Below, piece by piece: positions 1 to 64,000 of a stretch of DNA of 64,000 nucleotides. Both the position numbers and the translations under genes were made by a program. The stretch is from Streptomyces umbrinus (lineage in GTDB: Bacteria > Actinomycetota > Actinomycetes > Streptomycetales > Streptomycetaceae), in assembly GCF_030817415.1 (NCBI RefSeq), contig NZ_JAUSZI010000002.1:1116001-1180000 (forward strand), in the 5' to 3' direction. Position 1 is the first letter of the stretch. Each line of letters starts with the position of its first letter. The notes beneath the pieces were generated by a model that worked only from the letters and a program-made list of their open reading frames with translations, searched no databases and was not told the DNA's origin.

Positions 1-15
1 GCACCCGAAACGTCG

Positions 16-834
16 TCATGACGCCTTCCTCAGATCATAGGCCTCGGCCCACACCTGATCGCGCAGGCCTGCGCAGATGCGGGTGATCAGACGGGAGACA
101 TGCATCTGGGAGAGGCCGAGTTGCAGGGCGATGCGCTGCTGGGTCATCTCGCAGAAGAACCTCATGTAGAGGATCTGCCGCTCTCGTTCGGGCAGTGCCT
201 GCAGGAGCGGCCGGAGCGCCTCGCGGTCGACGACCCGGTCGAAGCCGGGCTCCATGCCTCCAAGGGTGTCGGTCAAGGGGTAGCTGTCCGCGGAGTGGCC
301 CGGCAGGGCGTCCATGGATACGGCGGTGTATGCCTCCAGGGCTCCCTGGCCCAGTCGTACCTCCGCCTCGGTGAGGCCGGTGTGCGCCGCGATCTCATGG
401 ACCGAGGGTTCGTGACCGTTGAGCGAAGCGCACTCGTTGCCGGCGGAGCGGACCCGGCTGCGAAGCTCCTGTACGCGCCTCGGCACATGCACGATCCACA
501 GGTCGTCGCGGAAGTGCCGCTTCACCTCTCCGAGGATCGTCGGTATGGCGAAGCTCGGAAAGGCAGTGCCGAGGGTCGGGTCGAAGCGGGACACCGCCTT
601 GACCAGGCCCAGTTGGGCGACCTGCTGGAGGTCCTCGAAGGACTCGCCACGATGACGGAAGCGCCGGGCCAGCCGTACGGCCATCGGCGCCCAGGCGCAC
701 ACCACTTCCTGCTGCAGCGCCGACCTCTCCGGGCCCTTCGGTAAAGCCGCGATACGGCGGAACGCGGCGTCGGTGTCCGGGGCGTCGTCGTAGACACGTC
801 TGGTCGGCCGGTTCTGCGTGGGTGCGTTCGGCAT
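16..834 (-). CDS. SigB/SigF/SigG-family RNA polymerase sigma factor
   Basis: This 272-residue protein has the layout of stress and sporulation sigma factors of the SigB/F/G group. Region 2 is readable as FEDLQQVAQLGLVKAVSRFD followed by the helix containing IPTILGEVKRHFRDD, and region 4 ends in a helix-turn-helix around MTQQRIALQLGLSQMHVSRL. The reading frame stays open upstream to 978, but the ATG at 834 is preceded by AGGGAG at a normal distance and begins the conserved-length protein, so I chose it. Factors of this group are normally held by an anti-sigma factor and released through partner switching with SpoIIE-type phosphatases, three of which lie further right. No anti-sigma or anti-anti-sigma gene is adjacent. 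The specific paralogue cannot be named from sequence alone. Confidence 0.93.
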   Translation of the reverse strand: MPNAPTQNRPTRRVYDDAPDTDAAFRRIAALPKGPERSALQQEVVCAWAPMAVRLARRFRHRGESFEDLQQVAQLGLVKAVSRFDPTLGTAFPSFAIPTILGEVKRHFRDDLWIVHVPRRVQELRSRVRSAGNECASLNGHEPSVHEIAAHTGLTEAEVRLGQGALEAYTAVSMDALPGHSADSYPLTDTLGGMEPGFDRVVDREALRPLLQALPERERQILYMRFFCEMTQQRIALQLGLSQMHVSRLITRICAGLRDQVWAEAYDLRKAS

Positions 835-1114
835 GGGCACGTGTCTCCCTGGTCGGTGGCATCGCTCACCGTGGGAGCCGTCGGACCGCAGCACACTGGG
901 GAGCAGCGACAGCTGCTCCCACGGGCGTGCCTCCGGTCTGAAGCACGCCCGACGGGTTCCCTGGCAGCCCGCTCTCAAACTCCCAACGGGCCCCGGCCCA
1001 GAGCCGATCCGGGGCTATGCTGGTCAGTACGCGTCCCAGACCCCGGCGGTGCACTGCCAGTTGGCAACGATGCCTGGCCCACACGTCTCCCAGTGTCTGG
1101 AACCGAGGCGCCCC

Positions 1115-1765
1115 ATGCGCACCCCGCCCCAACCGCACGACCCCGAAGTTTCCGAGCCGTCCACCCTGGACACGGTGCGGCTGCGCCGGCTGAACCGCTG
1201 GCAGGCCGAGGGCCTGCGGGAGGACCTCGCGGATCTGTACGTGGAGTCGTCCGCCGCCTCGCCAGGTGAGGAGTTCCACGACCGGCAGAAGTTCCTGCTC
1301 CGCCTGGCGGACGACGTACAACTGCCGGGATTCGACATGCTGGTCGCCGAGGCCCGGTCCCTGACGGGCTGTGCCTTCGGAGTACCGGTGTCGCGCGACG
1401 GCTCCTGGTGGCAGGGGTTCCACGGTCCGCTGCCGCAGAACCTGGAACAACTCACCGCGTCCGGACATGTCTTCGCGATCCTCGATACCGTCGTGCACCC
1501 CCACCAGCACGCCCACGGGCTCGCCCGTCGGCTGCAGGAACGCCTGCTCGGTGACCACGAGGCTTCGCTCGGCGTCACCTTGGTGGAGCAGTCCGACCGC
1601 TCGGTCCGTGCGGCCTTCACGGCCTGGGGCTGGCAGGAAGCAGGACAGATCCACCGGATGCCCGGCCCAACAGCCTTGCAGGTACTGGTTCTTCCCCTCG
1701 GAGAACGTACGTCTGTGCATCCGGACGGCCTCGCCCACAACGACCGGACCCAACGGCCCGAGTAG
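1115..1765 (+). CDS. GNAT-like N-acetyltransferase domain protein
   Basis: This 216-residue cytoplasmic protein is divergent from the sigma factor. The segment ILDTVVHPHQHAHGLARRLQ at about residues 121-140 fits GNAT motif A, the acetyl-CoA pyrophosphate loop, following a beta strand. The C-terminal part, with an AFTAWGWQEAGQI segment, matches the last strands of the fold, where close homologues carry a G-F/W motif. The frame is open from 818, but the ATG at 1115 has GAGG seven bases upstream and starts just before the conserved sequence. The substrate is unknown; similar Streptomyces proteins are annotated only as acetyltransferases or hypothetical. The first hundred residues do not resemble a specific domain I know. 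Confidence 0.75.
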   Translation: MRTPPQPHDPEVSEPSTLDTVRLRRLNRWQAEGLREDLADLYVESSAASPGEEFHDRQKFLLRLADDVQLPGFDMLVAEARSLTGCAFGVPVSRDGSWWQGFHGPLPQNLEQLTASGHVFAILDTVVHPHQHAHGLARRLQERLLGDHEASLGVTLVEQSDRSVRAAFTAWGWQEAGQIHRMPGPTALQVLVLPLGERTSVHPDGLAHNDRTQRPE

Positions 1766-1849
1766 CCGAACGGGCCAGGAATCGTGGGGTGTTTGGGACT
1801 CGTCGTCAGGGCTACTCAGCAGGGGCGTCCGACGGCCGGCCGGGACGAA

Positions 1850-1884
1850 GGCACCGGAGAGTTGAGTTCACAGCTCCCGGTGCC
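1850..1884. terminator. Inverted repeat between convergent genes
   Basis: GGCACCGG (1850-1857) pairs with CCGGTGCC (1877-1884), with partial further pairing inside. It sits between the stops of the acetyltransferase-like gene and the ANTAR gene, where a bidirectional terminator is expected. There is no U-tract, as is usual in Streptomyces. Confidence 0.4.
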
Positions 1885-1903
1885 ATCCGTCGAGCACACG
1901 CCG

Positions 1904-2263
1904 TCACCCCCGGTCCGCCGCGTGCAGGCACCGCAGCGCCCGGCTGAGCCCTCGCCGTATCTCTTCCGGGAGCCTCTCGCCCTCCGCAGTGGCCACCAGG
2001 GCCGCAGCCACGTCCCGGAGCTTGATGTTGCAGTGCTGCGACACACCCACGAGCACGTCCCAGGCCCTCTCGCTGGAGCACGGCGCCAGTGCCATCACCA
2101 TGCCGCGGGCCTGGTCGATGACCGCACGGGTCACCAGCGCCCGGCCCAACTGCTCGTTCCTGGCACGCAGTTCGACAACCTCGGCCGGCAGAGCCGCATC
2201 CCGCGCCAAATCGACAGCCGTCACCAGCCGCCCTTCTTCGCGGTGAGTGGTCACCTGGTGCAC
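1904..2263 (-). CDS. ANTAR-domain protein
   Basis: This is a 119-residue protein consisting of a short N-terminal segment, a helix with VVELRARNEQLGRALVTR, and an ANTAR domain (VIDQARGMVMAL ... AWDVLVGVSQHCNIKLRDVAAAL). ANTAR domains bind paired hairpins in nascent RNA and prevent termination. No receiver or GAF domain is fused to it, so its input must come from a partner. The frame is open to 2317, but GGGAGG lies six bases before the GTG at 2263, which I take as the start. A second overlapping frame to 2465 is a shadow. RNA targets are not visible here. A GAF-ANTAR protein at 31.4 kb is a larger relative. Confidence 0.85.
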   Translation of the reverse strand: MHQVTTHREEGRLVTAVDLARDAALPAEVVELRARNEQLGRALVTRAVIDQARGMVMALAPCSSERAWDVLVGVSQHCNIKLRDVAAALVATAEGERLPEEIRRGLSRALRCLHAADRG

Positions 2264-2646
2264 GGTGGGCCTCCCAGGAGCGGAACAGGACATCGCTGCC
2301 GGGGACTGGGGCCTCACTCAGCAGCGTAGTCCTGCCCAAAGCTTGCGGATACCGTGCGACACCCTCAGGTACTTTCCGCAATGGATGGCTGCCGCCCCGG
2401 CCCCGATCGCCGGTTTCCGCCTCCGGCACACAGCGCGGGCAGGACGCATTCGATGCAGCACTCACGAATGTCCGACCCGCACGGACCGTAGTAAAATAGT
2501 TGCGGGTGGTGCACTCTCACGTGCAACCGCCCGGAAGGGCGACTCCGGCGTGTTCACGTCGGAGTCGTTGGCTCGGCCGATGCGCGGCCGTGATCTTCCG
2601 TGGAGCAGCCGACGCCGACGGGCGCCTCGCTCAGAGGGGAAACGGC

Positions 2647-3003
2647 ATGATCCAGGCAGCCGACATCCGAGAATGGCGCAACCACGACGTCGTCGATCCG
2701 AAGGGGCACAGGATCGGCGCGCTCGAAGCGGTCTACGTGGACACCGCCACCGACGAACCGGCCGTTGCCACCGTCCGGACCGGACTGCCCACCCGGCAGC
2801 GCCTGGTCTTCGTCCCCCTCGACGAGACGACCCTCGGGCCGGGCTACCTCAAGGTCTCCTACGCCAAGAGCCTGGTCAAACAAGCTCCCTCGATCGGCAC
2901 GGACGACATTCTGCCCGCCGAGCAGGAGGAAGAGATCTTCCACTACTACGGCATCGCCTACCAGCCGGGGGCCAACGGCGAGCGGCAACTCGCGCGCCGC
3001 TGA
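2647..3003 (+). CDS. PRC-barrel domain protein
   Basis: This is a 118-residue protein. Residues 1-80 have the PRC-barrel pattern: DIREWRNHDVVDPKGHRIG, then strands including AVYVDTATDEPAVATVRTG and LVFVPLDETTLGPGYLKVSY. The acidic C-terminal tail ends in a YYGIAYQP motif common to Streptomyces relatives. PRC barrels mediate protein or RNA contacts. In actinomycetes, small stand-alone members often sit in general-stress regulons, which fits the neighbours. The ATG at 2647 is chosen because AGGGGAAA precedes it; the open frame to 2500 lacks such a signal. The gene for a small membrane protein follows 61 bp downstream, so the two may be cotranscribed. The exact function is unknown. Confidence 0.85.
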   Translation: MIQAADIREWRNHDVVDPKGHRIGALEAVYVDTATDEPAVATVRTGLPTRQRLVFVPLDETTLGPGYLKVSYAKSLVKQAPSIGTDDILPAEQEEEIFHYYGIAYQPGANGERQLARR

Positions 3004-3064
3004 GACCGGCAGCCCGCTGATACGGCAGCCTGCTCGAAGGGACTCGAAGGGAGGTGCGCGGGCG

Positions 3065-3235
3065 ATGGTGCTCTTCCTGCTGCTCGTCCTCGCCGCCGTC
3101 GTCCTGGGGATCATCGGCGTGGCGGCGGACGGCCTGGGCTACTTGCTGGTCATCGGCATCATGCTCCTGGCAGCCGATGTGATCGTTGCCGCCGTCGTCT
3201 GGACCCGGCGCGCCAGGCGGCGTCCCGTTCGCTGA
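3065..3235 (+). CDS. Small two-segment hydrophobic membrane protein
   Basis: This is a 56-residue protein with two predicted membrane helices, at about residues 2-20 (MVLFLLLVLAAVVLGIIG) and 26-46 (YLLVIGIMLLAADVIVAAVV), separated by a short AADGLG turn and ending in a basic tail TRRARRRPVR. GGGAGG precedes the ATG at 3065 by a usual spacing. Such short hydrophobic proteins are frequent in Streptomyces, often next to stress genes, and have no known function. The last four codons and stop are the first bases of a 35-bp unit that is then repeated twice in the DNA downstream, so the 3' end of this gene appears to have been duplicated. Confidence 0.75.
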   Translation: MVLFLLLVLAAVVLGIIGVAADGLGYLLVIGIMLLAADVIVAAVVWTRRARRRPVR

Positions 3236-3323
3236 CCGGAGCCGGGGTGTTCCGGCATCCCGTTCGCTGAATGGAGCCGGGCCGTTCCGGTACCCCGTTC
3301 GCTGAGGAGCCGGGTTGTTCCGG
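3224..3323 (+). repeat. 35-bp tandem repeat, three copies
   Basis: Three head-to-tail units begin at 3224, 3259 and 3294, each starting CCCGTTCGCTGA and carrying GGAGCCGGG and GTTCCGG further in. The first two are 35 bp; the third is cut to 30 bp. The first unit includes the 3' codons and stop of the small membrane protein, so each unit also holds a copy of that stop codon. Confidence 0.85.
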
Positions 3324-3379
3324 TGAAGGGATCGGATCCCTTGGCCTCCGCTACGCCCTCCGATGCCCTCTCCGTTCCC

Positions 3380-4462
3380 CTACCGGGTCAGCCCCGCCTT
3401 CTCACACGCGCGCCGCAGTTCCGGGGTGCAGATCTGGTCGACGGTGTACACGCCGTCCTTGACGAGTGTCCGCTCGATGTTGTCGACCGTCACCGCGCTC
3501 GGAGTGAGCAGGACGGACGGGATGTCCTCGGTGGTGGAACTGTCGGTCGACGTGGTGGAGACATCGTCGAGACCCTCGCCGCGCGCCAGGGCGACCGCCA
3601 TGGCGGCGGCCGTGTCGGCCTCCGCCGCGAACGGCTTGTACACCGTCATGTACTGCTCGCCCCTGATGATGCGCCGCACGGCCTCGATGTCGGCGTCCTG
3701 GCCGGTGATGGGAGGAAGCTTCCTGACGCCGGCGCTCTTGAAGGCGGCGACGGCGCCCGCGGCGATGGAGTCGTTGACCGCAAGGACGCCGTCGATCCGG
3801 TCGGGCCCGAGGGCCGCGATGGCCGCGGACATGTTGGTGTGGGCGTTGTCCTTGCTCCAGCCCAGGATGTCGTACGACCTGCTGATCGTCACCTTGCCTT
3901 TGATGACGGACAGGGTGCCCCGCTTGTACCACGCCGCGTTGGGGCTGGTCGGATCGCCGTTCAGCATCACGACGTTCTCGCCGTTCCCCCTGTCGCTCAT
4001 GGCCTTCAGGAGTGCCTCACCCTGGAGCTTGCCGACCTGTCCGCCGTCGACAGTGACATAGCCCGAGATCGGGCCCTCGGCGAGCCGGTCGTAGGAGACG
4101 ACCGGGATGTCCGCCTTGCGCGCTTCCTGGATCGAGGAGCGGACCGCCCTGGTGTCGGCGGCGTCGAGGATCAGGACCTCGACCCCCTTGGTGATCATGG
4201 ACATCAGCTGTTCCCGCTGCCTCGCCGCGTCGTTCTCGGCGTTGGCGTACTCCATGGTGCAGCGGGGGCACAGCTCCTTGAGGCGCTGCTCGATGAGGGG
4301 CTTGTCGGAATGCTCCCAGCGGGGGACCGCCCGGCTCGGGAGCAGCAGACCGACGGTGAAGCCGTCCGTGTCCGCCACGTCGTCGCCGCCGCAGGCGGCC
4401 AGGGACAGCGTCATGAGCCCGGCGACGAGCGCCGCGACCAGATGCCGCGTACGGGTTCTCAT
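3380..4462 (-). CDS. Sugar-type ABC substrate-binding lipoprotein (XylF/RbsB-like)
   Basis: This 360-residue secreted lipoprotein begins with a basic signal peptide and the lipobox LSLAAC, which places Cys at about residue 24, so it is anchored on the outer face of the membrane. The remainder is a type I periplasmic-binding fold close to XylF: VGLLLPS, YDRLAEGPI, MLNGDPTSPNAA, ITGQDADIEAVRRI and GEQYMTVYKP. The start is fixed by an ATGA overlap with the stop of the upstream SpoIIE phosphatase gene, which implies translational coupling. No permease or ATPase follows it. A paralogue sharing many segments opens the divergent transporter operon 3.1 kb away. It may supply ligand to that transporter or act as a sensor lipoprotein; the ligand is unknown. 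Confidence 0.9.
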   Translation of the reverse strand: MRTRTRHLVAALVAGLMTLSLAACGGDDVADTDGFTVGLLLPSRAVPRWEHSDKPLIEQRLKELCPRCTMEYANAENDAARQREQLMSMITKGVEVLILDAADTRAVRSSIQEARKADIPVVSYDRLAEGPISGYVTVDGGQVGKLQGEALLKAMSDRGNGENVVMLNGDPTSPNAAWYKRGTLSVIKGKVTISRSYDILGWSKDNAHTNMSAAIAALGPDRIDGVLAVNDSIAAGAVAAFKSAGVRKLPPITGQDADIEAVRRIIRGEQYMTVYKPFAAEADTAAAMAVALARGEGLDDVSTTSTDSSTTEDIPSVLLTPSAVTVDNIERTLVKDGVYTVDQICTPELRRACEKAGLTR

Positions 4463-7137
4463 GGTGCAGCCCCTTGTTCCGTCCCGGGCTCCTGTTCCGC
4501 CCCGGGCTCCGGGTCCGCGGGAGTCGGCTCGTGCTTCGGCACGACGATCTCGCTCCACACCTGCTTGCCGTCGGCCACCGGCATCGAACCGAAGGCCTCC
4601 GACATCGCCTCGACCAGGAGCAGGCCCCGACCGCCGGTCGACTCCCAGTCCACGGACACGGGCTTGGCGGGCGCGCGCGGCGAGGAGTCGGTCACGCAGA
4701 CCCGGAGCCGGTCCCCGCGGAGCATCAGATCGACGCGGACCGGGCCCTGGGTGTGCACCAGGGCGTTGGTCACGAGTTCGGACACGACCAGCAGCACCGA
4801 GTCGGCCACGTCCTCGACCCGCCACTTGCGCAGCGTGCGCGCGGTGAAACGGCGGGCGTGCATGACGGCGTCGGGCAGCCGCCACACCGCCCAGCCGGCC
4901 CGGATCGGCCGGGTCTTCATCCCGTCGTAGCGCAGCAGCAACAGCGCCACGTCGTCCTCGCGACGGTCGACACCGCCGAGCAGTTCGTCGGCCATCCGCC
5001 CCGGATCAGCGGGATCGGCTGCGGCGAGCGCGTCGCGTGTGCGCCGCATGCCTTCGTCCAGAGGCAGGTCGGCCGCCTCGACCAAGCCGTCGGTGACCAG
5101 AGCGAGCACCGTGCCGGGGGTCAACGCGACGGTGGTCATGGGGAATTCGGCCTCCGCGAGGATGCCCAACGGGAGCCCGCCCTCGACCTGCACCTCCTCG
5201 GTCCTGCCGTCGGGATGGCGTATCAGCGGTGCGAGGTGCCCGGCCCGGACGAAGAGGGTGTTGCCCTCCTCCAGGTCCAGTTCGGCGTAGCAGCAGGTGG
5301 CGAAGAGATCGGTCTCCATGCCGACGAGGAGTCGGTTGGCGCGCGAGACGACCACGTCGGGCGGGTGGCCCTCGACCGCGTAGGCCCTGACTGCCGTACG
5401 CATCTGGCCCATGATCGTCGCGGCTCCGGCGCTGTGTCCCTGTACGTCTCCGATGACCAGCGCCACCCGGTCCTCGGACAGGGCGATGACGTCGTACCAG
5501 TCACCGCCCACCTGCAGCCCCCGCCGGGCGGGCAGATAGCGGGCGACGGCCGTCCCGCCGGGCAGCTCCGGGAGGCGCCGGGGCAGCAGACTGCGCTGCA
5601 GCATCGTCGCGAGCTCCTGCTCGGCGTCGTGCGCGTGCGCGCGGTTGAGGGCCTGTCCGACCAGCGCCGCGGTGGCGGTGAACAGGGACCGCTCCTCGGG
5701 GACGAAGTCGTGGGGCTCGTCCCAGCCGACCAGGCACACGCCCGCGACCCGGCCCTTGGCGGGCAGCGGCAGCACGGCCAGACCTCCGGCACCGATGCCC
5801 GCGAGTCCGGGTTCGAGGGTCGTGCCGGCGGACCACAGGTTCATCCGTCCGTCCCGCAGCGCCAGTTGCAGGGTGGGCAGGGCGCTGACCGGTGCGTCGG
5901 GCCACTCCGAACGCCACTCGGAACGCCATGTCTCCGGCCAGGCCGCGGGCTGGGGCGGGTCGAGCACGGTGACCATGAGCCGGTCGTCCCGCAACTCGGC
6001 GAGTGCCACCCGGTCGGCGCCCAGCGGCTCGCGCAGGGCGGTGACCACCACCCGGCCGACGTCACGGACCGTGGTCGCGTCGTCGAGCGCGGCGGTCAGC
6101 CACTGGATCCTGGACACGTCGTCGGCGCTCTGCCGCAGGACCGAGGTCGCCGTCACCACGCCCAGCACCTGCTCCGGACGCTCGTCGGTGCTCGCCACCA
6201 CCCGGCAGGTCAGGCTCAGCCAGCGCATTCCACCGGTGGGGCGGCGGACACGGAACTCCAGCTCCCGGCGGCCGAACGCCTCCGTGGACGGTTCCAGTAC
6301 CGAGATGAGCGCGTGCATGTCCTCCGGGAGCGCGTGCGCCAGCAGGGTGTCCACCTTGCCGTCGAAGTCGGCCGGTGTGATGCCGACCAGATCGAGCAGA
6401 GCCTCGTCCGCCTCGATCAGACCGGTGTCCGGCATCAGGACGAACGAGCCGACGCCCAGACTCCGCAGGGCGGGGCTCAGCAGCGACGTGGGCGCGGGGC
6501 GGTCGGCCTCGGTCCGGAGCATGGCTGCGATCGCGTCGGCGTACCGCTCCAGGAAGCGCCGCTGCTCGGCCTCGAAGCCGATCGGGGACGCTCCCACGAC
6601 GACGAGGCAGCCCAGCCGCCTGCCCTCCGTCCCCAGGGGGAGGGCGGCGAGCGGTGCCTCTGTCGGCGGCGCCTGCGCCTGCTGCTCCTGCTCCTGTGCC
6701 TGCGGCGCCTGTGCCGACGACGGCGTCGGACCGCCCCCGGAAAGCCCGCCTCCGGAAACCCGGCCCTCGGAACGCCGGCCTTCGGAGTCCCGTCGCTGGG
6801 AGTCCCGGTCCTCCGAGCGGGTGGCGAGGTCCACGAGGTCCAGCCACAGCGGCCGGTCGGTGCGGAAGGCGTGCGCCGCAGGTGAGTCACCGGACAGGGG
6901 CAGCCGCTCCGGCGGCAGGTACTGCGACGTGGCACGCCCGGCCGTCTCCACCAGGCGGAGATCGCCGTTCCCGGCATCGGGGACATAGACCGCTGCCAAC
7001 GCCACTCCGGCGAAGGTCAGGGGCCTGTCGCTCGCGGCTGCCTCCGGCAGAGGTGGCCGTGAACCGTTGTCGTCGGCGCCGGCCCGGGACTCCCGCGGCT
7101 CCGAGACTCCGGCCAGGGCGCGGCCGTCATGATGCAT
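4459..7137 (-). CDS. SpoIIE-type PP2C phosphatase with GAF, PAS and HATPase domains
   Basis: This is an 892-residue soluble multidomain signalling protein. In order it has a GAF domain (about 20-220) interrupted by a low-complexity repeat, a PAS domain (225-335), a second GAF (350-500), a PP2C-type SpoIIE phosphatase domain (530-745) with the metal-site motifs GGDWYD and GDVQGH, and a C-terminal HATPase_c domain with ELVTNALVHTQG and a GGRGLLLVEAMS lid. Such proteins dephosphorylate anti-anti-sigma factors and can also phosphorylate them through the ATPase domain. The start ATG has GGAGGT about eleven bases upstream. No membrane segment is present. Its stop overlaps the start of a binding lipoprotein by ATGA, an unusual pairing discussed in the findings. 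Confidence 0.92.
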   Translation of the reverse strand: MHHDGRALAGVSEPRESRAGADDNGSRPPLPEAAASDRPLTFAGVALAAVYVPDAGNGDLRLVETAGRATSQYLPPERLPLSGDSPAAHAFRTDRPLWLDLVDLATRSEDRDSQRRDSEGRRSEGRVSGGGLSGGGPTPSSAQAPQAQEQEQQAQAPPTEAPLAALPLGTEGRRLGCLVVVGASPIGFEAEQRRFLERYADAIAAMLRTEADRPAPTSLLSPALRSLGVGSFVLMPDTGLIEADEALLDLVGITPADFDGKVDTLLAHALPEDMHALISVLEPSTEAFGRRELEFRVRRPTGGMRWLSLTCRVVASTDERPEQVLGVVTATSVLRQSADDVSRIQWLTAALDDATTVRDVGRVVVTALREPLGADRVALAELRDDRLMVTVLDPPQPAAWPETWRSEWRSEWPDAPVSALPTLQLALRDGRMNLWSAGTTLEPGLAGIGAGGLAVLPLPAKGRVAGVCLVGWDEPHDFVPEERSLFTATAALVGQALNRAHAHDAEQELATMLQRSLLPRRLPELPGGTAVARYLPARRGLQVGGDWYDVIALSEDRVALVIGDVQGHSAGAATIMGQMRTAVRAYAVEGHPPDVVVSRANRLLVGMETDLFATCCYAELDLEEGNTLFVRAGHLAPLIRHPDGRTEEVQVEGGLPLGILAEAEFPMTTVALTPGTVLALVTDGLVEAADLPLDEGMRRTRDALAAADPADPGRMADELLGGVDRREDDVALLLLRYDGMKTRPIRAGWAVWRLPDAVMHARRFTARTLRKWRVEDVADSVLLVVSELVTNALVHTQGPVRVDLMLRGDRLRVCVTDSSPRAPAKPVSVDWESTGGRGLLLVEAMSEAFGSMPVADGKQVWSEIVVPKHEPTPADPEPGAEQEPGTEQGAAP
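6731..6820 (-). repeat. 15-bp minisatellite, six units, inside the GAF domain
   Basis: Six head-to-tail 15-bp units related to CCGCCTCCGGAAACC run from 6731 to 6820. On the coding strand they encode six pentapeptides (SEDRD, SQRRD, SEGRR, SEGRV, SGGGL, SGGG-). They are followed by a Gln/Ala-rich stretch, and together they split the first GAF domain of the phosphatase. Confidence 0.8.
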
Positions 7138-7573
7138 GTCCGCGACCTACCTCCGGTCCATGCGGCAGGTGCCGCTGGGTTGAGATCGGACGCCCACCTA
7201 CCAGAATCGCATATCGGGACTAACACGACAGATCCAGCTGATCGCGGTCAGTGGCAGACCGCCTCACGGGCACCCCCACAGGCCCTGAGAAATCGTCTCG
7301 ACGCCCGCCGTACAGCCGCTTTCGCGCGGTATCCCGCGCCCGTCGCCGACGGCCGGAGCCGAACCGCCGCGACCGACGGCCGGAGCCGGGCCGCTGCGTT
7401 CGCAGATCACCACGGCCGGTGCCACACTTACGACGTGTTCGACTTGCCACGCCGATCACACGCCAGCCCTTGACGCCACGAGGCACCCGGATCCCCTGAC
7501 CGTCTCAGGCCGGGCGCACGCAACCGTGAGCGCCCCTCGTCACACGAGGTGAAGGACAAGGGAGGTCTTTCAC
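7138..7573. other. 436-bp divergent intergenic region
   Basis: This region lies between the divergent phosphatase and binding-protein genes and must hold both promoters. I see no gene in it. A 15-bp direct repeat, CCGACGGCCGGAGCC, occurs at 7346 and 7373. I could not identify a confident operator for a sugar regulator. Confidence 0.5.
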
Positions 7574-8662
7574 ATGAAGGCCTGCATCCGGGGCGCGGCC
7601 GTCGTCATGACCGTGATCTCGACGGTTGTCGCCCTTGGGGCCTGCGGGCAGGACGCCGAGGACGACTCCGACACCGGGAACACGCTGAGCATCGGCGTGC
7701 TGCTTCCGGACTCCACCACGGCCCGCTGGGAGACACAGGACCGGCCCCTGCTCCAGAAGAGGATCACGGAGCTGTGCGACGACTGCGCGGTCGAGAACGC
7801 CAATGCCAAGGGCGATGTGGCCATCCAGCAGGAACAGATGGACTCGATGCTCAGCAAGGGGGTCGACGCCATCGTCCTCGTGGCCGTGGACGCCAGATCG
7901 CTCCGCCCCGCCGTCAGGAAGGCGGACCAGGCGGGCGTCCCGGTCATCGCCTACGACCGCCTCGCCGAGGGCCCGATCGCGGGCTATGCCTCCTTCGACG
8001 GCGAGGAGGTCGGCAGACTCCAGGGCAGGGCGCTGCTGACAGCGATGGGCGACAGGGCGCCCGACGACCAGATCGTCATGATGAACGGTGATCCCACCGA
8101 CCCCAACGCGGTGTCGTTCAAGAAGGGCGCACTGTCCGTGCTTCAGGGGCGGGTGAAGATCGGCAAGGCGTACGACACCACCCAGTGGAGGACGGAGACC
8201 GCGCACATGAACATGTCCGCCGCCATCTCGGCCCTCGGCGTCGACAACATCGACGGGGTCTACGCGGCCAACGACGGCCTCGCCGCCGGCTGTATCTCCT
8301 CCCTCAAGGCGAACAAGGTCGCCCCGCTGCCCCCGGTCACCGGGCAGGACGCCGAGCTCGGAGCCGTACGGCGCATCGTCGGCGGCGAGCAGTACATGAC
8401 CGTCTACAAGCCCTTCGGACCCGAGGCTTCCGCCGGCGCCGCCATGGCCGTGGCCGCGGCCCGCGACGAAAGCCTCGACCGGGTCGCCAAGAGCGAGGTG
8501 ACACCCCTGGGCGGGCACACGGTTCCGGCCGTCCTGCTCACCCCCGTGTCCGTGACGGTCGACACCATCAAGGACACCTTGGTGAAGGACGGCGCCTACA
8601 CGGTCGAGCAGATCTGTACCCCCCAACTCGGGGCCGCCTGCGAAGAGGCCGGACTCACCTGA
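7574..8662 (+). CDS. Sugar-type ABC substrate-binding lipoprotein, first gene of transporter operon
   Basis: This is a 362-residue lipoprotein with a signal peptide ending in the lipobox ALGAC. It belongs to the XylF-like family: IGVLLPDS, YDRLAEGPIAGY, MMNGDPTDPNAV, HMNMSAAISALG, VTGQDAELGAVRRIVGGEQYMTVYKP. It is clearly paralogous to the protein encoded at 3380-4462, with long shared segments throughout. GGGAGG precedes the ATG at 7574. The ATPase and permease genes follow with spacings of 51 bp and an overlap, making a complete ABC importer for a sugar or sugar-like compound. Xylose is suggested by family resemblance only. No sugar catabolic gene or repressor is adjacent, so the ligand remains open. 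Confidence 0.92.
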   Translation: MKACIRGAAVVMTVISTVVALGACGQDAEDDSDTGNTLSIGVLLPDSTTARWETQDRPLLQKRITELCDDCAVENANAKGDVAIQQEQMDSMLSKGVDAIVLVAVDARSLRPAVRKADQAGVPVIAYDRLAEGPIAGYASFDGEEVGRLQGRALLTAMGDRAPDDQIVMMNGDPTDPNAVSFKKGALSVLQGRVKIGKAYDTTQWRTETAHMNMSAAISALGVDNIDGVYAANDGLAAGCISSLKANKVAPLPPVTGQDAELGAVRRIVGGEQYMTVYKPFGPEASAGAAMAVAAARDESLDRVAKSEVTPLGGHTVPAVLLTPVSVTVDTIKDTLVKDGAYTVEQICTPQLGAACEEAGLT

Positions 8663-8713
8663 CAAGCAGGTTCCGACCAGGTCCGGCCCGCCCCCGGGAA
8701 GGAGATGGTTTCC

Positions 8714-9487
8714 GTGCCGAGTCCCCCGTTGCTGGCACTGCACGGCGTATGCAAACGCTTCGGTGTCATCGAGGTCCTCGACGACATCGAGCTGGAGATC
8801 CACGCCGGGCAGGTCGTCGCTCTGCTGGGCGACAACGGGGCGGGCAAGTCCACCCTGGTCAAGGTGATCTCCGGGGTCTCCCCCGCGGACCAGGGCTCCA
8901 TCGAGTGGGAGGGCCGGGCGGTCCACATCAGGCGTCCCCACGACGCCCGGGACCTGGGCATCGCCGCCGTCTACCAGGACCTCGCGCTGTGCGGAAACCT
9001 CGACGTCGTCGGCAATCTGTTCCTCGGGCAGGAGATCCGCAGGCTCGGGTTCCTCGACGAGGTGGAGATGGAACGCCGCACCAGAAGCCTGCTCGACCGT
9101 CTGACCCGGGGCATCCCCGATCTGCGCGCCCCCGTCGTCTCGCTGTCCAGCGGTCAGCGGCAGACGGTCGCCATCGCTCGTTCGCTGCTCGGCGACCCGC
9201 GGGTGCTCCTCCTGGACGAGCCGACCGCGGCGCTGGGATTCGAGCAGACCGGCGAGGTACTGGACCTCGTCGACCAGTTGCGTGACCGTGGACTTGGCGT
9301 CCTGCTCATCAGCCACAACATGGGTGACATCAAGGCTCTCGCGGACCGGGCGGCCGTCCTGCGACTGGGCCGCAACAACGGCTTCTTCGACGTGAACACC
9401 GCATCCCAGGAACAGATCATCTCCTCCATCACCGGCGCCACGGAGAACGTGCCCCGCCGGACGGCCTCCCAGGAGGCGGGATGGTGA
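8714..9487 (+). CDS. ABC transporter ATP-binding protein, single nucleotide-binding domain
   Basis: This 257-residue protein has one complete nucleotide-binding domain: Walker A GDNGAGKST, Q-loop near AVYQDLAL, signature LSSGQRQTVAIAR, Walker B VLLLDEPTA, and H-loop LLISHNMGD. Carbohydrate importers of the XylG/RbsA class usually carry two fused domains of about 500 residues. This one is half that length, like the FrcA type, and presumably works as a homodimer. The frame is open from an ATG at 8705, but that codon abuts the AAGGAG sequence. The GTG at 8714 sits at a proper distance from it, so I prefer it. The stop overlaps the permease start. Confidence 0.9.
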   Translation: MPSPPLLALHGVCKRFGVIEVLDDIELEIHAGQVVALLGDNGAGKSTLVKVISGVSPADQGSIEWEGRAVHIRRPHDARDLGIAAVYQDLALCGNLDVVGNLFLGQEIRRLGFLDEVEMERRTRSLLDRLTRGIPDLRAPVVSLSSGQRQTVAIARSLLGDPRVLLLDEPTAALGFEQTGEVLDLVDQLRDRGLGVLLISHNMGDIKALADRAAVLRLGRNNGFFDVNTASQEQIISSITGATENVPRRTASQEAGW

Positions 9488-10764
9488 AAGGGACGCGCGA
9501 CACCGCGGACAGCACACGGTCCGGACCCACCGCACCGGGAGCCGGGGCCGGCCGGCCGCACCGCGGGCGGGCCGTCGCCCGTGCCGCGGAGAAGGGGGTC
9601 GCGGCCTTCCGGCGCAAGCTGCGCGTCGGCGAACTGGGCTCGCTCCCCGTCGTCCTCGTCCTCGCCGCGGTCTGGATCACCTTTCAGTCGCTCAACTCGA
9701 ACTTCCTCTCCCCACGGAACCTGTCCAACCTCAGCGTGGACATCGTGGGTACGGGTCTGATCGCGGTCGGCATCGTCTTCGTACTGCTGCTCGGTGAACT
9801 CGACCTGTCGGTCGGCTCGATCAGCGGTCTCGCGGCGGCGGCCTTCGCCGTGCTGAACGTCAACCACGGTGTGCCGGAATGGCTCGCCGTCATCATCGCG
9901 GTGCTCGCGGGAACCCTGGCGGGAACCGTCCAGGGCTTCTCCGTGGCCAGAACCCGGGTGCCGGCGTTCGTCGTCACCCTCGCCGGACTGCTCACCTGGA
10001 ACGGCCTCATGCTCTACATCCTCGGGACCAGCGGCACCGTCAACCTCGACGAGAACGGACTCGTCGCCAAGCTGACCAGCTACTACTTCACCAACGACGC
10101 CGCGGCCTACGGTCTGGCGACGGGCGCGGCGGGCGTGGTCTTCCTGGTGTCCTACCAGGACGTGCGGCGACGCAAGGCCGTCGGCATGCCGCACCGCTCG
10201 CTCCGGGGGATCACGGTGCGCACGGGAGTGGTCGCGGTGGTCGCGTTCACCGCCGCGTATCTGCTCAACCGTTTCCAGGGGCTGCCGCTCGCGCTCCTGA
10301 TCTTCCTCGTGATGGTGGCCGGCCTCGACCTCGTGCTCCGCCGCACGCACTACGGGCGGCAGGTCTACGCACTGGGCGGCAGCGTGGAGGCGGCCCGGCG
10401 CGCCAGCCTCAGCGTGACGCGGGTGCAGACCGCGGTGCTCGCGGTCTCGGGCACCATGGCCGCGATCGGCGGCCTGTTCCTGGCCTCGCGCATCACGTCG
10501 GTGAGCCAGGGTTCGGGCTCGGGCGTCCTGCTGGTCAACGCCATCGCGGCGGCCGTCATCGGCGGCACCAGCCTGTTCGGCGGACGCGGTACCACCTGGT
10601 CCGCGGTGCTCGGCATGCTGATCATCCAGTCGATCGCCTCGGGAATGGCGATCACCGACACCCCCACGGCCGTCCAGTTCATCATCACGGGCGGAGTACT
10701 CTTCGCCGCGGTGCTCATCGACTCACTGTCGCGACGCTCCCAGCAGGCCCGCGGACGGGCTTGA
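9481..10764 (+). CDS. ABC transporter permease (BPD_transp_2 family)
   Basis: This is a 427-residue integral membrane protein with about ten hydrophobic segments. After a basic cytoplasmic N-terminus of some 45 residues comes LPVVLVLAAVWITFQSLNSNFLSPRNLSNL, typical of XylH-like permeases. The family signature region reads GELDLSVGSISGLAAA and later YALGGSVEAARRASLSV, GGTSLFGGRGTTWSAVLG. The start overlaps the ATPase stop by seven bases (ATGGTGA), indicating a tightly coupled operon of binding protein, ATPase and permease. No further gene of the operon follows; the next gene, a kinase, is 166 bp downstream and seems to have its own leader. Confidence 0.93.
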   Translation: MVKGTRDTADSTRSGPTAPGAGAGRPHRGRAVARAAEKGVAAFRRKLRVGELGSLPVVLVLAAVWITFQSLNSNFLSPRNLSNLSVDIVGTGLIAVGIVFVLLLGELDLSVGSISGLAAAAFAVLNVNHGVPEWLAVIIAVLAGTLAGTVQGFSVARTRVPAFVVTLAGLLTWNGLMLYILGTSGTVNLDENGLVAKLTSYYFTNDAAAYGLATGAAGVVFLVSYQDVRRRKAVGMPHRSLRGITVRTGVVAVVAFTAAYLLNRFQGLPLALLIFLVMVAGLDLVLRRTHYGRQVYALGGSVEAARRASLSVTRVQTAVLAVSGTMAAIGGLFLASRITSVSQGSGSGVLLVNAIAAAVIGGTSLFGGRGTTWSAVLGMLIIQSIASGMAITDTPTAVQFIITGGVLFAAVLIDSLSRRSQQARGRA

Positions 10765-10930
10765 CGCTCCCGTACGCATCCGCCGCGACCGGCTGGAAGA
10801 CCGTCCGGGCGGTATCTATCTGAAACGTCAAGTAATGGCCATAGGTTGCTCGGTTGCGTACACCAACTGTCCCTCCAGCACCTACTCTCGCCCCAAGTCC
10901 ATTCGACGATGAACAGGCGAGCTGAGGGCA

Positions 10931-13231
10931 ATGGAGCCACTTCGTCCCACGGATCCGGAGCACTTGGGACCGTACCGTCCTGTCGCGCGACTCGGCGCCG
11001 GAGGGATGGGGGAGGTCTTCCTCGCCCGGGACGATCAGCAGCGGACCGTGGCCGTCAAAGTCATCCGGCCGGAGCTGGCCGCGAACAGGGACTTCCGAAT
11101 CCGGTTCCGGCGCGAGGTGGACGCTGCGCGGGCAGTGAGCGGCAGGTACACGGCCACCGTCGTGGACGCCGACCCGGACGGCCCCGTCCCCTGGCTCGCC
11201 ACCGCGCACATCCTCGGTCCGACGCTGGCCGACGCGGTCGAGGAACACGGGCCGCTGCCACCGAAGTCGGTGCTCGCCCTCGGGGCCGGCCTCGCCGAGG
11301 CGCTGATCGCCGTGCACTCCGCGGGGCTGGTTCACCGCGATCTCAAACCGTCCAATGTGCTGCTCTCCGCCGAGGGCCCCCGGGTCATCGACTTCGGCAT
11401 CGTCCGAGCCACCGACGGCTACGAACTCACCCTGTCCGGTGTGCTGCTGGGCTCCCCGCGGTACATGTGCCCCGAGCACGCCACGGGTGACCCGATGGGC
11501 CCGGAGGGGGACGTGTTCTGTCTCGGCTCGGTCCTCGCCTTCGCCGCCACCGGGAACGCGCCCTTCGACGGTTCGTCGGCGGCCACCCTGCTGTACCAAG
11601 TGGTGCACGGTACACCGGATCTGACGGGTGTTCCGGATCCGCTGGACACCATCATCGAGCTCTGTCTCGACAAGTCCCCGACGGCCCGGCCCACTCCGGA
11701 CCGGGTGTCGGCGGCGTGCGCACCCGGTGGCGCCGACGCGCTGGACTGGGAGGGCTGGCTGCCGGAACCCGTGGCCGCCCGGATCAGTCAGCAGGCCGCC
11801 GACCTCATGGACCTGGACCTCGGGCCCGGATCGAGTGCGGACGTCGTCGAGCGGGAGCCCGCCCGCGCCCCCACCGGCCGCACGGCCGCCGCCGGTGTCC
11901 GCAGCGACCCGCGCGTGGCCGTTCAGCAACTCGTCACCGAGCGCCCGAGCTCCAGCCGTGTCGTCTTTCCCCATGCCCCGACGCCCAGCCCGCCGCCCGA
12001 GAAGTCGTCGCCCGACCCGGTCCCCCACCGCTCACGGCGACGGGCCCGGCCGCGCCCCTCCCGCCGTACGGTCCTCGCCGCCGCCGCGCTCGGCGTCGTC
12101 ACCCTTGGTTCCGGCGTCGCCGCACTCCTCGGTGAGCCGAAGGACCGGACCGAGCCGGCCCCGAAGCCGGCCGGTCCGGCGCCGAAGCCGCTGTGGGTCT
12201 ACCAGGGTGACGCGCTCGTCAAGGCACCGGCGACCTTCTACAAGGACACGGCCCTGCTGAAGTCGCAGTCGGGCGCGTTGTTCTGCCTCGGCCTCGCCGA
12301 CGGCACCCGCCCCCGGTGGACCTACCGGGGCGTCAGCCAGTCACCCACCCCGCCGCTCCTCGTCTCGGGCGACGTCGTCGCTCTCGGCACCGGCGCGACC
12401 GTGTTGGGCGTCGACCCGGTCACGGGCATCGAGCGGTTCTCCCTGGACTTCGGCGAGGACTTCCGGTTCGACACGCTGCTCGGCGGGTTCAGCGACCAGA
12501 GGGTCACCATCTCGGGTCTGCGGTTCAGCCGCCCGGACGGATCGCAGGGGTCGGCCACCTCCACGAACGTCGTCCTCAACACGGATCTGCGGGCGCGCCG
12601 GGCCAATGTCATCCCCATCAGCGAGGAGGACATCGGCCTCGATCTCAAGCCCGTCATGGCAGCCAGCCGCTTCGTCTACATGGACGGGCTGCACCGGCTC
12701 ACGGCCCGTGGCACCGCGAGCCGTGGGAACGTGCTGTGGCGCCGGCCCCTGAACTCCGACTCCGACGCCCGGTCGGCCCCGGTGGTGCTCGGCGGAACCG
12801 TCTTCGCCGTCGACAGCGAACTCATCGCCGTGGACCTGGAGTCCGGTGCGGTGCGCTGGCGGGTCAAGGAGGAGAAGGGCGGATTCGCCTCCGTCGCCGC
12901 CGCGGCCGGCACGGTGTACTGCACCACCAGGAACCCGCACGGCGTCCAGGCGTTCGACGCCGCCGACGGCACCCGGCGCTGGTTCCGCAGGACCCCTCGG
13001 CTCGATCTGGGCAACGCCCTCGTCGCGGGCGGCGGCTCGGTGTTCGTCACGGCCGCCCGCAACAGGGACGGGTTCTACGCGATCGACGCCCAACAGGGCG
13101 AGCTGCTCTGGAACTTCACAGACGGCCAGGACGCCGGCATCAACGACTGGCAACTCGCCTGCGACAGCAACGGCCCGCTGATCGCCCAGCACTTCAACAA
13201 GGTGTACGCCCTCCCGATACCCCGGGTCTGA
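10931..13231 (+). CDS. Membrane Ser/Thr protein kinase with PQQ-like beta-propeller ectodomain
   Basis: This is a 766-residue Hanks-type kinase. The catalytic domain (about 15-270) has the glycine loop LGAGGMGEV, Lys43 in VAVKVI, the catalytic loop HRDLKPSN with Asp137, and DFG in VIDFGIV. A proline-rich linker follows, then one membrane segment at about 379-400. The outside part (415-766) is a PQQ/WD-like beta propeller with repeats such as LIAVDLESGAVRWRV and FYAIDAQQGELLWNF. Propeller ectodomains of this kind are thought to sense extracellular ligands or wall fragments. It contains no PASTA repeats. A second, very similar kinase domain follows in tandem 63 bp downstream. Confidence 0.93.
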   Translation: MEPLRPTDPEHLGPYRPVARLGAGGMGEVFLARDDQQRTVAVKVIRPELAANRDFRIRFRREVDAARAVSGRYTATVVDADPDGPVPWLATAHILGPTLADAVEEHGPLPPKSVLALGAGLAEALIAVHSAGLVHRDLKPSNVLLSAEGPRVIDFGIVRATDGYELTLSGVLLGSPRYMCPEHATGDPMGPEGDVFCLGSVLAFAATGNAPFDGSSAATLLYQVVHGTPDLTGVPDPLDTIIELCLDKSPTARPTPDRVSAACAPGGADALDWEGWLPEPVAARISQQAADLMDLDLGPGSSADVVEREPARAPTGRTAAAGVRSDPRVAVQQLVTERPSSSRVVFPHAPTPSPPPEKSSPDPVPHRSRRRARPRPSRRTVLAAAALGVVTLGSGVAALLGEPKDRTEPAPKPAGPAPKPLWVYQGDALVKAPATFYKDTALLKSQSGALFCLGLADGTRPRWTYRGVSQSPTPPLLVSGDVVALGTGATVLGVDPVTGIERFSLDFGEDFRFDTLLGGFSDQRVTISGLRFSRPDGSQGSATSTNVVLNTDLRARRANVIPISEEDIGLDLKPVMAASRFVYMDGLHRLTARGTASRGNVLWRRPLNSDSDARSAPVVLGGTVFAVDSELIAVDLESGAVRWRVKEEKGGFASVAAAAGTVYCTTRNPHGVQAFDAADGTRRWFRRTPRLDLGNALVAGGGSVFVTAARNRDGFYAIDAQQGELLWNFTDGQDAGINDWQLACDSNGPLIAQHFNKVYALPIPRV

Positions 13232-13294
13232 AAACCCCGGGACCGGGCCCGTGATGCAATGGGGCCACTGAACAGATCTTGGGGCGGAGTGGGC

Positions 13295-14518
13295 GTGTTG
13301 AGCAACGGTGGGCCCGGCGCGGAAGGTTTCCAGCCGCTGGAGGACGGCGATCCGCGGATCGTGGGCGGCTACCGGCTGGTGGCGCGGCTCGGGTCCGGCG
13401 GTATGGGGCGGGTCTATCTCTCACACACGCCGGGCGGACGGGCCGTCGCCGTCAAGGTGATCCGGCCCGAGCTGGCCGAGAACGCCGAGTTCCGCAAACG
13501 GTTCCAGGCCGAGGTGGCGGCCGCGAGCCGGGTGCACGGGCTCTATACGGCCCCGGTCGTGGACAGCGACACCGAAGGCTCCGTCCCGTGGTGCGCGACC
13601 GCCTATGTGCCGGGTCCGTCCCTCGCCGACGCGATACGCGACCACGGGCCACTGCCGGTCGACACCGTGCTGCGGCTGATCGCCGGTGTCGCGGAGGCGC
13701 TGCAGGCGGTGCATCGCGAGGGCATCGTGCACCGCGACCTCAAGCCGTCGAACGTGCTGCTCGCCGACGACGGCCCACGCGTCATCGACTTCGGTGTCGC
13801 ACGGGCGGCCGACGCCACCTCGGTGACGCAGAGCGGCATGGCTCTCGGCACGGTCGCCTACATGGCCCCGGAACAGGCGCTCGGCGGCGAGGCCGCCCCC
13901 TCGGCCGACGTGTTCGCGCTGGGGCAGACCGCCGTGTTCGCCTCGACGGGCAGCGGCGCCTTCGGGGACGGGGACGCGCACGCGGTGCTCTACCGGGTGG
14001 TGCACGAACAGCCCGACCTCGGCCAAGTGCCCGAGGAGATACGGGAGTTGGTGGCGCGGTGTCTGCGCAAGCCCGCCGCCGAGCGGCCTTCCGTCGAGGA
14101 GGTCATCCGCTCTGTCCAGACGATCCAGGCGCATCGCGGTGACGAGGCCCGGTACACATCGGGGGCATGGCTGCCGGGCAAGCTGGCGGCGGGCATAGCG
14201 GCTCGTGCCGAAGGAGCCCATCAGGCCCACGCCCAGGCTCAGGCAGAGGCGGCTCCGAACTCTCAAGGTTCCGGCGGATTCGGGGCCCCAGGTTCTGGCG
14301 GTTTCGGGACCGCGGACTCCGAAGGCTTCGGGACCGCGGGCTCAGGCGGCGGCTTCGGCCCCGCCGGCTCCGGCGGTTTCAGCCCCGCGGCGGCCTACTC
14401 CCCCACCTCGCCGTCCCACGCGGCCCAGTCCCATGCCGCGCAGTCCCACGCCGCGCTGCCCGGACCGTTTGTGATGGGGAGTCCGGCCGCACCGGGTGCG
14501 TACACACCGACTCCTTAG
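13295..14518 (+). CDS. Ser/Thr protein kinase, truncated after the linker by an in-frame TAG
   Basis: As read, this is a 407-residue protein with a complete Hanks kinase domain (about 25-290): LGSGGMGRV, Lys54 in VAVKVI, HRDLKPSN with Asp148, DFG in VIDFGVAR, and APE in MAPEQALGG. The linker contains imperfect GSGGFG and SHAAQ repeats. Translation stops at TAG 14516-14518, inside a Pro/Gln run that continues in the same frame with a membrane segment and ectodomain to 15277. CAG at that codon would restore a 660-residue receptor kinase. The GTG at 13295 is chosen because GGAG precedes it; the upstream ATG at 13259 has no ribosome site. If the stop is real, the product is a soluble kinase. Confidence 0.85.
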   Translation: MLSNGGPGAEGFQPLEDGDPRIVGGYRLVARLGSGGMGRVYLSHTPGGRAVAVKVIRPELAENAEFRKRFQAEVAAASRVHGLYTAPVVDSDTEGSVPWCATAYVPGPSLADAIRDHGPLPVDTVLRLIAGVAEALQAVHREGIVHRDLKPSNVLLADDGPRVIDFGVARAADATSVTQSGMALGTVAYMAPEQALGGEAAPSADVFALGQTAVFASTGSGAFGDGDAHAVLYRVVHEQPDLGQVPEEIRELVARCLRKPAAERPSVEEVIRSVQTIQAHRGDEARYTSGAWLPGKLAAGIAARAEGAHQAHAQAQAEAAPNSQGSGGFGAPGSGGFGTADSEGFGTAGSGGGFGPAGSGGFSPAAAYSPTSPSHAAQSHAAQSHAALPGPFVMGSPAAPGAYTPTP

Positions 14519-15277
14519 CCCCAACCGCAGGAGCCGGCCGCCGCGCAGACCTCCCCGGTCAGCACGGACGGCGCGGGCCGCGGGGCCCGGCCCTGGGTGC
14601 TGTCGGCGGCCGCAGTCGTGCTCGTCGCCGGTGGGGCGGCCGCCGCGCTGCTGCTCGTCCAGGGGGAAGGCGACAAGGACGACACCGGGTCCGCGGAGGT
14701 GGCCGCGTCGCAGTCGGCTCCGAAAGCCGAGAAGTCCCCGTCGGCGTCCGGCTCCCCGTCCACCAAGGCGTCGAAGAAGCCGAAGCCCGACAAGTCCGTG
14801 CTGCCGTCCGGCCCTTCGGGGCCCGCGACACCCACACAGGCTCCGAACCCGGCTCCCCCGGCCGCGTCCAGCGAGCCCGCGGCGCCCAAGGCCCCTGCCC
14901 CGGTGACGTACTCCGCGATCCGGATGACCGCGAGCCACGACCTGTATCTGGCGGACACCCCGGTGCGCCCCAAGGCGGACACCGGCAGCTCGGACGAGGA
15001 TCTGACCTACGCCGTCTACTCCTCGGGCGCGGTCCTCGCCCCCGGCACCACCTCCGGCAGCTCCCTCGCCCTGCTGCCGGCGGGGCGGCAGGGAGGCGTG
15101 GAGGCGTGCAAGGGCGCGACCGGCTACAAGAGTTACATCTGGATCAAGGACCTGACCGCCGGCCAGCAGATGTGCGTCCTCAGCGGAACGGGACACGTGG
15201 GGCTGGTGACGTACCAGGGTTCGTCAGGCACGACGTACGCCACCTTGGACGTGAAGGTGTGGCGCGACGCTGTCTAG
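14516..15277 (+). pseudogene. Detached membrane and extracellular part of the second kinase
   Basis: This stretch is in the same frame as the kinase at 13295-14518, beginning with its TAG stop. It encodes PQPQEPAAAQTSP, then a membrane helix (VLSAAAVVLVAGGAAAALLLV), a Ser/Pro/Lys-rich extracellular stalk, and a small ectodomain of about 120 residues (YSAIRMTASHDLYLAD ... YATLDVKVW) typical of Streptomyces kinases. The GTG at 14597 could open a shorter frame, but no ribosome site precedes it, so independent translation is unlikely. Codon use and conservation of the frame after the stop argue that the nonsense change is very recent, is suppressed, or is a base-call error. Confidence 0.8.
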
Positions 15278-15332
15278 GAGTCGAATCTCCGGCCCCGTCC
15301 CGGCAGTTACTGGTCCCTGAGCGGCCTGGTCC

Positions 15333-18281
15333 CTACAACTCCTGGTCCCCGAAGGGGAGCGCGTCCAGGTCCCCGTCGAACTCCCCGACGTTCGGGAGCA
15401 TCAGCTCCAGGGCTTCCGACGGCTCGTCCTTGCGGCTGTCCGGGCCCAGGAGTGCCTGCTCGGTCCAGATGCATTTTCCGGTCGCGGTGTAGCGCGTGCC
15501 CCAGCGCCGGGAGAGTGCCGTGATCAGCTGCAGGCCGCGCCCGCCCTCGTCGGTGTCCGTCGCCCGGCGGATGCGGGGCATCGTCAGGCTGCCGTCGAAG
15601 ACCTCGCAGACCAGCTCGTCGTCGTGCAGGAGGCGCAGGCTGACGGGGCCCTTGGCATGGCGTACGACGTTGCCGACCAGTTCGCTGGCCAGGAGTTCCG
15701 TGGTCGGTGTCAGGCTGTCGAGGCCCCAGGCGGAGAGCTGCTCACGGACGTGGCGGCGGGCCTGGCCTGCCGCCCTGGGGTCCTCGGGCAGCGACCAGGA
15801 GGCCATCCTCTCCACGGGCAGGGCGTGCAGCCGGGCGACGAGGAGCGCCGCGTCGTCGGCGGCCTGGTGCTCGGCGGGGAGAAGACCGGCCGTGAGGGTG
15901 TCGCAGAGACGTTCCAGACGATCGCGCTCCCCGTCCGGGTCCACGTCTGTGATGTGTGCCGCGCGCAGCAGCCCGGCCAGGTCCGCCATGCCCTCGTCGA
16001 TCTCGCGCGTGGACGACTCCACGAGACCGTCGGTGTAGAGCACGAGCAGGCTGCCCTCCGGCACCGCCAACTCGACCGTCTCGAAGGGTGGTTCGGCCGC
16101 GCCCAGCGGAGGGTCGGGGGCCAGTTCCGGAAAGTGGACCCTGCCGTCGGGGTGGACCACGGCCGGCGGGGGATGGCCTGCCCGGGTGATGGAGCAGATC
16201 TGCGTGGTCGAGTCGTACAGCGCGTACAGGCAGGTGACGTACGACTCCTCGCCCATGCCGCCGACGATGTCGTTCAGATGGCTCATGATCTCGTCGGGCG
16301 GCAGTTCCAGGTCGGCGAGGGTGTGGACCGCCGTGCGCAGGCGGCCCATCGTCGCCGCCTCCGGCAGGCCGTGGCCCATCACGTCGCCGACCACCAGGGC
16401 CACCTGGCCGCCCGAGAGCGGGATGATGTCGTACCAGTCGCCCCCCACGTCCATGCCCTGTCCCGCGGGGAGGTAGCGGGCCGCCGCCGTGCAGGCCGAC
16501 GGGGTGGGCAGGTCCCGGGGGAGCAGGCTGCGCTGGAGTTCGCGGGATCGGTCGTGTTCGGCGTCGTAGAGCCTCGCCCGTTCCAGGGCCTGGGCGACCA
16601 GGGCGCTGATGGTGGTCAGCAGGGTGCGTTCGTCGTCGGTGAGGCGGCGCGGGCGGTCGAAGGCCACGACACAGACACCGAAGGTGACGCCGGACGCCGT
16701 CAGCGGCAGGAACGCCCACGCCTGTTTGCCCGCGCGCCCGGGCAGATCGGCCTGTCCCGGTGAACGCGCGACGAGTTCTTCGACGGAGGACAGGAAGAGC
16801 GGCGTGTCGGACGTGATCGCGTCCCAGCCCGGGTCGCCGGACATCCGCGGGCGGCGGTCGACGCTCGCGAGGAAGCCGTCCGGATAGCCGACCGCTCCCA
16901 CGGTGTGCAGCAACTCGCCCTCGACCGTCTGCACCAACAGTCCGGCGGCGGCGAACGGCGGCAGCACCCGCGGGGCGAGGGCGTCCACCACGTCCCGCGA
17001 GGTCGTCGCCTTCGCGAGCGCGGCCGTCAGCTCGGCTATCTGGGCGGCGCGTTCGGACGCGACCCGCTCGGCGGCCTGACGCTCCTCCTCGTGCCGCCGC
17101 CTCTCGGTGACGTCGGTGAAGTAGAGGGTGCGGCCGTCGGGACCGGGGACCAGCCGCAGATGGTAGCGGCGGTCGCCCTCCGGTATGTGTACGTCGAAGC
17201 TGGCGGGCTTGTCCTCCGCCGCGGCCTTGCGAAAGCGGCTCTCCATGCCGGACACCCGCTGCGCGGTGGGCAGTTCCCACAGGACACGCCCGAACAGCTC
17301 CTCCTCGGAGAGGCCCAGCGTGCGTTCCGCCTCCAGGTTGGCGAAGGTGATCCGCCACTCGTCGTCGAACGCCAGGAAGCCGTCGCTCATATGGCGCAGG
17401 GCGCGGCTGAGTGCGTCACGGGCGGACCGGGATTCGTTGCTCTCCCAGCCCACGCCGATCATCCGGAGGGGTTCGCCGTGTTCGTCGTACGTCGCCCGGC
17501 CGCGGGCCTGGGTCCAGCCGTACGTGCCGTCCAGGCCTCGGACGCGGTACTCCGCCTCGTACACCGTGTGGTCGCGGATCGCCCGCTGCGCGGCGCCCAG
17601 CGTCGGGGCGAGGTCGTCGGGGTGGACGATCCTCATCCAGTTCTCGATCTTGCCGGTGAAATCGGCCGGTCTGGTGCCGTAGAGCTCCAGGGCCGCCTCG
17701 TCCCAGATCAGGTCGCCGGTGCGGATGTCCCAGTCCCAGGAGCCGACGCTGACCTCCTTGAGGGCCTGCCGGAGGCGCTCGCCGCTGAGTTCGGTCTGCG
17801 CGGGCCCGGCCGGCGGGGTCGCCTGCGCCATGCGTTCCTCGGTCCAGGCGATCACGGCGCGCAGGAAGTCCCACTGCTCCGGGGTGGGTTCGCCCCCCGC
17901 ACCCATGACGACGGAGAGGGCACCGATGGTGCGGTCCCCGCTGGACAGCGGGGCGGCCGCCAGCCCGCTTCCCGGCCAGGTGCCCTCCACCGGCAGGGCC
18001 TGTCCGGTCGGTGTCCGCGGCGCCCAGACGCCGCTGCCCTGGTGCAGGGCGCGGGCGGGGGCCAGGGGGCCCTCCTGGTCGATGATCTCCCAGGCCCGCG
18101 TGAGGACCGGCGGGAGACCGGCGGCGGACACCAGCCGCAGGGCGGACATGGGGCCGCGAAGGTGGATCATCCCTCCCAGCGCACCGAGCTCGCCCACCGC
18201 GTGCTGGAGCGCCAACCGGAAGATCTCGCTCTCCGCGACACCTGGTTCCACCGTGCTGAGCAGAGCCAGCCGTGCGTTCAT
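15333..18281 (-). CDS. SpoIIE-type PP2C phosphatase with GAF-PAS-PAS-GAF sensors and HATPase domain
   Basis: This is a 982-residue soluble signalling protein. Domains in order: GAF (about 1-155), PAS with PAC (175-290; VGSWDWDIRTGDLIWDEAAL), second PAS (295-400; SDGFLAFDDEWRITFANLEAE), GAF (430-580), SpoIIE phosphatase (600-810; GGDWYD and GDVMGHG metal motifs), and HATPase_c (830-950; ELVGNVVRHAKG and GGRGLQLI). It probably acts on STAS anti-anti-sigma proteins and may have both phosphatase and kinase activity. The start at 18281 has no clear Shine-Dalgarno sequence and is preceded by an AT-rich stretch unusual for this genome. The gene is convergent with the kinase pair and divergent from rutA. 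Confidence 0.92.
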   Translation of the reverse strand: MNARLALLSTVEPGVAESEIFRLALQHAVGELGALGGMIHLRGPMSALRLVSAAGLPPVLTRAWEIIDQEGPLAPARALHQGSGVWAPRTPTGQALPVEGTWPGSGLAAAPLSSGDRTIGALSVVMGAGGEPTPEQWDFLRAVIAWTEERMAQATPPAGPAQTELSGERLRQALKEVSVGSWDWDIRTGDLIWDEAALELYGTRPADFTGKIENWMRIVHPDDLAPTLGAAQRAIRDHTVYEAEYRVRGLDGTYGWTQARGRATYDEHGEPLRMIGVGWESNESRSARDALSRALRHMSDGFLAFDDEWRITFANLEAERTLGLSEEELFGRVLWELPTAQRVSGMESRFRKAAAEDKPASFDVHIPEGDRRYHLRLVPGPDGRTLYFTDVTERRRHEEERQAAERVASERAAQIAELTAALAKATTSRDVVDALAPRVLPPFAAAGLLVQTVEGELLHTVGAVGYPDGFLASVDRRPRMSGDPGWDAITSDTPLFLSSVEELVARSPGQADLPGRAGKQAWAFLPLTASGVTFGVCVVAFDRPRRLTDDERTLLTTISALVAQALERARLYDAEHDRSRELQRSLLPRDLPTPSACTAAARYLPAGQGMDVGGDWYDIIPLSGGQVALVVGDVMGHGLPEAATMGRLRTAVHTLADLELPPDEIMSHLNDIVGGMGEESYVTCLYALYDSTTQICSITRAGHPPPAVVHPDGRVHFPELAPDPPLGAAEPPFETVELAVPEGSLLVLYTDGLVESSTREIDEGMADLAGLLRAAHITDVDPDGERDRLERLCDTLTAGLLPAEHQAADDAALLVARLHALPVERMASWSLPEDPRAAGQARRHVREQLSAWGLDSLTPTTELLASELVGNVVRHAKGPVSLRLLHDDELVCEVFDGSLTMPRIRRATDTDEGGRGLQLITALSRRWGTRYTATGKCIWTEQALLGPDSRKDEPSEALELMLPNVGEFDGDLDALPFGDQEL

Positions 18282-18491
18282 ACGATAAATTTTACCGTTC
18301 TGGCCTCACTGAATGCGGGCCTTCGCAGGAATCACACCTTCGCCTCCACCCTCCCTTACCTGGTCTTCAACACCTGTGGCTTCAGGCCGAGTTGCCTGTC
18401 GTGACGATGGCCGGTCCGACACTCCCGCACCCCGTGTAACACCCCTTCGTCTCGGGCAGTCCTCCGATCACGGCGACACACGAGGAGCGGC

Positions 18492-19574
18492 ATGGACATC
18501 GGCGTCTTCATCCCCATCGGCAACAACGGCTGGCTCATATCGAAGAGCTCGCCGCAGTACCTGCCGAGCTTCGAGCTGAACAAGACCGTGGTGCAGAGGG
18601 CCGAGGCGCACGGGTTCGATTTCGCCCTGTCGATGATCAAGCTCAAGGGCTTCGGTGGCGAGACCGGGTTCTGGGATCACAACCTGGAGTCCTTCACCTT
18701 GATGGCCGGCCTGGCCGCCGTCACCGAACGGATCAAGTTGTACGCCTCCACACCGATCCTCGCACTGCCACCGGCAATCGTCGCGCGGATGGCCGTGACG
18801 GTCGACTCGATCGCCCCCGGCCGCTTCGGCGTCAACATCGTCACGGGCTGGGCGCCCGGGGAGTACGCGCAGATGGGCCTGTGGCCCGGCGACGAGCACT
18901 TCGGCAACCGCTACGCCCGCGCGGTCGAGTACGTCACCGTGATGAAGGAGCTGTGGAGTGAGGGTGTCAGCAACTTCAAGGGCGAGTTCTACGAGATGGA
19001 TGACTGCGTGCTGTCACCGCGGCCGGCGAACGGGCACATCGACATCGTCGCCGCGGGCCAGAGCAGCACGGGAATGAGGTTCGCCGCCGAGCACGCCGAG
19101 TACAACTTCATCCTGGGCAGCGGTGTGAACACTCCCCTCGCGCTCTCGGACACCACGGCCGCGCTCGTGGACATGGCACGCGGGACCGCCCGTGACGTCG
19201 GGGCGCTCTCCCTCTTCATGGTCATCGCGGACGAGACCGACGAGGCCGCCCGGGCGAAGTGGCAGGACTACCACGACAACGCCGACCTCGAAGCGCTGGC
19301 GTACATGGCGGGTGAATCGGCCACGGACACGGCCGCCGACGGCTCCTCGACCGCCCGGACCATCTCGCTGCCCGAGGGGGCCGTGAACTTCAACATGGGC
19401 ACGCTCGTCGGCTCGTACGAGACCGTCGCGAGGATGCTCGACGAGGTCGCCGGGGTCGCCGGCACCAAGGGGATCATGCTGGTCTTCGACGATTTCCTCG
19501 AAGGCATCGAGACCTTCGGTACGCGCGTCCAGCCGCTGATGAAGTGCCGCTCGGACAGGCCGACCGCGGCCTGA
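18492..19574 (+). CDS. rutA: Pyrimidine monooxygenase RutA-like flavin enzyme
   Basis: This is a 360-residue luciferase-like monooxygenase. It matches the E. coli RutA sequence as I recall it over nearly its whole length: [93 protein letters not shown] and [10 protein letters not shown]. RutA opens the uracil or thymine ring using reduced FMN and O2, giving a ureidoacrylate-type product. RutA needs the flavin reductase RutF, and further breakdown normally needs RutB-E. None of these lies nearby, so this is an orphan copy. GAGGAG precedes the ATG at a normal distance. A role on another pyrimidine-like heterocycle is possible. Confidence 0.88.
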
Positions 19575-19648
19575 GGGCGAGGAGTGAGCCAGACCACAAC
19601 AAAAACGGTGCCGTATCGATAGCGGCAGGGCTACTCTGGTGATTGAGG

Positions 19649-19669
19649 TGAACGAAACAGTTTCGTTCA
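19649..19669. promoter_or_regulatory. Perfect 21-bp palindrome, putative operator
   Basis: Two perfect 10-bp arms, TGAACGAAAC and GTTTCGTTCA, flank a single A. The site lies 13 bp after a possible -10 hexamer (TACTCT, 19631-19636), about where transcription would start, and 64 bp before the response-regulator gene. GAAAC/GTTTC arms resemble TetR-family operators. No TetR gene is adjacent. Confidence 0.7.
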
Positions 19670-19733
19670 GGGCTCCGCGCATGTCCCCGGCGAGGACGCC
19701 GCCCATCGCCCCTCCCCATGGAGAACGCCTGCC

Positions 19734-20432
19734 ATGACCTCCGTACTCATCGTGAACGACCAGTCCCTGCAGCGGCTCGGTCTGCGGATGCTCCTGGCCG
19801 CGGAGCCCGACCTGACCGTCGTCGGCGAAGCGGCGACCGGAGCCGAGGCAGTCCGTCTCAGCGCCGGACTCCGCCCCGACGTCGTCCTGTTGGACAGCGG
19901 CGTCGCCGACACGGACGGCGTCGCGACCATCCGCCGTATCGCCCACCCCTCCCTCCTCCCGCTGGTTTCGGAACTCGCCGGAGCCGGTGGGCAGCGCCCG
20001 CGCGTGCTCGTCCTGACACCTGCCGGTCGGGAGAGAAGCGCCTACGCCGCCCTGCGCGCCGGAGCGGCCGGATTCCTTCTCCAGGACGCCACTCCCGACG
20101 AACTGACCGCGGCCATCCGTATCGTGGCCGCGGGAGACGCCGTGATCACTCCAGGCCTGACCCGCACGCTCATCGAGACGGTCCGCCAGCAGCGCCCCGT
20201 CCGCCCGCTCGACGGGCAGGTCGGCCTCGGCACCCTCACCGGGCGCGAACGCGACGTCCTCACCGCCGTCGCGTCCGGCTGGTCCAACGCCGAGATCGCC
20301 GAGCGCCTGTCGATCGCCCCGACCACCGTGAAGACCCACGTCAGCAACATCCTCGCCAAGATCGGCGCCCACGCCCGCGTCCAGGCGGTGGTCTTCGCCT
20401 ACGAGTCCGGCCTGGTGCGACCGGCGGCCTGA
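19734..20432 (+). CDS. Orphan LuxR/NarL-type response regulator with atypical receiver
   Basis: This is a 232-residue protein with an N-terminal receiver domain (about 1-125) and a C-terminal LuxR helix-turn-helix (160-222; LTGRERDVLTAVASGWSNAEIAERL and TVKTHVSNILAKIGAHARVQAV). The phospho-acceptor Asp54 (VVLLDSG) is present. The usual acidic pair is Asn8-Asp9, and the conserved Lys of the active site is Gln117 (GFLLQDA). The usual MxxP loop after the Asp is also missing. Phosphorylation may therefore be weak or absent. No histidine kinase is adjacent. The ATG at 19734 follows the palindrome at 19649-19669, which is probably its operator. Confidence 0.9.
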   Translation: MTSVLIVNDQSLQRLGLRMLLAAEPDLTVVGEAATGAEAVRLSAGLRPDVVLLDSGVADTDGVATIRRIAHPSLLPLVSELAGAGGQRPRVLVLTPAGRERSAYAALRAGAAGFLLQDATPDELTAAIRIVAAGDAVITPGLTRTLIETVRQQRPVRPLDGQVGLGTLTGRERDVLTAVASGWSNAEIAERLSIAPTTVKTHVSNILAKIGAHARVQAVVFAYESGLVRPAA

Positions 20433-20670
20433 CACCGATCGGGACGCGCCCGTCGGCCGCGATCACCGGTGGGCGCGCGCTGATCCCGAAATCTGGCGGA
20501 CCGTAGCCGCCTGCCACCCGACCGTCACGATTCCGGACGCCCGGGCCCTTACAGGCGCCGTTACCCTCGTCGGATTCACACGGAGTTCCCCGCCCGGGTG
20601 CAGGCCGAGGCGATCGTGGCGCATTCTTGCTGTGTCAGCCACTCGGCGGCGCACGGACGAGGTAGGGCCG

Positions 20671-23223
20671 ATGACTGGGAGAGCCGAGCACGACACCCGG
20701 ACGCCCGGACGCCTGGCCGCGCTGCTGACCGGGATCACGGCGGAGGCGATCGGCGCGGCCGACGCCTTCGCGGGAGGCGTGTACCTGCGGTCCAGCACAC
20801 CCGGGCTGCTGCGGCTGGCCGTGCTCTCGGGGCTGCCCGGGCCGCTGTTCCGCCCCTGGTGGCGCCTGCACGTCGACCGTCGGTTCCCCGTCGCTGACGC
20901 CTACCGGCTGGGCGTCCAGGTGGTGCTCCCGGACGCCACGGAGACGATGCGCCGCTACCCCCAGTTCGCGGCGGGCCTGCCGTTCCAGTTCGGGTCCGTG
21001 TACGTGCCCGTGGTCGGAGGGTCGACGGTCTACGGCGTACTGACCCTCCTGCGCCCCTCGACGTCGGACGCCACCACGGTGCTGCCCGACCGTGACCGCA
21101 TGGCTCAACTGGCCGAGGATCTGGGCGCGGCGCTGCGGAGCCTGGAGGACGGCGACGGGTCTCCGGTCGCCTGGGACGACGAACCGCTGTGCGTACGGCC
21201 ACCGGCGGCCGGGCCCCCTGCCGCGCCCATCGGGCGTTTCACCTGGGATCCGGCAACGGATGTCGTGACCGCCGACAACCGTCTCCGTGCCCTGCTCGGG
21301 GTGGCGCCGGGAGCGTCCGCCGACACCCCCCAGGCGCTCGCGGACGCCGTGGCCGCCGCCGACTCCCATCAGATCCTGGCCGCCCTGCGGGAGACGGCCG
21401 CGGGCAGACCGCCGCCGCTGCCCCTGCACGTGCACGCCGTCGACGGCACCCTTCGGCTGCTGGAGCTCTGGACCCCGCACGACACGTCCGTACCGCCCGG
21501 AGGGCACCCCGTCCGCGGCATCGTGCTCGATCCGGACATCGGCTCGGCGGCCGACAAGGCGGCCGACCTACTCCCGGAGGGCGTGTTCTGCCTCGACCGG
21601 CTGGGCCTGATCGTCTACGCGAATCCGCGGGCGGCGGAGCTCCTGGGCCGGCCACGGTCCGAGCTTCTGGGCCGCATCCTGTGGGAGGCGGTGCCATGGA
21701 TGGACAGGCCCGCCTACGAGGACCACCTTCGGGAAGCCCTGCTGTCACCGCATCCGGTGCACTGCCACGTCGTACGGCCGCTCCAGGACGAGGACAAACC
21801 CCTCGCGGATCCCCAGGGAGGTGACTGGTTCTCGCTCTCCGTCTTTCCGGGTCCCGACATCCTGACCTGCAAGCTCGTTCCGGCCAACCGTATGGCGGAC
21901 CCGCCTCCCGAACCGGCGCCGCAACCCGGGACAAACGCACCGGCCGACGCGCCCCTGGCCGACGGATCCCCGGCCGCGGTCACCTCGATGGCCCCGCTGT
22001 ACCGCCCGATCATCCTCGCGATCGCGCTGACCGAGGCGGTCACCGCCCACCAGGTGTCCGCGGTCGTGATGCAGGAACTGCTGCCGGCCTTCGGCGGCCG
22101 TCGGCTCGCCATCTACCTGCTGCAGGACCGGCATCTGTATCTGGCCTGGGAATCGGGCTTCCCGAAGGGATTCCTCGCGCCGTTCGACGGGGTCCGTCTG
22201 GACACCCGGCTGCCCGGCGTGGAGACCCTCACCACCGGTAAGCCGCTCTTCTTCGAGTCGATGCACCAGCTCACAGCCGCCTATCCCGGCATCCCGCTCG
22301 ACGCCACGGAGGGCGCCCGCGCCTTCCTGCCCCTCATCGCCTCCGGGCGCCCCGTCGGCTCGTGCATCCTGGGCTTCGACCGTCCCCGCGACTTCAGCAC
22401 CGAGGAACGTACGGTGCTCACCGCCCTCGCCGGGCTGATCGCCCACGCCATGGAGAAGGCACACCGCTACGACACCGAGGCCGCGCTCGCCCGCGGGCTC
22501 CAGCAGGCGCTCCTCCCCCGGCGCCTGTCCGGCCACCCGCGGGTGGAGACCGTCGGGCGCTATCTGGCGGGCACCCAGGGAATGGACGTGGGAGGCGACT
22601 GGTACGACGTGGTCGAGTCCGGGGACGGTCTGGCGCTGGTCATCGGCGACGTCCAGGGACACGGCGTCCAGGCCGCCGCCACCATGGGTCAACTGCGCAG
22701 TGCCGTAAGGGCGTTCGCGCTCGGCGACCATCCGCCCGACGAGGTCCTCAGCGGCACCAACCGGCTCCTGATCGACCTCGATCCCGGCCTGTTCGCCAGT
22801 TGCTGCTACATCCGGCTGGACCCCATCACCGGTCTGGCCCGGGTCGCCCGCGCCGGCCATCCGCCGCCGATCCTGCGCTACCCGGACGGCCGTACGCACG
22901 TCCTGGACATCCCCGGCGGCGTCGTGCTCGGCGTCGACCAGCACGCCCAGTACCCGGTGACGGAGTTGCAGCTGGAGCCCGGCGCCATCCTCGCGCTCTA
23001 CACGGACGGTCTGGTCGAACGGCCCGGCGTCGACATCGACGAGGGCATCACCGCTCTGCGGGTGGCCCTGGCCCGGGCCGGTTCCCCCGCTACCCGCCCC
23101 GGCGGCCGTTCACTGGCCGCCGTCGCGGACCGCCTCACCGCCAAGGCCCGGCACGTCGCCGACCGCCCCGACGACATAGCGCTGCTGCTGACGGCACGCC
23201 GCCCAAGGGGGCGCCACCGCTGA
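20671..23223 (+). CDS. SpoIIE-type PP2C phosphatase with GAF and PAS sensors, no ATPase domain
   Basis: This is an 850-residue soluble protein. Residues 1-165 form a GAF domain, followed by a degenerate PAS-like segment (190-290), a PAS domain (300-420; LPEGVFCLDRLGLIVYANPRAAELLG), a GAF domain (455-605), and a SpoIIE phosphatase domain (620-845) with GGDWYD and GDVQGHG metal motifs and the TDGLVE segment. Unlike the other two phosphatases in the window it ends after the phosphatase domain, so it can only dephosphorylate. The ATG at 20671 has GAGG eight bases upstream; the frame is open 39 bp further up without a signal. It is cut off from the response regulator by 238 bp and is probably a single-gene unit. 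Confidence 0.92.
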   Translation: MTGRAEHDTRTPGRLAALLTGITAEAIGAADAFAGGVYLRSSTPGLLRLAVLSGLPGPLFRPWWRLHVDRRFPVADAYRLGVQVVLPDATETMRRYPQFAAGLPFQFGSVYVPVVGGSTVYGVLTLLRPSTSDATTVLPDRDRMAQLAEDLGAALRSLEDGDGSPVAWDDEPLCVRPPAAGPPAAPIGRFTWDPATDVVTADNRLRALLGVAPGASADTPQALADAVAAADSHQILAALRETAAGRPPPLPLHVHAVDGTLRLLELWTPHDTSVPPGGHPVRGIVLDPDIGSAADKAADLLPEGVFCLDRLGLIVYANPRAAELLGRPRSELLGRILWEAVPWMDRPAYEDHLREALLSPHPVHCHVVRPLQDEDKPLADPQGGDWFSLSVFPGPDILTCKLVPANRMADPPPEPAPQPGTNAPADAPLADGSPAAVTSMAPLYRPIILAIALTEAVTAHQVSAVVMQELLPAFGGRRLAIYLLQDRHLYLAWESGFPKGFLAPFDGVRLDTRLPGVETLTTGKPLFFESMHQLTAAYPGIPLDATEGARAFLPLIASGRPVGSCILGFDRPRDFSTEERTVLTALAGLIAHAMEKAHRYDTEAALARGLQQALLPRRLSGHPRVETVGRYLAGTQGMDVGGDWYDVVESGDGLALVIGDVQGHGVQAAATMGQLRSAVRAFALGDHPPDEVLSGTNRLLIDLDPGLFASCCYIRLDPITGLARVARAGHPPPILRYPDGRTHVLDIPGGVVLGVDQHAQYPVTELQLEPGAILALYTDGLVERPGVDIDEGITALRVALARAGSPATRPGGRSLAAVADRLTAKARHVADRPDDIALLLTARRPRGRHR

Positions 23224-23259
23224 GCGACAGCGCTCCGTGCGGCGCTCGCCGTACGGGGC

Positions 23260-24027
23260 TCAACCGCGCGGTGGAGGAATCGGGCGCCCGAGACGCACGG
23301 GGACGCCCGGCGAGTAGAGCACGCTCACCGGTTCACCCATCGGCGCCGGCAGCCCGGCCGACTCCACCAGGTTCTCCTCGCACTCGACCAGCGTCGCCCG
23401 GTGCAGCGGCCAGCGCGGATGGTCGTTCGGCAGAAAGCCCGCGTCGCCGAAGAACGGGTTGTGCATGCCCCACCGGGCGGTCAGGAAGTGCTCAAGACCC
23501 GTCGGCTCGGTTATGCGCTCCCCGGGCCTGATGACGAGGCGGCTGTACGCCCCACGCGGTCCCGGCACGCGCCTCGCGCTGGTGTAGTCGACGGTGTCCT
23601 CACCGGTCCGCACGGACATACGGGACCACACGTACGGCAGCCGGAACGCGAGCCGCCCCATGACCACCGGCACGAGCCGGGAGGCGTCCATGGAGCGGAA
23701 GACCACACCGCGTCGGCCGTGCGCGTCCACCGAGTACAGGCGCACGTTGGTCTCCGGGAAGGAGCCGAGGTAGGGCACTCCCGGCAGGCGCAGCCAGCCC
23801 ACCTTGTGCATCCGGAACGCGACCAGCCCCACGAAGGTGACTCCGTCAACGGTGTCGGGAACGGTGCCGTCCGGCAGCAGCCCCGCCACGTCCGCCGGAT
23901 CGACGGCCCAGTGCACGAAGGTGAGGTCCAGCCACTGCTGGGTGAGCAGGGGGCGACGGAGTGCGACCGGGGCGTCGGGCGTGATCGGTTCCGGCACGGA
24001 CGAGGTGATCGACACGAGCGAAAGCAT
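23260..24027 (-). CDS. DUF2071 (YqjF-like) protein
   Basis: This 255-residue protein has the DUF2071/YqjF pattern: QQWLDLTFVHWAVDPADVAGLLPDGTVPDTVDGVTFVGLVAF, LPGVPYLGSFPETNVRLYSVDAHGRRGVVFRSMDASRL, and FLTARWGMHNPF. The fold is related to acetoacetate decarboxylase, but catalysis has not been shown for this family and the function is unknown. The frame is open far upstream to 24669, but AGGGG stands before the ATG at 24027 and the conserved domain starts just after it. It is convergent with the phosphatase gene, 36 bp away. The next leftward gene upstream is a hypothetical 134 bp away. Confidence 0.8.
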   Translation of the reverse strand: MLSLVSITSSVPEPITPDAPVALRRPLLTQQWLDLTFVHWAVDPADVAGLLPDGTVPDTVDGVTFVGLVAFRMHKVGWLRLPGVPYLGSFPETNVRLYSVDAHGRRGVVFRSMDASRLVPVVMGRLAFRLPYVWSRMSVRTGEDTVDYTSARRVPGPRGAYSRLVIRPGERITEPTGLEHFLTARWGMHNPFFGDAGFLPNDHPRWPLHRATLVECEENLVESAGLPAPMGEPVSVLYSPGVPVRLGRPIPPPRG

Positions 24028-24161
24028 CGCAGGCCCCTGTCCGGGGCACGGCGAGAACGCGTGCGGTGTGACGCGTCTGGCACCGGTGCACCCCGGTGCC
24101 GTCGTCCCAGGCCCCACCGTCGTACGTCGGCCCCGGACGGGTCCCGGGGCCGCGGCGGGGG

Positions 24162-24593
24162 TCAGACATCGGTGGGCAGGCCGCTCACCTCCGCGATGCC
24201 GCGCAGCTCCTCGTCCTGGCGGTGTCGTTCGCCGATGAAGTCGGCGATCTCCTGGCACCTGGCCGGATCGGCCGCGGTGCCGGAGTCCGTGACGACCCTG
24301 ACGGGTCCGACCTCGTCGGTCTCGATCTCGACGATCTGGTTGTCCAGCCGTCCCGTGACGGCGACGGCCACGACGAGGGACGCCTCGTCGCGGACCTCCT
24401 GCGAGACGCCGGCGCCGTCCTCGCCCTCGAGACTCAACTCGATCGGCCCAGCCCGTTGCTCCTGCATCGCCTCCAGCACTGGCTCGACCATGCGGAGCAG
24501 CAACGCGTAGTCCGACGGCGCCATCCGCACGCGCAACAGGTCGAGATAGAGGTCCACTGGCCGGTCTTCGGGCGGAAACTCTGATTCGCTCAT
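24162..24593 (-). CDS. Hypothetical acidic protein
   Basis: This 143-residue, acidic, soluble protein belongs to no family I recognise. It starts MSESEFPPEDRPVDLYLDLLRVRMAPSDYALLLRMVEPVLEAMQEQ, contains a helix-rich first half and a beta-rich middle (LVVAVAVTGRLDNQIVEIETDEVGPVRVV), and ends in a helical tail. There is no signal peptide or membrane segment. GGGGAAG stands upstream of the ATG at 24593, while the frame extends 48 bp further without a better start. It lies between the DUF2071 gene and the DEAD-box helicase, all leftward, but with gaps over 95 bp, so an operon is uncertain. Confidence 0.6.
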   Translation of the reverse strand: MSESEFPPEDRPVDLYLDLLRVRMAPSDYALLLRMVEPVLEAMQEQRAGPIELSLEGEDGAGVSQEVRDEASLVVAVAVTGRLDNQIVEIETDEVGPVRVVTDSGTAADPARCQEIADFIGERHRQDEELRGIAEVSGLPTDV

Positions 24594-24692
24594 GGGACTC
24601 GACTTCCCCGATGTGGCCAACATGATCGCATCTGGGACCAAAATGGTGGATCTCCGCGCCCACCGCCACTCGGGAACCGGCTCGTGCCCGGT

Positions 24693-26222
24693 CTACGCGC
24701 CGCGACGGACCCGGGCGGCCTTACGCGCCTCGGCCGTCTGCCGGGCCTCGGCGGACCGGCGGGACTCGCCACCGGCACGTCCCGGACGGGTGCCCATGCC
24801 GCGGAACGGCGTACCGCCGCGCTGGGGGCGCTCCGTGACCGGCGCACTTCCGTTGACGGGGATCCCGGAGGGCGCCTGAGCACCGGTGATGCGGCTCAGC
24901 TCGGCCTCTCCCGAGCGGACCTGGATGATCTGCGGCCTGATGCGGGCGTCGGACATCAGGCGCGTCATGTCGCGGCGCTGATTGGGCAGAACGAGCGTGA
25001 CGACGCTGCCGGACTCCCCGGCGCGGGCCGTACGTCCTCCACGGTGCAGGTAGTCCTTGTGGTCGGCGGGCGGGTCCACGTTGACGACGAGGTCGAGGTC
25101 GTCGATGTGGATGCCTCGGGCCGCGACGTTGGTCGCCACCAGCACCGTGACCTGGCCGTCCTTGAACTGGGCCAGCGTGCGGGTGCGCTGGGGCTGCGAC
25201 TTGCCGCCGTGCAGCGCCGCGGCCTTCACCCCGCTGCCCAGCAGGTGCCGGGTGAACTGGTCCACGGCGTGCTTGGTGTCCAGGAACATCAGCACCCGCC
25301 CGTCTCGGGCGGCGATCTCCGTGGCGGTGGCGTGCTTGTCGGCCCCGTGCACGTACAGCACGTGGTGCTCCATCGTGGTGACCGTGCCCGCCGAAGGGTC
25401 GACCGAGTGGACCACCGGGTCGTGGAGATAGCGCCGGACCAGGAGGTCGATGTTGCGGTCCAGGGTGGCCGAGAACAGCATCCGCTGGCCGTCGGGCCGT
25501 ACCTGGTCGAGCAGCTCCGTGACCTGGGGCATGAAGCCCATGTCTGCCATCTGGTCGGCCTCGTCCAGCACGGTGATCTCCACCCGGTCCAGGCGGCAGT
25601 CCTTGCGCTCGACGAGATCCATGAGACGGCCCGGGGTCGCGACGACGACCTCGGCACCGGCCCTCAGCGCCCCGGCCTGCCGGCCGATCGACATACCGCC
25701 GACGACGGTGGCCAGCCGCAGCTTCAGCGGCCGGGCGTACGGGGTCAGCGCGTCGGTGACCTGCTGGGCCAGCTCACGGGTGGGAACGAGGATCATCGCG
25801 AGCGGCTTCCGGGGCTCGGCACGCCGCCCGGCCAGGCGCACGAGGAGTGCCAGGCCGAAGGCGAGCGTCTTGCCGGAGCCGGTGCGCCCGCGACCGAGGA
25901 CGTCACGGCCCGCGAGGGAGTTGGGCAGCGTGGCGGCCTGGATCGGGAACGGCTCGGTCACACCGAGGCGGTTGAGAGTCTCCAGCAACTCGGCGGGCAG
26001 GCCCAGTTCACCGAAGGTCGTGACCGCGGGGAGGCCCGGGGTGACGGTGGTCGGCGGTGTGAACTCTCCCTGCGGCGCGGCGGGCCGGCGCCCATTGCCA
26101 CCCGACCGGGTGACGGGCCGCCCCTGGCTCTGCGGACGGGCACGGCCGCCCCGGCCGGAGCCGCCGAAGCCGTCCTTGCGGCCCTTGGAATAACCATCGT
26201 TCGTGCGAGCTGAACGGTTCAT
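24693..26222 (-). CDS. DEAD-box RNA helicase
   Basis: This is a 509-residue helicase with basic, glycine- and arginine-rich ends. The motifs are complete: a Q motif (TFGELGLPAELLETL ... FPIQAATLP), motif I GRTGSGKT, Ia PTRELAQQ, II DEAD, III SAT, and the second RecA domain with ARGIHIDDLDLVVN and HRGGRTARAG. These enzymes unwind structured mRNA and are commonly needed in the cold. cspA lies directly upstream on the same strand, which supports that role, although a terminator separates them. The ATG at 26222 follows GAGGAAGG, which is buried in a hairpin (26231-26257). An upstream in-frame start at 26273 would lie above that hairpin and is less likely. Confidence 0.95.
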   Translation of the reverse strand: MNRSARTNDGYSKGRKDGFGGSGRGGRARPQSQGRPVTRSGGNGRRPAAPQGEFTPPTTVTPGLPAVTTFGELGLPAELLETLNRLGVTEPFPIQAATLPNSLAGRDVLGRGRTGSGKTLAFGLALLVRLAGRRAEPRKPLAMILVPTRELAQQVTDALTPYARPLKLRLATVVGGMSIGRQAGALRAGAEVVVATPGRLMDLVERKDCRLDRVEITVLDEADQMADMGFMPQVTELLDQVRPDGQRMLFSATLDRNIDLLVRRYLHDPVVHSVDPSAGTVTTMEHHVLYVHGADKHATATEIAARDGRVLMFLDTKHAVDQFTRHLLGSGVKAAALHGGKSQPQRTRTLAQFKDGQVTVLVATNVAARGIHIDDLDLVVNVDPPADHKDYLHRGGRTARAGESGSVVTLVLPNQRRDMTRLMSDARIRPQIIQVRSGEAELSRITGAQAPSGIPVNGSAPVTERPQRGGTPFRGMGTRPGRAGGESRRSAEARQTAEARKAARVRRGA

Positions 26223-26230
26223 GAAGAACC

Positions 26231-26257
26231 TTCCTCGATAGGGCACGTATCGAGGAA
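26231..26257 (-). promoter_or_regulatory. Leader hairpin covering the helicase ribosome-binding site
   Basis: In the transcript, TTCCTCGATA pairs perfectly with TATCGAGGAA across a seven-base loop. The second arm contains GAGGAA of the Shine-Dalgarno sequence. Past a two-base GG bulge, GAGAA upstream can also pair with the UUCUU just before the ATG, so the stem could reach the start codon. Confidence 0.7.
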
Positions 26258-26370
26258 TTCTCGGCGGACACAAGCCGAACGAATTGCAAGAACGAGCCGG
26301 GTGCGAGACCGGAAAATGATCCGGCCGCAGCGATGTGACACAAGAAGGAGGCCCGGTCGGGGACCCCTGG

Positions 26371-26415
26371 AAAAATCAGCAAGCTGGGGCCCCACCGCGA
26401 GGTGGGACCCCAGCT
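26371..26415 (-). terminator. Intrinsic terminator of cspA
   Basis: A 15-bp stem (AGCTGGGGTCCCACC with one G-U pair) closes a four-base loop 18 bp after the cspA stop. In the leftward transcript it is followed by TGCTGATTTTT, so it is a classical rho-independent terminator with a U-run, uncommon in this GC-rich genome. Confidence 0.9.
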
Positions 26416-26433
26416 GCCTTGTGCGATTCGACG

Positions 26434-26637
26434 TCAGGCAGGCGTGATGTTCTCCGCCTGCGGGCCCTTCTGACCCTGGGTGATGTCGAAGTTCACCTTC
26501 TGGCCCTCCTGGAGCTCACGAAAGCCCTGGGTGGCGATGTTCGAGTAGTGGGCGAAGACGTCGGGGCCGCCGCCCTCCTGCTCGATGAAGCCGAAGCCCT
26601 TTTCCGAGTTGAACCACTTGACGGTTCCAGTAGCCAT
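26434..26637 (-). CDS. cspA: Cold-shock protein (CspA family)
   Basis: This is a 67-residue single cold-shock domain. It carries both nucleic-acid-binding motifs, KGFGFIEQ (RNP1) and VFAHYS (RNP2-like), after [10 protein letters not shown], and ends [12 protein letters not shown]. These proteins bind single-stranded RNA and DNA and loosen mRNA structure. The ATG at 26637 has GGGGAAA upstream; the longer frame to 26766 is leader sequence. The 216 bp upstream, before the BrkB gene, is relatively AT-rich and probably forms a long 5' leader as in other cold-shock genes. The strong terminator downstream isolates it from the helicase gene. Paralogues are numerous in Streptomyces, so the symbol denotes the family only. 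Confidence 0.96.
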
Positions 26638-26853
26638 GTCATTTCCCCTTCGGGGCAGTACCCGGGGGTCCGCACTGTGTGAACCCCTGCGTCGCCGCAA
26701 TGAACCCGTCCGGAAAGAGCGCCGGAAATACAAAAGCGCCCGGCGATATGTAATCATCCGAGCCACTTGAAGTGTGCGGGAACTACAATTGCAACTGGAT
26801 CAAGAGTATCACGACACACCCACACGGCAACGGCTGACCCGCCCTTCCGTAGT

Positions 26854-27819
26854 TCAGGGGCCGGGCCCCGGGTCCGGCTTCACGGCGTCGGTGATTCCGG
26901 CGCGGGCGGCTTCGAGCTGGGCGGCGAAGGCGACACCGAGGAAGAGCGCGATCCCGGTGAGGTTCGCCCACAGCAGCAGCGCGACGAACGCGGTGAGCGG
27001 TCCGTACACGGCACCGAAGGACCCGCTGCTGGCGACGTAGAACGCCAGCAGCCAGGTGGCCGCGACCCACAGCACCAGATGGACCGCCGAGCCGAAGGCG
27101 AGCCACGTGTAGCCCGGCTGGTCCCTGCGGGGAGCCCAGCGGAAGATCACCGCCGAGGCGACCCAGACGAACACCACGCCCAGCGGCACCTGGAGCGGCC
27201 CCCACCAGTCGAGGTTGTCGCGCGACCAGCCGAGGGCCTGGACCACCGACTCCCCCACCGCGTCGCCGGCGACCAGGACGAGGAAGCCGAGGACCATCGG
27301 CATGCCCGCTGCGAGGGCGAGCAGCAGGGACCGGCCGTACTTGGCCAGGACCGGACGGTCGCGCTCGATCCCGTAGATCCGGTTGGCGCCCCTTTCGACC
27401 TGGCCCATGGCCGAGGCCAGGTTGAGTATCGCGAAGGCCAGGCCCAGCCACATCGCCAGGGCGCTCCAGATCCCTGAGCCGGCGCTGCGCTCGGTCTCGG
27501 CAAGGGCATCCTCGACCAGGTCGGCGCTGGCGCCCGGCACGATCCGGCCGAGGGTGAGTTCGATGATCCGGCCGACGCTCTCGGTGTGGACGGTGGTGGC
27601 GACGCCCACCAGGGCGATCGTGAAGGGCACCATGCCCAGGACCACTTGGAACGCGAGGGAACGTGCGCTGGTGAAGCCGTCGGCGTAGCGGAAGCGGGAG
27701 AACGCGTCCAGCAGCAGGCTACGGCCCCCGTAGCGCCGCAGCGCGGTGAGCGCCTCGTCACCGGACAGCTCCTCCCCGATCATGTCCCGCGTCTGCGGGA
27801 CGTGCCCAGCGGTGCCCAT
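26854..27819 (-). CDS. YihY/BrkB-family inner membrane protein
   Basis: This is a 321-residue polytopic membrane protein with six hydrophobic segments, including SLAFQVVLGMVPFTIALVGVA, WSALAMWLGLAFAILNLASAM, LLLALAAGMPMVLGFLVLVAG, VPLGVVFVWVASAVIF and AFVALLLWANLTGIALFLG. The RSLAFQVVLGMVP and ERGANRIYGIERDRPVLAKYGRS segments are typical of the YihY/BrkB family. Its members were once called RNase BN, an assignment since withdrawn; a transport or envelope role is more likely but unproven. GAGGAGA precedes the ATG. The gene is divergent from the csbD-like gene, with 172 bp between them. Confidence 0.88.
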   Translation of the reverse strand: MGTAGHVPQTRDMIGEELSGDEALTALRRYGGRSLLLDAFSRFRYADGFTSARSLAFQVVLGMVPFTIALVGVATTVHTESVGRIIELTLGRIVPGASADLVEDALAETERSAGSGIWSALAMWLGLAFAILNLASAMGQVERGANRIYGIERDRPVLAKYGRSLLLALAAGMPMVLGFLVLVAGDAVGESVVQALGWSRDNLDWWGPLQVPLGVVFVWVASAVIFRWAPRRDQPGYTWLAFGSAVHLVLWVAATWLLAFYVASSGSFGAVYGPLTAFVALLLWANLTGIALFLGVAFAAQLEAARAGITDAVKPDPGPGP

Positions 27820-27991
27820 CGCTCACGTCTCCTCGTTCTGTGAAATTCGGTGAATCCTTTTCCGGGTCGGGAATGATTCGTCCCTTCGGGGGAAGCCCGC
27901 CGAATTCTCGACCCACCCGTGTTTGGACGGGCTTTCCCCGGTCAGCCGTAATAGTAGAGCGCAACGTCGAGCAGTGAGGACGTGATCCACA

Positions 27992-28165
27992 GTGGCCAAG
28001 AACCAGAAGGCACGAGCCAAGACGGAGCAGGCCAAGGGCAAGGCCAAGGAGGCTGCCGGCCGCGCCGTCGGCAACGAGCGCCTGACCGCCGAGGGCCGGG
28101 CAGAGCAGTCCAAGGGTGACGCCCGCCAGGCCAAGGAAAAGACGAAGGACATATTCCGGCACTGA
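27992..28165 (+). CDS. CsbD-family stress protein
   Basis: This is a 57-residue, highly charged protein: VAKNQKARAKTEQAKGKAKE, then AAGRAVGNERLTAEGRAEQ and SKGDARQAKEKTKDIFRH. The KGKxKExxGxxxGNExLxxEGxxxQxKG pattern is diagnostic of CsbD, a small general-stress protein controlled by SigB-type factors in Bacillus and induced by osmotic stress in streptomycetes. It is probably an extended helical protein; its biochemical role is unknown. The start is GTG with GAGGA eleven bases upstream. A hairpin follows the stop. Being short, it is easily missed in automatic gene finding. Confidence 0.88.
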   Translation: MAKNQKARAKTEQAKGKAKEAAGRAVGNERLTAEGRAEQSKGDARQAKEKTKDIFRH

Positions 28166-28185
28166 TGGTGATCATCAATTCCGCA

Positions 28186-28213
28186 GGGCCCGCTGCGCGC
28201 TTGCGGCGGGCCC
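28186..28213 (+). terminator. Hairpin after the csbD-like gene
   Basis: GGGCCCGC (28186-28193) pairs perfectly with GCGGGCCC (28206-28213) around a 12-base loop, 20 bp after the stop. Only a weak U-rich stretch follows. It precedes the leader of the next rightward gene. Confidence 0.5.
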
Positions 28214-28250
28214 GCCTGCTTTCAGGTCTTTTCAGGCGAAGGAGCGAAGA

Positions 28251-28706
28251 ATGTGCGGGGAGCACCGGACGCACCCGATCGACACGGTGACGGTCCCCGG
28301 CCGGTCCCGTTCACCGGGACCGCGCAGTCCGGCCGAGGTGCGCGAGGCGGTCAGGCACGCCTTCGAAGGCGCACGACGATCCCGTAGGCGCGCCACTGTG
28401 GCCGGTGACGAGGCCGTCGGCGACGCCCTGCTCGTCGCTTCGGAACTCACCACCAACGCGATGCTGCACGGCGGCGGTGTCACCCAGTTCGAGGTGACGC
28501 TGGACGACTGGGACGTACGTCTGTCGGTGAGCGACCGCAGCCAGGAACTGCCGACATCGGCACGGCACATCGATGAGCGGGGATTCATGCGGGTCGGGGG
28601 CCACGGCTGGCCGATCGTCTGCCACCTCGCCCGGGACATCACGATCTCGGAGCTCGACGCCGGAGGAAAGCGCATCACCGCCGTCGTACCGCTCTCGCCC
28701 CGGTAG
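28251..28706 (+). CDS. Anti-sigma-type ATP-binding protein (HATPase_c)
   Basis: This 151-residue protein consists of a single GHKL ATPase fold of the RsbW/SpoIIAB type. The N box reads ELTTNAMLHGGG and the G box VGGHGWPIVCHLA; the strand between them has VRLSVSDRS. Streptomyces encodes dozens of such stand-alone domains; some phosphorylate anti-anti-sigma proteins and bind sigma factors, but most have no known partner. A cognate STAS partner is not adjacent. GAAGGAG stands eight bases before the ATG at 28251. The neighbouring csbD-like gene suggests a shared stress regulon, and the phosphatases and sigma factor in the window are possible functional partners. Confidence 0.88.
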   Translation: MCGEHRTHPIDTVTVPGRSRSPGPRSPAEVREAVRHAFEGARRSRRRATVAGDEAVGDALLVASELTTNAMLHGGGVTQFEVTLDDWDVRLSVSDRSQELPTSARHIDERGFMRVGGHGWPIVCHLARDITISELDAGGKRITAVVPLSPR

Positions 28707-28753
28707 GAACCGGGCACCGCCCCCCCCAGTGAGTGGCAAGAGGGCCCCTCGGT

Positions 28754-29101
28754 TCACGCGGAGAGTGCCTGCCGGGTCTGGCGTGGTGTGCCCGCCGCAG
28801 GTGGTGCGCCCGGCACCGCGGGCCGCACCGGGTAGGTGGTCTTCGCCGGGTCCACGACCGGGTCCCCCAGCACGATCCGGCCCGCCGCCTGCAGAGCGTC
28901 GCACTCGTCGGTGGGCAGGGCCACATGGCTGACACCCAGCCCGGCGCCGGAACTGAGGGGCTGCCAGTATCCGTACCGGCGACGGCCGTTGGCGTGCACG
29001 GTCAGCCAGACGGGAACGCGCTGCTCCGTGATGAGACGCAGAACCTCGGCACCGCCGGGGCCGAGCGGAGCGGGTGTGCGCGGGAGGGCTCGGAGCATCA
29101 T
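28754..29101 (-). CDS. Hypothetical protein
   Basis: This is a 115-residue soluble protein of no family I recognise. A central segment VPVWLTVHANGRRRYGYWQPLSSGAGLGVSHVALPTDECDAL looks well folded, and the C-terminal segment is Pro/Ala-rich. Two ATG codons in tandem (29101 and 29098) follow GGAGA at normal spacing, so the start is credible even though the frame extends to 29275. It is convergent with the HATPase gene. The absence of a signal peptide or membrane helix suggests a cytoplasmic protein. Confidence 0.6.
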   Translation of the reverse strand: MMLRALPRTPAPLGPGGAEVLRLITEQRVPVWLTVHANGRRRYGYWQPLSSGAGLGVSHVALPTDECDALQAAGRIVLGDPVVDPAKTTYPVRPAVPGAPPAAGTPRQTRQALSA

Positions 29102-29456
29102 CAGCGGTCTCCGTCCAGGACGCGCGGCACGGCTCGGTGGTGGGGGGTGGGCGTCATGTACGGGCGGCCTTTCGTCGGTCGGGTGCGATCGCGCATCGCC
29201 GGGACGATGACGTTCTCGCTGCTCCGCATTGTTGCGGAGGGCACTGACAACGCGGCCGGAGCGGCTCCGGAGCACCCTCCGAAGCCGCTCGTCCGGCCCC
29301 TCGTGACCGACGGGTGTCCCGGTTGCGGACTCCCACTCCTCGGTTTCAAGCCCGCGCCCCGCGTTTTCAAGCCCCGCGTGTCACGGCGGTGAGCGCGTTC
29401 CGACGGTGATCGAACCGTCCGAGTCCGCTTCGGGCTGTTCGCTCGCCGTGGTGCCT
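29102..29456. other. 355-bp intergenic stretch
   Basis: The stretch lies between two leftward genes. I see no convincing coding frame, repeat or strong hairpin. The promoter of the hypothetical gene at 28754-29101 must be here, but I cannot place it. Confidence 0.4.
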
Positions 29457-29888
29457 TCAGCGGATCCTGGCGCCGTACACGTGGGTGACCGTCATCGTCA
29501 TGAGCACTCTACGGTCGGTGACCATCGCCGACCGGTATTCGTCCCAGTCCGAGTGCTCACCGGCGGCGCGCCGGTAGTAGTCCACCAGCGCCTCGACCTC
29601 CGGGCCGTGGGGGTCGGTTCCCGGCCCGGTGAGGGTCACGGTGCCCTCGGCTGTCGCCCACGACCAGCCGTCGGGGCCGGTGACCTCCAGTGCCGCTCGC
29701 GGATCCCTGCGCAGGTTCGCCGTCTTGGCTCGTCCCTCGGTCATCGAAACGTGGAGAACATCGGCCTCCCGGTCGTAGAACGGCATGACGGGCGACAGCT
29801 GGGGGCGGCCGTCCGACTTGATCGTCGCGAGAACGCCGAGCCGGCTCTCCGCGAGCAGCGTGCGTGGGTCGAATGGTGTGGCGGTCAT
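29457..29888 (-). CDS. PPOX-class F420-dependent oxidoreductase
   Basis: This 143-residue protein has the split-barrel flavin fold of pyridoxamine-phosphate-oxidase-like enzymes: LLAESRLGVLATIKSDGRPQLSPVMPFYD, VLHVSMTEGRAKTANLRRDPRAALEV, and DWDEYRSAMVTDRRVLMTM. Small actinobacterial members of this length usually bind F420 rather than FMN and reduce diverse substrates; that cofactor is inferred from family resemblance. The ATG at 29888 gives the usual length; a TTG four codons upstream is the only alternative, and neither has a strong ribosome site. The neighbouring imine-reductase-like gene is on the same strand, ending 61 bp upstream, so cotranscription from the MerR-type promoter is possible. 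Confidence 0.8.
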   Translation of the reverse strand: MTATPFDPRTLLAESRLGVLATIKSDGRPQLSPVMPFYDREADVLHVSMTEGRAKTANLRRDPRAALEVTGPDGWSWATAEGTVTLTGPGTDPHGPEVEALVDYYRRAAGEHSDWDEYRSAMVTDRRVLMTMTVTHVYGARIR

Positions 29889-29949
29889 GTCCAGGGCCAA
29901 GTCGCGAACGCGGTCCGGCTATTCCCGGGAGGGCGAGACCGACGGTCGG

Positions 29950-30852
29950 TCATGACCGCGATCCTGAGGGCTTGCGGAACTGCTCGATCATCGCCGTGTA
30001 GCCGTCACCTCCGCGTCCGTCGGCCAGGGCCCGGTCTGCCAGGTCCTGGATGAACCTGGGCAGGTCGGCGTTGACACCGCGGGACTCGCTCTCCTGGGCG
30101 AGGTGCTCCATCGCGGCCCGGTGGGTGTCGAGGGTCGCGTCGAGGGCCGGGTACGTACCCTCGGCGATCTGCTGCGCGTAGCCGGGCAGCCAGTCGGTCA
30201 CGATCCCGATCCCCTGCCTCACGAGCGGGACGAAACCAGCGGGGTCCACCCCCGCCGCCCCGAGCAGCGCGGCACCATGCAGGAACCCGTTCAGGACGCC
30301 CCACATCAGGCCCAGCACGGCCATGTCGTGCAGCGCCGACAGGGTGTGGTCGCCGCCCAGGTACGTCGTTGCCTCGGCCAGGCTCCTCAGCGCGGGTTCG
30401 TGCAGGTCGAAGGCCGCCCTGGGCCCGCTGTAGAGGATGATGGCGTCCGCCGTGCCGATGCCCGGAGGGACGGCCAGGATCACGCCGTCGAGGTAGGCAC
30501 TGCCGTGCCGCGCCGCCCACTCGGCCGTCTCACGGGCCTGCGCCGAGGTGCCCGAGGTCAGGTTCACCAGGGTCCGGCCGTCGAGGAGCTCGCCGACCGG
30601 ATCGAGGAGCTTGTGCGCGGTGTCGTAGTCCGAGAGGCAGACGACCGCGAGCGGGCTCGCCGCGACGGCGTCGGCGATCGAGTCCGCGAGTGTCGCGCCC
30701 TGTGCGATCAGTGGTTCGGCCTTGGCCGCCGTGCGGTTCCACACGGTTGTGGGGTGCCCGTCGCGCAGGAACGCTCCGGCCAGTGCCTGGCCCATCAGCC
30801 CCAGTCCGATGACCGTCACGGGCGTGCGGTCGGCATCGCGATTCTGTGTCAT
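29950..30852 (-). CDS. NAD(P)-dependent oxidoreductase, imine reductase-like
   Basis: This is a 300-residue protein of the beta-hydroxyacid dehydrogenase superfamily. The N-terminal Rossmann half has VTVIGLGLMGQALAGAFL and TTVWNRTAAKA, the latter typical of NADP-binding imine reductases. The C-terminal helical half has LSALHDMAVLGLMWGVLNGFLHGAAL, where the Asp in LHDM lies at the position of the proton-donor residue of imine reductases. The classical catalytic Lys of hydroxyacid dehydrogenases is not evident there. It is divergent from a MerR regulator with a dyad between them, so it is probably the regulated target. AGGGGGAA precedes the ATG. The natural substrate is unknown. Confidence 0.82.
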   Translation of the reverse strand: MTQNRDADRTPVTVIGLGLMGQALAGAFLRDGHPTTVWNRTAAKAEPLIAQGATLADSIADAVAASPLAVVCLSDYDTAHKLLDPVGELLDGRTLVNLTSGTSAQARETAEWAARHGSAYLDGVILAVPPGIGTADAIILYSGPRAAFDLHEPALRSLAEATTYLGGDHTLSALHDMAVLGLMWGVLNGFLHGAALLGAAGVDPAGFVPLVRQGIGIVTDWLPGYAQQIAEGTYPALDATLDTHRAAMEHLAQESESRGVNADLPRFIQDLADRALADGRGGDGYTAMIEQFRKPSGSRS

Positions 30853-30894
30853 GCGTTCCCCCTGAGTGGGTCGGTGGTCATGGCAGAATCGTCA

Positions 30895-30916
30895 ACGTTC
30901 ACACCGGTATGAAGGT
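30895..30916. promoter_or_regulatory. MerR-type dyad operator in divergent promoter
   Basis: A 22-bp dyad is centred on ACCGGT, with TTCA and TGAA arms and AC/GT at its ends, and two pairs of mismatched positions. On the leftward strand TTGACC lies directly upstream and a TTGACGAT-like -10 follows after about 18 bp, matching the stretched spacer of MerR-controlled promoters. Confidence 0.6.
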
Positions 30917-30931
30917 CAAGGGGGAATCGGC

Positions 30932-31306
30932 GTGCTGATCGGGGAGTTGAGCCGGCGGACCGGGATCCGCACGCATCAGCTGCGCTACTACGAAGCGCAG
31001 GGGCTGCTGGAGCCCGACCGCGGCACCAGCGGCTACCGCGAGTACTCGGACGACGCCGTCCTGACCGTGGCCCAGATCAGGAGGCTGCTCGAAGCCGGAC
31101 TGTCGACCGAGGAGATCCGGTACCTGCAGCCCTGCGTCACCGGTACGGCCCCCGATCTCGAACCCTGTCCGGAGCTCCTGGACACCCTTCGGGCGCGCCT
31201 GAAGGGGCTGGACGAACACATCGACACCCTCACGCGCTCCCGCCAGGTCCTCCACGACTACATCGACGCCACCGAGCGGCATGTGACTCAGGAATTTCAG
31301 GCGTGA
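30932..31306 (+). CDS. MerR-family transcriptional regulator
   Basis: This is a 124-residue regulator. The winged helix at the N-terminus reads LIGELSRRTGIRTHQLRYYEAQGLLEPDRGTSGYREYSDDAVLTV, the hallmark of MerR. Then come a DNA-binding-core helix pair (LLEAGLSTEEIRYL) and a dimerisation coiled coil (LRARLKGLDEHIDTLTRSRQVLHDYIDAT). One cysteine pair (QPC and EPC) stands at the end of the hinge, but no CxC metal loop is seen at the C-terminus. The GTG at 30932 has AAGGGGGAA upstream; the longer frame would cover the operator. It probably controls the divergent imine-reductase-like gene and itself. Confidence 0.92.
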   Translation: MLIGELSRRTGIRTHQLRYYEAQGLLEPDRGTSGYREYSDDAVLTVAQIRRLLEAGLSTEEIRYLQPCVTGTAPDLEPCPELLDTLRARLKGLDEHIDTLTRSRQVLHDYIDATERHVTQEFQA

Positions 31307-31418
31307 TCGCGCTCCGCCGGACAGGTCGGGCCCGCTCGACGCGGTGGGGGCGCCCTGGTGGCAAGATGGGCCCCCAGTGGAGCCGCGAGGGCGCTTCGAC
31401 CACGTAATCGGGTGACAC

Positions 31419-32123
31419 ATGACGGACGAGCCGGGCGAGGTCTGGGAGCGGTTCGCCGTCGCCCTGGCGGAGATGGCGCGGGATCTGCTGGCCCAGGACT
31501 CGGCGCAGGGCACCTTGGACCGCATCGTGGAGCATGCGACGGTTCTGATCAACGGATGCGACGACGCCGGCATTCTCACCGTGCGGCGGGGTGAGGTGCA
31601 CGCACTGGCGGCGACGAGCGATCTCGTGCGCCGCGCGGACCGGATCCAGCAGGACCTGCGGGAAGGCCCCTGCTTCGACGCCGTGACCGACCGCCAACAG
31701 GTCTACACGATCCAGGACCTGCGCCAACCTCATGATCGCTGGCCCCGCTTCGCCCCCGAGCTGAACAAGCTGGGCATGGGAAGCGCGATGGGCTTTCTCC
31801 TCTTCACCGAGGACGACGATCTCGGCGCCCTCAACGTGTACTCCCGGCAGCCGGGCACCTTCGACGAGGCCGCACAGCGCGCCGGCTGGATCCTCGCCTC
31901 GCACGCTGCCGTGGCCTTCTCCGCGGCCCGTACGCATCAGCAGCTCGGCCATGCCCTGGAGACCCGGCACGAGATCGGCGAGGCCATGGGCATCCTCATG
32001 GAACGCCACGGACTGACCGAGGACACGGCCTTCAAGGTACTCAAGAAGGCATCGCAGGACCGGAACATCAAACTGCGCGAGATCGCCCGTCTGATCTGCG
32101 AGACCGGCGAGAAGCCGAGCTGA
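31419..32123 (+). CDS. GAF-ANTAR transcription antitermination regulator
   Basis: This is a 234-residue protein with a GAF domain at about 20-165 (GTLDRIVEHATVLINGCDDAGIL, LREGPCFDAV, GFLLFTEDDDLGALNVYS) and an ANTAR domain at 170-230 (LGHALETRHEIGEAMGILMERHGLTEDTAFKVLKKASQDRNIKLREIA). The GAF part probably senses a small ligand or redox state and gates RNA binding by the ANTAR part, as in mycobacterial and streptomycete relatives. Cys87 in REGPCFD is a candidate sensor residue common to this family. The ATG at 31419 has no strong ribosome site. No target hairpin pair was identified locally. Confidence 0.92.
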   Translation: MTDEPGEVWERFAVALAEMARDLLAQDSAQGTLDRIVEHATVLINGCDDAGILTVRRGEVHALAATSDLVRRADRIQQDLREGPCFDAVTDRQQVYTIQDLRQPHDRWPRFAPELNKLGMGSAMGFLLFTEDDDLGALNVYSRQPGTFDEAAQRAGWILASHAAVAFSAARTHQQLGHALETRHEIGEAMGILMERHGLTEDTAFKVLKKASQDRNIKLREIARLICETGEKPS

Positions 32124-32150
32124 CCTCCCTCGGCCGGAACGGGTCCGCCG

Positions 32151-32181
32151 TGCCGGCAGGGGCTGGCGGCCCCCACCGGCA
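32151..32181. terminator. Bidirectional terminator between convergent genes
   Basis: TGCCGG and CCGGCA enclose a CA/CA mismatch and an inner GGGGC/GCCCC stem with a five-base loop. It lies 28 bp after the GAF-ANTAR stop and 16 bp beyond the mannanase stop, so it can serve both genes. Confidence 0.7.
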
Positions 32182-32196
32182 AGCGCGTACAGCGCG

Positions 32197-33918
32197 TCAA
32201 GTGGTGGCGCAGGTGGAGCCGTTGAGCCCGAACGCGGTCGGGGCGGTGTCGGTGGCGCCCTTGCTGCCGGTGAAACCGACGGTGACCGAGCCGACGGCGG
32301 GGATGGTGGAGGTGTAGGAGGCGGGGGTGACGCTCACCGCGCCGCCGTTCTGGGTGGGGGTCCCGCCCCACATGTTGGTGACGGTCTGACCGTTGGCGAA
32401 GGCGAAGGCGAGCGTCCAGCCGCTGATGGCGGTGGTGCCCGTGTTGCGGATGGTGATCTCACCCTGGAAACCGCCCGGCCACTCGCCGACGACGCGGTAA
32501 CCGACCGAGCAGCCCACACCGGGGGTACTGCCGCCTTCGTCGGTGGTGACGTTCACCGTGGCCGAGCGGGCCGAACGGTTCCCGGCCGCGTCTCGGGCGT
32601 AGACGACGAAGGTGTACGTCGTGTCGGCGGTCAGGCCTGTCACGGCGACGGTGTTGGTGGTGGAGGCGGCGACCGTGGTCTCGGAGCCGCCGCTGACGCG
32701 GACCACGTCGTAGCCGGTGACGCCGACGTTGTCCGTTGCGGCGGGCCACGCGAGGGTGAGGGAGGTGGCCGTCACCGCGGAGGCGGTCGGGGTTCCGGGG
32801 GCGGTCGGGGCCTGGGTGTCCCCCGGATCGCCGCCGCCGAAGACGGTCGCTTCGCGGGAGGTCTGGGCGATTCCGTTGGCGCCGTTGAAGATGCGCTGGC
32901 CCCAGGAGCTGAGCCGGCTGGGGTCGAAGCCGATCGACAGGTCGAGGATCGGGTCCGTGTTGCCGCTCCAGCTCCAGGCCAGATAGCCGAGCCTGAGCTG
33001 TTGGGCCGCCGCCATCATGGTGTCCTCGTCCGGGTCGCCCCACTGGTCGGGAGGCCCACCGAACTCACCGATGAGGATGGGGAGTCCGGCGTTGACGAAG
33101 GCGTTCAGGTAGTCGGTGATCTCCTGGGCGGTGTCGTACACGCTGTACATGTGGATCGAGAAGATCAGGTTGCCGGTGGTGTCGGCGTCGTACACGGACT
33201 GGGCGTTGGCCCGCATGACGCCCTGCCAGTCCTGGCCCCAGTTGGGCGCGTCCACCATGATCGTGTGCTCGAACCCGGCGTTGCGCAGCTTCTTGATCGC
33301 GGCGATCGTGGGGGCGGTCCAGCCGGCCGGGTCGGTGTTGCCCCAGGGCTCGTTGCCGATGTTGACGATGACGTAGTTCTCTTCACCGGCCAGTACGTCC
33401 TTGAGGCCGATCCAGTAGTCGGCCGCCTGGTCGAGCGTGCCGGCCGCGGCGTCCTCGCCGTATCCGGTGGTGTCGTGCACCTCCAGGACGCAGATGAGCC
33501 GGTTGGCCTTGCACTGGCTGACGATGCCGGCGACGTCAGCGGCACTGTTCCTGGTCCAGCGGTGACCGTTGGAGAGGACGACGCGGACGGTGTTGGCGCC
33601 GAGCGCCTTGACGTCGGCCAGCGACTGCGTCTCGCCCGGGTACCAGGTGTGGGCGTGGTTGACGCCCCGCATGATGAAGTCGTTCCCATTGCCCTCGGCC
33701 AGGCGGCCGTCGCTGATGTGAAGTCCGGTGGCGAGGGCACCGGGCGACGACTGGGCATGAGCCGTCGCCGGACCCAGGACACCGAGAGCGACAAGCCCCA
33801 GGAGGGTGACCAGTCGGGTCAGCAGGGCGGCGACGCGGCGCCTTCGCAGCACGCCTGGTGCCGCGCTTCTTGTCGTGTTTCGTGTCGTGCCTCGTGTCGT
33901 GCTTCTTGCTCTTCTCAC
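32197..33918 (-). CDS. Secreted GH5 beta-mannanase with FN3 and CBM2 domains
   Basis: This is a 573-residue secreted enzyme. A long basic n-region and hydrophobic core ending in TAHAQ form the signal peptide. The GH5 catalytic domain (about 60-360) closely resembles the Streptomyces lividans mannanase as I recall it: ATGLHISDGRLAEGNGNDF, MRGVNHAHTWYPGET, RLICVLEVHDTTGYGED. The acid/base Glu is in NIGNEPWGN and the nucleophile Glu in ILIGEFGG. A fibronectin type III domain (375-465) links to a C-terminal cellulose-binding CBM2 (475-573). It should cut beta-1,4-mannan associated with cellulose. The GTG at 33918 follows GGAG and lies below the CebR box, so the longer frame through the operator is rejected. 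Confidence 0.92.
   Translation of the reverse strand: MRRARSTTRGTTRNTTRSAAPGVLRRRRVAALLTRLVTLLGLVALGVLGPATAHAQSSPGALATGLHISDGRLAEGNGNDFIMRGVNHAHTWYPGETQSLADVKALGANTVRVVLSNGHRWTRNSAADVAGIVSQCKANRLICVLEVHDTTGYGEDAAAGTLDQAADYWIGLKDVLAGEENYVIVNIGNEPWGNTDPAGWTAPTIAAIKKLRNAGFEHTIMVDAPNWGQDWQGVMRANAQSVYDADTTGNLIFSIHMYSVYDTAQEITDYLNAFVNAGLPILIGEFGGPPDQWGDPDEDTMMAAAQQLRLGYLAWSWSGNTDPILDLSIGFDPSRLSSWGQRIFNGANGIAQTSREATVFGGGDPGDTQAPTAPGTPTASAVTATSLTLAWPAATDNVGVTGYDVVRVSGGSETTVAASTTNTVAVTGLTADTTYTFVVYARDAAGNRSARSATVNVTTDEGGSTPGVGCSVGYRVVGEWPGGFQGEITIRNTGTTAISGWTLAFAFANGQTVTNMWGGTPTQNGGAVSVTPASYTSTIPAVGSVTVGFTGSKGATDTAPTAFGLNGSTCATT
33870..33905 (-). repeat. 12-bp minisatellite, three units, in the signal-peptide region
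   Basis: Three 12-bp units related to GTGTCGTGCCTC run head to tail. On the coding strand they give three TTR-x repeats, which add positive charge to the n-region of the mannanase signal peptide. Confidence 0.7.
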
Positions 33919-33967
33919 TGCGACTCCAGAAAGTGAGCGCCAAGAAACCTGAGCATCAGAAGAAACG

Positions 33968-33981
33968 TGGGAGCGCTCCCA
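33968..33981 (-). promoter_or_regulatory. CebR/CelR operator of the mannanase gene
   Basis: TGGGAGCGCTCCCA is a perfect 14-bp palindrome identical to the operator of the cello-oligosaccharide-responsive LacI-type repressors CebR (Streptomyces) and CelR (Thermobifida). It ends 49 bp before the chosen mannanase start, so the gene should be induced by cellobiose or cellotriose. Confidence 0.92.
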
Positions 33982-34115
33982 TAGAGGCACTGCGGCAGGA
34001 ACATGTCAAGGCATCGCGCATGCCCCGGCACATGAAAGGCCGGTATGCGGGTGCGAATTCGGCCGGGCCACCGGGACAACGTCCGGTGGCCCGGCCGACG
34101 AGTCGGTCGCGGGGG

Positions 34116-35297
34116 TCACCCCATGCGCAGCAGCGAGCACACCGCCGATTCCTCCATCGTGCGGAGCTTCCGCAGCAGGTCCGGGGTCGTGGTCTGGTTC
34201 ACCTGAGTGGTGAGCGAGACGGTGAGGGAGCGTCGGCCGTCCGGTGTCGCGGCGATCAGCTGGGTGTAGCCGGGGGTGTTGCCGGTGTGCCCCAGCACCA
34301 CTCCGCACCGGGTGGTGTAGCGGAAGATGCCGAGCCCCGCCTTGTTGCGGCCGGGCCCGGCCGGCTCGGAGGCGCCGTCCACCCAGCGGCGCTGTTCGTG
34401 CAGCGCGGCCGGGGAGGTCAGTGCGCCGCTCGCGTAGCCGCGGATGAAGCGGTTCATGTCCCGCGGTGTGGCGATGATCCCGCCCGAGGCCCACACTCCG
34501 GAGGCGCCGATCAACTCGCTGACGTCCAGCGGCGGGACCTCGCTGACGTCATAGCCGTGCATGAAGGGCCGCACCATCTCGTAACCCTGCGGGAGGCTGG
34601 TTTCGTGCAGGCCCAGGGGCCGGTAGACGATCTTGCGGAGCAGTGTCTCGTAGGGTTCGCCGGTCACCGCTTCGGCCATGAGGGCGACGGCGATGTTGTC
34701 CGAGTTCGAGTAGTGGTACTGGGAGCCCGGTCGGAACAGCAGGCGCTTGCCACGGACGAAGTCGAGCAGGCGTCGTGAGTCGAAGTGCCGTCGGGGGTCG
34801 GCCGCGAGCAGGCGCAGGAACTCCGGATCCCGGCTGTAGTCCGGCAGACCGCTGGTGTGCTGCAGCAACTGCCGCAGCGTCACCTTGGCCCAGGCCCGGG
34901 GCAGGCGTGGCAGTCGCGCCTTGATGGTGTCGTCCAGGTCCAGCGCGCCCTGCTGGACGAGATGCAGGGCCACCGCGCCGCTGTATGCCTTGCTCGCGCT
35001 GGCGGTCCGGGTGTGGTCGCCGGGTCCGATCGGGCGGCCGGTCGTCAGGTCTGCGACTCCGGCGCGCAGCACGCGACGCTTGTCGCCGTTCTGCAGGAGG
35101 ACCACCACGCCCGGCGGGCCGCCCGGAGCGGCGACCAGCCTGTCGAGTTGTCGCTGCAGCTGGTCCGGGTGGTCGCGGGAACCGTCCCCTGGAGTGGCGG
35201 CGGCAGGGTGGAGCGTTCCGCTGCCGATCGAGACGGCGGCCAGCACGGTGACCAGGCACTGGCGCAGACGAGGGTTGCACTGAAGCGGCATCATCAT
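34116..35297 (-). CDS. Secreted serine hydrolase, beta-lactamase/D-Ala-D-Ala carboxypeptidase fold
   Basis: This is a 393-residue exported protein. The signal peptide (LRQCLVTVLAAVSIGSGTLHPAAA) is followed by the class C/DD-peptidase fold with the three active-site elements: SxxK as SASK at about residue 100, YSN in YHYSNSDN, and HTG in GHTGNTPG, which replaces KTG. It resembles the Streptomyces R61 DD-peptidase family, which trims or cross-links peptidoglycan stems or hydrolyses esters. Three ATG codons in tandem (35297, 35294, 35291) precede the signal peptide; the frame continues to 35558 through a minisatellite, but nothing there resembles a start of an exported protein. The true substrate is unknown. 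Confidence 0.88.
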   Translation of the reverse strand: MMMPLQCNPRLRQCLVTVLAAVSIGSGTLHPAAATPGDGSRDHPDQLQRQLDRLVAAPGGPPGVVVLLQNGDKRRVLRAGVADLTTGRPIGPGDHTRTASASKAYSGAVALHLVQQGALDLDDTIKARLPRLPRAWAKVTLRQLLQHTSGLPDYSRDPEFLRLLAADPRRHFDSRRLLDFVRGKRLLFRPGSQYHYSNSDNIAVALMAEAVTGEPYETLLRKIVYRPLGLHETSLPQGYEMVRPFMHGYDVSEVPPLDVSELIGASGVWASGGIIATPRDMNRFIRGYASGALTSPAALHEQRRWVDGASEPAGPGRNKAGLGIFRYTTRCGVVLGHTGNTPGYTQLIAATPDGRRSLTVSLTTQVNQTTTPDLLRKLRTMEESAVCSLLRMG

Positions 35298-35627
35298 TCC
35301 CGGGCAGACGGGGCAGGACACGCCCAGCATCGGCTCGCCCGCGACCCACCGCTCGCGCACCTGCTCCAAACAGCCGATCACGGCCCCGGGCAGTACTGCG
35401 CGGCGAGAACCTCGGCCGGAGTGGCGGGGAGACGACCGGGCTCGGCGGACGACCAGCGAGTACGAGCACGCCGTACGGCCTGTCGCTGGACCACCCGTCG
35501 CCGGACGGCCTGTCGCCGGACTACCTGTCGACGAACGACCCGTCCCTTCCCCGTCCATGCACCGGCCTCCGACACCGGTGTCTGTCGCCCCCCAAGCCCA
35601 AGTCGCTCGCCGGAAAGACCGAGTTGC
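35298..35627. other. 330-bp intergenic region with a 15-bp minisatellite
   Basis: The region separates the hydrolase start from the stop of the winged-helix regulator. From 35475 to 35546 almost five 15-bp units related to ACGGCCTGTCGCCGG stand head to tail. In the hydrolase frame they would read as P-A-T-G-x repeats, but no supported start lies above them. I see no other feature. Confidence 0.7.
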
Positions 35628-36677
35628 TCATCTGGTCGACGGGGCCAGCGCTCCCGCCGCCCCGTCCGCGTCGCCCTGCCCTGCCTCGTAGCCCAGCCGT
35701 GCCGCTCGGCCGTCCAGGAGTTCCGTGCCCAGGGGCGTGAGGGTGTGGCGCATGGTGTTGCGTACGCGCAGGCTGTGAATCAGGCCCGCGTCACGCAGTA
35801 CCGTCGCGTGTTCGCTGACGGACGCGGGCGAGATGGCCAGGCGGCGGGCGATCTCGTTGCCGGTCGGGTTCTCCACCTCCGCGATCGTGGCGAGGGTCGC
35901 CGCCCGGGTGCGGCCGAGGAGCCGGTCGAGTGCGCTCGCTCTCCCCACGGCACCGCCGGGCCGCAACGCGTCGATGCCGCGGTTCACGGGATACACCAGC
36001 ACCGGGGAAAGGCAGCCGTCGCGCAGGGCGATGGGCCTCCCCCGGCAGAAGTACGAGGGAACGAGCCGCAGCCCGCGCCCCTGGAGGTGCACGTCCCGGT
36101 CCTCGGGATAGGACACCTGCAGGACCGGCGCACGCCATTGCACCGTGGGGTGCAGCCCGCTCAGCAGCCGGTCGGTCCCGCCGGCCAGGAACGCCTTGGC
36201 ACGCTGGGCCCGTTCGGCGTCCACCGAGGCGCCGATCTGTGTCCAGTACGGCTGCAGCGCCTGCCGGTGATACGTGCGCAGGGCCGTGCCCAGACCACGT
36301 CTGGCCGCGGGCAGGCCCGCGGCGAGCGCGGCCGCCCACGAGGGCAGTCTGCGCTGCTGCCCGAGAGTCCCCACATCCGTCCGCAGGCGAACGTGCGAGG
36401 TGGACAGGATCGTGTCGACGGCCGCTTCGGGGTCGGTGGTCCCCTCGGCCGGTGTCAGGAAGTCGGGCGAGTACCCGCGCGGTGGAACGAGATGAAGCAG
36501 CGGCCGGGCGGCCGTGTCCATCGACGTCCTCACGTGCGTGCGCCATCGGCGCAGCGCGACATCGGTGTCCGGACCGCCGAGCACATGAAGGCTGAGCAGG
36601 GCTTCCCAAGCGGGATCCGGCCCGGTCGCCAGGCGAATCCGGCCGAGGTCCTCCGCGCTGAAATGGATACGCAGCAT
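35628..36677 (-). CDS. ArsR-like winged-helix regulator with large N-terminal domain
   Basis: This 349-residue protein has a C-terminal winged helix-turn-helix (about 255-330; RAATLATIAEVENPTGNEIARRLAISPASVSEHATVLRDAGLI) preceded by a helical domain of 250 residues that starts MLRIHFSAEDLGRIRLATGPDPAWEALLSLHVL. This arrangement is common in Streptomyces, but its ligand is unknown. Such regulators often stand beside a small secreted protein gene, as here: the I36-like gene is divergent, with 222 bp between starts, including a 15-bp inverted repeat. GGGGGGAAG precedes the ATG. Regulation of the secreted protein is an inference from position. Confidence 0.83.
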   Translation of the reverse strand: MLRIHFSAEDLGRIRLATGPDPAWEALLSLHVLGGPDTDVALRRWRTHVRTSMDTAARPLLHLVPPRGYSPDFLTPAEGTTDPEAAVDTILSTSHVRLRTDVGTLGQQRRLPSWAAALAAGLPAARRGLGTALRTYHRQALQPYWTQIGASVDAERAQRAKAFLAGGTDRLLSGLHPTVQWRAPVLQVSYPEDRDVHLQGRGLRLVPSYFCRGRPIALRDGCLSPVLVYPVNRGIDALRPGGAVGRASALDRLLGRTRAATLATIAEVENPTGNEIARRLAISPASVSEHATVLRDAGLIHSLRVRNTMRHTLTPLGTELLDGRAARLGYEAGQGDADGAAGALAPSTR

Positions 36678-36842
36678 CAGCTTCCCCCCGAAAGGCTGCT
36701 ACCCCAGGCGCCCCACTCTCGCGGATGAGCGCAGGACGCGATAGCTCCGATTTCGCCAGCCCTGGTCTTTCGGCGAGGGCCGAAACTGTTCCTGTGCGCT
36801 CCGGGAACCGGCCTAGTTTCAGGGCCAGTCACCACGGGGGAA

Positions 36843-36876
36843 CGGCGACGGAAACCGCCGACGGTTTCCGTCGCCG
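36843..36876 (+). promoter_or_regulatory. Perfect 15-bp inverted repeat upstream of the I36-like gene
   Basis: CGGCGACGGAAACCG and its exact complement enclose the four-base loop CCGA. It stands 13 bp before GGAGG of the secreted-protein gene. It could be a 5'-end hairpin that stabilises the mRNA, a regulated terminator, or the operator of the divergent winged-helix protein. Confidence 0.75.
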
Positions 36877-36899
36877 CCCGTAGGCAAACGGAGGACTTC

Positions 36900-37346
36900 G
36901 TGACAACTGCACGTCGAATGGTCGGTTCCCTCGCGGTCGCGGCAGCTCTCGTCGCCGGGACCACCGCCCTGGCCACCGCTCCGGCGTCCGCCCAGGCCGA
37001 CGCGTCCGCGCCCGCCCAGACCCAGCGCGCCGACTGGGACGGCAACATCTACCTCTACTACAGCGCGTCCAGCAACAGCTCGTGGAGCAAGTACGGCGGC
37101 TGGGTCAGCGACTTCGCCGGGCACACCTTCGCCGCAGGGGGTGAAGGCAGCGGCCAGCGCGTGAAGAACAACGTGAACCGCGCCTGGAACAACGACGCGA
37201 ACTATGCCGCGCGGATCTACTACAACGAGAACTACAACGCGAGCGGCAGCGCTCCCTACGACGACTTCTACCCGGGCAACTCCCGGCAGCTCAACAGCGG
37301 TGTACGGAACAACAACGCCTCGATGAGCTGGTGGTACGTCGGCTGA
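36900..37346 (+). CDS. Secreted peptidase-inhibitor I36-like protein
   Basis: This is a 148-residue exported protein. The signal peptide ends after APASAQA. The mature part is rich in Tyr, Trp, Asn and Ser (GNIYLYYSASSNSSWSKYGGWVSDFAGHTF and NNDANYAARIYYNENYNASGSAPYDDFYPG), a beta-crystallin-like pattern found in the I36 inhibitor family (SMPI). Several family members inhibit metalloproteases; others may have structural roles. GGAGG precedes the GTG at 36900. A strong hairpin sits upstream and a terminator downstream, so the gene is a single transcription unit and probably well expressed. Confidence 0.78.
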   Translation: MTTARRMVGSLAVAAALVAGTTALATAPASAQADASAPAQTQRADWDGNIYLYYSASSNSSWSKYGGWVSDFAGHTFAAGGEGSGQRVKNNVNRAWNNDANYAARIYYNENYNASGSAPYDDFYPGNSRQLNSGVRNNNASMSWWYVG

Positions 37347-37356
37347 CATCGGGCTC

Positions 37357-37385
37357 GGGCCCGTCCGAGAGCTTCGGACGGGCCC
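37357..37385 (+). terminator. Terminator of the I36-like gene
   Basis: GGGCCCGTCCGA pairs perfectly over 12 bp with TCGGACGGGCCC around the loop GAGCT, 10 bp after the stop codon. Confidence 0.88.
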
Positions 37386-37430
37386 TTCGTACGGGCTCTT
37401 TGTACGGCCGCACACAAGAGGGGGCATGAC

Positions 37431-38381
37431 ATGCGGGCGCGAACCGGGCAGCGCACACTGCGGATCGGGGCCGCGGTCGCCCTCTCCGCCGCCCTCGCGG
37501 GCTGTGCGGAGGGACAGGCTGCCGAGCCGAGGGCGACGGCCTCCGGTCCGCCTCCCGTGACCGGTGTGCCGACGATGCTCGGCGTCGGATCGCTGGTCCT
37601 GCCCATCGAGCCCTACCTGTTCACCGACCGGCAGGTCGCCCGGCTGTTCCGGGCGCGGGCCGTGCTCACCTCGTCCTGCATGAAGCGTTTCGGCCGCACC
37701 TGGCCCGTCCCCACCGAGACCGCGCCCGACACCGGCACGCTGAATCCGGCCAACACGGCCCACCGGTACGGGATCACGGATGCCCGGCTCGCCGCCCGGT
37801 ACGGATATCACCCGGCCCCCGGCACGGCACCGAGCGGCACCAAGGGGAAGAGCGCGGGGCCCAAGCCCGGGCCGGAAGAGATGCTCCTCCTGACGGGCCT
37901 CCGCGACGACGGCACCCCTGCGGACAGGGACGCACGCGGGCGCGCCATTCCGGCCGGCGGATGCCAGGGCGAGGCCACGGCGGCCCTGTCGGACGACCCG
38001 GAGAAGATCGGCAACCGCGAGCTCGTCGGCACGATCAACATCGGCAGCTACAGCGACTCGCAGAAGGATCCACGGGTGGTGGAGGTCTTCCGCGCATGGT
38101 CGCGCTGTATGAAGCGGCACGGCCACCAGTACGCCGATCCGACCCAGGCGCCGGGCAAGGACCCCGAGTTCACAGGTCCGAAGGCCACCCCGTCCGAGAT
38201 CGCCTTGGCCGGCACGGACGTACGGTGCAAACGTGAAACGAACGTCATCGGCGTCTGGTCCTCGGTCGACGCGGCGTACCAGCGGCGGGCGATGAGCGCG
38301 AAGCCCCGGGAACTCGCCGCGATCAAGCGGGACATCCGCAAGCAGGTGACCAACGCGGACCGGGTGCTGCGGACCGGCTGA
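37431..38381 (+). CDS. Hypothetical lipoprotein
   Basis: This is a 316-residue exported lipoprotein with the lipobox LAGC at about residue 25. The mature part contains two related segments, each with a Ser/Arg-Cys-Met-Lys motif (LTSSCMKRFGRTWPVP and WSRCMKRHGHQYADP). Such segments are common in Streptomyces lipoproteins of unknown role, and a further conserved Cys pair (GGCQGEA, VRCKRE) may form disulfides. A loop rich in Gly, Lys and Pro (GTAPSGTKGKSAGPKPGPEE) lies in the middle. GGGGG precedes the ATG. It follows the I36-like gene but is separated from it by a strong terminator. The function is unknown. Confidence 0.78.
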   Translation: MRARTGQRTLRIGAAVALSAALAGCAEGQAAEPRATASGPPPVTGVPTMLGVGSLVLPIEPYLFTDRQVARLFRARAVLTSSCMKRFGRTWPVPTETAPDTGTLNPANTAHRYGITDARLAARYGYHPAPGTAPSGTKGKSAGPKPGPEEMLLLTGLRDDGTPADRDARGRAIPAGGCQGEATAALSDDPEKIGNRELVGTINIGSYSDSQKDPRVVEVFRAWSRCMKRHGHQYADPTQAPGKDPEFTGPKATPSEIALAGTDVRCKRETNVIGVWSSVDAAYQRRAMSAKPRELAAIKRDIRKQVTNADRVLRTG

Positions 38382-38398
38382 CGGCACGCGACCGGTCC

Positions 38399-39142
38399 TC
38401 ATCCGGTCGCGGAGGCTCCCGTGATGCCCGCGTCGAAGGGAACGGACGTGTGCTGGTGGACGATCTGCCAGCGGTCGCCCGCCGCGCGGTAGCCGGTGGT
38501 CACCCGCGCCGTGGTGTCCAGCGACCCACCGCCGACCAGCGTGGCACGCATCCGTACGAGCGCGTGACTGAACGCGATGCTCTCGTCGACCCGTACGCGG
38601 AATTCGAGCACCTCGCGCTCCACCGGCCCGGCCAGCGTGGAGAACCACATCTCCTCGGCCTTGCGGAGGGCTTCGATCCCGCGCTGCTCCAGACCGCTCA
38701 CGGGGTGGAACACCTCGACGTCCGGCGCGTAGCAGGCCATCGCCCGGTCGAAGTCCCGCTCGCGGCCGGCCGCGGTCAGTTCCGCGTCCAGGCGGCGGAT
38801 CTCCCCCTCGGCGTCCTCGTCCTCCCAGAACGCGCGCACCTCCATGGCCCCGATGGTCGCCACGGGGTGCTTCGCCGCCACCTCGACGGCCTCCTCCAGG
38901 CTGTCGCACTCAAGGATGTCGTACCCGGCGACGTACTCCTTCGTCTCCGCGAACGGCCCGTCGCTGCACAGCACTTCGCCGTTCCGCACTCGCACGGTGA
39001 CCGCTTCGGCGGGCAGGCGCAGACGGTGGCCGTGCAGCCGTACGCCGCGCTGGACGCCCTGCTCCTCGACCCAGGGTTCGACGGGGGCCATGCCGGAGGC
39101 GTCGGCGGTGTCGTCTCCGCAGACCAGCAGCATGTACTTCAT
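38399..39142 (-). CDS. YCII-domain and SnoaL-like domain fusion protein
   Basis: This is a 247-residue two-domain protein. Residues 1-115 are a YCII/DGPF-type ferredoxin-like domain (MKYMLLVCGDD ... EVLCSDGPFAETKEYVAGYDILECDSLEEAVEVAAKHP and VEVRAFWED); the DGPF motif is intact. Residues 118-245 are a SnoaL/NTF2-like cone fold (ELTAAGRERDFDRAMACYAPDVEVFHPVSGLEQRGIEAL ... ARVTTGYRAAGDRWQIVHQHTSVPF). YCII domains often occur beside ECF sigma factors, but no such gene is near. GGAGG stands just before the ATG at 39142. It is convergent with the lipoprotein gene, only 17 bp away. Confidence 0.85.
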   Translation of the reverse strand: MKYMLLVCGDDTADASGMAPVEPWVEEQGVQRGVRLHGHRLRLPAEAVTVRVRNGEVLCSDGPFAETKEYVAGYDILECDSLEEAVEVAAKHPVATIGAMEVRAFWEDEDAEGEIRRLDAELTAAGRERDFDRAMACYAPDVEVFHPVSGLEQRGIEALRKAEEMWFSTLAGPVEREVLEFRVRVDESIAFSHALVRMRATLVGGGSLDTTARVTTGYRAAGDRWQIVHQHTSVPFDAGITGASATG

Positions 39143-39246
39143 GTTTCCTCCAGTGATTGACGAGGCCCCTGTGGGCCCCTGCACCCCATCGACGAACGGC
39201 GCCGTGCCGAATCGACACCTCGCCAGGATCTCTTGTCCAAAGGAGG

Positions 39247-39720
39247 TCAGGCTCCCTCGGCGGGTTCAGCGGTCCAGGTGATGTGAGGGGGTTCGACGCG
39301 GGCGCACAGGGGGCCGCCCTGTTCGTCGGTCAGGCCGAGGCGGGCCACCAGCAGGCCGTCGCGGGCGGCCGCGGCGAGTACCTCTTCGGGGACGACGTCG
39401 AGCATCAGCTTGGCGCGGCGGAACATGCTGAAGACGCCGGACTCGTCGACCGTGCCCCAGGACAGGTAGATGAACCGGCGGCCCAGCCGGTCCTGCACGT
39501 AGGGGCCTTTGACCTCGGTGCCGGTCGGTGAGGTGACCGCGGTGCACTCCAGGGTCCAGGTCGCGGACCTGGCGTCGCCCGGGTGCGGTTCGAGGAGTTC
39601 GGCCGGACGGTCACGGCGTTGGACGGCGACATGGATGTTGTCGTACGCCAGGACCTTGCCGTCGGCGGGGGCGGAGGCGGTACGGCCGGGCAGGTCGACG
39701 GCGTCGATTCGGATGCGCAT
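39247..39720 (-). CDS. DUF5990-family protein
   Basis: This is a 157-residue soluble protein, mainly beta-strands. It begins MRIRIDAVDLPGRTAS and continues with DGKVLAYDNIHVAVQRRDRPAELLEPHPGDARSATWTLECT, KGPYVQDRLGRRFIYLSWGTV and FSMFRRAKLMLDVVPEEVL. This matches the DUF5990 pattern, whose function is unknown; the GRRFIYLSWG segment is the most conserved. I chose the ATG at 39720 because the family starts there; an ATG four codons upstream is equally possible, and neither has a clear ribosome site. The frame open to 40365 runs antisense to another gene and across a repeat, so it is not coding there. Confidence 0.72.
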   Translation of the reverse strand: MRIRIDAVDLPGRTASAPADGKVLAYDNIHVAVQRRDRPAELLEPHPGDARSATWTLECTAVTSPTGTEVKGPYVQDRLGRRFIYLSWGTVDESGVFSMFRRAKLMLDVVPEEVLAAAARDGLLVARLGLTDEQGGPLCARVEPPHITWTAEPAEGA

Positions 39721-39754
39721 ACCTGCCATCATCGCGTTGCCGTCCAGGGCCGGA

Positions 39755-39840
39755 TCAGCCCCTCCGTCGTTTGAGGAGTGGGGGTTCGGGGGCCGGCCCC
39801 CGAAAAGGGATGGGAACGGGTAGGGGCGGAGGGGGCGAAA
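39755..39840. repeat. Dispersed Streptomyces intergenic repeat (REP-like)
   Basis: The block runs from TCAGCCCCTCCG through GTTTGAGGAGTG and a perfect 20-bp palindrome (arm TTCGGGGGCC, 39785-39804) to GGGTAGGGGCGG and GGGGGCGAAA. I recognise the order of these blocks from many Streptomyces genomes, where close copies lie between genes. Only this copy is present in the window. Confidence 0.75.
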
Positions 39841-39937
39841 GATGTGCGTTGAAAACCGCCGGCTGGTGGCGCACTCTTGGCGAACTGCCTCGACCGGCAG
39901 GCACAGAAGCTGGGCAGGCACAGAACGGGGAGGCGGA

Positions 39938-40354
39938 ATGCGGCAGCCGGAGGACAGGCTCCTGGCGGAAGCCCTCGGCAGCATCAATCCCGGTGGGAAG
40001 TTCGCCTCCCGGTTCCTGAGGAACGACGTCGGCGAGTTCGACCGTGAGCTGCCGCTGGATTTCGACACCGCCCTCGAACGCGTCCGCACCCTGCTCTTCG
40101 GCATGTCCCACGGTGCGCATCCGGTGGTTCTCGAAGCGACGACGGACCGGGTGACCCTGCGGGTGCTCACCGGCGGCGGAGCCCTCGCCATGAACCCGGT
40201 GGTGATCACCGTGGACGTGACTCGTGGGAGCGGGTGGGCCACCCCGATCCATGTACGGGCCGTCGCGAAGGAAGGCCTGATCAAACAGCGGGCAGGCCGG
40301 AAGACGGCCGAGCGCGTCGTGGCGCTGCTGGACGGAACCGAACCGGGCGGCTGA
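39938..40354 (+). CDS. Hypothetical protein
   Basis: This is a 138-residue soluble alpha/beta protein with no family I can name. It opens MRQPEDRLLAEALGSINPGGKFASRFL, has a central segment ELPLDFDTALERVRTLLFGMSHGAHPVVLEATTDRVTLRVLTGGGALAMNPVVITVDV and a basic end GLIKQRAGRKTAERVVALLDG. The pattern of a helix, then two strands, could reflect a SRPBCC- or Bet v1-like element, but that is speculation. GGGGAGG precedes the ATG at 39938. The terminator at 40371-40402 follows. Confidence 0.62.
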   Translation: MRQPEDRLLAEALGSINPGGKFASRFLRNDVGEFDRELPLDFDTALERVRTLLFGMSHGAHPVVLEATTDRVTLRVLTGGGALAMNPVVITVDVTRGSGWATPIHVRAVAKEGLIKQRAGRKTAERVVALLDGTEPGG

Positions 40355-40370
40355 GCCGTACGCACCGGTG

Positions 40371-40402
40371 CGCGCCCGGGCCGCAGCGGCGGGCCGGGCG
40401 CG
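40371..40402. terminator. Bidirectional terminator between convergent genes
   Basis: A 14-bp stem (CGCGCCCGGGCCGC with one mismatch) closes the loop AGCG. It lies between the stop of the hypothetical gene and the stop of gabD. Confidence 0.78.
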
Positions 40403-40420
40403 AGGTGGGCGCGCGGCCGG

Positions 40421-41872
40421 TCACTTCACCGGCATCGCCAGGTACTGGTACTCCAGGAACTCGTCGATCCCGACCCGGCCGCCTTCCCTGCCCAGCCCCG
40501 ACTGCTTGATGCCGCCGAAGGGCGCTGCCGGGTTGGACACGAGCCCCGTGTTGAGGCCGACCATGCCGACCTCCAGGCGCTCGCTGACCCGCAGCGACCG
40601 GTCAAGGCCCGCGGTGAAGACGTAGCCGACGAGCCCCCACGGGGTGTCGTTCGCCACGCGGATCACCTCGTCCTCGTCGTCGAAGGTGAGGATCGCCGCC
40701 ACTGGCCCGAAGATCTCCGTGTCCATCAGCCGGCTGGCCGGGTCCACACCCGCCAGTACGGTCGGCGGGTAGAAGCGGCCGGGCCCGTCCGGAGTGGCGC
40801 CGCCGACCAGCACCCGGGCGCCTCGTCCGACGGCGTCGGCGACCAGTTCCTCGACCTTGGCGCGGCCCGCGTCGTCGATCAACGGGCCCACGTCCACGCC
40901 GTCGTGGGTGCCGGGGCCCACGACGAGCGCCCCCATGCGTTCGGCGAGCCGCACCGCGAACTCGTCCGCCACGGAGCTGTGCACGAAGAAGCGGTTGGCC
41001 GCCGTGCACGCCTCGCCCATGTTGCGCATCTTGGCGATCATCGCGCCGTCCACGGCGGCGTCGAGGTCGGCGTCGTCGAAGACGATGAACGGTGCGTTGC
41101 CGCCCAGCTCCATCGAGGCGCGTACGACGGTGTCCGCGCACTGGGCGAGCAGGATCCGCCCGACCTGCGTGGAGCCGGTGAAGGACAGCTTTCGGATGCG
41201 ACCGCCCCTCAGGAGCGGCTCGACGACCTTGTCGGCCCGTGAGGTGGTGACGACGTTCAGCACGCCGTCCGGCAGACCCGCCTCCCGGAGGATCCCGGCC
41301 AGCGCGAGGCTGGTCAGCGGGGTCTGCGGGGCGGGCTTGAACACCATCGTGCAGCCCGCCGCGATCGCGGGCCCGATCTTGCGGGTGCCCATGGCCAGCG
41401 GGAAGTTCCACGGGGTGATCAGCAGACAGGGACCGACGGGGCGGCGCGTCAGCAGCATGCGGTTGCGGCCGTCGGGCAGCACGCCGTAGCCGCCGCCGTC
41501 GATGCGGACCGCCTCCTCGGAGAACCAGCGGAAGAACTCGGCCGCGTACGCCACTTCACCGCGGGCCTCGGCCAGCGGCTTGCCCATCTCGGAGGTCATC
41601 AGCAGGGCGAGCTCGTCGGTGCGGGAGAGGATGATCTCGTAGGCGCGGCGAAGGATCTCGCTGCGTGCGCGGGGCGCCGTACGGGCCCAGTCCTCCTGCG
41701 CCGCGACGGCGGCCTCCTCGGCGAGCCGGGCGTCCTCGGGCCCGGCGTCGGCGACCTGGCAGAGGATCTCGCCAGTCGCCGGGTCGTCCACGGGCATCGT
41801 GGCGCCGGCTTCGGCGTCCAGCCACTTGCCGCCGATGAACAGCTGCTTGGGTACGTCGTTCAGGATGCTCAT
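40421..41872 (-). CDS. gabD: NAD(P)-dependent succinate-semialdehyde dehydrogenase
   Basis: This is a 483-residue aldehyde dehydrogenase. It has the cofactor-site segment LLITPWNFPLAMGTRKIGPAIAAGCTMVFKPAPQTPL, the general-base Glu in MELGGNAPF, the catalytic Cys in GEACTAANR, and the C-terminal PFGGIKQSGLGREGG. The sequence groups with GabD-type enzymes, which oxidise succinate semialdehyde to succinate, or glutarate semialdehyde in lysine catabolism. It is the last gene of a three-gene operon; its ATG overlaps the stop of the FAD/Fe-S dehydrogenase gene (ATGA). A transaminase of the GabT type opens the operon, which supports a GABA or 5-aminovalerate pathway. Confidence 0.9.
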   Translation of the reverse strand: MSILNDVPKQLFIGGKWLDAEAGATMPVDDPATGEILCQVADAGPEDARLAEEAAVAAQEDWARTAPRARSEILRRAYEIILSRTDELALLMTSEMGKPLAEARGEVAYAAEFFRWFSEEAVRIDGGGYGVLPDGRNRMLLTRRPVGPCLLITPWNFPLAMGTRKIGPAIAAGCTMVFKPAPQTPLTSLALAGILREAGLPDGVLNVVTTSRADKVVEPLLRGGRIRKLSFTGSTQVGRILLAQCADTVVRASMELGGNAPFIVFDDADLDAAVDGAMIAKMRNMGEACTAANRFFVHSSVADEFAVRLAERMGALVVGPGTHDGVDVGPLIDDAGRAKVEELVADAVGRGARVLVGGATPDGPGRFYPPTVLAGVDPASRLMDTEIFGPVAAILTFDDEDEVIRVANDTPWGLVGYVFTAGLDRSLRVSERLEVGMVGLNTGLVSNPAAPFGGIKQSGLGREGGRVGIDEFLEYQYLAMPVK

Positions 41873-44853
41873 GGTGTGTCTCCAGGCTGGTCGGCACGGG
41901 CGGGGGCGGCGGGGTCGAGCAGTTCCGCGAGATGTACCGCACGGGTTCCCCGGCCGCCCGCGAGCTGGTCGAGGTGGTCGATCTGGGTGGCGCAGCTGAA
42001 GCCGTCGGCCACCACGGTCGGTCTGCCGCCGGCCGCGGCCGCGTCGAGGTGCGGTCGGAGCGACAGGTCGGCGACGGCCATCGAGGTGCCGTAGTGCTGT
42101 TCCTCGAAGCCGAAGTTCCCGGCGAGGCCGCAGCAGCCCTCCGCCTCGGTCACCTCGGGTACCCCGAGGCGGGTCAGCAGATCGCGGGGGCGGCGGCTGC
42201 CGAAGGTCGCGTACTCGTGGCAGTGGGTCTGCAGCAGCACCGATTCCGGCAGCGGTGGCGGGCTCCAGTCGGGTGCGGCGAGGTCGGTCAACGCGCCGGT
42301 CAGGGTGTGGACACGTGCCGCGACACGCCGCGCGGCCTCGGTGCCGAGCAGCTCGGGCACGTCGCGTTTGAGCGCGGCGGCGCAGCTGGGCTCGGCCACG
42401 ACGATCGGCAGTTCGCTGCCGGGCCCGCCGTCGAGCCGCGCCACGGTACGGGCCATGACCCGCCGCGCCACGGACAGTTGACCGGTGCTGACCCAGGTCA
42501 GCCCGCAGCACAGGCCGTCCCGCGCGGCGCTGGGTATCCCTGCGTCGGCGAGCACGCGTGCGGTGGCTCCGGCCACCTGGGGTCGGAAGGCGCGCGTGAA
42601 GCTGTCGACGAAGAGCAGTGCGGTCGGCTCGTCGGTGGCGGACGTGCGCAGGGCGGACCGCAGCGAGCGCCGGGAGGCGAAGGCGGGGATCGTACGTTTT
42701 CTGGTGACGCCGCCCGCACGCGCGAGCAGCCTGCCGACGGGCCCGCGGAGCAGCGCGTTCAGCGGTCTCGCCACCCGGGCGGCCAGGGCCGAGGTGAATG
42801 GCAGCCACCCCAGTGAGTAGTGGGAGCGGGGCCGGATCCGCCCCCGGTAGTGCTGGTGCAGGAACTCCGCCTTGTACGTGGCCATGTCGACGCCCACCGG
42901 GCAGTCGGTGGAGCACGCCTTGCAGGACAGACAGAGGTCGAGGGCGTCGCGGACGTCCGTCGAACGCCAGCCGTCGTGGACCGTCTCGCCGCGCAGCATC
43001 TCCTGGAGGGCTCGTGCCCGGCCCCGGGTGGAGTCGTTCTCGTCTCCGGTGGCGCGGTAGCTGGGGCACATCACGCCGCCCGCCGACGCGTCGGAGCGAC
43101 AGCGGCCGATGCCGACACAGCGGCGGGCGGCACCCGCGAAGCCGTTCTCGTCGTGCGGGAAGGTGAAGAGCGTCGGGCGGCCGTCCGGTACCGGAGGGCC
43201 GTGCAGGGCCAGGTCGGCGTCGAGCGCGGCCGGTGCCACGATGACACCCGGGTTCAGCAGGCCTTCCGGGTCGAAGGCGCGCTTGAAGGCGGCGAACGCC
43301 CGGATCATCCGGTCGCTGTACATGACCTCCAGCAGCTCACCGCGCGCCCGGCCGTCGCCGTGTTCGCCCGAGAGCGTGCCACCGTGCCGGACCACCAGGG
43401 CGGCCGCCTCCTGGAGGAAGCGGCGGGCGGCGGCCCGGCCGGCGTCCGTGGCGAAGTCGAAGTCGACGCGGACATGGACGCAGCCCGCGCCGAAGTGCCC
43501 GTACAGCACGCCGGTCAGCTCGTGCGCGGCCAGCAGCGCGCGGAAGTCCCGCAGGTAGTCGGCCAGGTCCTCCGGGGCGACGGCCGCGTCCTCCCAGCCG
43601 GGCCAGGACTCCCCGCCGTCCAGCAGGCGGGCGGCCAGACCGGCGCCGTCCTCTCGGACCCGCCACAGGGACCGCCGCTCCCCGGGGCTCGCCACCAGCC
43701 GCCCGTCGGCCATCCGCCCGCGCGCCTTGAGGGTGTCGAGGAGTTCGGCCGCGCGGGCGGTGACCAACTCCTCCTCGTCGCCGTCGAGTTCGACGTACAG
43801 CCAGGCCCGTCCGCCGGGCAGCCCGGTGACGGAGTCCGTTCCCCGGCGGGCGCGCATGGTCGCGACGATGGCCTCGTCCATGCCCTCCACGGCGGTGGGC
43901 GACCAGCGCAGGATCTCCGGTACGTCTTCGGCCGCGTCCACGACGTCGTCGTAGCCGAGGGCCAGCAGAGCAGAGGCGGGAGCGGTCGCCACCAGGCGGA
44001 CGGTCGCGGCGACGACGACCGCACAGGTGCCCTCGGTGCCGACCAGTGCGCGGGCCATGTCGAAGCCGTGCTCGGGCAGCAGGTGCTGGAGCTGGTAGCC
44101 GGAGACCTGGCGCGGGATCCGGCCGAGTTCGGTGCGGATGAGCGCCAACTGGTCCGCGACCAACTGCCTTACCTCGTCCGCGAGTTCGGCGACGCGCTCG
44201 ACGGACGCGGTGTCCGCGGGATCGGCCGCGCGCAGCCCGCCGTGGTCGGCGATCGCGTGGACGCCGTCGGCGGTGACGATCTCCAGCGACTCGATGTGGC
44301 GGCCGGTCCGCCCGTGGCGTACGGACCGGTTGCCGCAGGCGTCGTTGCCGATCATCCCGCCGAGCGTGCACCGGCTGTGCGAGGACGGGTCGGGGCCGAA
44401 GGTGAGCCCGTGCTTCCCCGCGGCGGTCCGCAGTTCGTCGAGCACCACTCCGGCCTCGACCTTGGCGATACCGGCCGCGGTATCGATGTCCAGCACGCGG
44501 TTCATGTGGCGGGAGAAGTCCAGGACGACGCCCGGGCCGATCGCGTTGCCCGCCATGCTGGTGCCGCCACCGCGTGCCGTGACGGGGATGCCCAGTTCCC
44601 GGCAGGCGTTCAGTACGGCTGCGACGTCGGCGGCGGAGCGGGGGAAGGCCACGGCCCGTGGCGGCACCCGGTAGTTGGAGGCGTCGTACGCGTAGGCGGC
44701 GGTCCGGCCGCCCGTGTCGACCCGCATCCCCGGGGCGGTCCCGGCGAGCAGCCGCGACAGCGCCTCGGTGCCGTCGTCCGCCGACGCGCCGGGCCCACGA
44801 GGCGGCAGCGGCGCCGCCTCGTGGCCCGTGAGAGAGTCCGGACCAGCGCTCAC
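41869..44853 (-). CDS. FAD- and Fe-S-containing D-2-hydroxyacid dehydrogenase (YdiJ/Dld-like)
   Basis: This is a 994-residue fusion. An FAD-binding PCMH domain (about 60-290; VTARGGGTSMAGNAIGPGVVLDFSRHMN and DPSSHSRCTLGGMIGNDACGN) and FAD-oxidase C domain (300-560; YGHFGAGCVHVRVDFDF, SGEHGDG) are joined to a ferredoxin-type segment with CVGIGRCR ... CPSYRATGDE and CLSCKACSTDCPVGVDMA. Two cysteine-rich CCG domains follow (CCGLTWVSTGQ, CHEYATFG, CCGLAGNFGFE). Length and order match YdiJ-type D-2-hydroxyglutarate dehydrogenases and long D-lactate dehydrogenases. The GTG start overlaps the gabT stop (GTGA), and its stop overlaps the gabD start. Substrate is open; D-2-hydroxyglutarate would fit the neighbours. 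Confidence 0.88.
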   Translation of the reverse strand: MSAGPDSLTGHEAAPLPPRGPGASADDGTEALSRLLAGTAPGMRVDTGGRTAAYAYDASNYRVPPRAVAFPRSAADVAAVLNACRELGIPVTARGGGTSMAGNAIGPGVVLDFSRHMNRVLDIDTAAGIAKVEAGVVLDELRTAAGKHGLTFGPDPSSHSRCTLGGMIGNDACGNRSVRHGRTGRHIESLEIVTADGVHAIADHGGLRAADPADTASVERVAELADEVRQLVADQLALIRTELGRIPRQVSGYQLQHLLPEHGFDMARALVGTEGTCAVVVAATVRLVATAPASALLALGYDDVVDAAEDVPEILRWSPTAVEGMDEAIVATMRARRGTDSVTGLPGGRAWLYVELDGDEEELVTARAAELLDTLKARGRMADGRLVASPGERRSLWRVREDGAGLAARLLDGGESWPGWEDAAVAPEDLADYLRDFRALLAAHELTGVLYGHFGAGCVHVRVDFDFATDAGRAAARRFLQEAAALVVRHGGTLSGEHGDGRARGELLEVMYSDRMIRAFAAFKRAFDPEGLLNPGVIVAPAALDADLALHGPPVPDGRPTLFTFPHDENGFAGAARRCVGIGRCRSDASAGGVMCPSYRATGDENDSTRGRARALQEMLRGETVHDGWRSTDVRDALDLCLSCKACSTDCPVGVDMATYKAEFLHQHYRGRIRPRSHYSLGWLPFTSALAARVARPLNALLRGPVGRLLARAGGVTRKRTIPAFASRRSLRSALRTSATDEPTALLFVDSFTRAFRPQVAGATARVLADAGIPSAARDGLCCGLTWVSTGQLSVARRVMARTVARLDGGPGSELPIVVAEPSCAAALKRDVPELLGTEAARRVAARVHTLTGALTDLAAPDWSPPPLPESVLLQTHCHEYATFGSRRPRDLLTRLGVPEVTEAEGCCGLAGNFGFEEQHYGTSMAVADLSLRPHLDAAAAGGRPTVVADGFSCATQIDHLDQLAGGRGTRAVHLAELLDPAAPARADQPGDTP

Positions 44854-46109
44854 GGCGCCGAGGTTCCGGTTTCCACGGCGGCGGACCAGGCCCGCAGCCC
44901 CTCGTCGATCGCCGTCTCGTCGACGACGAGCGCCGGGATCATCCGTACGACCTGGTTCCAGGCTCCGCACAACAGCAGGAGCAACCCCTCGTCCACCGCG
45001 GCCCGTTGCACACGTGCGGCCGTCGCGGAGTCGGGCTGCCCGTCCTCGGTGACGAACTCGGTGCCGAGCATCAGGCCGAGCCCTCGTACGTCCCCGATGC
45101 CGGGGGTGTTCGCGGCGACCGTCTCGAGACCGGCCCGCAGCCGGTCTCCCATCGCCTCGGCGTTCTCGACGAGCTTCTCGTCGCGTACGACGTCGAGGGT
45201 GGCGCAGGCCGCGGCGCAGGCGACGGCGTTGGCGCCGTAGGTGCCGCCCTGCGAGCCCGGCCAGGCCTTCTGCATCAGTTCCTCGGAGGCGGCGATGCCC
45301 GACAGCGGGAAGCCGCTGGCCAGCCCCTTGGCGGTGACCAGGATGTCCGGGGTGACGCCGAAGTGGTCGTGGCCCCAGAACCGGCCGGTGCGGCCCACTC
45401 CTGTCTGCACCTCGTCCAGGATCAGCAGGAAGCCGTGGCGGTCGGCCCGCTCGCGCAGTCCTTCGAGGAAGGCCCGGTTCGCGGGCACGTACCCGCCCTC
45501 GCCGAGGACCGGCTCGACGATGACGGCGGCCGTGTCGTCGGGCGAGGAGATCGTCTGGAGCGTGTAGTCGAGCTCCTGGAGGGCGAAGCGGGTGGCGGTC
45601 TCCTCGTCCCAGCCGTACCGGAAGGTCGTCGGGAAGGGGGTGACGACCACCCCGCTCATCAGCGGTGAGAAGCCGGAGCGGAAGCGGGTGCCGGAGGTGG
45701 TCATGGAGGCCGCGGCGACGGTCCGGCCGTGGAAGCCTCCGTGGCAGACCAGGACGTTCGGCCGGCCGGTGGCCTGCCGGGCCAGACGCAGCGCGGCCTC
45801 CACGGCCTCACTGCCGGAGTTCATGAAGAAGAGACTGTCCAGCCCCGCCGGCAGCACCTCGCCCAGCCTGTCGACCAACTTCCGCAGCGGCTGGTGCATG
45901 ACCGTCGTGTACTGGCCGTGGATCAGCGTGCCGACCTGCTCCTGGGCGGCGGCCACAACCCTGGGGTGACAGTGGCCGGTGCTCGTGACGCCGATGCCGG
46001 CGGTGAAGTCGAGATAGCGGCGGCCGTCCTCCCCGTACAGGTGGACGCCCTCGCCCCGGACCGCCACCACGGGCGTGGCCTGGCGAAGGTGCGGCGACAG
46101 TGTGGTCAT
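44850..46109 (-). CDS. gabT: 4-Aminobutyrate-type class III aminotransferase
   Basis: This is a 419-residue PLP enzyme of the omega-amino acid transaminase class. The cofactor-binding segment reads FFMNSGSEAVEAALRLARQATGRPNVLVCHGGFHGRT, the Asp of the pyridine nitrogen is in LLILDEVQTGVGRTG, and the Schiff-base Lys in TAKGLASGFPL. It transfers the amino group from GABA or a related omega-amino acid to 2-oxoglutarate, giving succinate semialdehyde or a homologue. It is the first gene of the gabT - dehydrogenase - gabD operon and is divergent from a PucR regulator. GGGAGA stands before the ATG at 46109; the frame extends upstream without a good start. Confidence 0.9.
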   Translation of the reverse strand: MTTLSPHLRQATPVVAVRGEGVHLYGEDGRRYLDFTAGIGVTSTGHCHPRVVAAAQEQVGTLIHGQYTTVMHQPLRKLVDRLGEVLPAGLDSLFFMNSGSEAVEAALRLARQATGRPNVLVCHGGFHGRTVAAASMTTSGTRFRSGFSPLMSGVVVTPFPTTFRYGWDEETATRFALQELDYTLQTISSPDDTAAVIVEPVLGEGGYVPANRAFLEGLRERADRHGFLLILDEVQTGVGRTGRFWGHDHFGVTPDILVTAKGLASGFPLSGIAASEELMQKAWPGSQGGTYGANAVACAAACATLDVVRDEKLVENAEAMGDRLRAGLETVAANTPGIGDVRGLGLMLGTEFVTEDGQPDSATAARVQRAAVDEGLLLLLCGAWNQVVRMIPALVVDETAIDEGLRAWSAAVETGTSAP

Positions 46110-46245
46110 GTTCGTCTCCCGGCGCTGTGTCGGATGTCGCTCGGTCGTTTCTCGCGTTTCTCGCTCGGCGTCTTCAGCATTTCCAGGGAGCCGGACCGCC
46201 ACAACGTCTGATCTGTCCGCTCCGGGCACGGCATTTGGACGATGT

Positions 46246-46289
46246 GTCAACCTCACGGGGCCGGGCACGTCGTCAACGACCGGGTCAAC
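46246..46289. promoter_or_regulatory. Three GTCAAC repeats in the gabT-pucR promoter region
   Basis: GTCAAC occurs at 46246, 46272 and 46284, all in the same orientation, within the 248-bp divergent region. The repeats are a possible binding array for the PucR-type regulator. The motif is short, so this is tentative. Confidence 0.35.
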
Positions 46290-46357
46290 GGCCGTCGGAC
46301 CGGCCTTGCGCAGGTGGCGGGTGCTTGTCAGAGTGGCCGGGCACGTATGGAGGCACC

Positions 46358-48010
46358 GTGAGTGAGGAACACCTGACCGCCGGACCGCGGCGCGTGAGCG
46401 AGCCGGAGGCCGTGACGGGCCGCCCCCTCACCGTGGGCGACGTGCTGGGTCTTCCCGTGCTGGCCGCGGGGCAGCCCCGGGTCGTCGCCGGCGAGTCCGG
46501 TCTCGACCGGCGGGTCCAGTGGGTGCACATCACCGAGCTCACGGATCCCGCTTCGTTCCTGAAGGGCGGGGAGCTCGTCCTCACCACCGGTATGCCGCTG
46601 CCGGAGCAGCCCGCCGAGGTGCGGCGGTACGTGGACGAACTCGCCGACATCGGAGCGGCGGCCCTGGTGATCGAACTGGTCCGCCGGTACCACCGCCCGC
46701 CCGAGGCGCTGGTGCACGCCTGCCGCAGCCGCGGTCTGCCGCTCGTCACCCTGTCCAAGGACGTCAACTTCCTTGAAGTCACCCAGGTCGTCCACGCGCT
46801 CATCGTCGGCAACCAGATGCACGCGATGCGCAGGACCCAGCAGATCCACGAGGCGTTCACCGCGCTGACGCTGCGCGGCGCCTCCCCCGAGGAGGTGGTC
46901 CGGGCGGCGGCGGAGACGAGCGGCCACACCGTCGTGCTGGAGAACCTGGTCCACCACGCGGTGATCTGCGAACCTTCGGGCCATTCCGTCGAGGAGGCGC
47001 TCACCGGGTGGGAGCGGCGTTCCCGGGCGACACCTAGCCGCGACCACACGGAGGTGCTCGGTCCTGAGGACTGGCTCGTGGCACCGGTGGAGTACCGGGG
47101 CGAACCGTGGGGCCGCGTCATCATGCTCCCCGCCCCGACCCGTACCCCCCGTACCCCGTCGTTCGGCCCCGAGGACGTGGCCGTGCTGGAACGGACGGCG
47201 ATGACCCTGACCATCGCCCGTCTCATCCACGCCACGACCTGGGAGCGGAGCGCGCACCGCAACACGCTGCGGGACATCGCCGAGCAGCGCCACCGCTCCC
47301 CCGACGAGGCCCGGGCGCGCGCCGCCGCGCTGGGCCTGCCCACCGAGGAGTGCCGTTTCCTCGCCGTCCTGGTCGACACCCGTACGCACCCGGGCGGCGA
47401 GGAGCTGGAGACCCGGCTGGCCGAGGACCTGCGGACGGTGACCGTGCCCGCCCTCGTGGGCGAGCTGGCCCCCGGACGCGTGGGCGTGCTGCTGTCCCTG
47501 CGCCCCTCCGGGTCCTGGCGGCCCACGGTCGAACAGCTCGGCCGCACCGCGCTGAACCTGGACTCGGGGGCCGTCGTGAGCGTCGGTTCCGAGGTCACCG
47601 ACCTCTCCCGCGCGGCCCGTTCCTTCCGCGAGGCGACACGAGTCGCGGAGGCGACCCTGCCGCACTCCTCGGACAAGCCCTTCCACGAGCTGTCCGACAT
47701 CGGTCTGCGGCACCTCCTGTACGCGCTGCGCCAGGACCCACGTGTGCAGAGTTTCGCCGAGCGGCAGCTCGCCCAGCTCATCGACCACGACAGCCGGCAC
47801 GGCACCAGCCTGCTGACGACGCTGCGCCACTACCTGGACGCCGCCGGCAACAAGACCACCGCCGCACGCCGGGGCGAGCTGTCCCGGCAGACGCTCTACC
47901 AACGGCTGCACACCATCGAGCGGATGCTCGACCTGGACCTCGAATCCGGCGAGCGCCGGACCGAACTGCACGTGGCTCTCATCGCGCTCGACGTGTCCCG
48001 GCTGGGCTGA
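46358..48010 (+). CDS. PucR-family transcriptional regulator
   Basis: This is a 550-residue regulator. It has an N-terminal PucR domain (about 25-150; LTVGDVLGLPVLAAGQPRVVAGESGLDRRVQWVHITELTDPASFLKGGELVLTTG), a middle GGDEF-related domain (about 300-420), and a C-terminal PucR helix-turn-helix (about 470-545; LLTTLRHYLDAAGNKTTAARRGELSRQTLYQRLHTIERML). PucR proteins activate purine, GABA and other nitrogen catabolic genes. Divergent placement from gabT suggests control of that operon, while its 3' end abuts the molybdenum hydroxylase operon. The GTG at 46358 has GGAGG at six bases; the longer frame has no ribosome site. Confidence 0.92.
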   Translation: MSEEHLTAGPRRVSEPEAVTGRPLTVGDVLGLPVLAAGQPRVVAGESGLDRRVQWVHITELTDPASFLKGGELVLTTGMPLPEQPAEVRRYVDELADIGAAALVIELVRRYHRPPEALVHACRSRGLPLVTLSKDVNFLEVTQVVHALIVGNQMHAMRRTQQIHEAFTALTLRGASPEEVVRAAAETSGHTVVLENLVHHAVICEPSGHSVEEALTGWERRSRATPSRDHTEVLGPEDWLVAPVEYRGEPWGRVIMLPAPTRTPRTPSFGPEDVAVLERTAMTLTIARLIHATTWERSAHRNTLRDIAEQRHRSPDEARARAAALGLPTEECRFLAVLVDTRTHPGGEELETRLAEDLRTVTVPALVGELAPGRVGVLLSLRPSGSWRPTVEQLGRTALNLDSGAVVSVGSEVTDLSRAARSFREATRVAEATLPHSSDKPFHELSDIGLRHLLYALRQDPRVQSFAERQLAQLIDHDSRHGTSLLTTLRHYLDAAGNKTTAARRGELSRQTLYQRLHTIERMLDLDLESGERRTELHVALIALDVSRLG

Positions 48011-48017
48011 CGCCGCT

Positions 48018-49160
48018 TCAGGCGGCCACCGCGGCGCCCCGCTCTCCTCCCTCTCGGTGGATCGGCGCGTCCGAGCCGGTCAGCGGGACGCCCGTGCCGC
48101 CCCGCCGGGCCGCGACGATCTCCGCCGCGATGGACAGGGCCGTCTCCTCGGGCGTACGGGCGCCGAGGTCGAGCCCGATCGGCGAGCTGAGCCGGGCCAA
48201 CTCCCCTTCCGTCAGGCCCACTTCACGCAGTCGGCGTTCACGGTCGTTGTGCGTGCGCCGCGATCCCATCGCGCCGACGAACGCGACCGGCGTTCGCAGG
48301 GCCTCCGTCAGCAGGGGCACGTCGAACTTGGCGTCGTGGGTGAGTACGCACAGGACCGTGCGGGAGTCGGTCGTGGTGCGCCGCAGGTAGCGGTGCGGCC
48401 AGTCGACGACGATGTCGTCGGCGTCCGGGAAGCGGGCCCGGGTGGCGAAGACGGGTCGGGCGTCGCAGACCGTCACGTGGTAGCCGAGGAACTTGCCGAC
48501 CCGGACCAGCGCGGACGCGAAGTCGATCGCCCCGAAGACGATCATGCGGGGCGGCGGGACGCTCGACTCGACGAGCAGCGTGACACCGCCGGGGCAGTGC
48601 GATCCGTCCGCTGCCAGCTCGATCGTTCCGGTGCTGCCGTTGTCCAGCATGGCCCGGGCCTGCGCCGCCGCCGTCCGGTCCAGCTCGGGGTGACCGCCGA
48701 GCCCACCCTCGTACGACCCGTCGGGCCGTACGAGCAGGGCCTGGCCCAGGAGTTCGGCCGGGCCCCGGGCGACCCGGGCGAGGGCGGTCGGCTCGCCCTG
48801 GGCCGAGGCCGACAGCGCCGACCGGAACACCGTCCGGGCGGGCGCTGTCGCGCGCACCGGCGTGACCAGGATGTCGATGATCCCGCCGCAGGTCAGGCCG
48901 ACCGCGAAGGCGTCCTCGTCGCTGTAGCCGAACCGTTCCAGGACGGTCCCGCCGTCTGCCAGCGCCTGTTGGCAGAGGTCGTACACCGCCCCTTCCACGC
49001 AGCCGCCGGACACCGAGCCGATGACCGTTCCGTCGCTGTCGACCGCGAGGGCGGCGCCGGGGCCGCGCGGGGCGCTGCCGCCGACGGCCACGACGGTGGC
49101 GACGGCGAAGTCCCGGCCCTCCTCCGCCCAGCCGTGCAACTCCTCGCTGATGTCAAGCAT
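48018..49160 (-). CDS. XdhC-family molybdenum enzyme maturation protein
   Basis: This is a 380-residue protein. The N-terminal XdhC/CoxI domain (about 10-85) has GSAPRGPGAALAVDSDGTVIGSVSGGCVEGAV, and the C-terminal Rossmann domain (200-350) has PRMIVFGAIDFASALVRVGKFLGYHVTVCDARPVFATRARFPDADDIVVDWPHRYL. XdhC proteins bind and sulfurate the molybdenum cofactor and insert it into hydroxylases. It is the last gene of the four-gene operon and its ATG overlaps the end of the large-subunit gene by eight bases. The stop lies seven bases from the convergent pucR stop, leaving almost no intergenic sequence. Confidence 0.9.
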   Translation of the reverse strand: MLDISEELHGWAEEGRDFAVATVVAVGGSAPRGPGAALAVDSDGTVIGSVSGGCVEGAVYDLCQQALADGGTVLERFGYSDEDAFAVGLTCGGIIDILVTPVRATAPARTVFRSALSASAQGEPTALARVARGPAELLGQALLVRPDGSYEGGLGGHPELDRTAAAQARAMLDNGSTGTIELAADGSHCPGGVTLLVESSVPPPRMIVFGAIDFASALVRVGKFLGYHVTVCDARPVFATRARFPDADDIVVDWPHRYLRRTTTDSRTVLCVLTHDAKFDVPLLTEALRTPVAFVGAMGSRRTHNDRERRLREVGLTEGELARLSSPIGLDLGARTPEETALSIAAEIVAARRGGTGVPLTGSDAPIHREGGERGAAVAA

Positions 49161-51282
49161 CCTCGCCTGCCATGAGGACGCGGTCGGGACGGATGGGCAG
49201 GTTCCGGTGGCGTACGCCGGTCGCGTGCCAGACCGCGTTGGCGATGGCGGCGGCCGCGCCCACGATGCCGACCTCGCCGATGCCCTTGATCCCGACGGGG
49301 TCGTCCGGGTCGGGGTCGTCCACCCAGTCCGCCTCGATGTGCGGTACGTCGGCGTGCGCGGCGACGTGGTAGCCGGCGAGGTCGGCGCCGTAGTGGCCGC
49401 CGGTGCGGTGGTCGCGTACCGCCTCCTCGTGCAGGGCCATCGAGATGCCCCAGGTCATTCCGCCGACGAACTGGTTGCGGGCGGTGAGGGGGTTGACGAT
49501 CCGGCCCGCCGCGAAGACGCCGAGCATGCGGCGCACCCGTACCTCGCCGGTGGTGACGTCCACGGCCACCTCGGCGAACTGGGCTCCGAAGGAGTGGCGT
49601 TCCTTCGGAGCGAGGGCGCCGATGGCCTCGGTCGTGTTCGAGCGCGCCGTGATCCCCTCCGGCGGAATGCCGTCGCTCAGGGCGATCCGCTCGCGCAGAT
49701 CGCCGGCCGCGGCCGTGAGCGCCCAGGCCCAGGAGCGGGTGCCCATCGAGCCGCCCGCGATCATCGCCGGTCCGAGGTCGCTGTCGCCGAGGCGCACGCG
49801 GATGTGGTCCGGTGCCACCTCCAGCGCGTCGGCCGCGATCAGGGTGAGCGCGGTCCGCGCCCCGGTGCCGATGTCCGCCGCGTTGATCCGCACGGTGAAG
49901 GTTCCGTCCGCCTCCGCCGTGATGGCCGCCGTGGACGGGGCGGCACCGGCCGGGAAGGACGCGGCCGCCGTGCCGGTGCCGAGCAGCCAGCGTCCGTCGC
50001 GCCGCAGTCCGGGACGCGGGTCGCGGTCCGCCCAGCCGAACCTGCCCGCCCCCTTGCGGAAGCAGGCGACGAGGTTGCGGCCGCTGAACGGCAGCCCGGA
50101 CACGGGGCCAACCTCGGGTTCGTTGCGTACGCGCAGTTCGATCGGGTCGAGGCCGCACTTCTCGGCGAGTTCGTCGAGCGCCGACTCGATGGCGAACGAC
50201 CCCGGTGCCTCGCCCGGCCCGCGCATCCAGGTCGGCGTCGGCACGTCGAGCCGTACGACCCGGTTGGCCGTGTGGTGGGCATCGGCGTCGTACATCACCC
50301 GTGCCACGCCGGCGCTGGGCTCGATGAACTCGTGCACGGTCGAGGTGAGGCTCAGCGAGCTGTGGTCCAGCGCGCGCAACCGCCCGTCGGCGTCGGCGCC
50401 GAGCCTGACCTGCTGGGTGGTGGGGCTGCGGTAGCCGGCCAGCGAGAACATCTGACGGCGGGTCATGACGACCCGGACCGGGCGCTGCAGGACGGTCGCG
50501 GCCATCACCGCGGCCACCTGGTGCGGGCGGACGCCCTTGCTGCCGAAGCCGCCGCCGACGTGCTCGGACCGCACCCACACCGAGGCCGGGTCGAGCGAGA
50601 ACAGGTTCGCCAGTTCGCCCGCGACCCAGGTCGTGCCCTGATTGGAGTCGACGACTTCGAGCCGGCCGCCGTCCCAGCGTGCCGTCGCCGCGTGGGGCTC
50701 CATCGAGTTGTGGTGTTCCTCCGGGGTGGTGTACCGCTCGTCCACCACGACGGCGGACGCGGCGAGTTCGGCCTCCAGGTCGCCCTTCGCCGTCACGCCC
50801 GGCATGTGGCCCTCCGCCGCGTACGCGTCCGGGTGTCCCGCGTAGAAGTCGACGTCGTGCGGTTCTTCCTCGTACTGCACCACGAGAGCTTCGGCGGCTT
50901 CCCGTGCCTGTTCGGAGGTCTCTGCGACGACCAGGGCGACGGGCCAGCCCATGTGCGGCACCCGGTCGTGCTGGAAGACGGCCACGGTCGGGTCCGGCGC
51001 GGACCCGAGCAGCCCCGGGTAGTCGGTCTCGACCCGTGGGGCGTTCTCGTGGTGCAGGACGGAGAGCACGCCCGGCATACCGAGAACGAGCGCGGTGTCC
51101 ACCGAGCGGACGCGGCCCCGGGCGACGGTCGACAACACCAGCCAGCCGTGGGCGAGTTCGGCGAAGGGGATCTCTCCGGCGTAGCGGGCCGCTCCGGTGA
51201 CCTTGTCGCGGCCCTCGACGCGGGTGTGCGCGGTGCCGACGGCTCCCTTGACCGCCCTGGTGCCGGTCGTGACGGTGGTCAT
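49153..51282 (-). CDS. Molybdopterin-binding large subunit, xanthine dehydrogenase/PaoC-like
   Basis: This is a 709-residue catalytic subunit of a molybdenum hydroxylase. The N-terminal aldehyde oxidase a/b hammerhead domain (about 15-130; RVEGRDKVTGAARYAGEI) is followed by the molybdenum-binding domain (140-690) with GGGFGSKGVRPHQ, MRGPGEAPGSFAIESALDELAEKCGLDPIELRVRN, and the C-terminal catalytic Glu in KGIGEVGIVGAAAAIANAV. In this family the Glu activates the water-derived ligand. The protein resembles E. coli PaoC (YagR), which oxidises aromatic aldehydes. The ATG overlaps the FAD-subunit stop (ATGA). No export signal is seen, so a cytoplasmic enzyme is likely. Confidence 0.92.
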   Translation of the reverse strand: MTTVTTGTRAVKGAVGTAHTRVEGRDKVTGAARYAGEIPFAELAHGWLVLSTVARGRVRSVDTALVLGMPGVLSVLHHENAPRVETDYPGLLGSAPDPTVAVFQHDRVPHMGWPVALVVAETSEQAREAAEALVVQYEEEPHDVDFYAGHPDAYAAEGHMPGVTAKGDLEAELAASAVVVDERYTTPEEHHNSMEPHAATARWDGGRLEVVDSNQGTTWVAGELANLFSLDPASVWVRSEHVGGGFGSKGVRPHQVAAVMAATVLQRPVRVVMTRRQMFSLAGYRSPTTQQVRLGADADGRLRALDHSSLSLTSTVHEFIEPSAGVARVMYDADAHHTANRVVRLDVPTPTWMRGPGEAPGSFAIESALDELAEKCGLDPIELRVRNEPEVGPVSGLPFSGRNLVACFRKGAGRFGWADRDPRPGLRRDGRWLLGTGTAAASFPAGAAPSTAAITAEADGTFTVRINAADIGTGARTALTLIAADALEVAPDHIRVRLGDSDLGPAMIAGGSMGTRSWAWALTAAAGDLRERIALSDGIPPEGITARSNTTEAIGALAPKERHSFGAQFAEVAVDVTTGEVRVRRMLGVFAAGRIVNPLTARNQFVGGMTWGISMALHEEAVRDHRTGGHYGADLAGYHVAAHADVPHIEADWVDDPDPDDPVGIKGIGEVGIVGAAAAIANAVWHATGVRHRNLPIRPDRVLMAGEDA

Positions 51283-52271
51283 CGGGTGGCCTCCTCGGCG
51301 AGTCGGGTCAGCTCGGCCACCACGAGGTTGCGCATCAGGGTCACCTTGTATCCGTTGTGCGGCAGCGGCCGGGCGGCCGCGAGTTCGGCGTCCGCGGCGG
51401 CGGCGAACGTCTCGGCGTCGGCCGGTGCCCCGGCCAGCACCCGTTCGGCCGCGCGGGCCCGCCACGGCCGGGACGCGACCGCTCCGAAGGCGAGACGCAC
51501 ATCGCGTACGACGCCGTCCTGGACGTCGAGCGCGGCGGCGATCGAGCCGATCGCGAAGGCGTACGAGGCCCGCTCGCGCACCTTGCGGTAGCGGGAGTTG
51601 GCTGCGACCGGGGCGGGCGGCAGCGTGACATGGGTGATCAGCGCGCCCGGCGGCAGATCCGTCTCGCGGTGCGGAGTGTCCCCCACTGGCAGGTAGAGCC
51701 AGCTGAGCGGCACTTCCCCCGGTCCGTCGGCCGTTTCGTACGACACGACGGCGTCGAACGCGGTCAGCGCCACGCCCATGTCGGAGGGGTGGGTGGCCAC
51801 GCAGCGGTCGGAGGCACCGAGAATCGCGTGGTTGTGGTGCTCGCCCGAGATGGCGGGGCAACCACTGCCCGGGACGCGCTTGTTGCAGGGCTTGGTCACG
51901 TCGGCGAAGTAGCCGCAGCGGGTGCGCTGGAGCAGGTTCCCGCCGACGGTGGCCATATTGCGCAGCTGCCCTGAGGCGCCGGCCAGCACCGCCTGTGTCA
52001 ACGCCGGGTAGCGGCGCCGGACTTCGGGGTGCGCGGCGAGGTCGCTGTTGGTGACGGTCGCTCCGATGCGCAGGCTGCCGTCTCGCATCGACTCGACGGT
52101 GTCCAGCGGAAGTTCGCGGACGTCGACGAGTCGGGCGGGCCGCTCGACACCGGTCTTCATCAGGTCGACGAGGTTGGTGCCGCCGCCCAGGAAACGGGCG
52201 TCGGGGTCGGCGTCGAGCAGCGCGACCGCGCCGGAGACGTCGAACACCCGCTGGTATCCGAACTCCCTCAT
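51279..52271 (-). CDS. FAD-binding medium subunit with extra 4Fe-4S motif (PaoB-like)
   Basis: This is a 330-residue FAD subunit of a molybdenum hydroxylase. The FAD site reads ARFLGGGTNLVDLMKTG and MATVGGNLLQRTRCGYF. Four cysteines (119, 129, 138 and 157) in an inserted loop with CNKRVPGSGC follow, matching the additional 4Fe-4S cluster found in PaoB and 4-hydroxybenzoyl-CoA reductase and absent from ordinary xanthine dehydrogenases. The C-terminal CO_deh_flav_C domain spans about 220-325. The ATG overlaps the small-subunit stop (ATGA), and the stop overlaps the large-subunit start, so translation of the three subunits is coupled. Confidence 0.9.
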   Translation of the reverse strand: MREFGYQRVFDVSGAVALLDADPDARFLGGGTNLVDLMKTGVERPARLVDVRELPLDTVESMRDGSLRIGATVTNSDLAAHPEVRRRYPALTQAVLAGASGQLRNMATVGGNLLQRTRCGYFADVTKPCNKRVPGSGCPAISGEHHNHAILGASDRCVATHPSDMGVALTAFDAVVSYETADGPGEVPLSWLYLPVGDTPHRETDLPPGALITHVTLPPAPVAANSRYRKVRERASYAFAIGSIAAALDVQDGVVRDVRLAFGAVASRPWRARAAERVLAGAPADAETFAAAADAELAAARPLPHNGYKVTLMRNLVVAELTRLAEEATR

Positions 52272-52855
52272 GCCGCCGCCTCCTCGGTCTGCGGGAGGTC
52301 CGCGGACGTCACGGCCTGCGTCTCGGCGGCCCCACGGGCGACGGCCTCGACGATCGACACGTACGCGCCGCAGCGGCACAGGTTGCCGCTCATCCGCTCG
52401 CGGATCTCGTCGGCGCTCAGCGGTGGTGGTCCGGCTTCGGGCCGGACGTCGTCGGTGACGGCACTCGGCCAGCCGGCCGCGTGCTCCTCGATCACCGCGA
52501 TCGCCGAACAGATCTGGCCGGGCGTGCAGTAGCCGCACTGGTAGCCGTCGAGGTCGAGGAACGCCTGCTGCACCGGGTGGAGTTGGTCGCCGGCGGCCAT
52601 GCCTTCGATGGTGGTGATCTCACGCCCCTCGGCCGCCACGGCGAGCTGCAGACAGGACACGGCCCGGCGGCCGTCGAGCAGAACGGTGCAGGCACCGCAC
52701 TGCCCCTGGTCGCAGCCCTTCTTCGTACCTGTCATGTCGAGGCGCTCACGCAGGGCGTCGAGCAGGGTGGTGCGGTGGTCGACGGAGAGCGTGTGTTTCT
52801 CGCCGTTGATGTTCAGACTTATGGCGCTGTGCGTCGGGGGGGTGGCTGGGGCCAT
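52268..52855 (-). CDS. 2Fe-2S small subunit of a molybdenum hydroxylase (PaoA-like)
   Basis: This is a 195-residue subunit with two [2Fe-2S] clusters. Cys48, 53, 56 and 68 (CDQGQCGACTVLL, VSCLQ) form the plant-type ferredoxin cluster, and Cys107, 110, 160 and 162 (CGYCTPGQI, NLCRCG) the helical-domain cluster. PaoA of E. coli carries a twin-arginine leader; none is present here, so the complex is probably cytoplasmic. It is the first gene of the operon, with AAGAAGG before the ATG at 52855. The divergent TetR gene and its two palindromes lie 135-220 bp upstream, suggesting repression of this operon. Confidence 0.92.
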   Translation of the reverse strand: MAPATPPTHSAISLNINGEKHTLSVDHRTTLLDALRERLDMTGTKKGCDQGQCGACTVLLDGRRAVSCLQLAVAAEGREITTIEGMAAGDQLHPVQQAFLDLDGYQCGYCTPGQICSAIAVIEEHAAGWPSAVTDDVRPEAGPPPLSADEIRERMSGNLCRCGAYVSIVEAVARGAAETQAVTSADLPQTEEAAA

Positions 52856-52989
52856 GATCAGCCTTCTTTCGCGTTCCCGGAGTGCGTCCGGGGGACGGTC
52901 CGGCGGGCACAAGAGTCAGAGAGGGAATGCTGGTGACAACGGTCACGGGCGTCCACGCCGGCCGTGCCCACCGCTAGAATGGACGCAAC

Positions 52990-53003
52990 CGGACAGTTGT
53001 CCG
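52990..53003. promoter_or_regulatory. Palindromic TetR operator, copy 1
   Basis: CGGACAGTTGTCCG has 6-bp arms and a two-base centre. An identical copy stands exactly 30 bp to the right. It lies between the molybdenum hydroxylase operon and the divergent TetR gene. Confidence 0.8.
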
Positions 53004-53019
53004 CTCACAGGAAACGTAA

Positions 53020-53033
53020 CGGACAGTTGTCCG
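53020..53033. promoter_or_regulatory. Palindromic TetR operator, copy 2
   Basis: This is an identical 14-bp CGGACAGTTGTCCG, 46 bp before the TetR start codon. The 30-bp spacing places both copies on the same face of the helix, about three turns apart. Confidence 0.8.
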
Positions 53034-53078
53034 GTTGAGCAAGGTCGGGATTCGGACACGGACCCGCGAGGAGGACGA

Positions 53079-53690
53079 GTGCAGCCGAAGAAGGACGCAC
53101 CCCAGCGCTCGGACGCACAGCGGAACCGCGAACGCATCCTGAAAGTGGCCCTGGTCGAGCTGACGAACTCCGCGGACACCCCGCTCAGCGTGATCGCCAA
53201 GAAAGCGGGCGTCGGACAGGGCACGCTCTACCGGAACTTCCCCAATCGGGAGACCCTCGTCCTTGAGATCTACCGCCACGAGATGCAGCAGGTCGCCGAC
53301 AGCGCGGCCCAGCTGCTCGAGACGCGGGAACCCGAGCAGGCACTGCGTGAGTGGATGGACCGGCTCGCCCAGTTCGGCATGGCCAAGGCCGGTCTCGCGA
53401 ACGCGATCCAGCAGGCGACGAGCGGTCCGGGGAACCTGGCGAAGCCGGGGCACGCCCCGGTGTCCGAGGCGGCCGAACTCCTCCTCCGCGCCAACGACGA
53501 GGCCGGCACCATCCGCCCAGGGGTCACCGCGGACGACTTCATCCTCGCCATCGGCGGCCTCTGGCTGATCGACCCCGCCGGCGACTGGCGGCCCCGCGCC
53601 ACCCGGCTCCTGGACCTGATCATGGACGGGCTGCGCGTGGGAGCGCCGCGGCCAGGCACCTCCGGACCTGCCGCACCCGGACGACGCTGA
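53079..53690 (+). CDS. TetR-family transcriptional regulator
   Basis: This is a 203-residue regulator. The N-terminal helix-turn-helix spans about 12-60 (RNRERILKVALVELTNSADTPLSVIAKKAGVGQGTLYRNFPNRETLVLEIY), followed by an all-helical ligand domain. The GVGQGTLYRNFPNRE recognition segment is canonical. GAGGAGG precedes the GTG at 53079; the longer frame to 52599 lies over the divergent gene. Position and the two palindromes suggest that it represses itself and the molybdenum hydroxylase operon, probably released by an aldehyde or aromatic inducer related to the enzyme's substrate. Confidence 0.92.
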   Translation: MQPKKDAPQRSDAQRNRERILKVALVELTNSADTPLSVIAKKAGVGQGTLYRNFPNRETLVLEIYRHEMQQVADSAAQLLETREPEQALREWMDRLAQFGMAKAGLANAIQQATSGPGNLAKPGHAPVSEAAELLLRANDEAGTIRPGVTADDFILAIGGLWLIDPAGDWRPRATRLLDLIMDGLRVGAPRPGTSGPAAPGRR

Positions 53691-53755
53691 GCGAGGCCGT
53701 TCGGCCACCGCGAGCGAGCGCGCCACCCGCTGGACCGACGCCACTGGCGATGCCG

Positions 53756-53785
53756 CTGACATGATCAAAAAGGCGACGGTTTAGC
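53756..53785 (+). promoter_or_regulatory. Candidate promoter of the GAPDH gene
   Basis: CTGACA (one mismatch to TTGACA) and TTTAGC stand 18 bp apart in an unusually AT-rich patch between the TetR stop and the GAPDH start. The fit to a housekeeping-type promoter is moderate. Confidence 0.4.
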
Positions 53786-53818
53786 ATATGAGCGCCGCCT
53801 AGCTCGAAAGATAAACCT

Positions 53819-55264
53819 GTGACTGTCAATGACGACTCGTTCACCAACTGGAAGACCCGCGAGGAGATCGCGGAGTCGATGATCCCGCTCATCGGGAAGC
53901 TGCATCGGGAGCGGGACGTCACGATCCTGCTGCACAGCCGCTCCCTGGTGAACAAGTCGGTGGTCAGCATCCTCAAGACCCACCGATTCGCCCGGCAGAT
54001 AGCCGGCGAGGAGCTCTCGGTCACCGAGACGCTGCCGTTCCTGGAGACCCTCACCGAGCTCGACCTCGGGCCTTCGCAGATCGACCTCGGCATGCTCGCC
54101 GCGACGTACAAGGCCGACGACCGCGGTCTGTCGGTGCGCGAGTTCACCGCGGAGTCCGTCGCCGGCGCCACGGGCGCCAACAAGATCGATCGTCGTGAGC
54201 CGCGCGACGTCGTCCTCTACGGCTTCGGCCGTATCGGCCGCCTCGTCGCCCGCCTGCTCATCGAGAAGACCGGCTCCGGCAACGGTCTGCGGCTGCGCGC
54301 CGTCGTGGTCCGCCGGGGTGGCGAGCAGGACATCGTGAAGCGCGCCTCGCTGCTGCGCCGCGACTCCATCCACGGCCAGTTCCAGGGCACGATCACCGTC
54401 GACGAGGCGAACAGCACGATCATCGCCAACGGCAACGAGATCAAGGTGATCTACGCGAGCGACCCGTCGGAGGTCGACTACACGGCGTACGGCGTCAGGG
54501 ACGCCATCCTCATCGACAACACCGGCAAGTGGCGCGACCGCGAGGGCCTGTCGGGGCACCTGCGCCCGGGTATCGACAAGGTCGTCCTGACCGCGCCCGG
54601 CAAGGGCGATGTCCCGAACATCGTGCACGGCGTCAACCACGACACGATCAAGCCGGACGAGCAGATCCTGTCCTGCGCGTCCTGCACCACCAACGCGATC
54701 GTGCCGCCGCTGAAGGCGATGGCGGACGAGTACGGCGTCGTGCGCGGCCACGTGGAGACGGTCCACTCGTTCACCAACGACCAGAACCTGCTGGACAACT
54801 ACCACAAGGCCGACCGCCGCGGCCGTTCCGCGCCGCTCAACATGGTCATCACCGAGACGGGTGCCGCCTCCGCCGTCGCCAAGGCGCTGCCCGACCTCAA
54901 GGCGCCGATCACGGGCAGCTCGATCCGCGTGCCCGTGCCGGACGTCTCGATCGCGATCCTCAGCCTGCGGCTCGGGCGCGAGACCACCCGCGACGAGGTC
55001 CTCGACTACCTCCGCAATGTGTCGCTGACCTCGCCGCTCAAGCGCCAGATCGACTTCACCAGCGCCCCGGACGCGGTCTCCAACGACTTCATCGGCTCGC
55101 GTCACGCGTCGATCGTCGACGCCGGCGCCACCAAGGTCGACGGCGACAACGCGATCCTCTACCTCTGGTACGACAACGAGTTCGGCTACTCGTGCCAGGT
55201 CATCCGGGTCGTCCAGCACGTTTCCGGGGTGGAGTACCCGACCTACCCGGCCCCGGCGGTCTGA
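53819..55264 (+). CDS. gap2: Long-form glyceraldehyde-3-phosphate dehydrogenase
   Basis: This is a 481-residue enzyme. Residues 130-470 are a GAPDH with the NAD site VVLYGFGRIGRLVARLL, the catalytic Cys289 in SCASCTTNAI, and LYLWYDNEFGYSCQVIRVV. Compared with the usual 335-residue enzyme it has about 125 extra residues at the N-terminus (NWKTREEIAESMIPLIGKLHRE ...), the form found as a second GAPDH in Streptomyces. The usual D in the nucleotide-binding loop is not obvious, so NAD versus NADP preference is unclear. The GTG at 53819 has no strong ribosome site. The end overlaps the convergent DUF6010 gene by 22 bp. It may serve gluconeogenesis or a stress role rather than central glycolysis. 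Confidence 0.9.
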   Translation: MTVNDDSFTNWKTREEIAESMIPLIGKLHRERDVTILLHSRSLVNKSVVSILKTHRFARQIAGEELSVTETLPFLETLTELDLGPSQIDLGMLAATYKADDRGLSVREFTAESVAGATGANKIDRREPRDVVLYGFGRIGRLVARLLIEKTGSGNGLRLRAVVVRRGGEQDIVKRASLLRRDSIHGQFQGTITVDEANSTIIANGNEIKVIYASDPSEVDYTAYGVRDAILIDNTGKWRDREGLSGHLRPGIDKVVLTAPGKGDVPNIVHGVNHDTIKPDEQILSCASCTTNAIVPPLKAMADEYGVVRGHVETVHSFTNDQNLLDNYHKADRRGRSAPLNMVITETGAASAVAKALPDLKAPITGSSIRVPVPDVSIAILSLRLGRETTRDEVLDYLRNVSLTSPLKRQIDFTSAPDAVSNDFIGSRHASIVDAGATKVDGDNAILYLWYDNEFGYSCQVIRVVQHVSGVEYPTYPAPAV

Positions 55265-55737
55265 TCCCTCGGCACCGCCCGTCCCGGCCGCCCCGCCTCA
55301 GCGTGCGGGTCGGCCGGGACGTTCGCGTCGTGGTCCCGGGACTTCCCGGACCGCACCTTGCGCAGCAGCTCACGCGGCGACAGGCCTCCCATGAAGCACC
55401 ACACCGCGATGACCGGGTCGCAGATCGCGCAGCCCAGCGACGAGTCGTGGGCGAAGGGGATGATGGGGTTCCCCTTGACGTGGTGCACGACGTCCCACGC
55501 GGTGTGCAGCAGCCAGCCGATACCGATGAAGGTCCACGAGTCCAGGCCGCGGTACGCGACATAGGCCATGACCGCCGTGAACGCGAGCTCCCAGCCACCC
55601 ATTCCGCCGCCGCTGAGGTACGCTGCGCCCGCCCCCGCGACCATGACGGCGTTGAAGCGCCGCCGGTGCGGTTCCCGGATGAGGGACATCAGCAGCGCGT
55701 AGAGGACGCCGATGACGATCGGCAGGAAGTACTGCAT
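55243..55737 (-). CDS. DUF6010-family membrane protein
   Basis: This is a 164-residue membrane protein with about four hydrophobic segments (YFLPIVIGVLYALLMSL, WELAFTAVMAYVAYRGL, FIGIGWLLHTAWDVVHH, CAICDPVIAVWCFMGG). The WLLHTAWDVVHHVKGNPIIPF segment with three His and an Asp, followed by CAICDP, is the family signature and may bind a metal; the function is unknown. The hydrophilic C-terminal 40 residues are specific to this member. AGGAAAG lies about twelve bases before the ATG. Its 3' end overlaps the gap2 gene. Confidence 0.82.
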   Translation of the reverse strand: MQYFLPIVIGVLYALLMSLIREPHRRRFNAVMVAGAGAAYLSGGGMGGWELAFTAVMAYVAYRGLDSWTFIGIGWLLHTAWDVVHHVKGNPIIPFAHDSSLGCAICDPVIAVWCFMGGLSPRELLRKVRSGKSRDHDANVPADPHAEAGRPGRAVPRDQTAGAG

Positions 55738-56007
55738 GCCTGTGCTCTTTCCTGGAGTGTGAACGTGCCGCCGGACTCAGGCGGGAACGGCTCACCACGC
55801 TAGGAGCGCGGGCATTCACCCCACAGGGGTATTACCGACAGGTTTCAACGGATTTCCGCCCTCGGCGGGGGCGCCCAGCACACCCCCGACCATTCGCACC
55901 GCTATCACGTTTTCATGACGGAAAACGCAATAACCCCCAACCCGACACACTTCGTTCACGGCATGGCTAGGCTCCAGTGCCTCATAGCGATCTGGAGGGG
56001 GATTCCC

Positions 56008-56502
56008 ATGCGAAAGCACCCTGTCATAGCCGTGTCCTTCACAGCCGGCGCTCTGGCGGTTCTCGTTGCCGCCCCGGCCCAGGCGGCCGAGTACACATCG
56101 GCGTTGAAGGTCCGGGGCGTCCAGTACGACGCGCCCGGCAGCGACTCCAACAGATGCACCACCGGCAATACACACCTGGAATACCTGACCATCAAGAACT
56201 ACTCGTCCTCGGCGACCGTGAATCTCAAGGGCTATGTCGTCAAGGACAAGGCCGGCAACCGCTTCGACTTCACCGCGAACCACTACCTCCAGCCCGGGGA
56301 CTATGTGAAGTTGCGCGGCGGCAACGGCAACGACTCCGATGCCAACAACGTCGTCTACCGCGACAACTGCAACTTCATGTGGAACAACGACGCCGACACC
56401 ATCTACCTCTACAAGCCGGCCGGGAGCCGTGCGGACGTGCACAGCTACACGAAGAGGAACAACGACCGGGACGGCAACGGGTACATCGGCTACCACGGCT
56501 GA
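56008..56502 (+). CDS. Secreted lamin-tail-domain protein
   Basis: This is a 164-residue exported protein. A signal peptide (KHPVIAVSFTAGALAVLVAAPAQA) precedes a single lamin-tail (LTD) immunoglobulin-like domain: LEYLTIKNYSSSATVNLKGYVVKDKAGNRFDFTANHYLQPGDYVKLRGG and the end RDNCNFMWNNDADTIYLYKPAGSRADVHSYT. LTD domains in bacteria occur on surface or secreted proteins, often with nucleases; here it stands alone. Two cysteines (NRCTT, DNCNF) may form a disulfide. GGAGGGGG precedes the ATG at 56008. It is isolated from neighbours and converges with the NmrA-like gene. Confidence 0.85.
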   Translation: MRKHPVIAVSFTAGALAVLVAAPAQAAEYTSALKVRGVQYDAPGSDSNRCTTGNTHLEYLTIKNYSSSATVNLKGYVVKDKAGNRFDFTANHYLQPGDYVKLRGGNGNDSDANNVVYRDNCNFMWNNDADTIYLYKPAGSRADVHSYTKRNNDRDGNGYIGYHG

Positions 56503-56565
56503 CAGCACGCGGTTCGTCGGGCGCCGGGCCGACCCGGTGTCCGGCGAACAGGCGCTTGCCGTCCT

Positions 56566-57447
56566 CTACGAGGAGACCGGATCGCTCAACTCACGTTCGG
56601 CAACGGCACGGAAGCCGTTCGGCGGACGGCCGGTGAGGAGTCGGACGGTGCCGGTGGTGCGGTCCTCGGCTCCGCCTGCGATGGCGCGGTCCATGTCGGC
56701 CAGCATGGTGGCGAACTCCAGCGGTATGAACGCCGCCAGGCGATCACGCAGTTGCTCATGAGCAAGCCGGTGGTGGACCACGATTCGACCGGTGACCTCC
56801 GTGACGATCGCGGCGATGTCGTCGTAACTGAGCGCCTCCGGACCGGTCAGGACCAGTTCGGCGTTGGGGGCGCGGTCGTCGGTGAGGGCACGCACGGCGA
56901 CGGCGGCGATGTCGTCGGCGTCGACGAAGCCGACACGACCGGTGCCGGCCGCGGTCAGGATGGTGCCGTCCGCACGGATGCTGTCGGCATGGGCGTGCGC
57001 GCCGGTGAAGTTCTGCATGAACCACGAGGGCCGCAGCACCGCCCACTCGTCGAACAGGCCGGGCAGCGCCTGGTGCACCATCCCCACCGCCGGGCCACCC
57101 TCGGGTATGGCCGAGGAGCTGAGGAGCACCGCGCGCCGCACCCCGGCGGCGCGGGCCTGCCGCAGGAAGGGCAGCATGACCGAGGCCGGGTCGGAGTCGC
57201 CCAGGGGCGGGATGAGGTAGACGCGGTCGACTCCGTCGAGGGCGTCGGCGTGGGTCTCGGGGTCGCCCCAGTCGAAGCGGACCGGTTCGGCGCCCGGCAC
57301 CGGGGTCGCGCGACGGCCGGCGGCCTTGACGCGATGGCCGGCAGCGATCAACTGCGCGGCGGTACGGCTGCCCGTGGTGCCGCTGGCACCGATGACCAGA
57401 GTCGTGCCGGTGACGCTCGCGGGCAGAGCGGCGCCGGTGATGCTCAT
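56566..57447 (-). CDS. NmrA-like NAD(P)-binding protein
   Basis: This is a 293-residue atypical short-chain dehydrogenase of the NmrA type. The dinucleotide loop is TTLVIGASGTTGSRTAAQLI (GxxGxxG), and VLLSSSAIPEGG, VLRPSWFMQNFTG and GRVGFVDADDIAAVAVRAL are family segments. The catalytic YxxxK of classical dehydrogenases is missing, so it may be a redox sensor or a reductase of quinone-like compounds. Its ATG overlaps the stop of the SnoaL-like gene (ATGA), so the two form an operon under the divergent TetR regulator. Confidence 0.88.
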   Translation of the reverse strand: MSITGAALPASVTGTTLVIGASGTTGSRTAAQLIAAGHRVKAAGRRATPVPGAEPVRFDWGDPETHADALDGVDRVYLIPPLGDSDPASVMLPFLRQARAAGVRRAVLLSSSAIPEGGPAVGMVHQALPGLFDEWAVLRPSWFMQNFTGAHAHADSIRADGTILTAAGTGRVGFVDADDIAAVAVRALTDDRAPNAELVLTGPEALSYDDIAAIVTEVTGRIVVHHRLAHEQLRDRLAAFIPLEFATMLADMDRAIAGGAEDRTTGTVRLLTGRPPNGFRAVAERELSDPVSS

Positions 57448-57872
57448 CGGGTACCGCTCGCGGTGAAGTCGACGCCGGGTTCCTGAACGACGAGCGGGTT
57501 CCAGTAGTCGCGGTAGGAGGAGATGAGGCCGTCCCGGACGGTCACGACGGCAATGTAGGTCATGTCGTAGGGACTGTCGGTCTCGACGAGGCGGCCCACA
57601 GCGCGCATCTCCACCACAATGACGTCCGACTCGGTGGTCAGGTGAATCCGCACGTCGGGGAAGTCGTGCAGGTCGATGTGGTCGGGATAGTGGCGCATGT
57701 AGGCGGCGATGGCCTCCTTGCCCTCCAGCCGCCCGGGCCAGCCCTGGGGCGCGAAGGGGAATTCAATGACACCGTCCTCGGCCCACAGGTCGACCCAGGC
57801 GGGGATGTTCTTGTCCAGGAGCAGCTGCAGGCTGTGGCGGTACAGATCCGCCGGTGAGGTGTTCGCGGGCAT
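57444..57872 (-). CDS. SnoaL/NTF2-like protein
   Basis: This is a 142-residue protein with the cone-shaped SnoaL/NTF2 fold: LYRHSLQLLLDKNIPAWVDLWAEDGVIEFPFAPQGWPGRLEGKEAIAAYM, then beta strands ending VVTVRDGLISSYRDYWNPL. It resembles isomerase- or cyclase-like small proteins that protect against or modify reactive small molecules. The ATG at 57872 has GGAG at seven bases. It is the first gene of the SnoaL-NmrA operon, and the two TetR operators lie immediately upstream (57896-57940). Confidence 0.88.
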   Translation of the reverse strand: MPANTSPADLYRHSLQLLLDKNIPAWVDLWAEDGVIEFPFAPQGWPGRLEGKEAIAAYMRHYPDHIDLHDFPDVRIHLTTESDVIVVEMRAVGRLVETDSPYDMTYIAVVTVRDGLISSYRDYWNPLVVQEPGVDFTASGTR

Positions 57873-57895
57873 GCGTTTCTCCGTCCAGTACGATA

Positions 57896-57910
57896 CGGAC
57901 CACCGGTCCG
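57896..57910. promoter_or_regulatory. Palindromic TetR operator, copy 1
   Basis: CGGACCACCGGTCCG has 6-bp arms with a three-base centre. It starts 24 bp above the SnoaL start codon. Confidence 0.85.
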
Positions 57911-57925
57911 TTTCAATGGACGATA

Positions 57926-57940
57926 CGGACCCGGGGTCCG
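57926..57940. promoter_or_regulatory. Palindromic TetR operator, copy 2
   Basis: CGGACCCGGGGTCCG has the same arms as copy 1, exactly 30 bp away. CGATA precedes both copies, so the whole 30-bp segment seems to have been duplicated. It lies 22 bp before the TetR start codon. Confidence 0.85.
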
Positions 57941-57961
57941 CTTTGCAAATGGAGGAGCAGC

Positions 57962-58561
57962 ATGACCGAGCGCAGACCACGCAAGGACGCGGCCCGTAAC
58001 CGGGCTGCCGTACTCGCGGCCGCCGACACGCTCTTCACCAAGTGCGAGAGCCCGGACGAGGTCACCATGGCCGACATCGCGACGGCGGCAGGCGTCGGCA
58101 AGGGGACGCTCTTCCGGGCCTTCGGCGACCGCACCGGACTGATCCGGGCGCTGTACGCGACGCGACTCGAACCGGTCAGGAGTGCCGTCGAGGAGGGCCC
58201 GCCGCCACTGGGGCCGGACACTCCGCCGCTTCAGCGCGTACCCGCCCTGCTCGACGCCCTCCTGTCCTTCAAGCTCGACAACCGCCATCTCGCCCTGGCC
58301 CTGGAGGCGACCGGCAGCGACAGCCCCTACCAGGCGGAGCACTACGAGCGTTGGCACAGCCTGCTCCGGTCCGCACTGGAGCAGATTCCCGGCCTCACCA
58401 ACAGCGACTTCACCGCGCACGCGCTGCTCGCCGCCGTCCGGGCCGACCTCGTCGAGCACCTGGCCGGTCCGAAAGGCGTGCCCCGGGAAGACATGCGGAA
58501 GCAGTTGGCGAGCTTCATCGCCGAGGTTCTCGGCACGGGGCCGGACGAGGCGCCGCGGTAG
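57962..58561 (+). CDS. TetR-family transcriptional regulator
   Basis: This is a 199-residue regulator. The helix-turn-helix spans about 10-60 (ARNRAAVLAAADTLFTKCESPDEVTMADIATAAGVGKGTLFRAFGDRTGLI), with GVGKGTLFRAFGDR as the recognition segment, followed by a helical ligand domain (ALLDALLSFKLDNRHLALALEATG). GGAGGAG stands before the ATG at 57962; the frame extends over the operators without another good start. It is divergent from the SnoaL-NmrA operon and probably represses it and itself from the two 15-bp palindromes. Confidence 0.93.
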   Translation: MTERRPRKDAARNRAAVLAAADTLFTKCESPDEVTMADIATAAGVGKGTLFRAFGDRTGLIRALYATRLEPVRSAVEEGPPPLGPDTPPLQRVPALLDALLSFKLDNRHLALALEATGSDSPYQAEHYERWHSLLRSALEQIPGLTNSDFTAHALLAAVRADLVEHLAGPKGVPREDMRKQLASFIAEVLGTGPDEAPR

Positions 58562-58579
58562 ACGGTCGCGCACACAAGT

Positions 58580-58613
58580 GAGGAGCCGACCGGGTTTCCC
58601 CGGTCGGCTCCTC
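58580..58613. terminator. Bidirectional terminator
   Basis: A perfect 15-bp stem (GAGGAGCCGACCGGG) closes the loop TTTC, 18 bp after the TetR stop and 63 bp beyond the stop of the convergent DUF1996 gene. Confidence 0.88.
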
Positions 58614-58676
58614 GATGCCGCTACTGCGAAACGGCGTTACCTCGTTGTGGCGCTACCTCATCGTGGCGCCTCCGCG

Positions 58677-60818
58677 TCACGTCTGCCTGCTGTTGATACG
58701 GCGGAGCAGTACGAAGCCCGCGAGCAGGAGCAGCGCTCCGGCCGCGGCCGGCCACAACTGCGTCCCGGTGTCGGCGAGTCCGCCCGAGGTCGCCTGCGGT
58801 TCGAGCACCGAGGCGCCCGACGGTTCGGGGCCCGGCACGGCGCCGCCGAGGTCGTTGTCGTCGCCACCCGTCGCCGCGGCCTCGTCGCTCTGGACGGCCG
58901 ACGGGGACGATTCGGCCTTCGGCACCGCTTCACCGTTGCCCTTGTCCTCGCCGTCGGCGGGGTTGGGGGCCTGGGTGCTGTCGGTGGAGGGCTTCTTCGT
59001 GTTCTCGGCGCCGTTGTCGGCGGGCTCCTCGTCCTGGTTGTTCCCACCGGACGGGGCGGTGGCCGTGGGCGACGGGGTGTTCTCGCCACCGTTGCCGTTG
59101 CCGTTGTCCGCGGGGTCGTCGTCCCCGTTGTTCCCGCCGGGCGGGTTCTCGGGCGTCGGCGACGGAGAGTTGCCCGGCTCCTCGCCCCCGCCGCCGCCAC
59201 CCGCACCGTCGGCGGCGTCGCACTTCCGGCCTCCGTTGATGCAGTCCACCATCTCCCCCATCAGGTCCTCGTCGAAGACGTTGATGAAGTCGCCGTGGTC
59301 GGTGACCGGCTTGTGCAGCTGCTCCGGGAAGGAGTCGACCGCGAACAGCGGAGTTGTGCGGCCGCCGTCGTTCAGGCTGGGCGCGTCGATGTCGTAGACG
59401 ATCCGCTGGACGAGCTGCGGGATGGCCTTGAAGCCGTTCCCGCAGACGCCGTTGGCGTCGGCGAAGGCCACGTGGGTGCGGTGGTTGGCGCTGTCGATGT
59501 TGTTGCCGTCCCAGCAGCTCTGGAACTTGAAGGTGCGGACCACGTCACTGCCCTGCGGGCAGAGCGGGTACTTGTCCTTCAGCTGCCGGTCCTCGAACCC
59601 GGTGCAGCTCCATGAGGCGTTGGCGTTGGCGGTGCCGTTGACGAACGCCTTGGCGTCACCGGTGATGATGCGCAGCAGCTTCGGCATCTCGGTGACCTTG
59701 CTCTGCGGGTTGCCCACGAAGGTCATGGTCACCTGCTTGGGCGTGACGATCTCACCGGCGTTGCCCTCGATGCCGCCGCCGGGAGAACCCGCGTCCTGCT
59801 CCTGGGCGCCGTTCTGCAGACGGATCACGGGCCAGAAGTACGAGGACTTGTCGCCCTTGTTCTCGCAGGACGTGTCGCCGTTGGCCAGGTCCTGGTCGCT
59901 CGCGAAGGCGTTGTTGTCCTGGTTGCCGACGTAGTCGTGGAAGTGGTGGGCGCCGTTGGTGACACCGGGGGCCACGATCACGTTGTCGGAGTTGAACAGG
60001 CCGTTCTCGTTCACACCGCAGGCGGTGCTGAAGGTGCCGCGCGAGGCGTTGCCCTGCTTGCGCGGGCTCTGCACGTTGGGCTGGACCGACTTGATGTCCA
60101 CGAAGTCGGCGGCCACAGGGCCGTTGCCGGCCTGGCCGCCGTTGCCGCCCTGCTGATCGCCCTGCTCGTCGCCCTGGCCCTGGCCGTTGTCCTGGTTCTG
60201 GCCGTCGTCCTGGCCTTCGCCCTGGTTCTGACCGTCCTGGGCCTGACCGTCCTGCTGCTGGTCTTCGCCGCCCTGGTCGCCGTTCTGTCCGTCGCCGCCC
60301 TGCTCGCCCTGGTTGCCCGAGGCGCGAAGTATGCAGGCCGCGAAGGGCTCGAGACCCTGCGGACGATCCCCCACCCGGTCGACGGCTATCGCGATCCGCT
60401 CGATGGTCGCGGCTCGCTTCTCCTTCAGCGGGTTCATGATCGAGTTCTCGGCGAAGGCACCGTCCTGCTGGATGGCCTGCGTCGACTGCTGCAACCGCTG
60501 GTAGGCCTCGGCGATCTGCTTGTCGAGGAGGGCGAGTTCCTTGTCGACCTCGGCCTTCGCCTCGTCCGGCACCGCCGTCAGCTGACCGCCCACGTCCGGG
60601 CAGTCGATCGTGGCGGCTCCCGAGGCCAGTACCTGACCGGCCTGGCTCTGACCGCTCTCGGAGGCCGTCGCGTAGACGTTCGCCGCTACCAGCCCACCTC
60701 CACCCAGCATCAGCGCGACCGCCCCAATGGTCGCGCGTCGTGCGCCTGTTGGGCGTCTGCGCGTGTTGCGTCCCAAGGATCTACTCCTACGCTTCTGTTG
60801 CCGGAGCCGGCATGGCAA
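58677..60818 (-). CDS. Surface DUF1996 protein with LADTG sorting-like tail
   Basis: This is a 713-residue exported protein. After a long basic n-region and a hydrophobic segment (about 30-50) come a helical coiled segment (85-150), a Gly/Gln/Asp/Asn-rich linker (168-233), the DUF1996 domain (about 265-520; [42 protein letters not shown]), a Pro/Glu/Asn-rich stalk (530-670), and a C-terminal LADTG (681-685), membrane helix and RRINSRQT. The last part is a cell-wall sorting signal of the LAxTG type used by class E sortases. DUF1996 occurs in fungi and actinomycetes and is of unknown function. GGGGGA precedes the ATG. No sortase gene is in the window. Confidence 0.9.
60120..60317 (-). repeat. 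Low-complexity Gln/Gly/Asp coding repeat
   Basis: About 66 residues of imperfect GQ-D/N/E units encoded by related CTGG, CCTGG and TCCTGG-rich DNA form the linker of the DUF1996 protein. The DNA repeats are degenerate and may vary in copy number. Confidence 0.7.
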
Positions 60819-61270
60819 TCCCCCGCCCTATACGGAGGGGAGGCCCCGAGTGTTCAAACGTCCCGCGGATTCATAGAAACCTCTCATGAACCAGCCCACC
60901 CGAGGGCGCCATACGGCTTCTTGCTCCTCGTCCGCGTACGCCCTCCTCGTCCGGCAGGTGTACACGGCCGGACAATGTGACGGAGAGATACGGGCGCCTC
61001 CGAAGTGACGAGGACCTTACCCCAGGGAGCGGCGGCGAGCGCGCGTCACGTCTGCGCCGTCTCCATCGCCACGCGGCGGGCACCGACCCGCAAACGCCTT
61101 GCGGCGCCCGGCAGACAGGCCTGCCGGGCGCCGCGAAGTCATGTTGTCGATGAGGGCGCGCCACCGCGTACGCACTGGTGGCGGCCGGAGTTCAGCGAGA
61201 GCGATCCAGTTACTGCCGGTAACCGGCGACGGCCGTCCCGCTGTCGGTCATCGGCCTGAAGTGCCGACGG
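60819..61270. other. 452-bp intergenic region
   Basis: It lies between the leftward P450 and DUF1996 genes. It holds the strong hairpin at 61101-61134 and must contain the DUF1996 promoter and leader. I see no other gene or repeat. Confidence 0.5.
61101..61134 (-). terminator. Terminator downstream of the P450 gene
   Basis: GCGGCGCCCGGCAG pairs perfectly with its 14-bp complement around the loop ACAGGC. It stands 137 bp after the P450 stop, before the DUF1996 leader. Confidence 0.8.
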
Positions 61271-62476
<1,206 letters not shown>

Positions 62477-62624
62477 GCTGTTTCCCCCTGATGATCGGTT
62501 GAAAAGCACGCTAACCGGGACTCGGCACAGGACCAACGGTGCTTTCGGCCAGGCACATCGCGCCGCGCCGTACATGACATGCTGGGCCGCCGCCCGATCA
62601 CCCGCCCCCAACCCGTGAAGCCGA

Positions 62625-63191
62625 GTGCATGAGAACCGCCCGCGTCGTGACCGACGTCCTCAGCCCCGCAATGTCCTGGTCGCCGGAATGACCGGGATCG
62701 GGGCGGCCGCCGCGGGTGACTGGACGGGCGTTCCGTGGGGCCTGCTCGGTGCCCTGTGCGCGGGGATCGTGCCGGCCGTGTACATCCAGTGGGAGCGCGG
62801 GCGCGGCACCTGGGGCGACCGGCATGTGGTGGACCGGACGCAGCGGGCGCCGATCTTCTTCGTGATCCTCGGCTCCCTCGGGCTCGGGACCCTGGTCATG
62901 CTCCTCGGCGGCGCTCCCGCGGGGATCCTGGCCGCGATGCTCGGGCTGTGGGGCACGACGGTCGCGCTGCTCGCCGTGAACACGGCGTGGAAGATCAGCG
63001 TGGACTCCGCCGTCGCGTCCGGGGTCGTGGCGATGCTCGCCGCCACGCACACCGTGTGGTGGCTCGCCGCGTATGTCCTCGTGGTCGGAGTGTGCTGGTC
63101 ACGGGTCGCCCTCGGCTACCACTCCACCGCGCAGACGGTGACGGGCGCCTCGCTCGGCGCGAGCAGCGCCGCCGCGCTGCTCCTCGCCTAG
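62625..63191 (+). CDS. PAP2-like membrane protein with incomplete active site
   Basis: This is a 188-residue membrane protein with about five hydrophobic segments. The order VDRTQRAP, SAVASG and SRVALGYHSTAQ follows the three PAP2 phosphatase motifs (KxxxxxxRP, PSGH, SRxxxxxHxxxD). However, the second-motif His is missing and the final Asp is Gln, so catalysis is doubtful. The third-motif His is retained. Streptomyces has several such relatives, annotated as phosphatase PAP2 family or hypothetical membrane proteins. The GTG start lacks a strong ribosome site and could be a few codons off. Confidence 0.7.
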   Translation: MHENRPRRDRRPQPRNVLVAGMTGIGAAAAGDWTGVPWGLLGALCAGIVPAVYIQWERGRGTWGDRHVVDRTQRAPIFFVILGSLGLGTLVMLLGGAPAGILAAMLGLWGTTVALLAVNTAWKISVDSAVASGVVAMLAATHTVWWLAAYVLVVGVCWSRVALGYHSTAQTVTGASLGASSAAALLLA

Positions 63192-63229
63192 GGCTCGCCT
63201 ACGGCCCGCCTGGGCTTCCCTGACCTCGT

Positions 63230-63472
63230 CTATGACTGCCGGAGCGGTTCGGCGGACGGTGGGAGGGGCGACTGGTAGCCGCCGCTGGCCAGCATCCGTA
63301 CCTCACCCGCCGGGCTGATCTCGGCGCGGAGAATGCCGGTGGGATCGCAGTAGACCGGGTTTCCGCCCGGTCCCAGGGTGTCGGTCCGTTCGACGACCAC
63401 CTTGTCCGTGGTCGCACCGACACCCAAGCCCTCATGGGTGAAGGTCAGCCGGTACCGATCCGGGGTATGCAT
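63230..63472 (-). CDS. DUF6296-family small protein
   Basis: This is an 80-residue soluble protein: HTPDRYRLTFTHEGLGVGATT, DKVVVERTDTLGPGGNPVY and ILRAEISPAGEVRMLAS. The RYxLxF start and GxPVY/AEIxPxGxVRML pattern match the actinobacterial DUF6296 group, of unknown function. GGGAGG stands five bases before the ATG at 63472, which settles the start. It converges with the PAP2-like gene. Confidence 0.65.
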   Translation of the reverse strand: MHTPDRYRLTFTHEGLGVGATTDKVVVERTDTLGPGGNPVYCDPTGILRAEISPAGEVRMLASGGYQSPLPPSAEPLRQS

Positions 63473-63719
63473 GTCGACCTCCCGCACTTAAGCGCAAATC
63501 ATCCCAAAATCGACCCCTCTCCATGATGCGGCGAGATCGCGCCGACGGCAGCACCGGACGGCCCGGAGTCACCGGCACAGGGCCGCGGCCGGCACGCACT
63601 GCCCCACACGCCTGAGCCGCTCCTTCCGCCATTGGTCTGGGCCACCCGGCCCGGGCCGTCGCCCCTCCCGGGACGTGACCCTCTCGCCTCATGGCGCCCG
63701 GCAGTGTAGACATGGGCTT

Positions 63720-64000
63720 ATGGTCCGACTCTTGGGTCGATCCTGGGCTCGGTCGACCCCCCACCTCAACGGCCTGCGTGCGCGGCGCAGGCGTGACCGC
63801 CCTCGCCGAGCGCATGCGCGGCGGGCACGGCAGACGCCGCGCCATCCAGTCGATCCCCGGGGGGCCCACGACGGCGGGCACGGGCCCTCGGCGGGGCTGC
63901 GGTCCGGGCTGGGCGGGCGCAGTCTCGCGGGCCAGGTGTTCGTCCTGCAAGTGGTGATCGTGCTGCTGCTGGTCGTGGCCGCGGTGGTGGCCCTGGTGCT
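63720..64000 (+). CDS. 5' end of a membrane-anchored signalling protein (runs off the window)
   Basis: An open frame without a stop runs from ATG 63720 to the right edge (93 complete codons). The first 65 residues are very basic and Pro/Gly-rich. Then follows LGGRSLAGQVFVLQVVIVLL and LVVAAVVALVL, a first membrane helix that I recognise as the typical beginning of Streptomyces sensor proteins, either SpoIIE-type phosphatases or sensor histidine kinases with an extracytoplasmic sensor. The start could lie further down, since no ribosome site is clear at 63720. The kind of output domain cannot be seen. Confidence 0.55.
   Translation, partial: MVRLLGRSWARSTPHLNGLRARRRRDRPRRAHARRARQTPRHPVDPRGAHDGGHGPSAGLRSGLGGRSLAGQVFVLQVVIVLLLVVAAVVALV

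Follow-up and report, generated by a model that had tools for sequence, protein, structure and literature searches.

A probable recent nonsense mutation separates a Streptomyces umbrinus receptor-type kinase from its membrane helix and outer domain

Results

A kinase frame interrupted by a stop codon

The window, by which we mean the whole 64,000-nucleotide stretch of Streptomyces umbrinus DNA that was analysed, carries on its plus strand a frame that starts at GTG 13295, runs for 407 codons and ends at a TAG at 14516-14518. Beyond this codon the same frame stays open for 252 more codons, until a TAG at 15275-15277. An earlier note on this DNA had described a kinase at 13295-14518 that stops at TAG and is followed by 252 in-frame codons encoding a linker, membrane helix and ectodomain; in positions, frame and content this description proved accurate. 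The features of the locus are listed below.

13295..14518, + strand: serine/threonine kinase frame cut short at 407 aa (starts at GTG; TPTP precedes the stop; the start of P0089 matches)
13370..14110, + strand: protein kinase domain, residues 26-272 (Pfam PF00069 and alignment; HRDLKPSN, DFG and APE intact)
14195..14515, + strand: Gly/Phe- and Pro/Ala-rich cytoplasmic linker, residues 301-407 (alignment)
14516..14518, + strand: premature TAG, a Trp codon (TGG) in the closest relatives
14519..15277, + strand: orphaned remainder of the reading frame, still open (252 codons, then TAG)
14597..14659, + strand: membrane segment, residues ~435-455 (hydropathy peak; GTG 14597 is the first possible in-frame restart)
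14903..15274, + strand: outer domain, residues 537-660 (Pfam, PDB and alignment searches)

The protein collection holds the window's own product as P0089, a protein of 407 residues whose entry comprises two member sequences on one contig. Pfam recognises a protein kinase domain (PF00069) at residues 26-272 with an E-value of 4.8e-36 and 124.9 bits against a cut-off of 31.7, and the alignment contains the motifs VAVK, HRDLKPSN, DFG and APE, which we take to be the catalytic Lys, HRD, DFG and APE motifs; on both counts the domain is of the Hanks type. In a hydropathy scan the strongest membrane segment lies at residues ~435-455, beyond the stop. A receptor-type kinase would have its helix and outer domain within the translated frame; here both are 3' of the TAG at 14516-14518. 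Neither an Rfam nor a tRNA scan gave a hit in the window.

Two cysteines of the outer domain are invariant in 48 aligned sequences. Beyond the stop (residues 409-660) no Pfam family was recognised, so this part is not a PASTA region, and the gene does not belong with the PASTA kinases of the PknB/StkP/PrkC type. A PDB sequence search with the outer domain gave no matches at E <= 1. The structure model of this domain has a mean pLDDT of 70, and its comparison with the PDB gave no match at E <= 0.001; the best one, 4ei0, was set aside as a fold relative at an E-value of 0.015 and a TM-score of 0.38.

Relatives encode both parts in one protein

Two protein searches were performed. The first scored the 7997 candidates sharing most words with the query and returned 106 proteins, including P0089. 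The second, with residues 290-407 (before the stop) as query and shorter proteins admitted, returned 46 proteins, among which there was no 407-residue form other than P0089. The 18 closest orthologues (P0002-P0019) each consist of one protein, 631-675 residues long, with 91-96% identity to the read-through frame; one of them (P0003) is without the first 36 residues. Their named sources are Streptomyces phaeochromogenes, S. umbrinus, S. liliifuscus and unclassified Streptomyces. Since both parts are present in one protein in 18/18 of these relatives, they constitute one gene and not a chance juxtaposition. Across both searches, the outer domain is mostly kept in 103 of 106 other homologues, a ratio biased towards intact genes because the first search favoured proteins with an outer domain. 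In P0103, P0106 and P0088 the outer domain is lost or garbled, apparently through frame changes elsewhere in the linker or outer domain.

Of 391 further genomes, sampled evenly from a larger number in the genus, nine matched the outer-domain DNA with an E-value below 1e-100; this count is a lower bound, as a DNA query misses distant orthologues. The downstream gene (15333-18281, minus strand) is also found beside the orthologue in S. phaeochromogenes NRRL B-1248 (L002), with 95.6% protein identity. Directly upstream, at 10931-13231, lies a second kinase with PQQ repeats. Within the fetched flanks of the orthologues in L003-L013, a search for this neighbour gave only kinase-domain matches to the orthologue itself, so that within this reach the second kinase is not seen beside it.

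Elsewhere in the same genome, outside the window, a 73 kb contig (C3; region G000:C3:55000-72000, L014) carries three tRNA genes, for Lys (CTT), Ile (UAU) and Leu (UAA). Decoding of UUA by bldA controls Streptomyces development, which makes a second Leu-UAA tRNA on this contig worthy of attention.

The stop replaces a tryptophan codon

Orthologues that all stop at the same codon, which the earlier note had named as counting against its reading, were looked for, and no relative examined stops there: the stop is absent from the 18 closest proteins and from the 23 matched DNA loci (24 given, some of them one genome twice). In the protein alignment the position is Trp in 18/18 closest orthologues, P0002-P0019, whereas this strain has a stop. 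A codon-by-codon comparison with the DNA loci of eight relatives gave TGG in seven and GGG in one, and TGG is the codon in S. phaeochromogenes NRRL B-1248, the nearest relative among the DNA loci compared. In the 105 proteins aligned, this position is Trp in 59, Gly in 22, a gap in 7, Ala in 5, Val in 4, Arg in 3, Pro in 3, Asp in 1, Glu in 1 and Gln in none, the alignment being approximate for distant members in the low-complexity stretch around the stop. The DNA loci, of which 23/24 were matched, have Trp in 13, Gly in 5, Gln in 3, Tyr in 1, a gap in 1 and a stop in none; several of the 24 look like one genome fetched from two collections and they do not amount to 23 independent cases. In each of the three rows with Gln (L075, L011 and L103) a Trp stands two residues upstream, and we therefore take the aligner's Gln to be an alignment shift.

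The Trp and its TGG codon in the relatives imply that the change is G-to-A at 14517, TGG to TAG: a single step away from the codon of the relatives and observed in a single genome, as expected of a recent nonsense mutation. The idea in the earlier note of a single-base nonsense change dividing a receptor kinase is thus upheld, the closest relatives encoding both parts uninterrupted, while its molecular details need to be replaced. It had taken the original codon to be CAG, altered by a C-to-T change at 14516, within a uniform Pro/Gln linker. Gln occurs in 0/105 aligned proteins, against Trp in 18/18 of the closest, the nearest relative has TGG, and the linker of the relatives is not uniform at this position but has tryptophan there.

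Substitutions on the two sides of the stop

The downstream frame has neither a further stop nor a frameshift. In four places this strain carries a substitution in it at a position that does not vary among the 18 closest relatives (P456Q, G541A, S601G and I629L). Counting private changes at otherwise invariant columns, this strain has three before and four after the stop, and the 18 others range from 0 to 7 before and from 0 to 6 after its position; branch lengths on both sides are likewise inside the range of the family. Codon changes were counted by parsimony on the loci of eight relatives. Downstream of the stop, since the split from S. phaeochromogenes NRRL B-1248, the strain's own branch has 10 nonsynonymous and 9 synonymous changes, versus 6 and 13 on the other branch (Fisher p = 0.32). 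These few data display neither clear decay nor clear protection; they fit a stop younger than most of the strain's own branch, and they also fit a base error. In the repeat-rich linker as far as the stop codon, which is included, the alignment is unreliable; there the own branch has 2 synonymous changes and 8 nonsynonymous ones, the stop among the latter, versus 5 synonymous and 0 nonsynonymous on the other. Constraint might have been relaxed on this side of the stop too, but because of the alignment we draw nothing from these counts. The statement in the earlier note that nothing downstream has decayed is therefore true of the frame, which is open and stop-free, and less so of the residues, four of which have changed at invariant positions; protection of the downstream part is not demonstrable.

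Discussion

In our view this locus is best explained by a nonsense mutation that arose recently in the strain and leaves a soluble kinase lacking its sensor, with a probability of roughly 0.7. Broadly, the case is most likely an ordinary one, a recently broken copy or a sequencing error, with no new mechanism involved. The earlier note had left three options side by side, namely a soluble kinase, a stop that is read through and a wrong base. The first is now the best supported, nothing positive was found for the second, and the third is improbable but deserves real weight.

If the base were wrong, through an error of sequencing or assembly, the strain would make a normal full-length receptor kinase. 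Consistent with this, the TAG is the sole defect in an otherwise open frame, it was seen in no other sequence found, and substitution rates on either side of it are within the range of intact relatives. Nonetheless, the assembly statistics are favourable, with 12.4 Mb in 3 contigs, 100% completeness and 2.1% contamination. In 529 kb scanned by base composition, 29 stops were flagged, but no clear case of a broken gene was read among them; by eye, from sequence and composition, they appeared to be mostly antisense shadows, with a few ordinary neighbouring genes. The scan is weak, since the target stop itself went unflagged. Moreover, the motif CCTTGG, which surrounds the site, occurs 308 times in 512 kb, versus 313 expected, and shows no depletion, with TTGGCC (226 versus 268 expected) and TTGGCCC (40 versus 54) somewhat low. 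We accordingly regard an error as unlikely, at odds well short of even.

Partial readthrough of the TAG, which would yield mostly soluble and little membrane-bound kinase, appears very unlikely to us. The intact downstream frame would suit it, and the Pro before the stop could slow termination: in E. coli, according to PMC7246954, citing Hayes et al. 2002, a C-terminal proline stalls termination and induces ssrA tagging. However, in the library of the same paper a C-terminal Pro gave no significant change in expression. Furthermore, the stop is absent from every relative examined, so it is not a conserved one, and the downstream nonsynonymous count is no lower than that of the sister branch. 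A tRNA family search of the whole genome identified 73 genes, and ARAGORN read 73 in the stretches covering them; none has the anticodon CUA (0/73), although an ordinary near-cognate tRNA might still read the codon. TAG ends 70 of 298 sampled coding frames, with C as the next base in 25 of these 70, and Pro is the C-terminal residue at 27 of 298 sampled frame ends. Both the stop and its context are thus ordinary in this genome, and recoding or a suppressor tRNA finds no support on the same grounds, TAG being a normal stop here and CUA missing among the 73 anticodons. In line with a recent mutation, a published survey reports that most in-frame stops in bacterial genes last only briefly on an evolutionary scale; it required a stop in two or more species before readthrough was argued (Belinky et al. 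2021, PMC7918605). Among the matches listed for stop codon readthrough in Streptomyces, none was recognised, from their partial texts, as concerning the window kinase.

Alternatively, the two pieces could be made separately, with a restart at GTG 14597 producing a stand-alone anchored outer domain. We find this hardly credible. The codon does sit at the edge of the membrane helix, but it is 78 bases 3' of the stop and no ribosome-binding site was recognised before it by eye. In the 18 closest relatives the residue is Met, Ile or Leu within an uninterrupted protein, so the GTG is probably coincidental. The stop may still be compatible with a downstream part that is in use, the strain's own lineage not being clearly relaxed there. 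A further idea is that loss of the sensor is advantageous and recurrent, with the disordered linker as the site at which lineages turn a membrane receptor kinase into a cytosolic one that is free and independent of signal. In addition to this strain, three homologues (P0103, P0106 and P0088) out of 106 others would speak for it, and we hold it to be a long shot.

Under the preferred reading of a nonsense mutation, the ancestor would have been a Ser/Thr kinase of receptor type, about 660 residues long, in which a flexible linker joined the cytoplasmic kinase to a single membrane helix and a small outer domain. Comparison shows that, if the base is right, the TGG of its linker became TAG by one G-to-A transition at 14517. 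Ribosomes would then stop at the TAG and free a 407-residue cytosolic protein, its kinase domain intact, without anchor or sensor. This freed kinase would no longer be coupled to the outside signal, its use would probably be reduced or misdirected, and the 252 downstream codons would be an untranslated remnant too young for decay. In StkP of Streptococcus pneumoniae the membrane-adjacent linker is disordered and needed to phosphorylate some substrates (PMC12077195). By analogy, loss of the anchor might alter what gets phosphorylated.

For annotation, we suggest labelling the gene a probable nonsense allele; the receptor kinase in question occurs in part of the genus, and the ancestral residue to be given is Trp and not Gln. 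Should the base prove real, this strain would offer a natural test of the action of a sensor-less kinase. The outer domain, unmatched in Pfam and the PDB, could additionally interest students of Streptomyces signal sensing.

The family has well-studied counterparts. By sequence, the kinase domain of the window kinase's relatives is related to those of PknA and PknB of mycobacteria and StkP of Streptococcus; a profile of these relatives matched PDB entries of PknA with a best E-value of 1.2e-46, PknB with 3.1e-43 and StkP with 3.6e-39. The order of kinase, linker, membrane helix and outer domain is that of receptor-type Hanks Ser/Thr kinases and is common to the intact relatives. However, PknB and StkP have a PASTA outer domain, whereas the outer domain of the window gene matches no Pfam family, and in this strain, unlike in PknA, PknB and StkP, helix and outer domain are severed by the stop. 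As an event, the mutation resembles the in-frame stops described by Belinky et al. (2021), where a gene that is otherwise conserved is likewise hit by one nonsense substitution and shows no clear decay. That study asked for a stop in at least two species before arguing for readthrough, in contrast to the window stop, which is found in one genome only.
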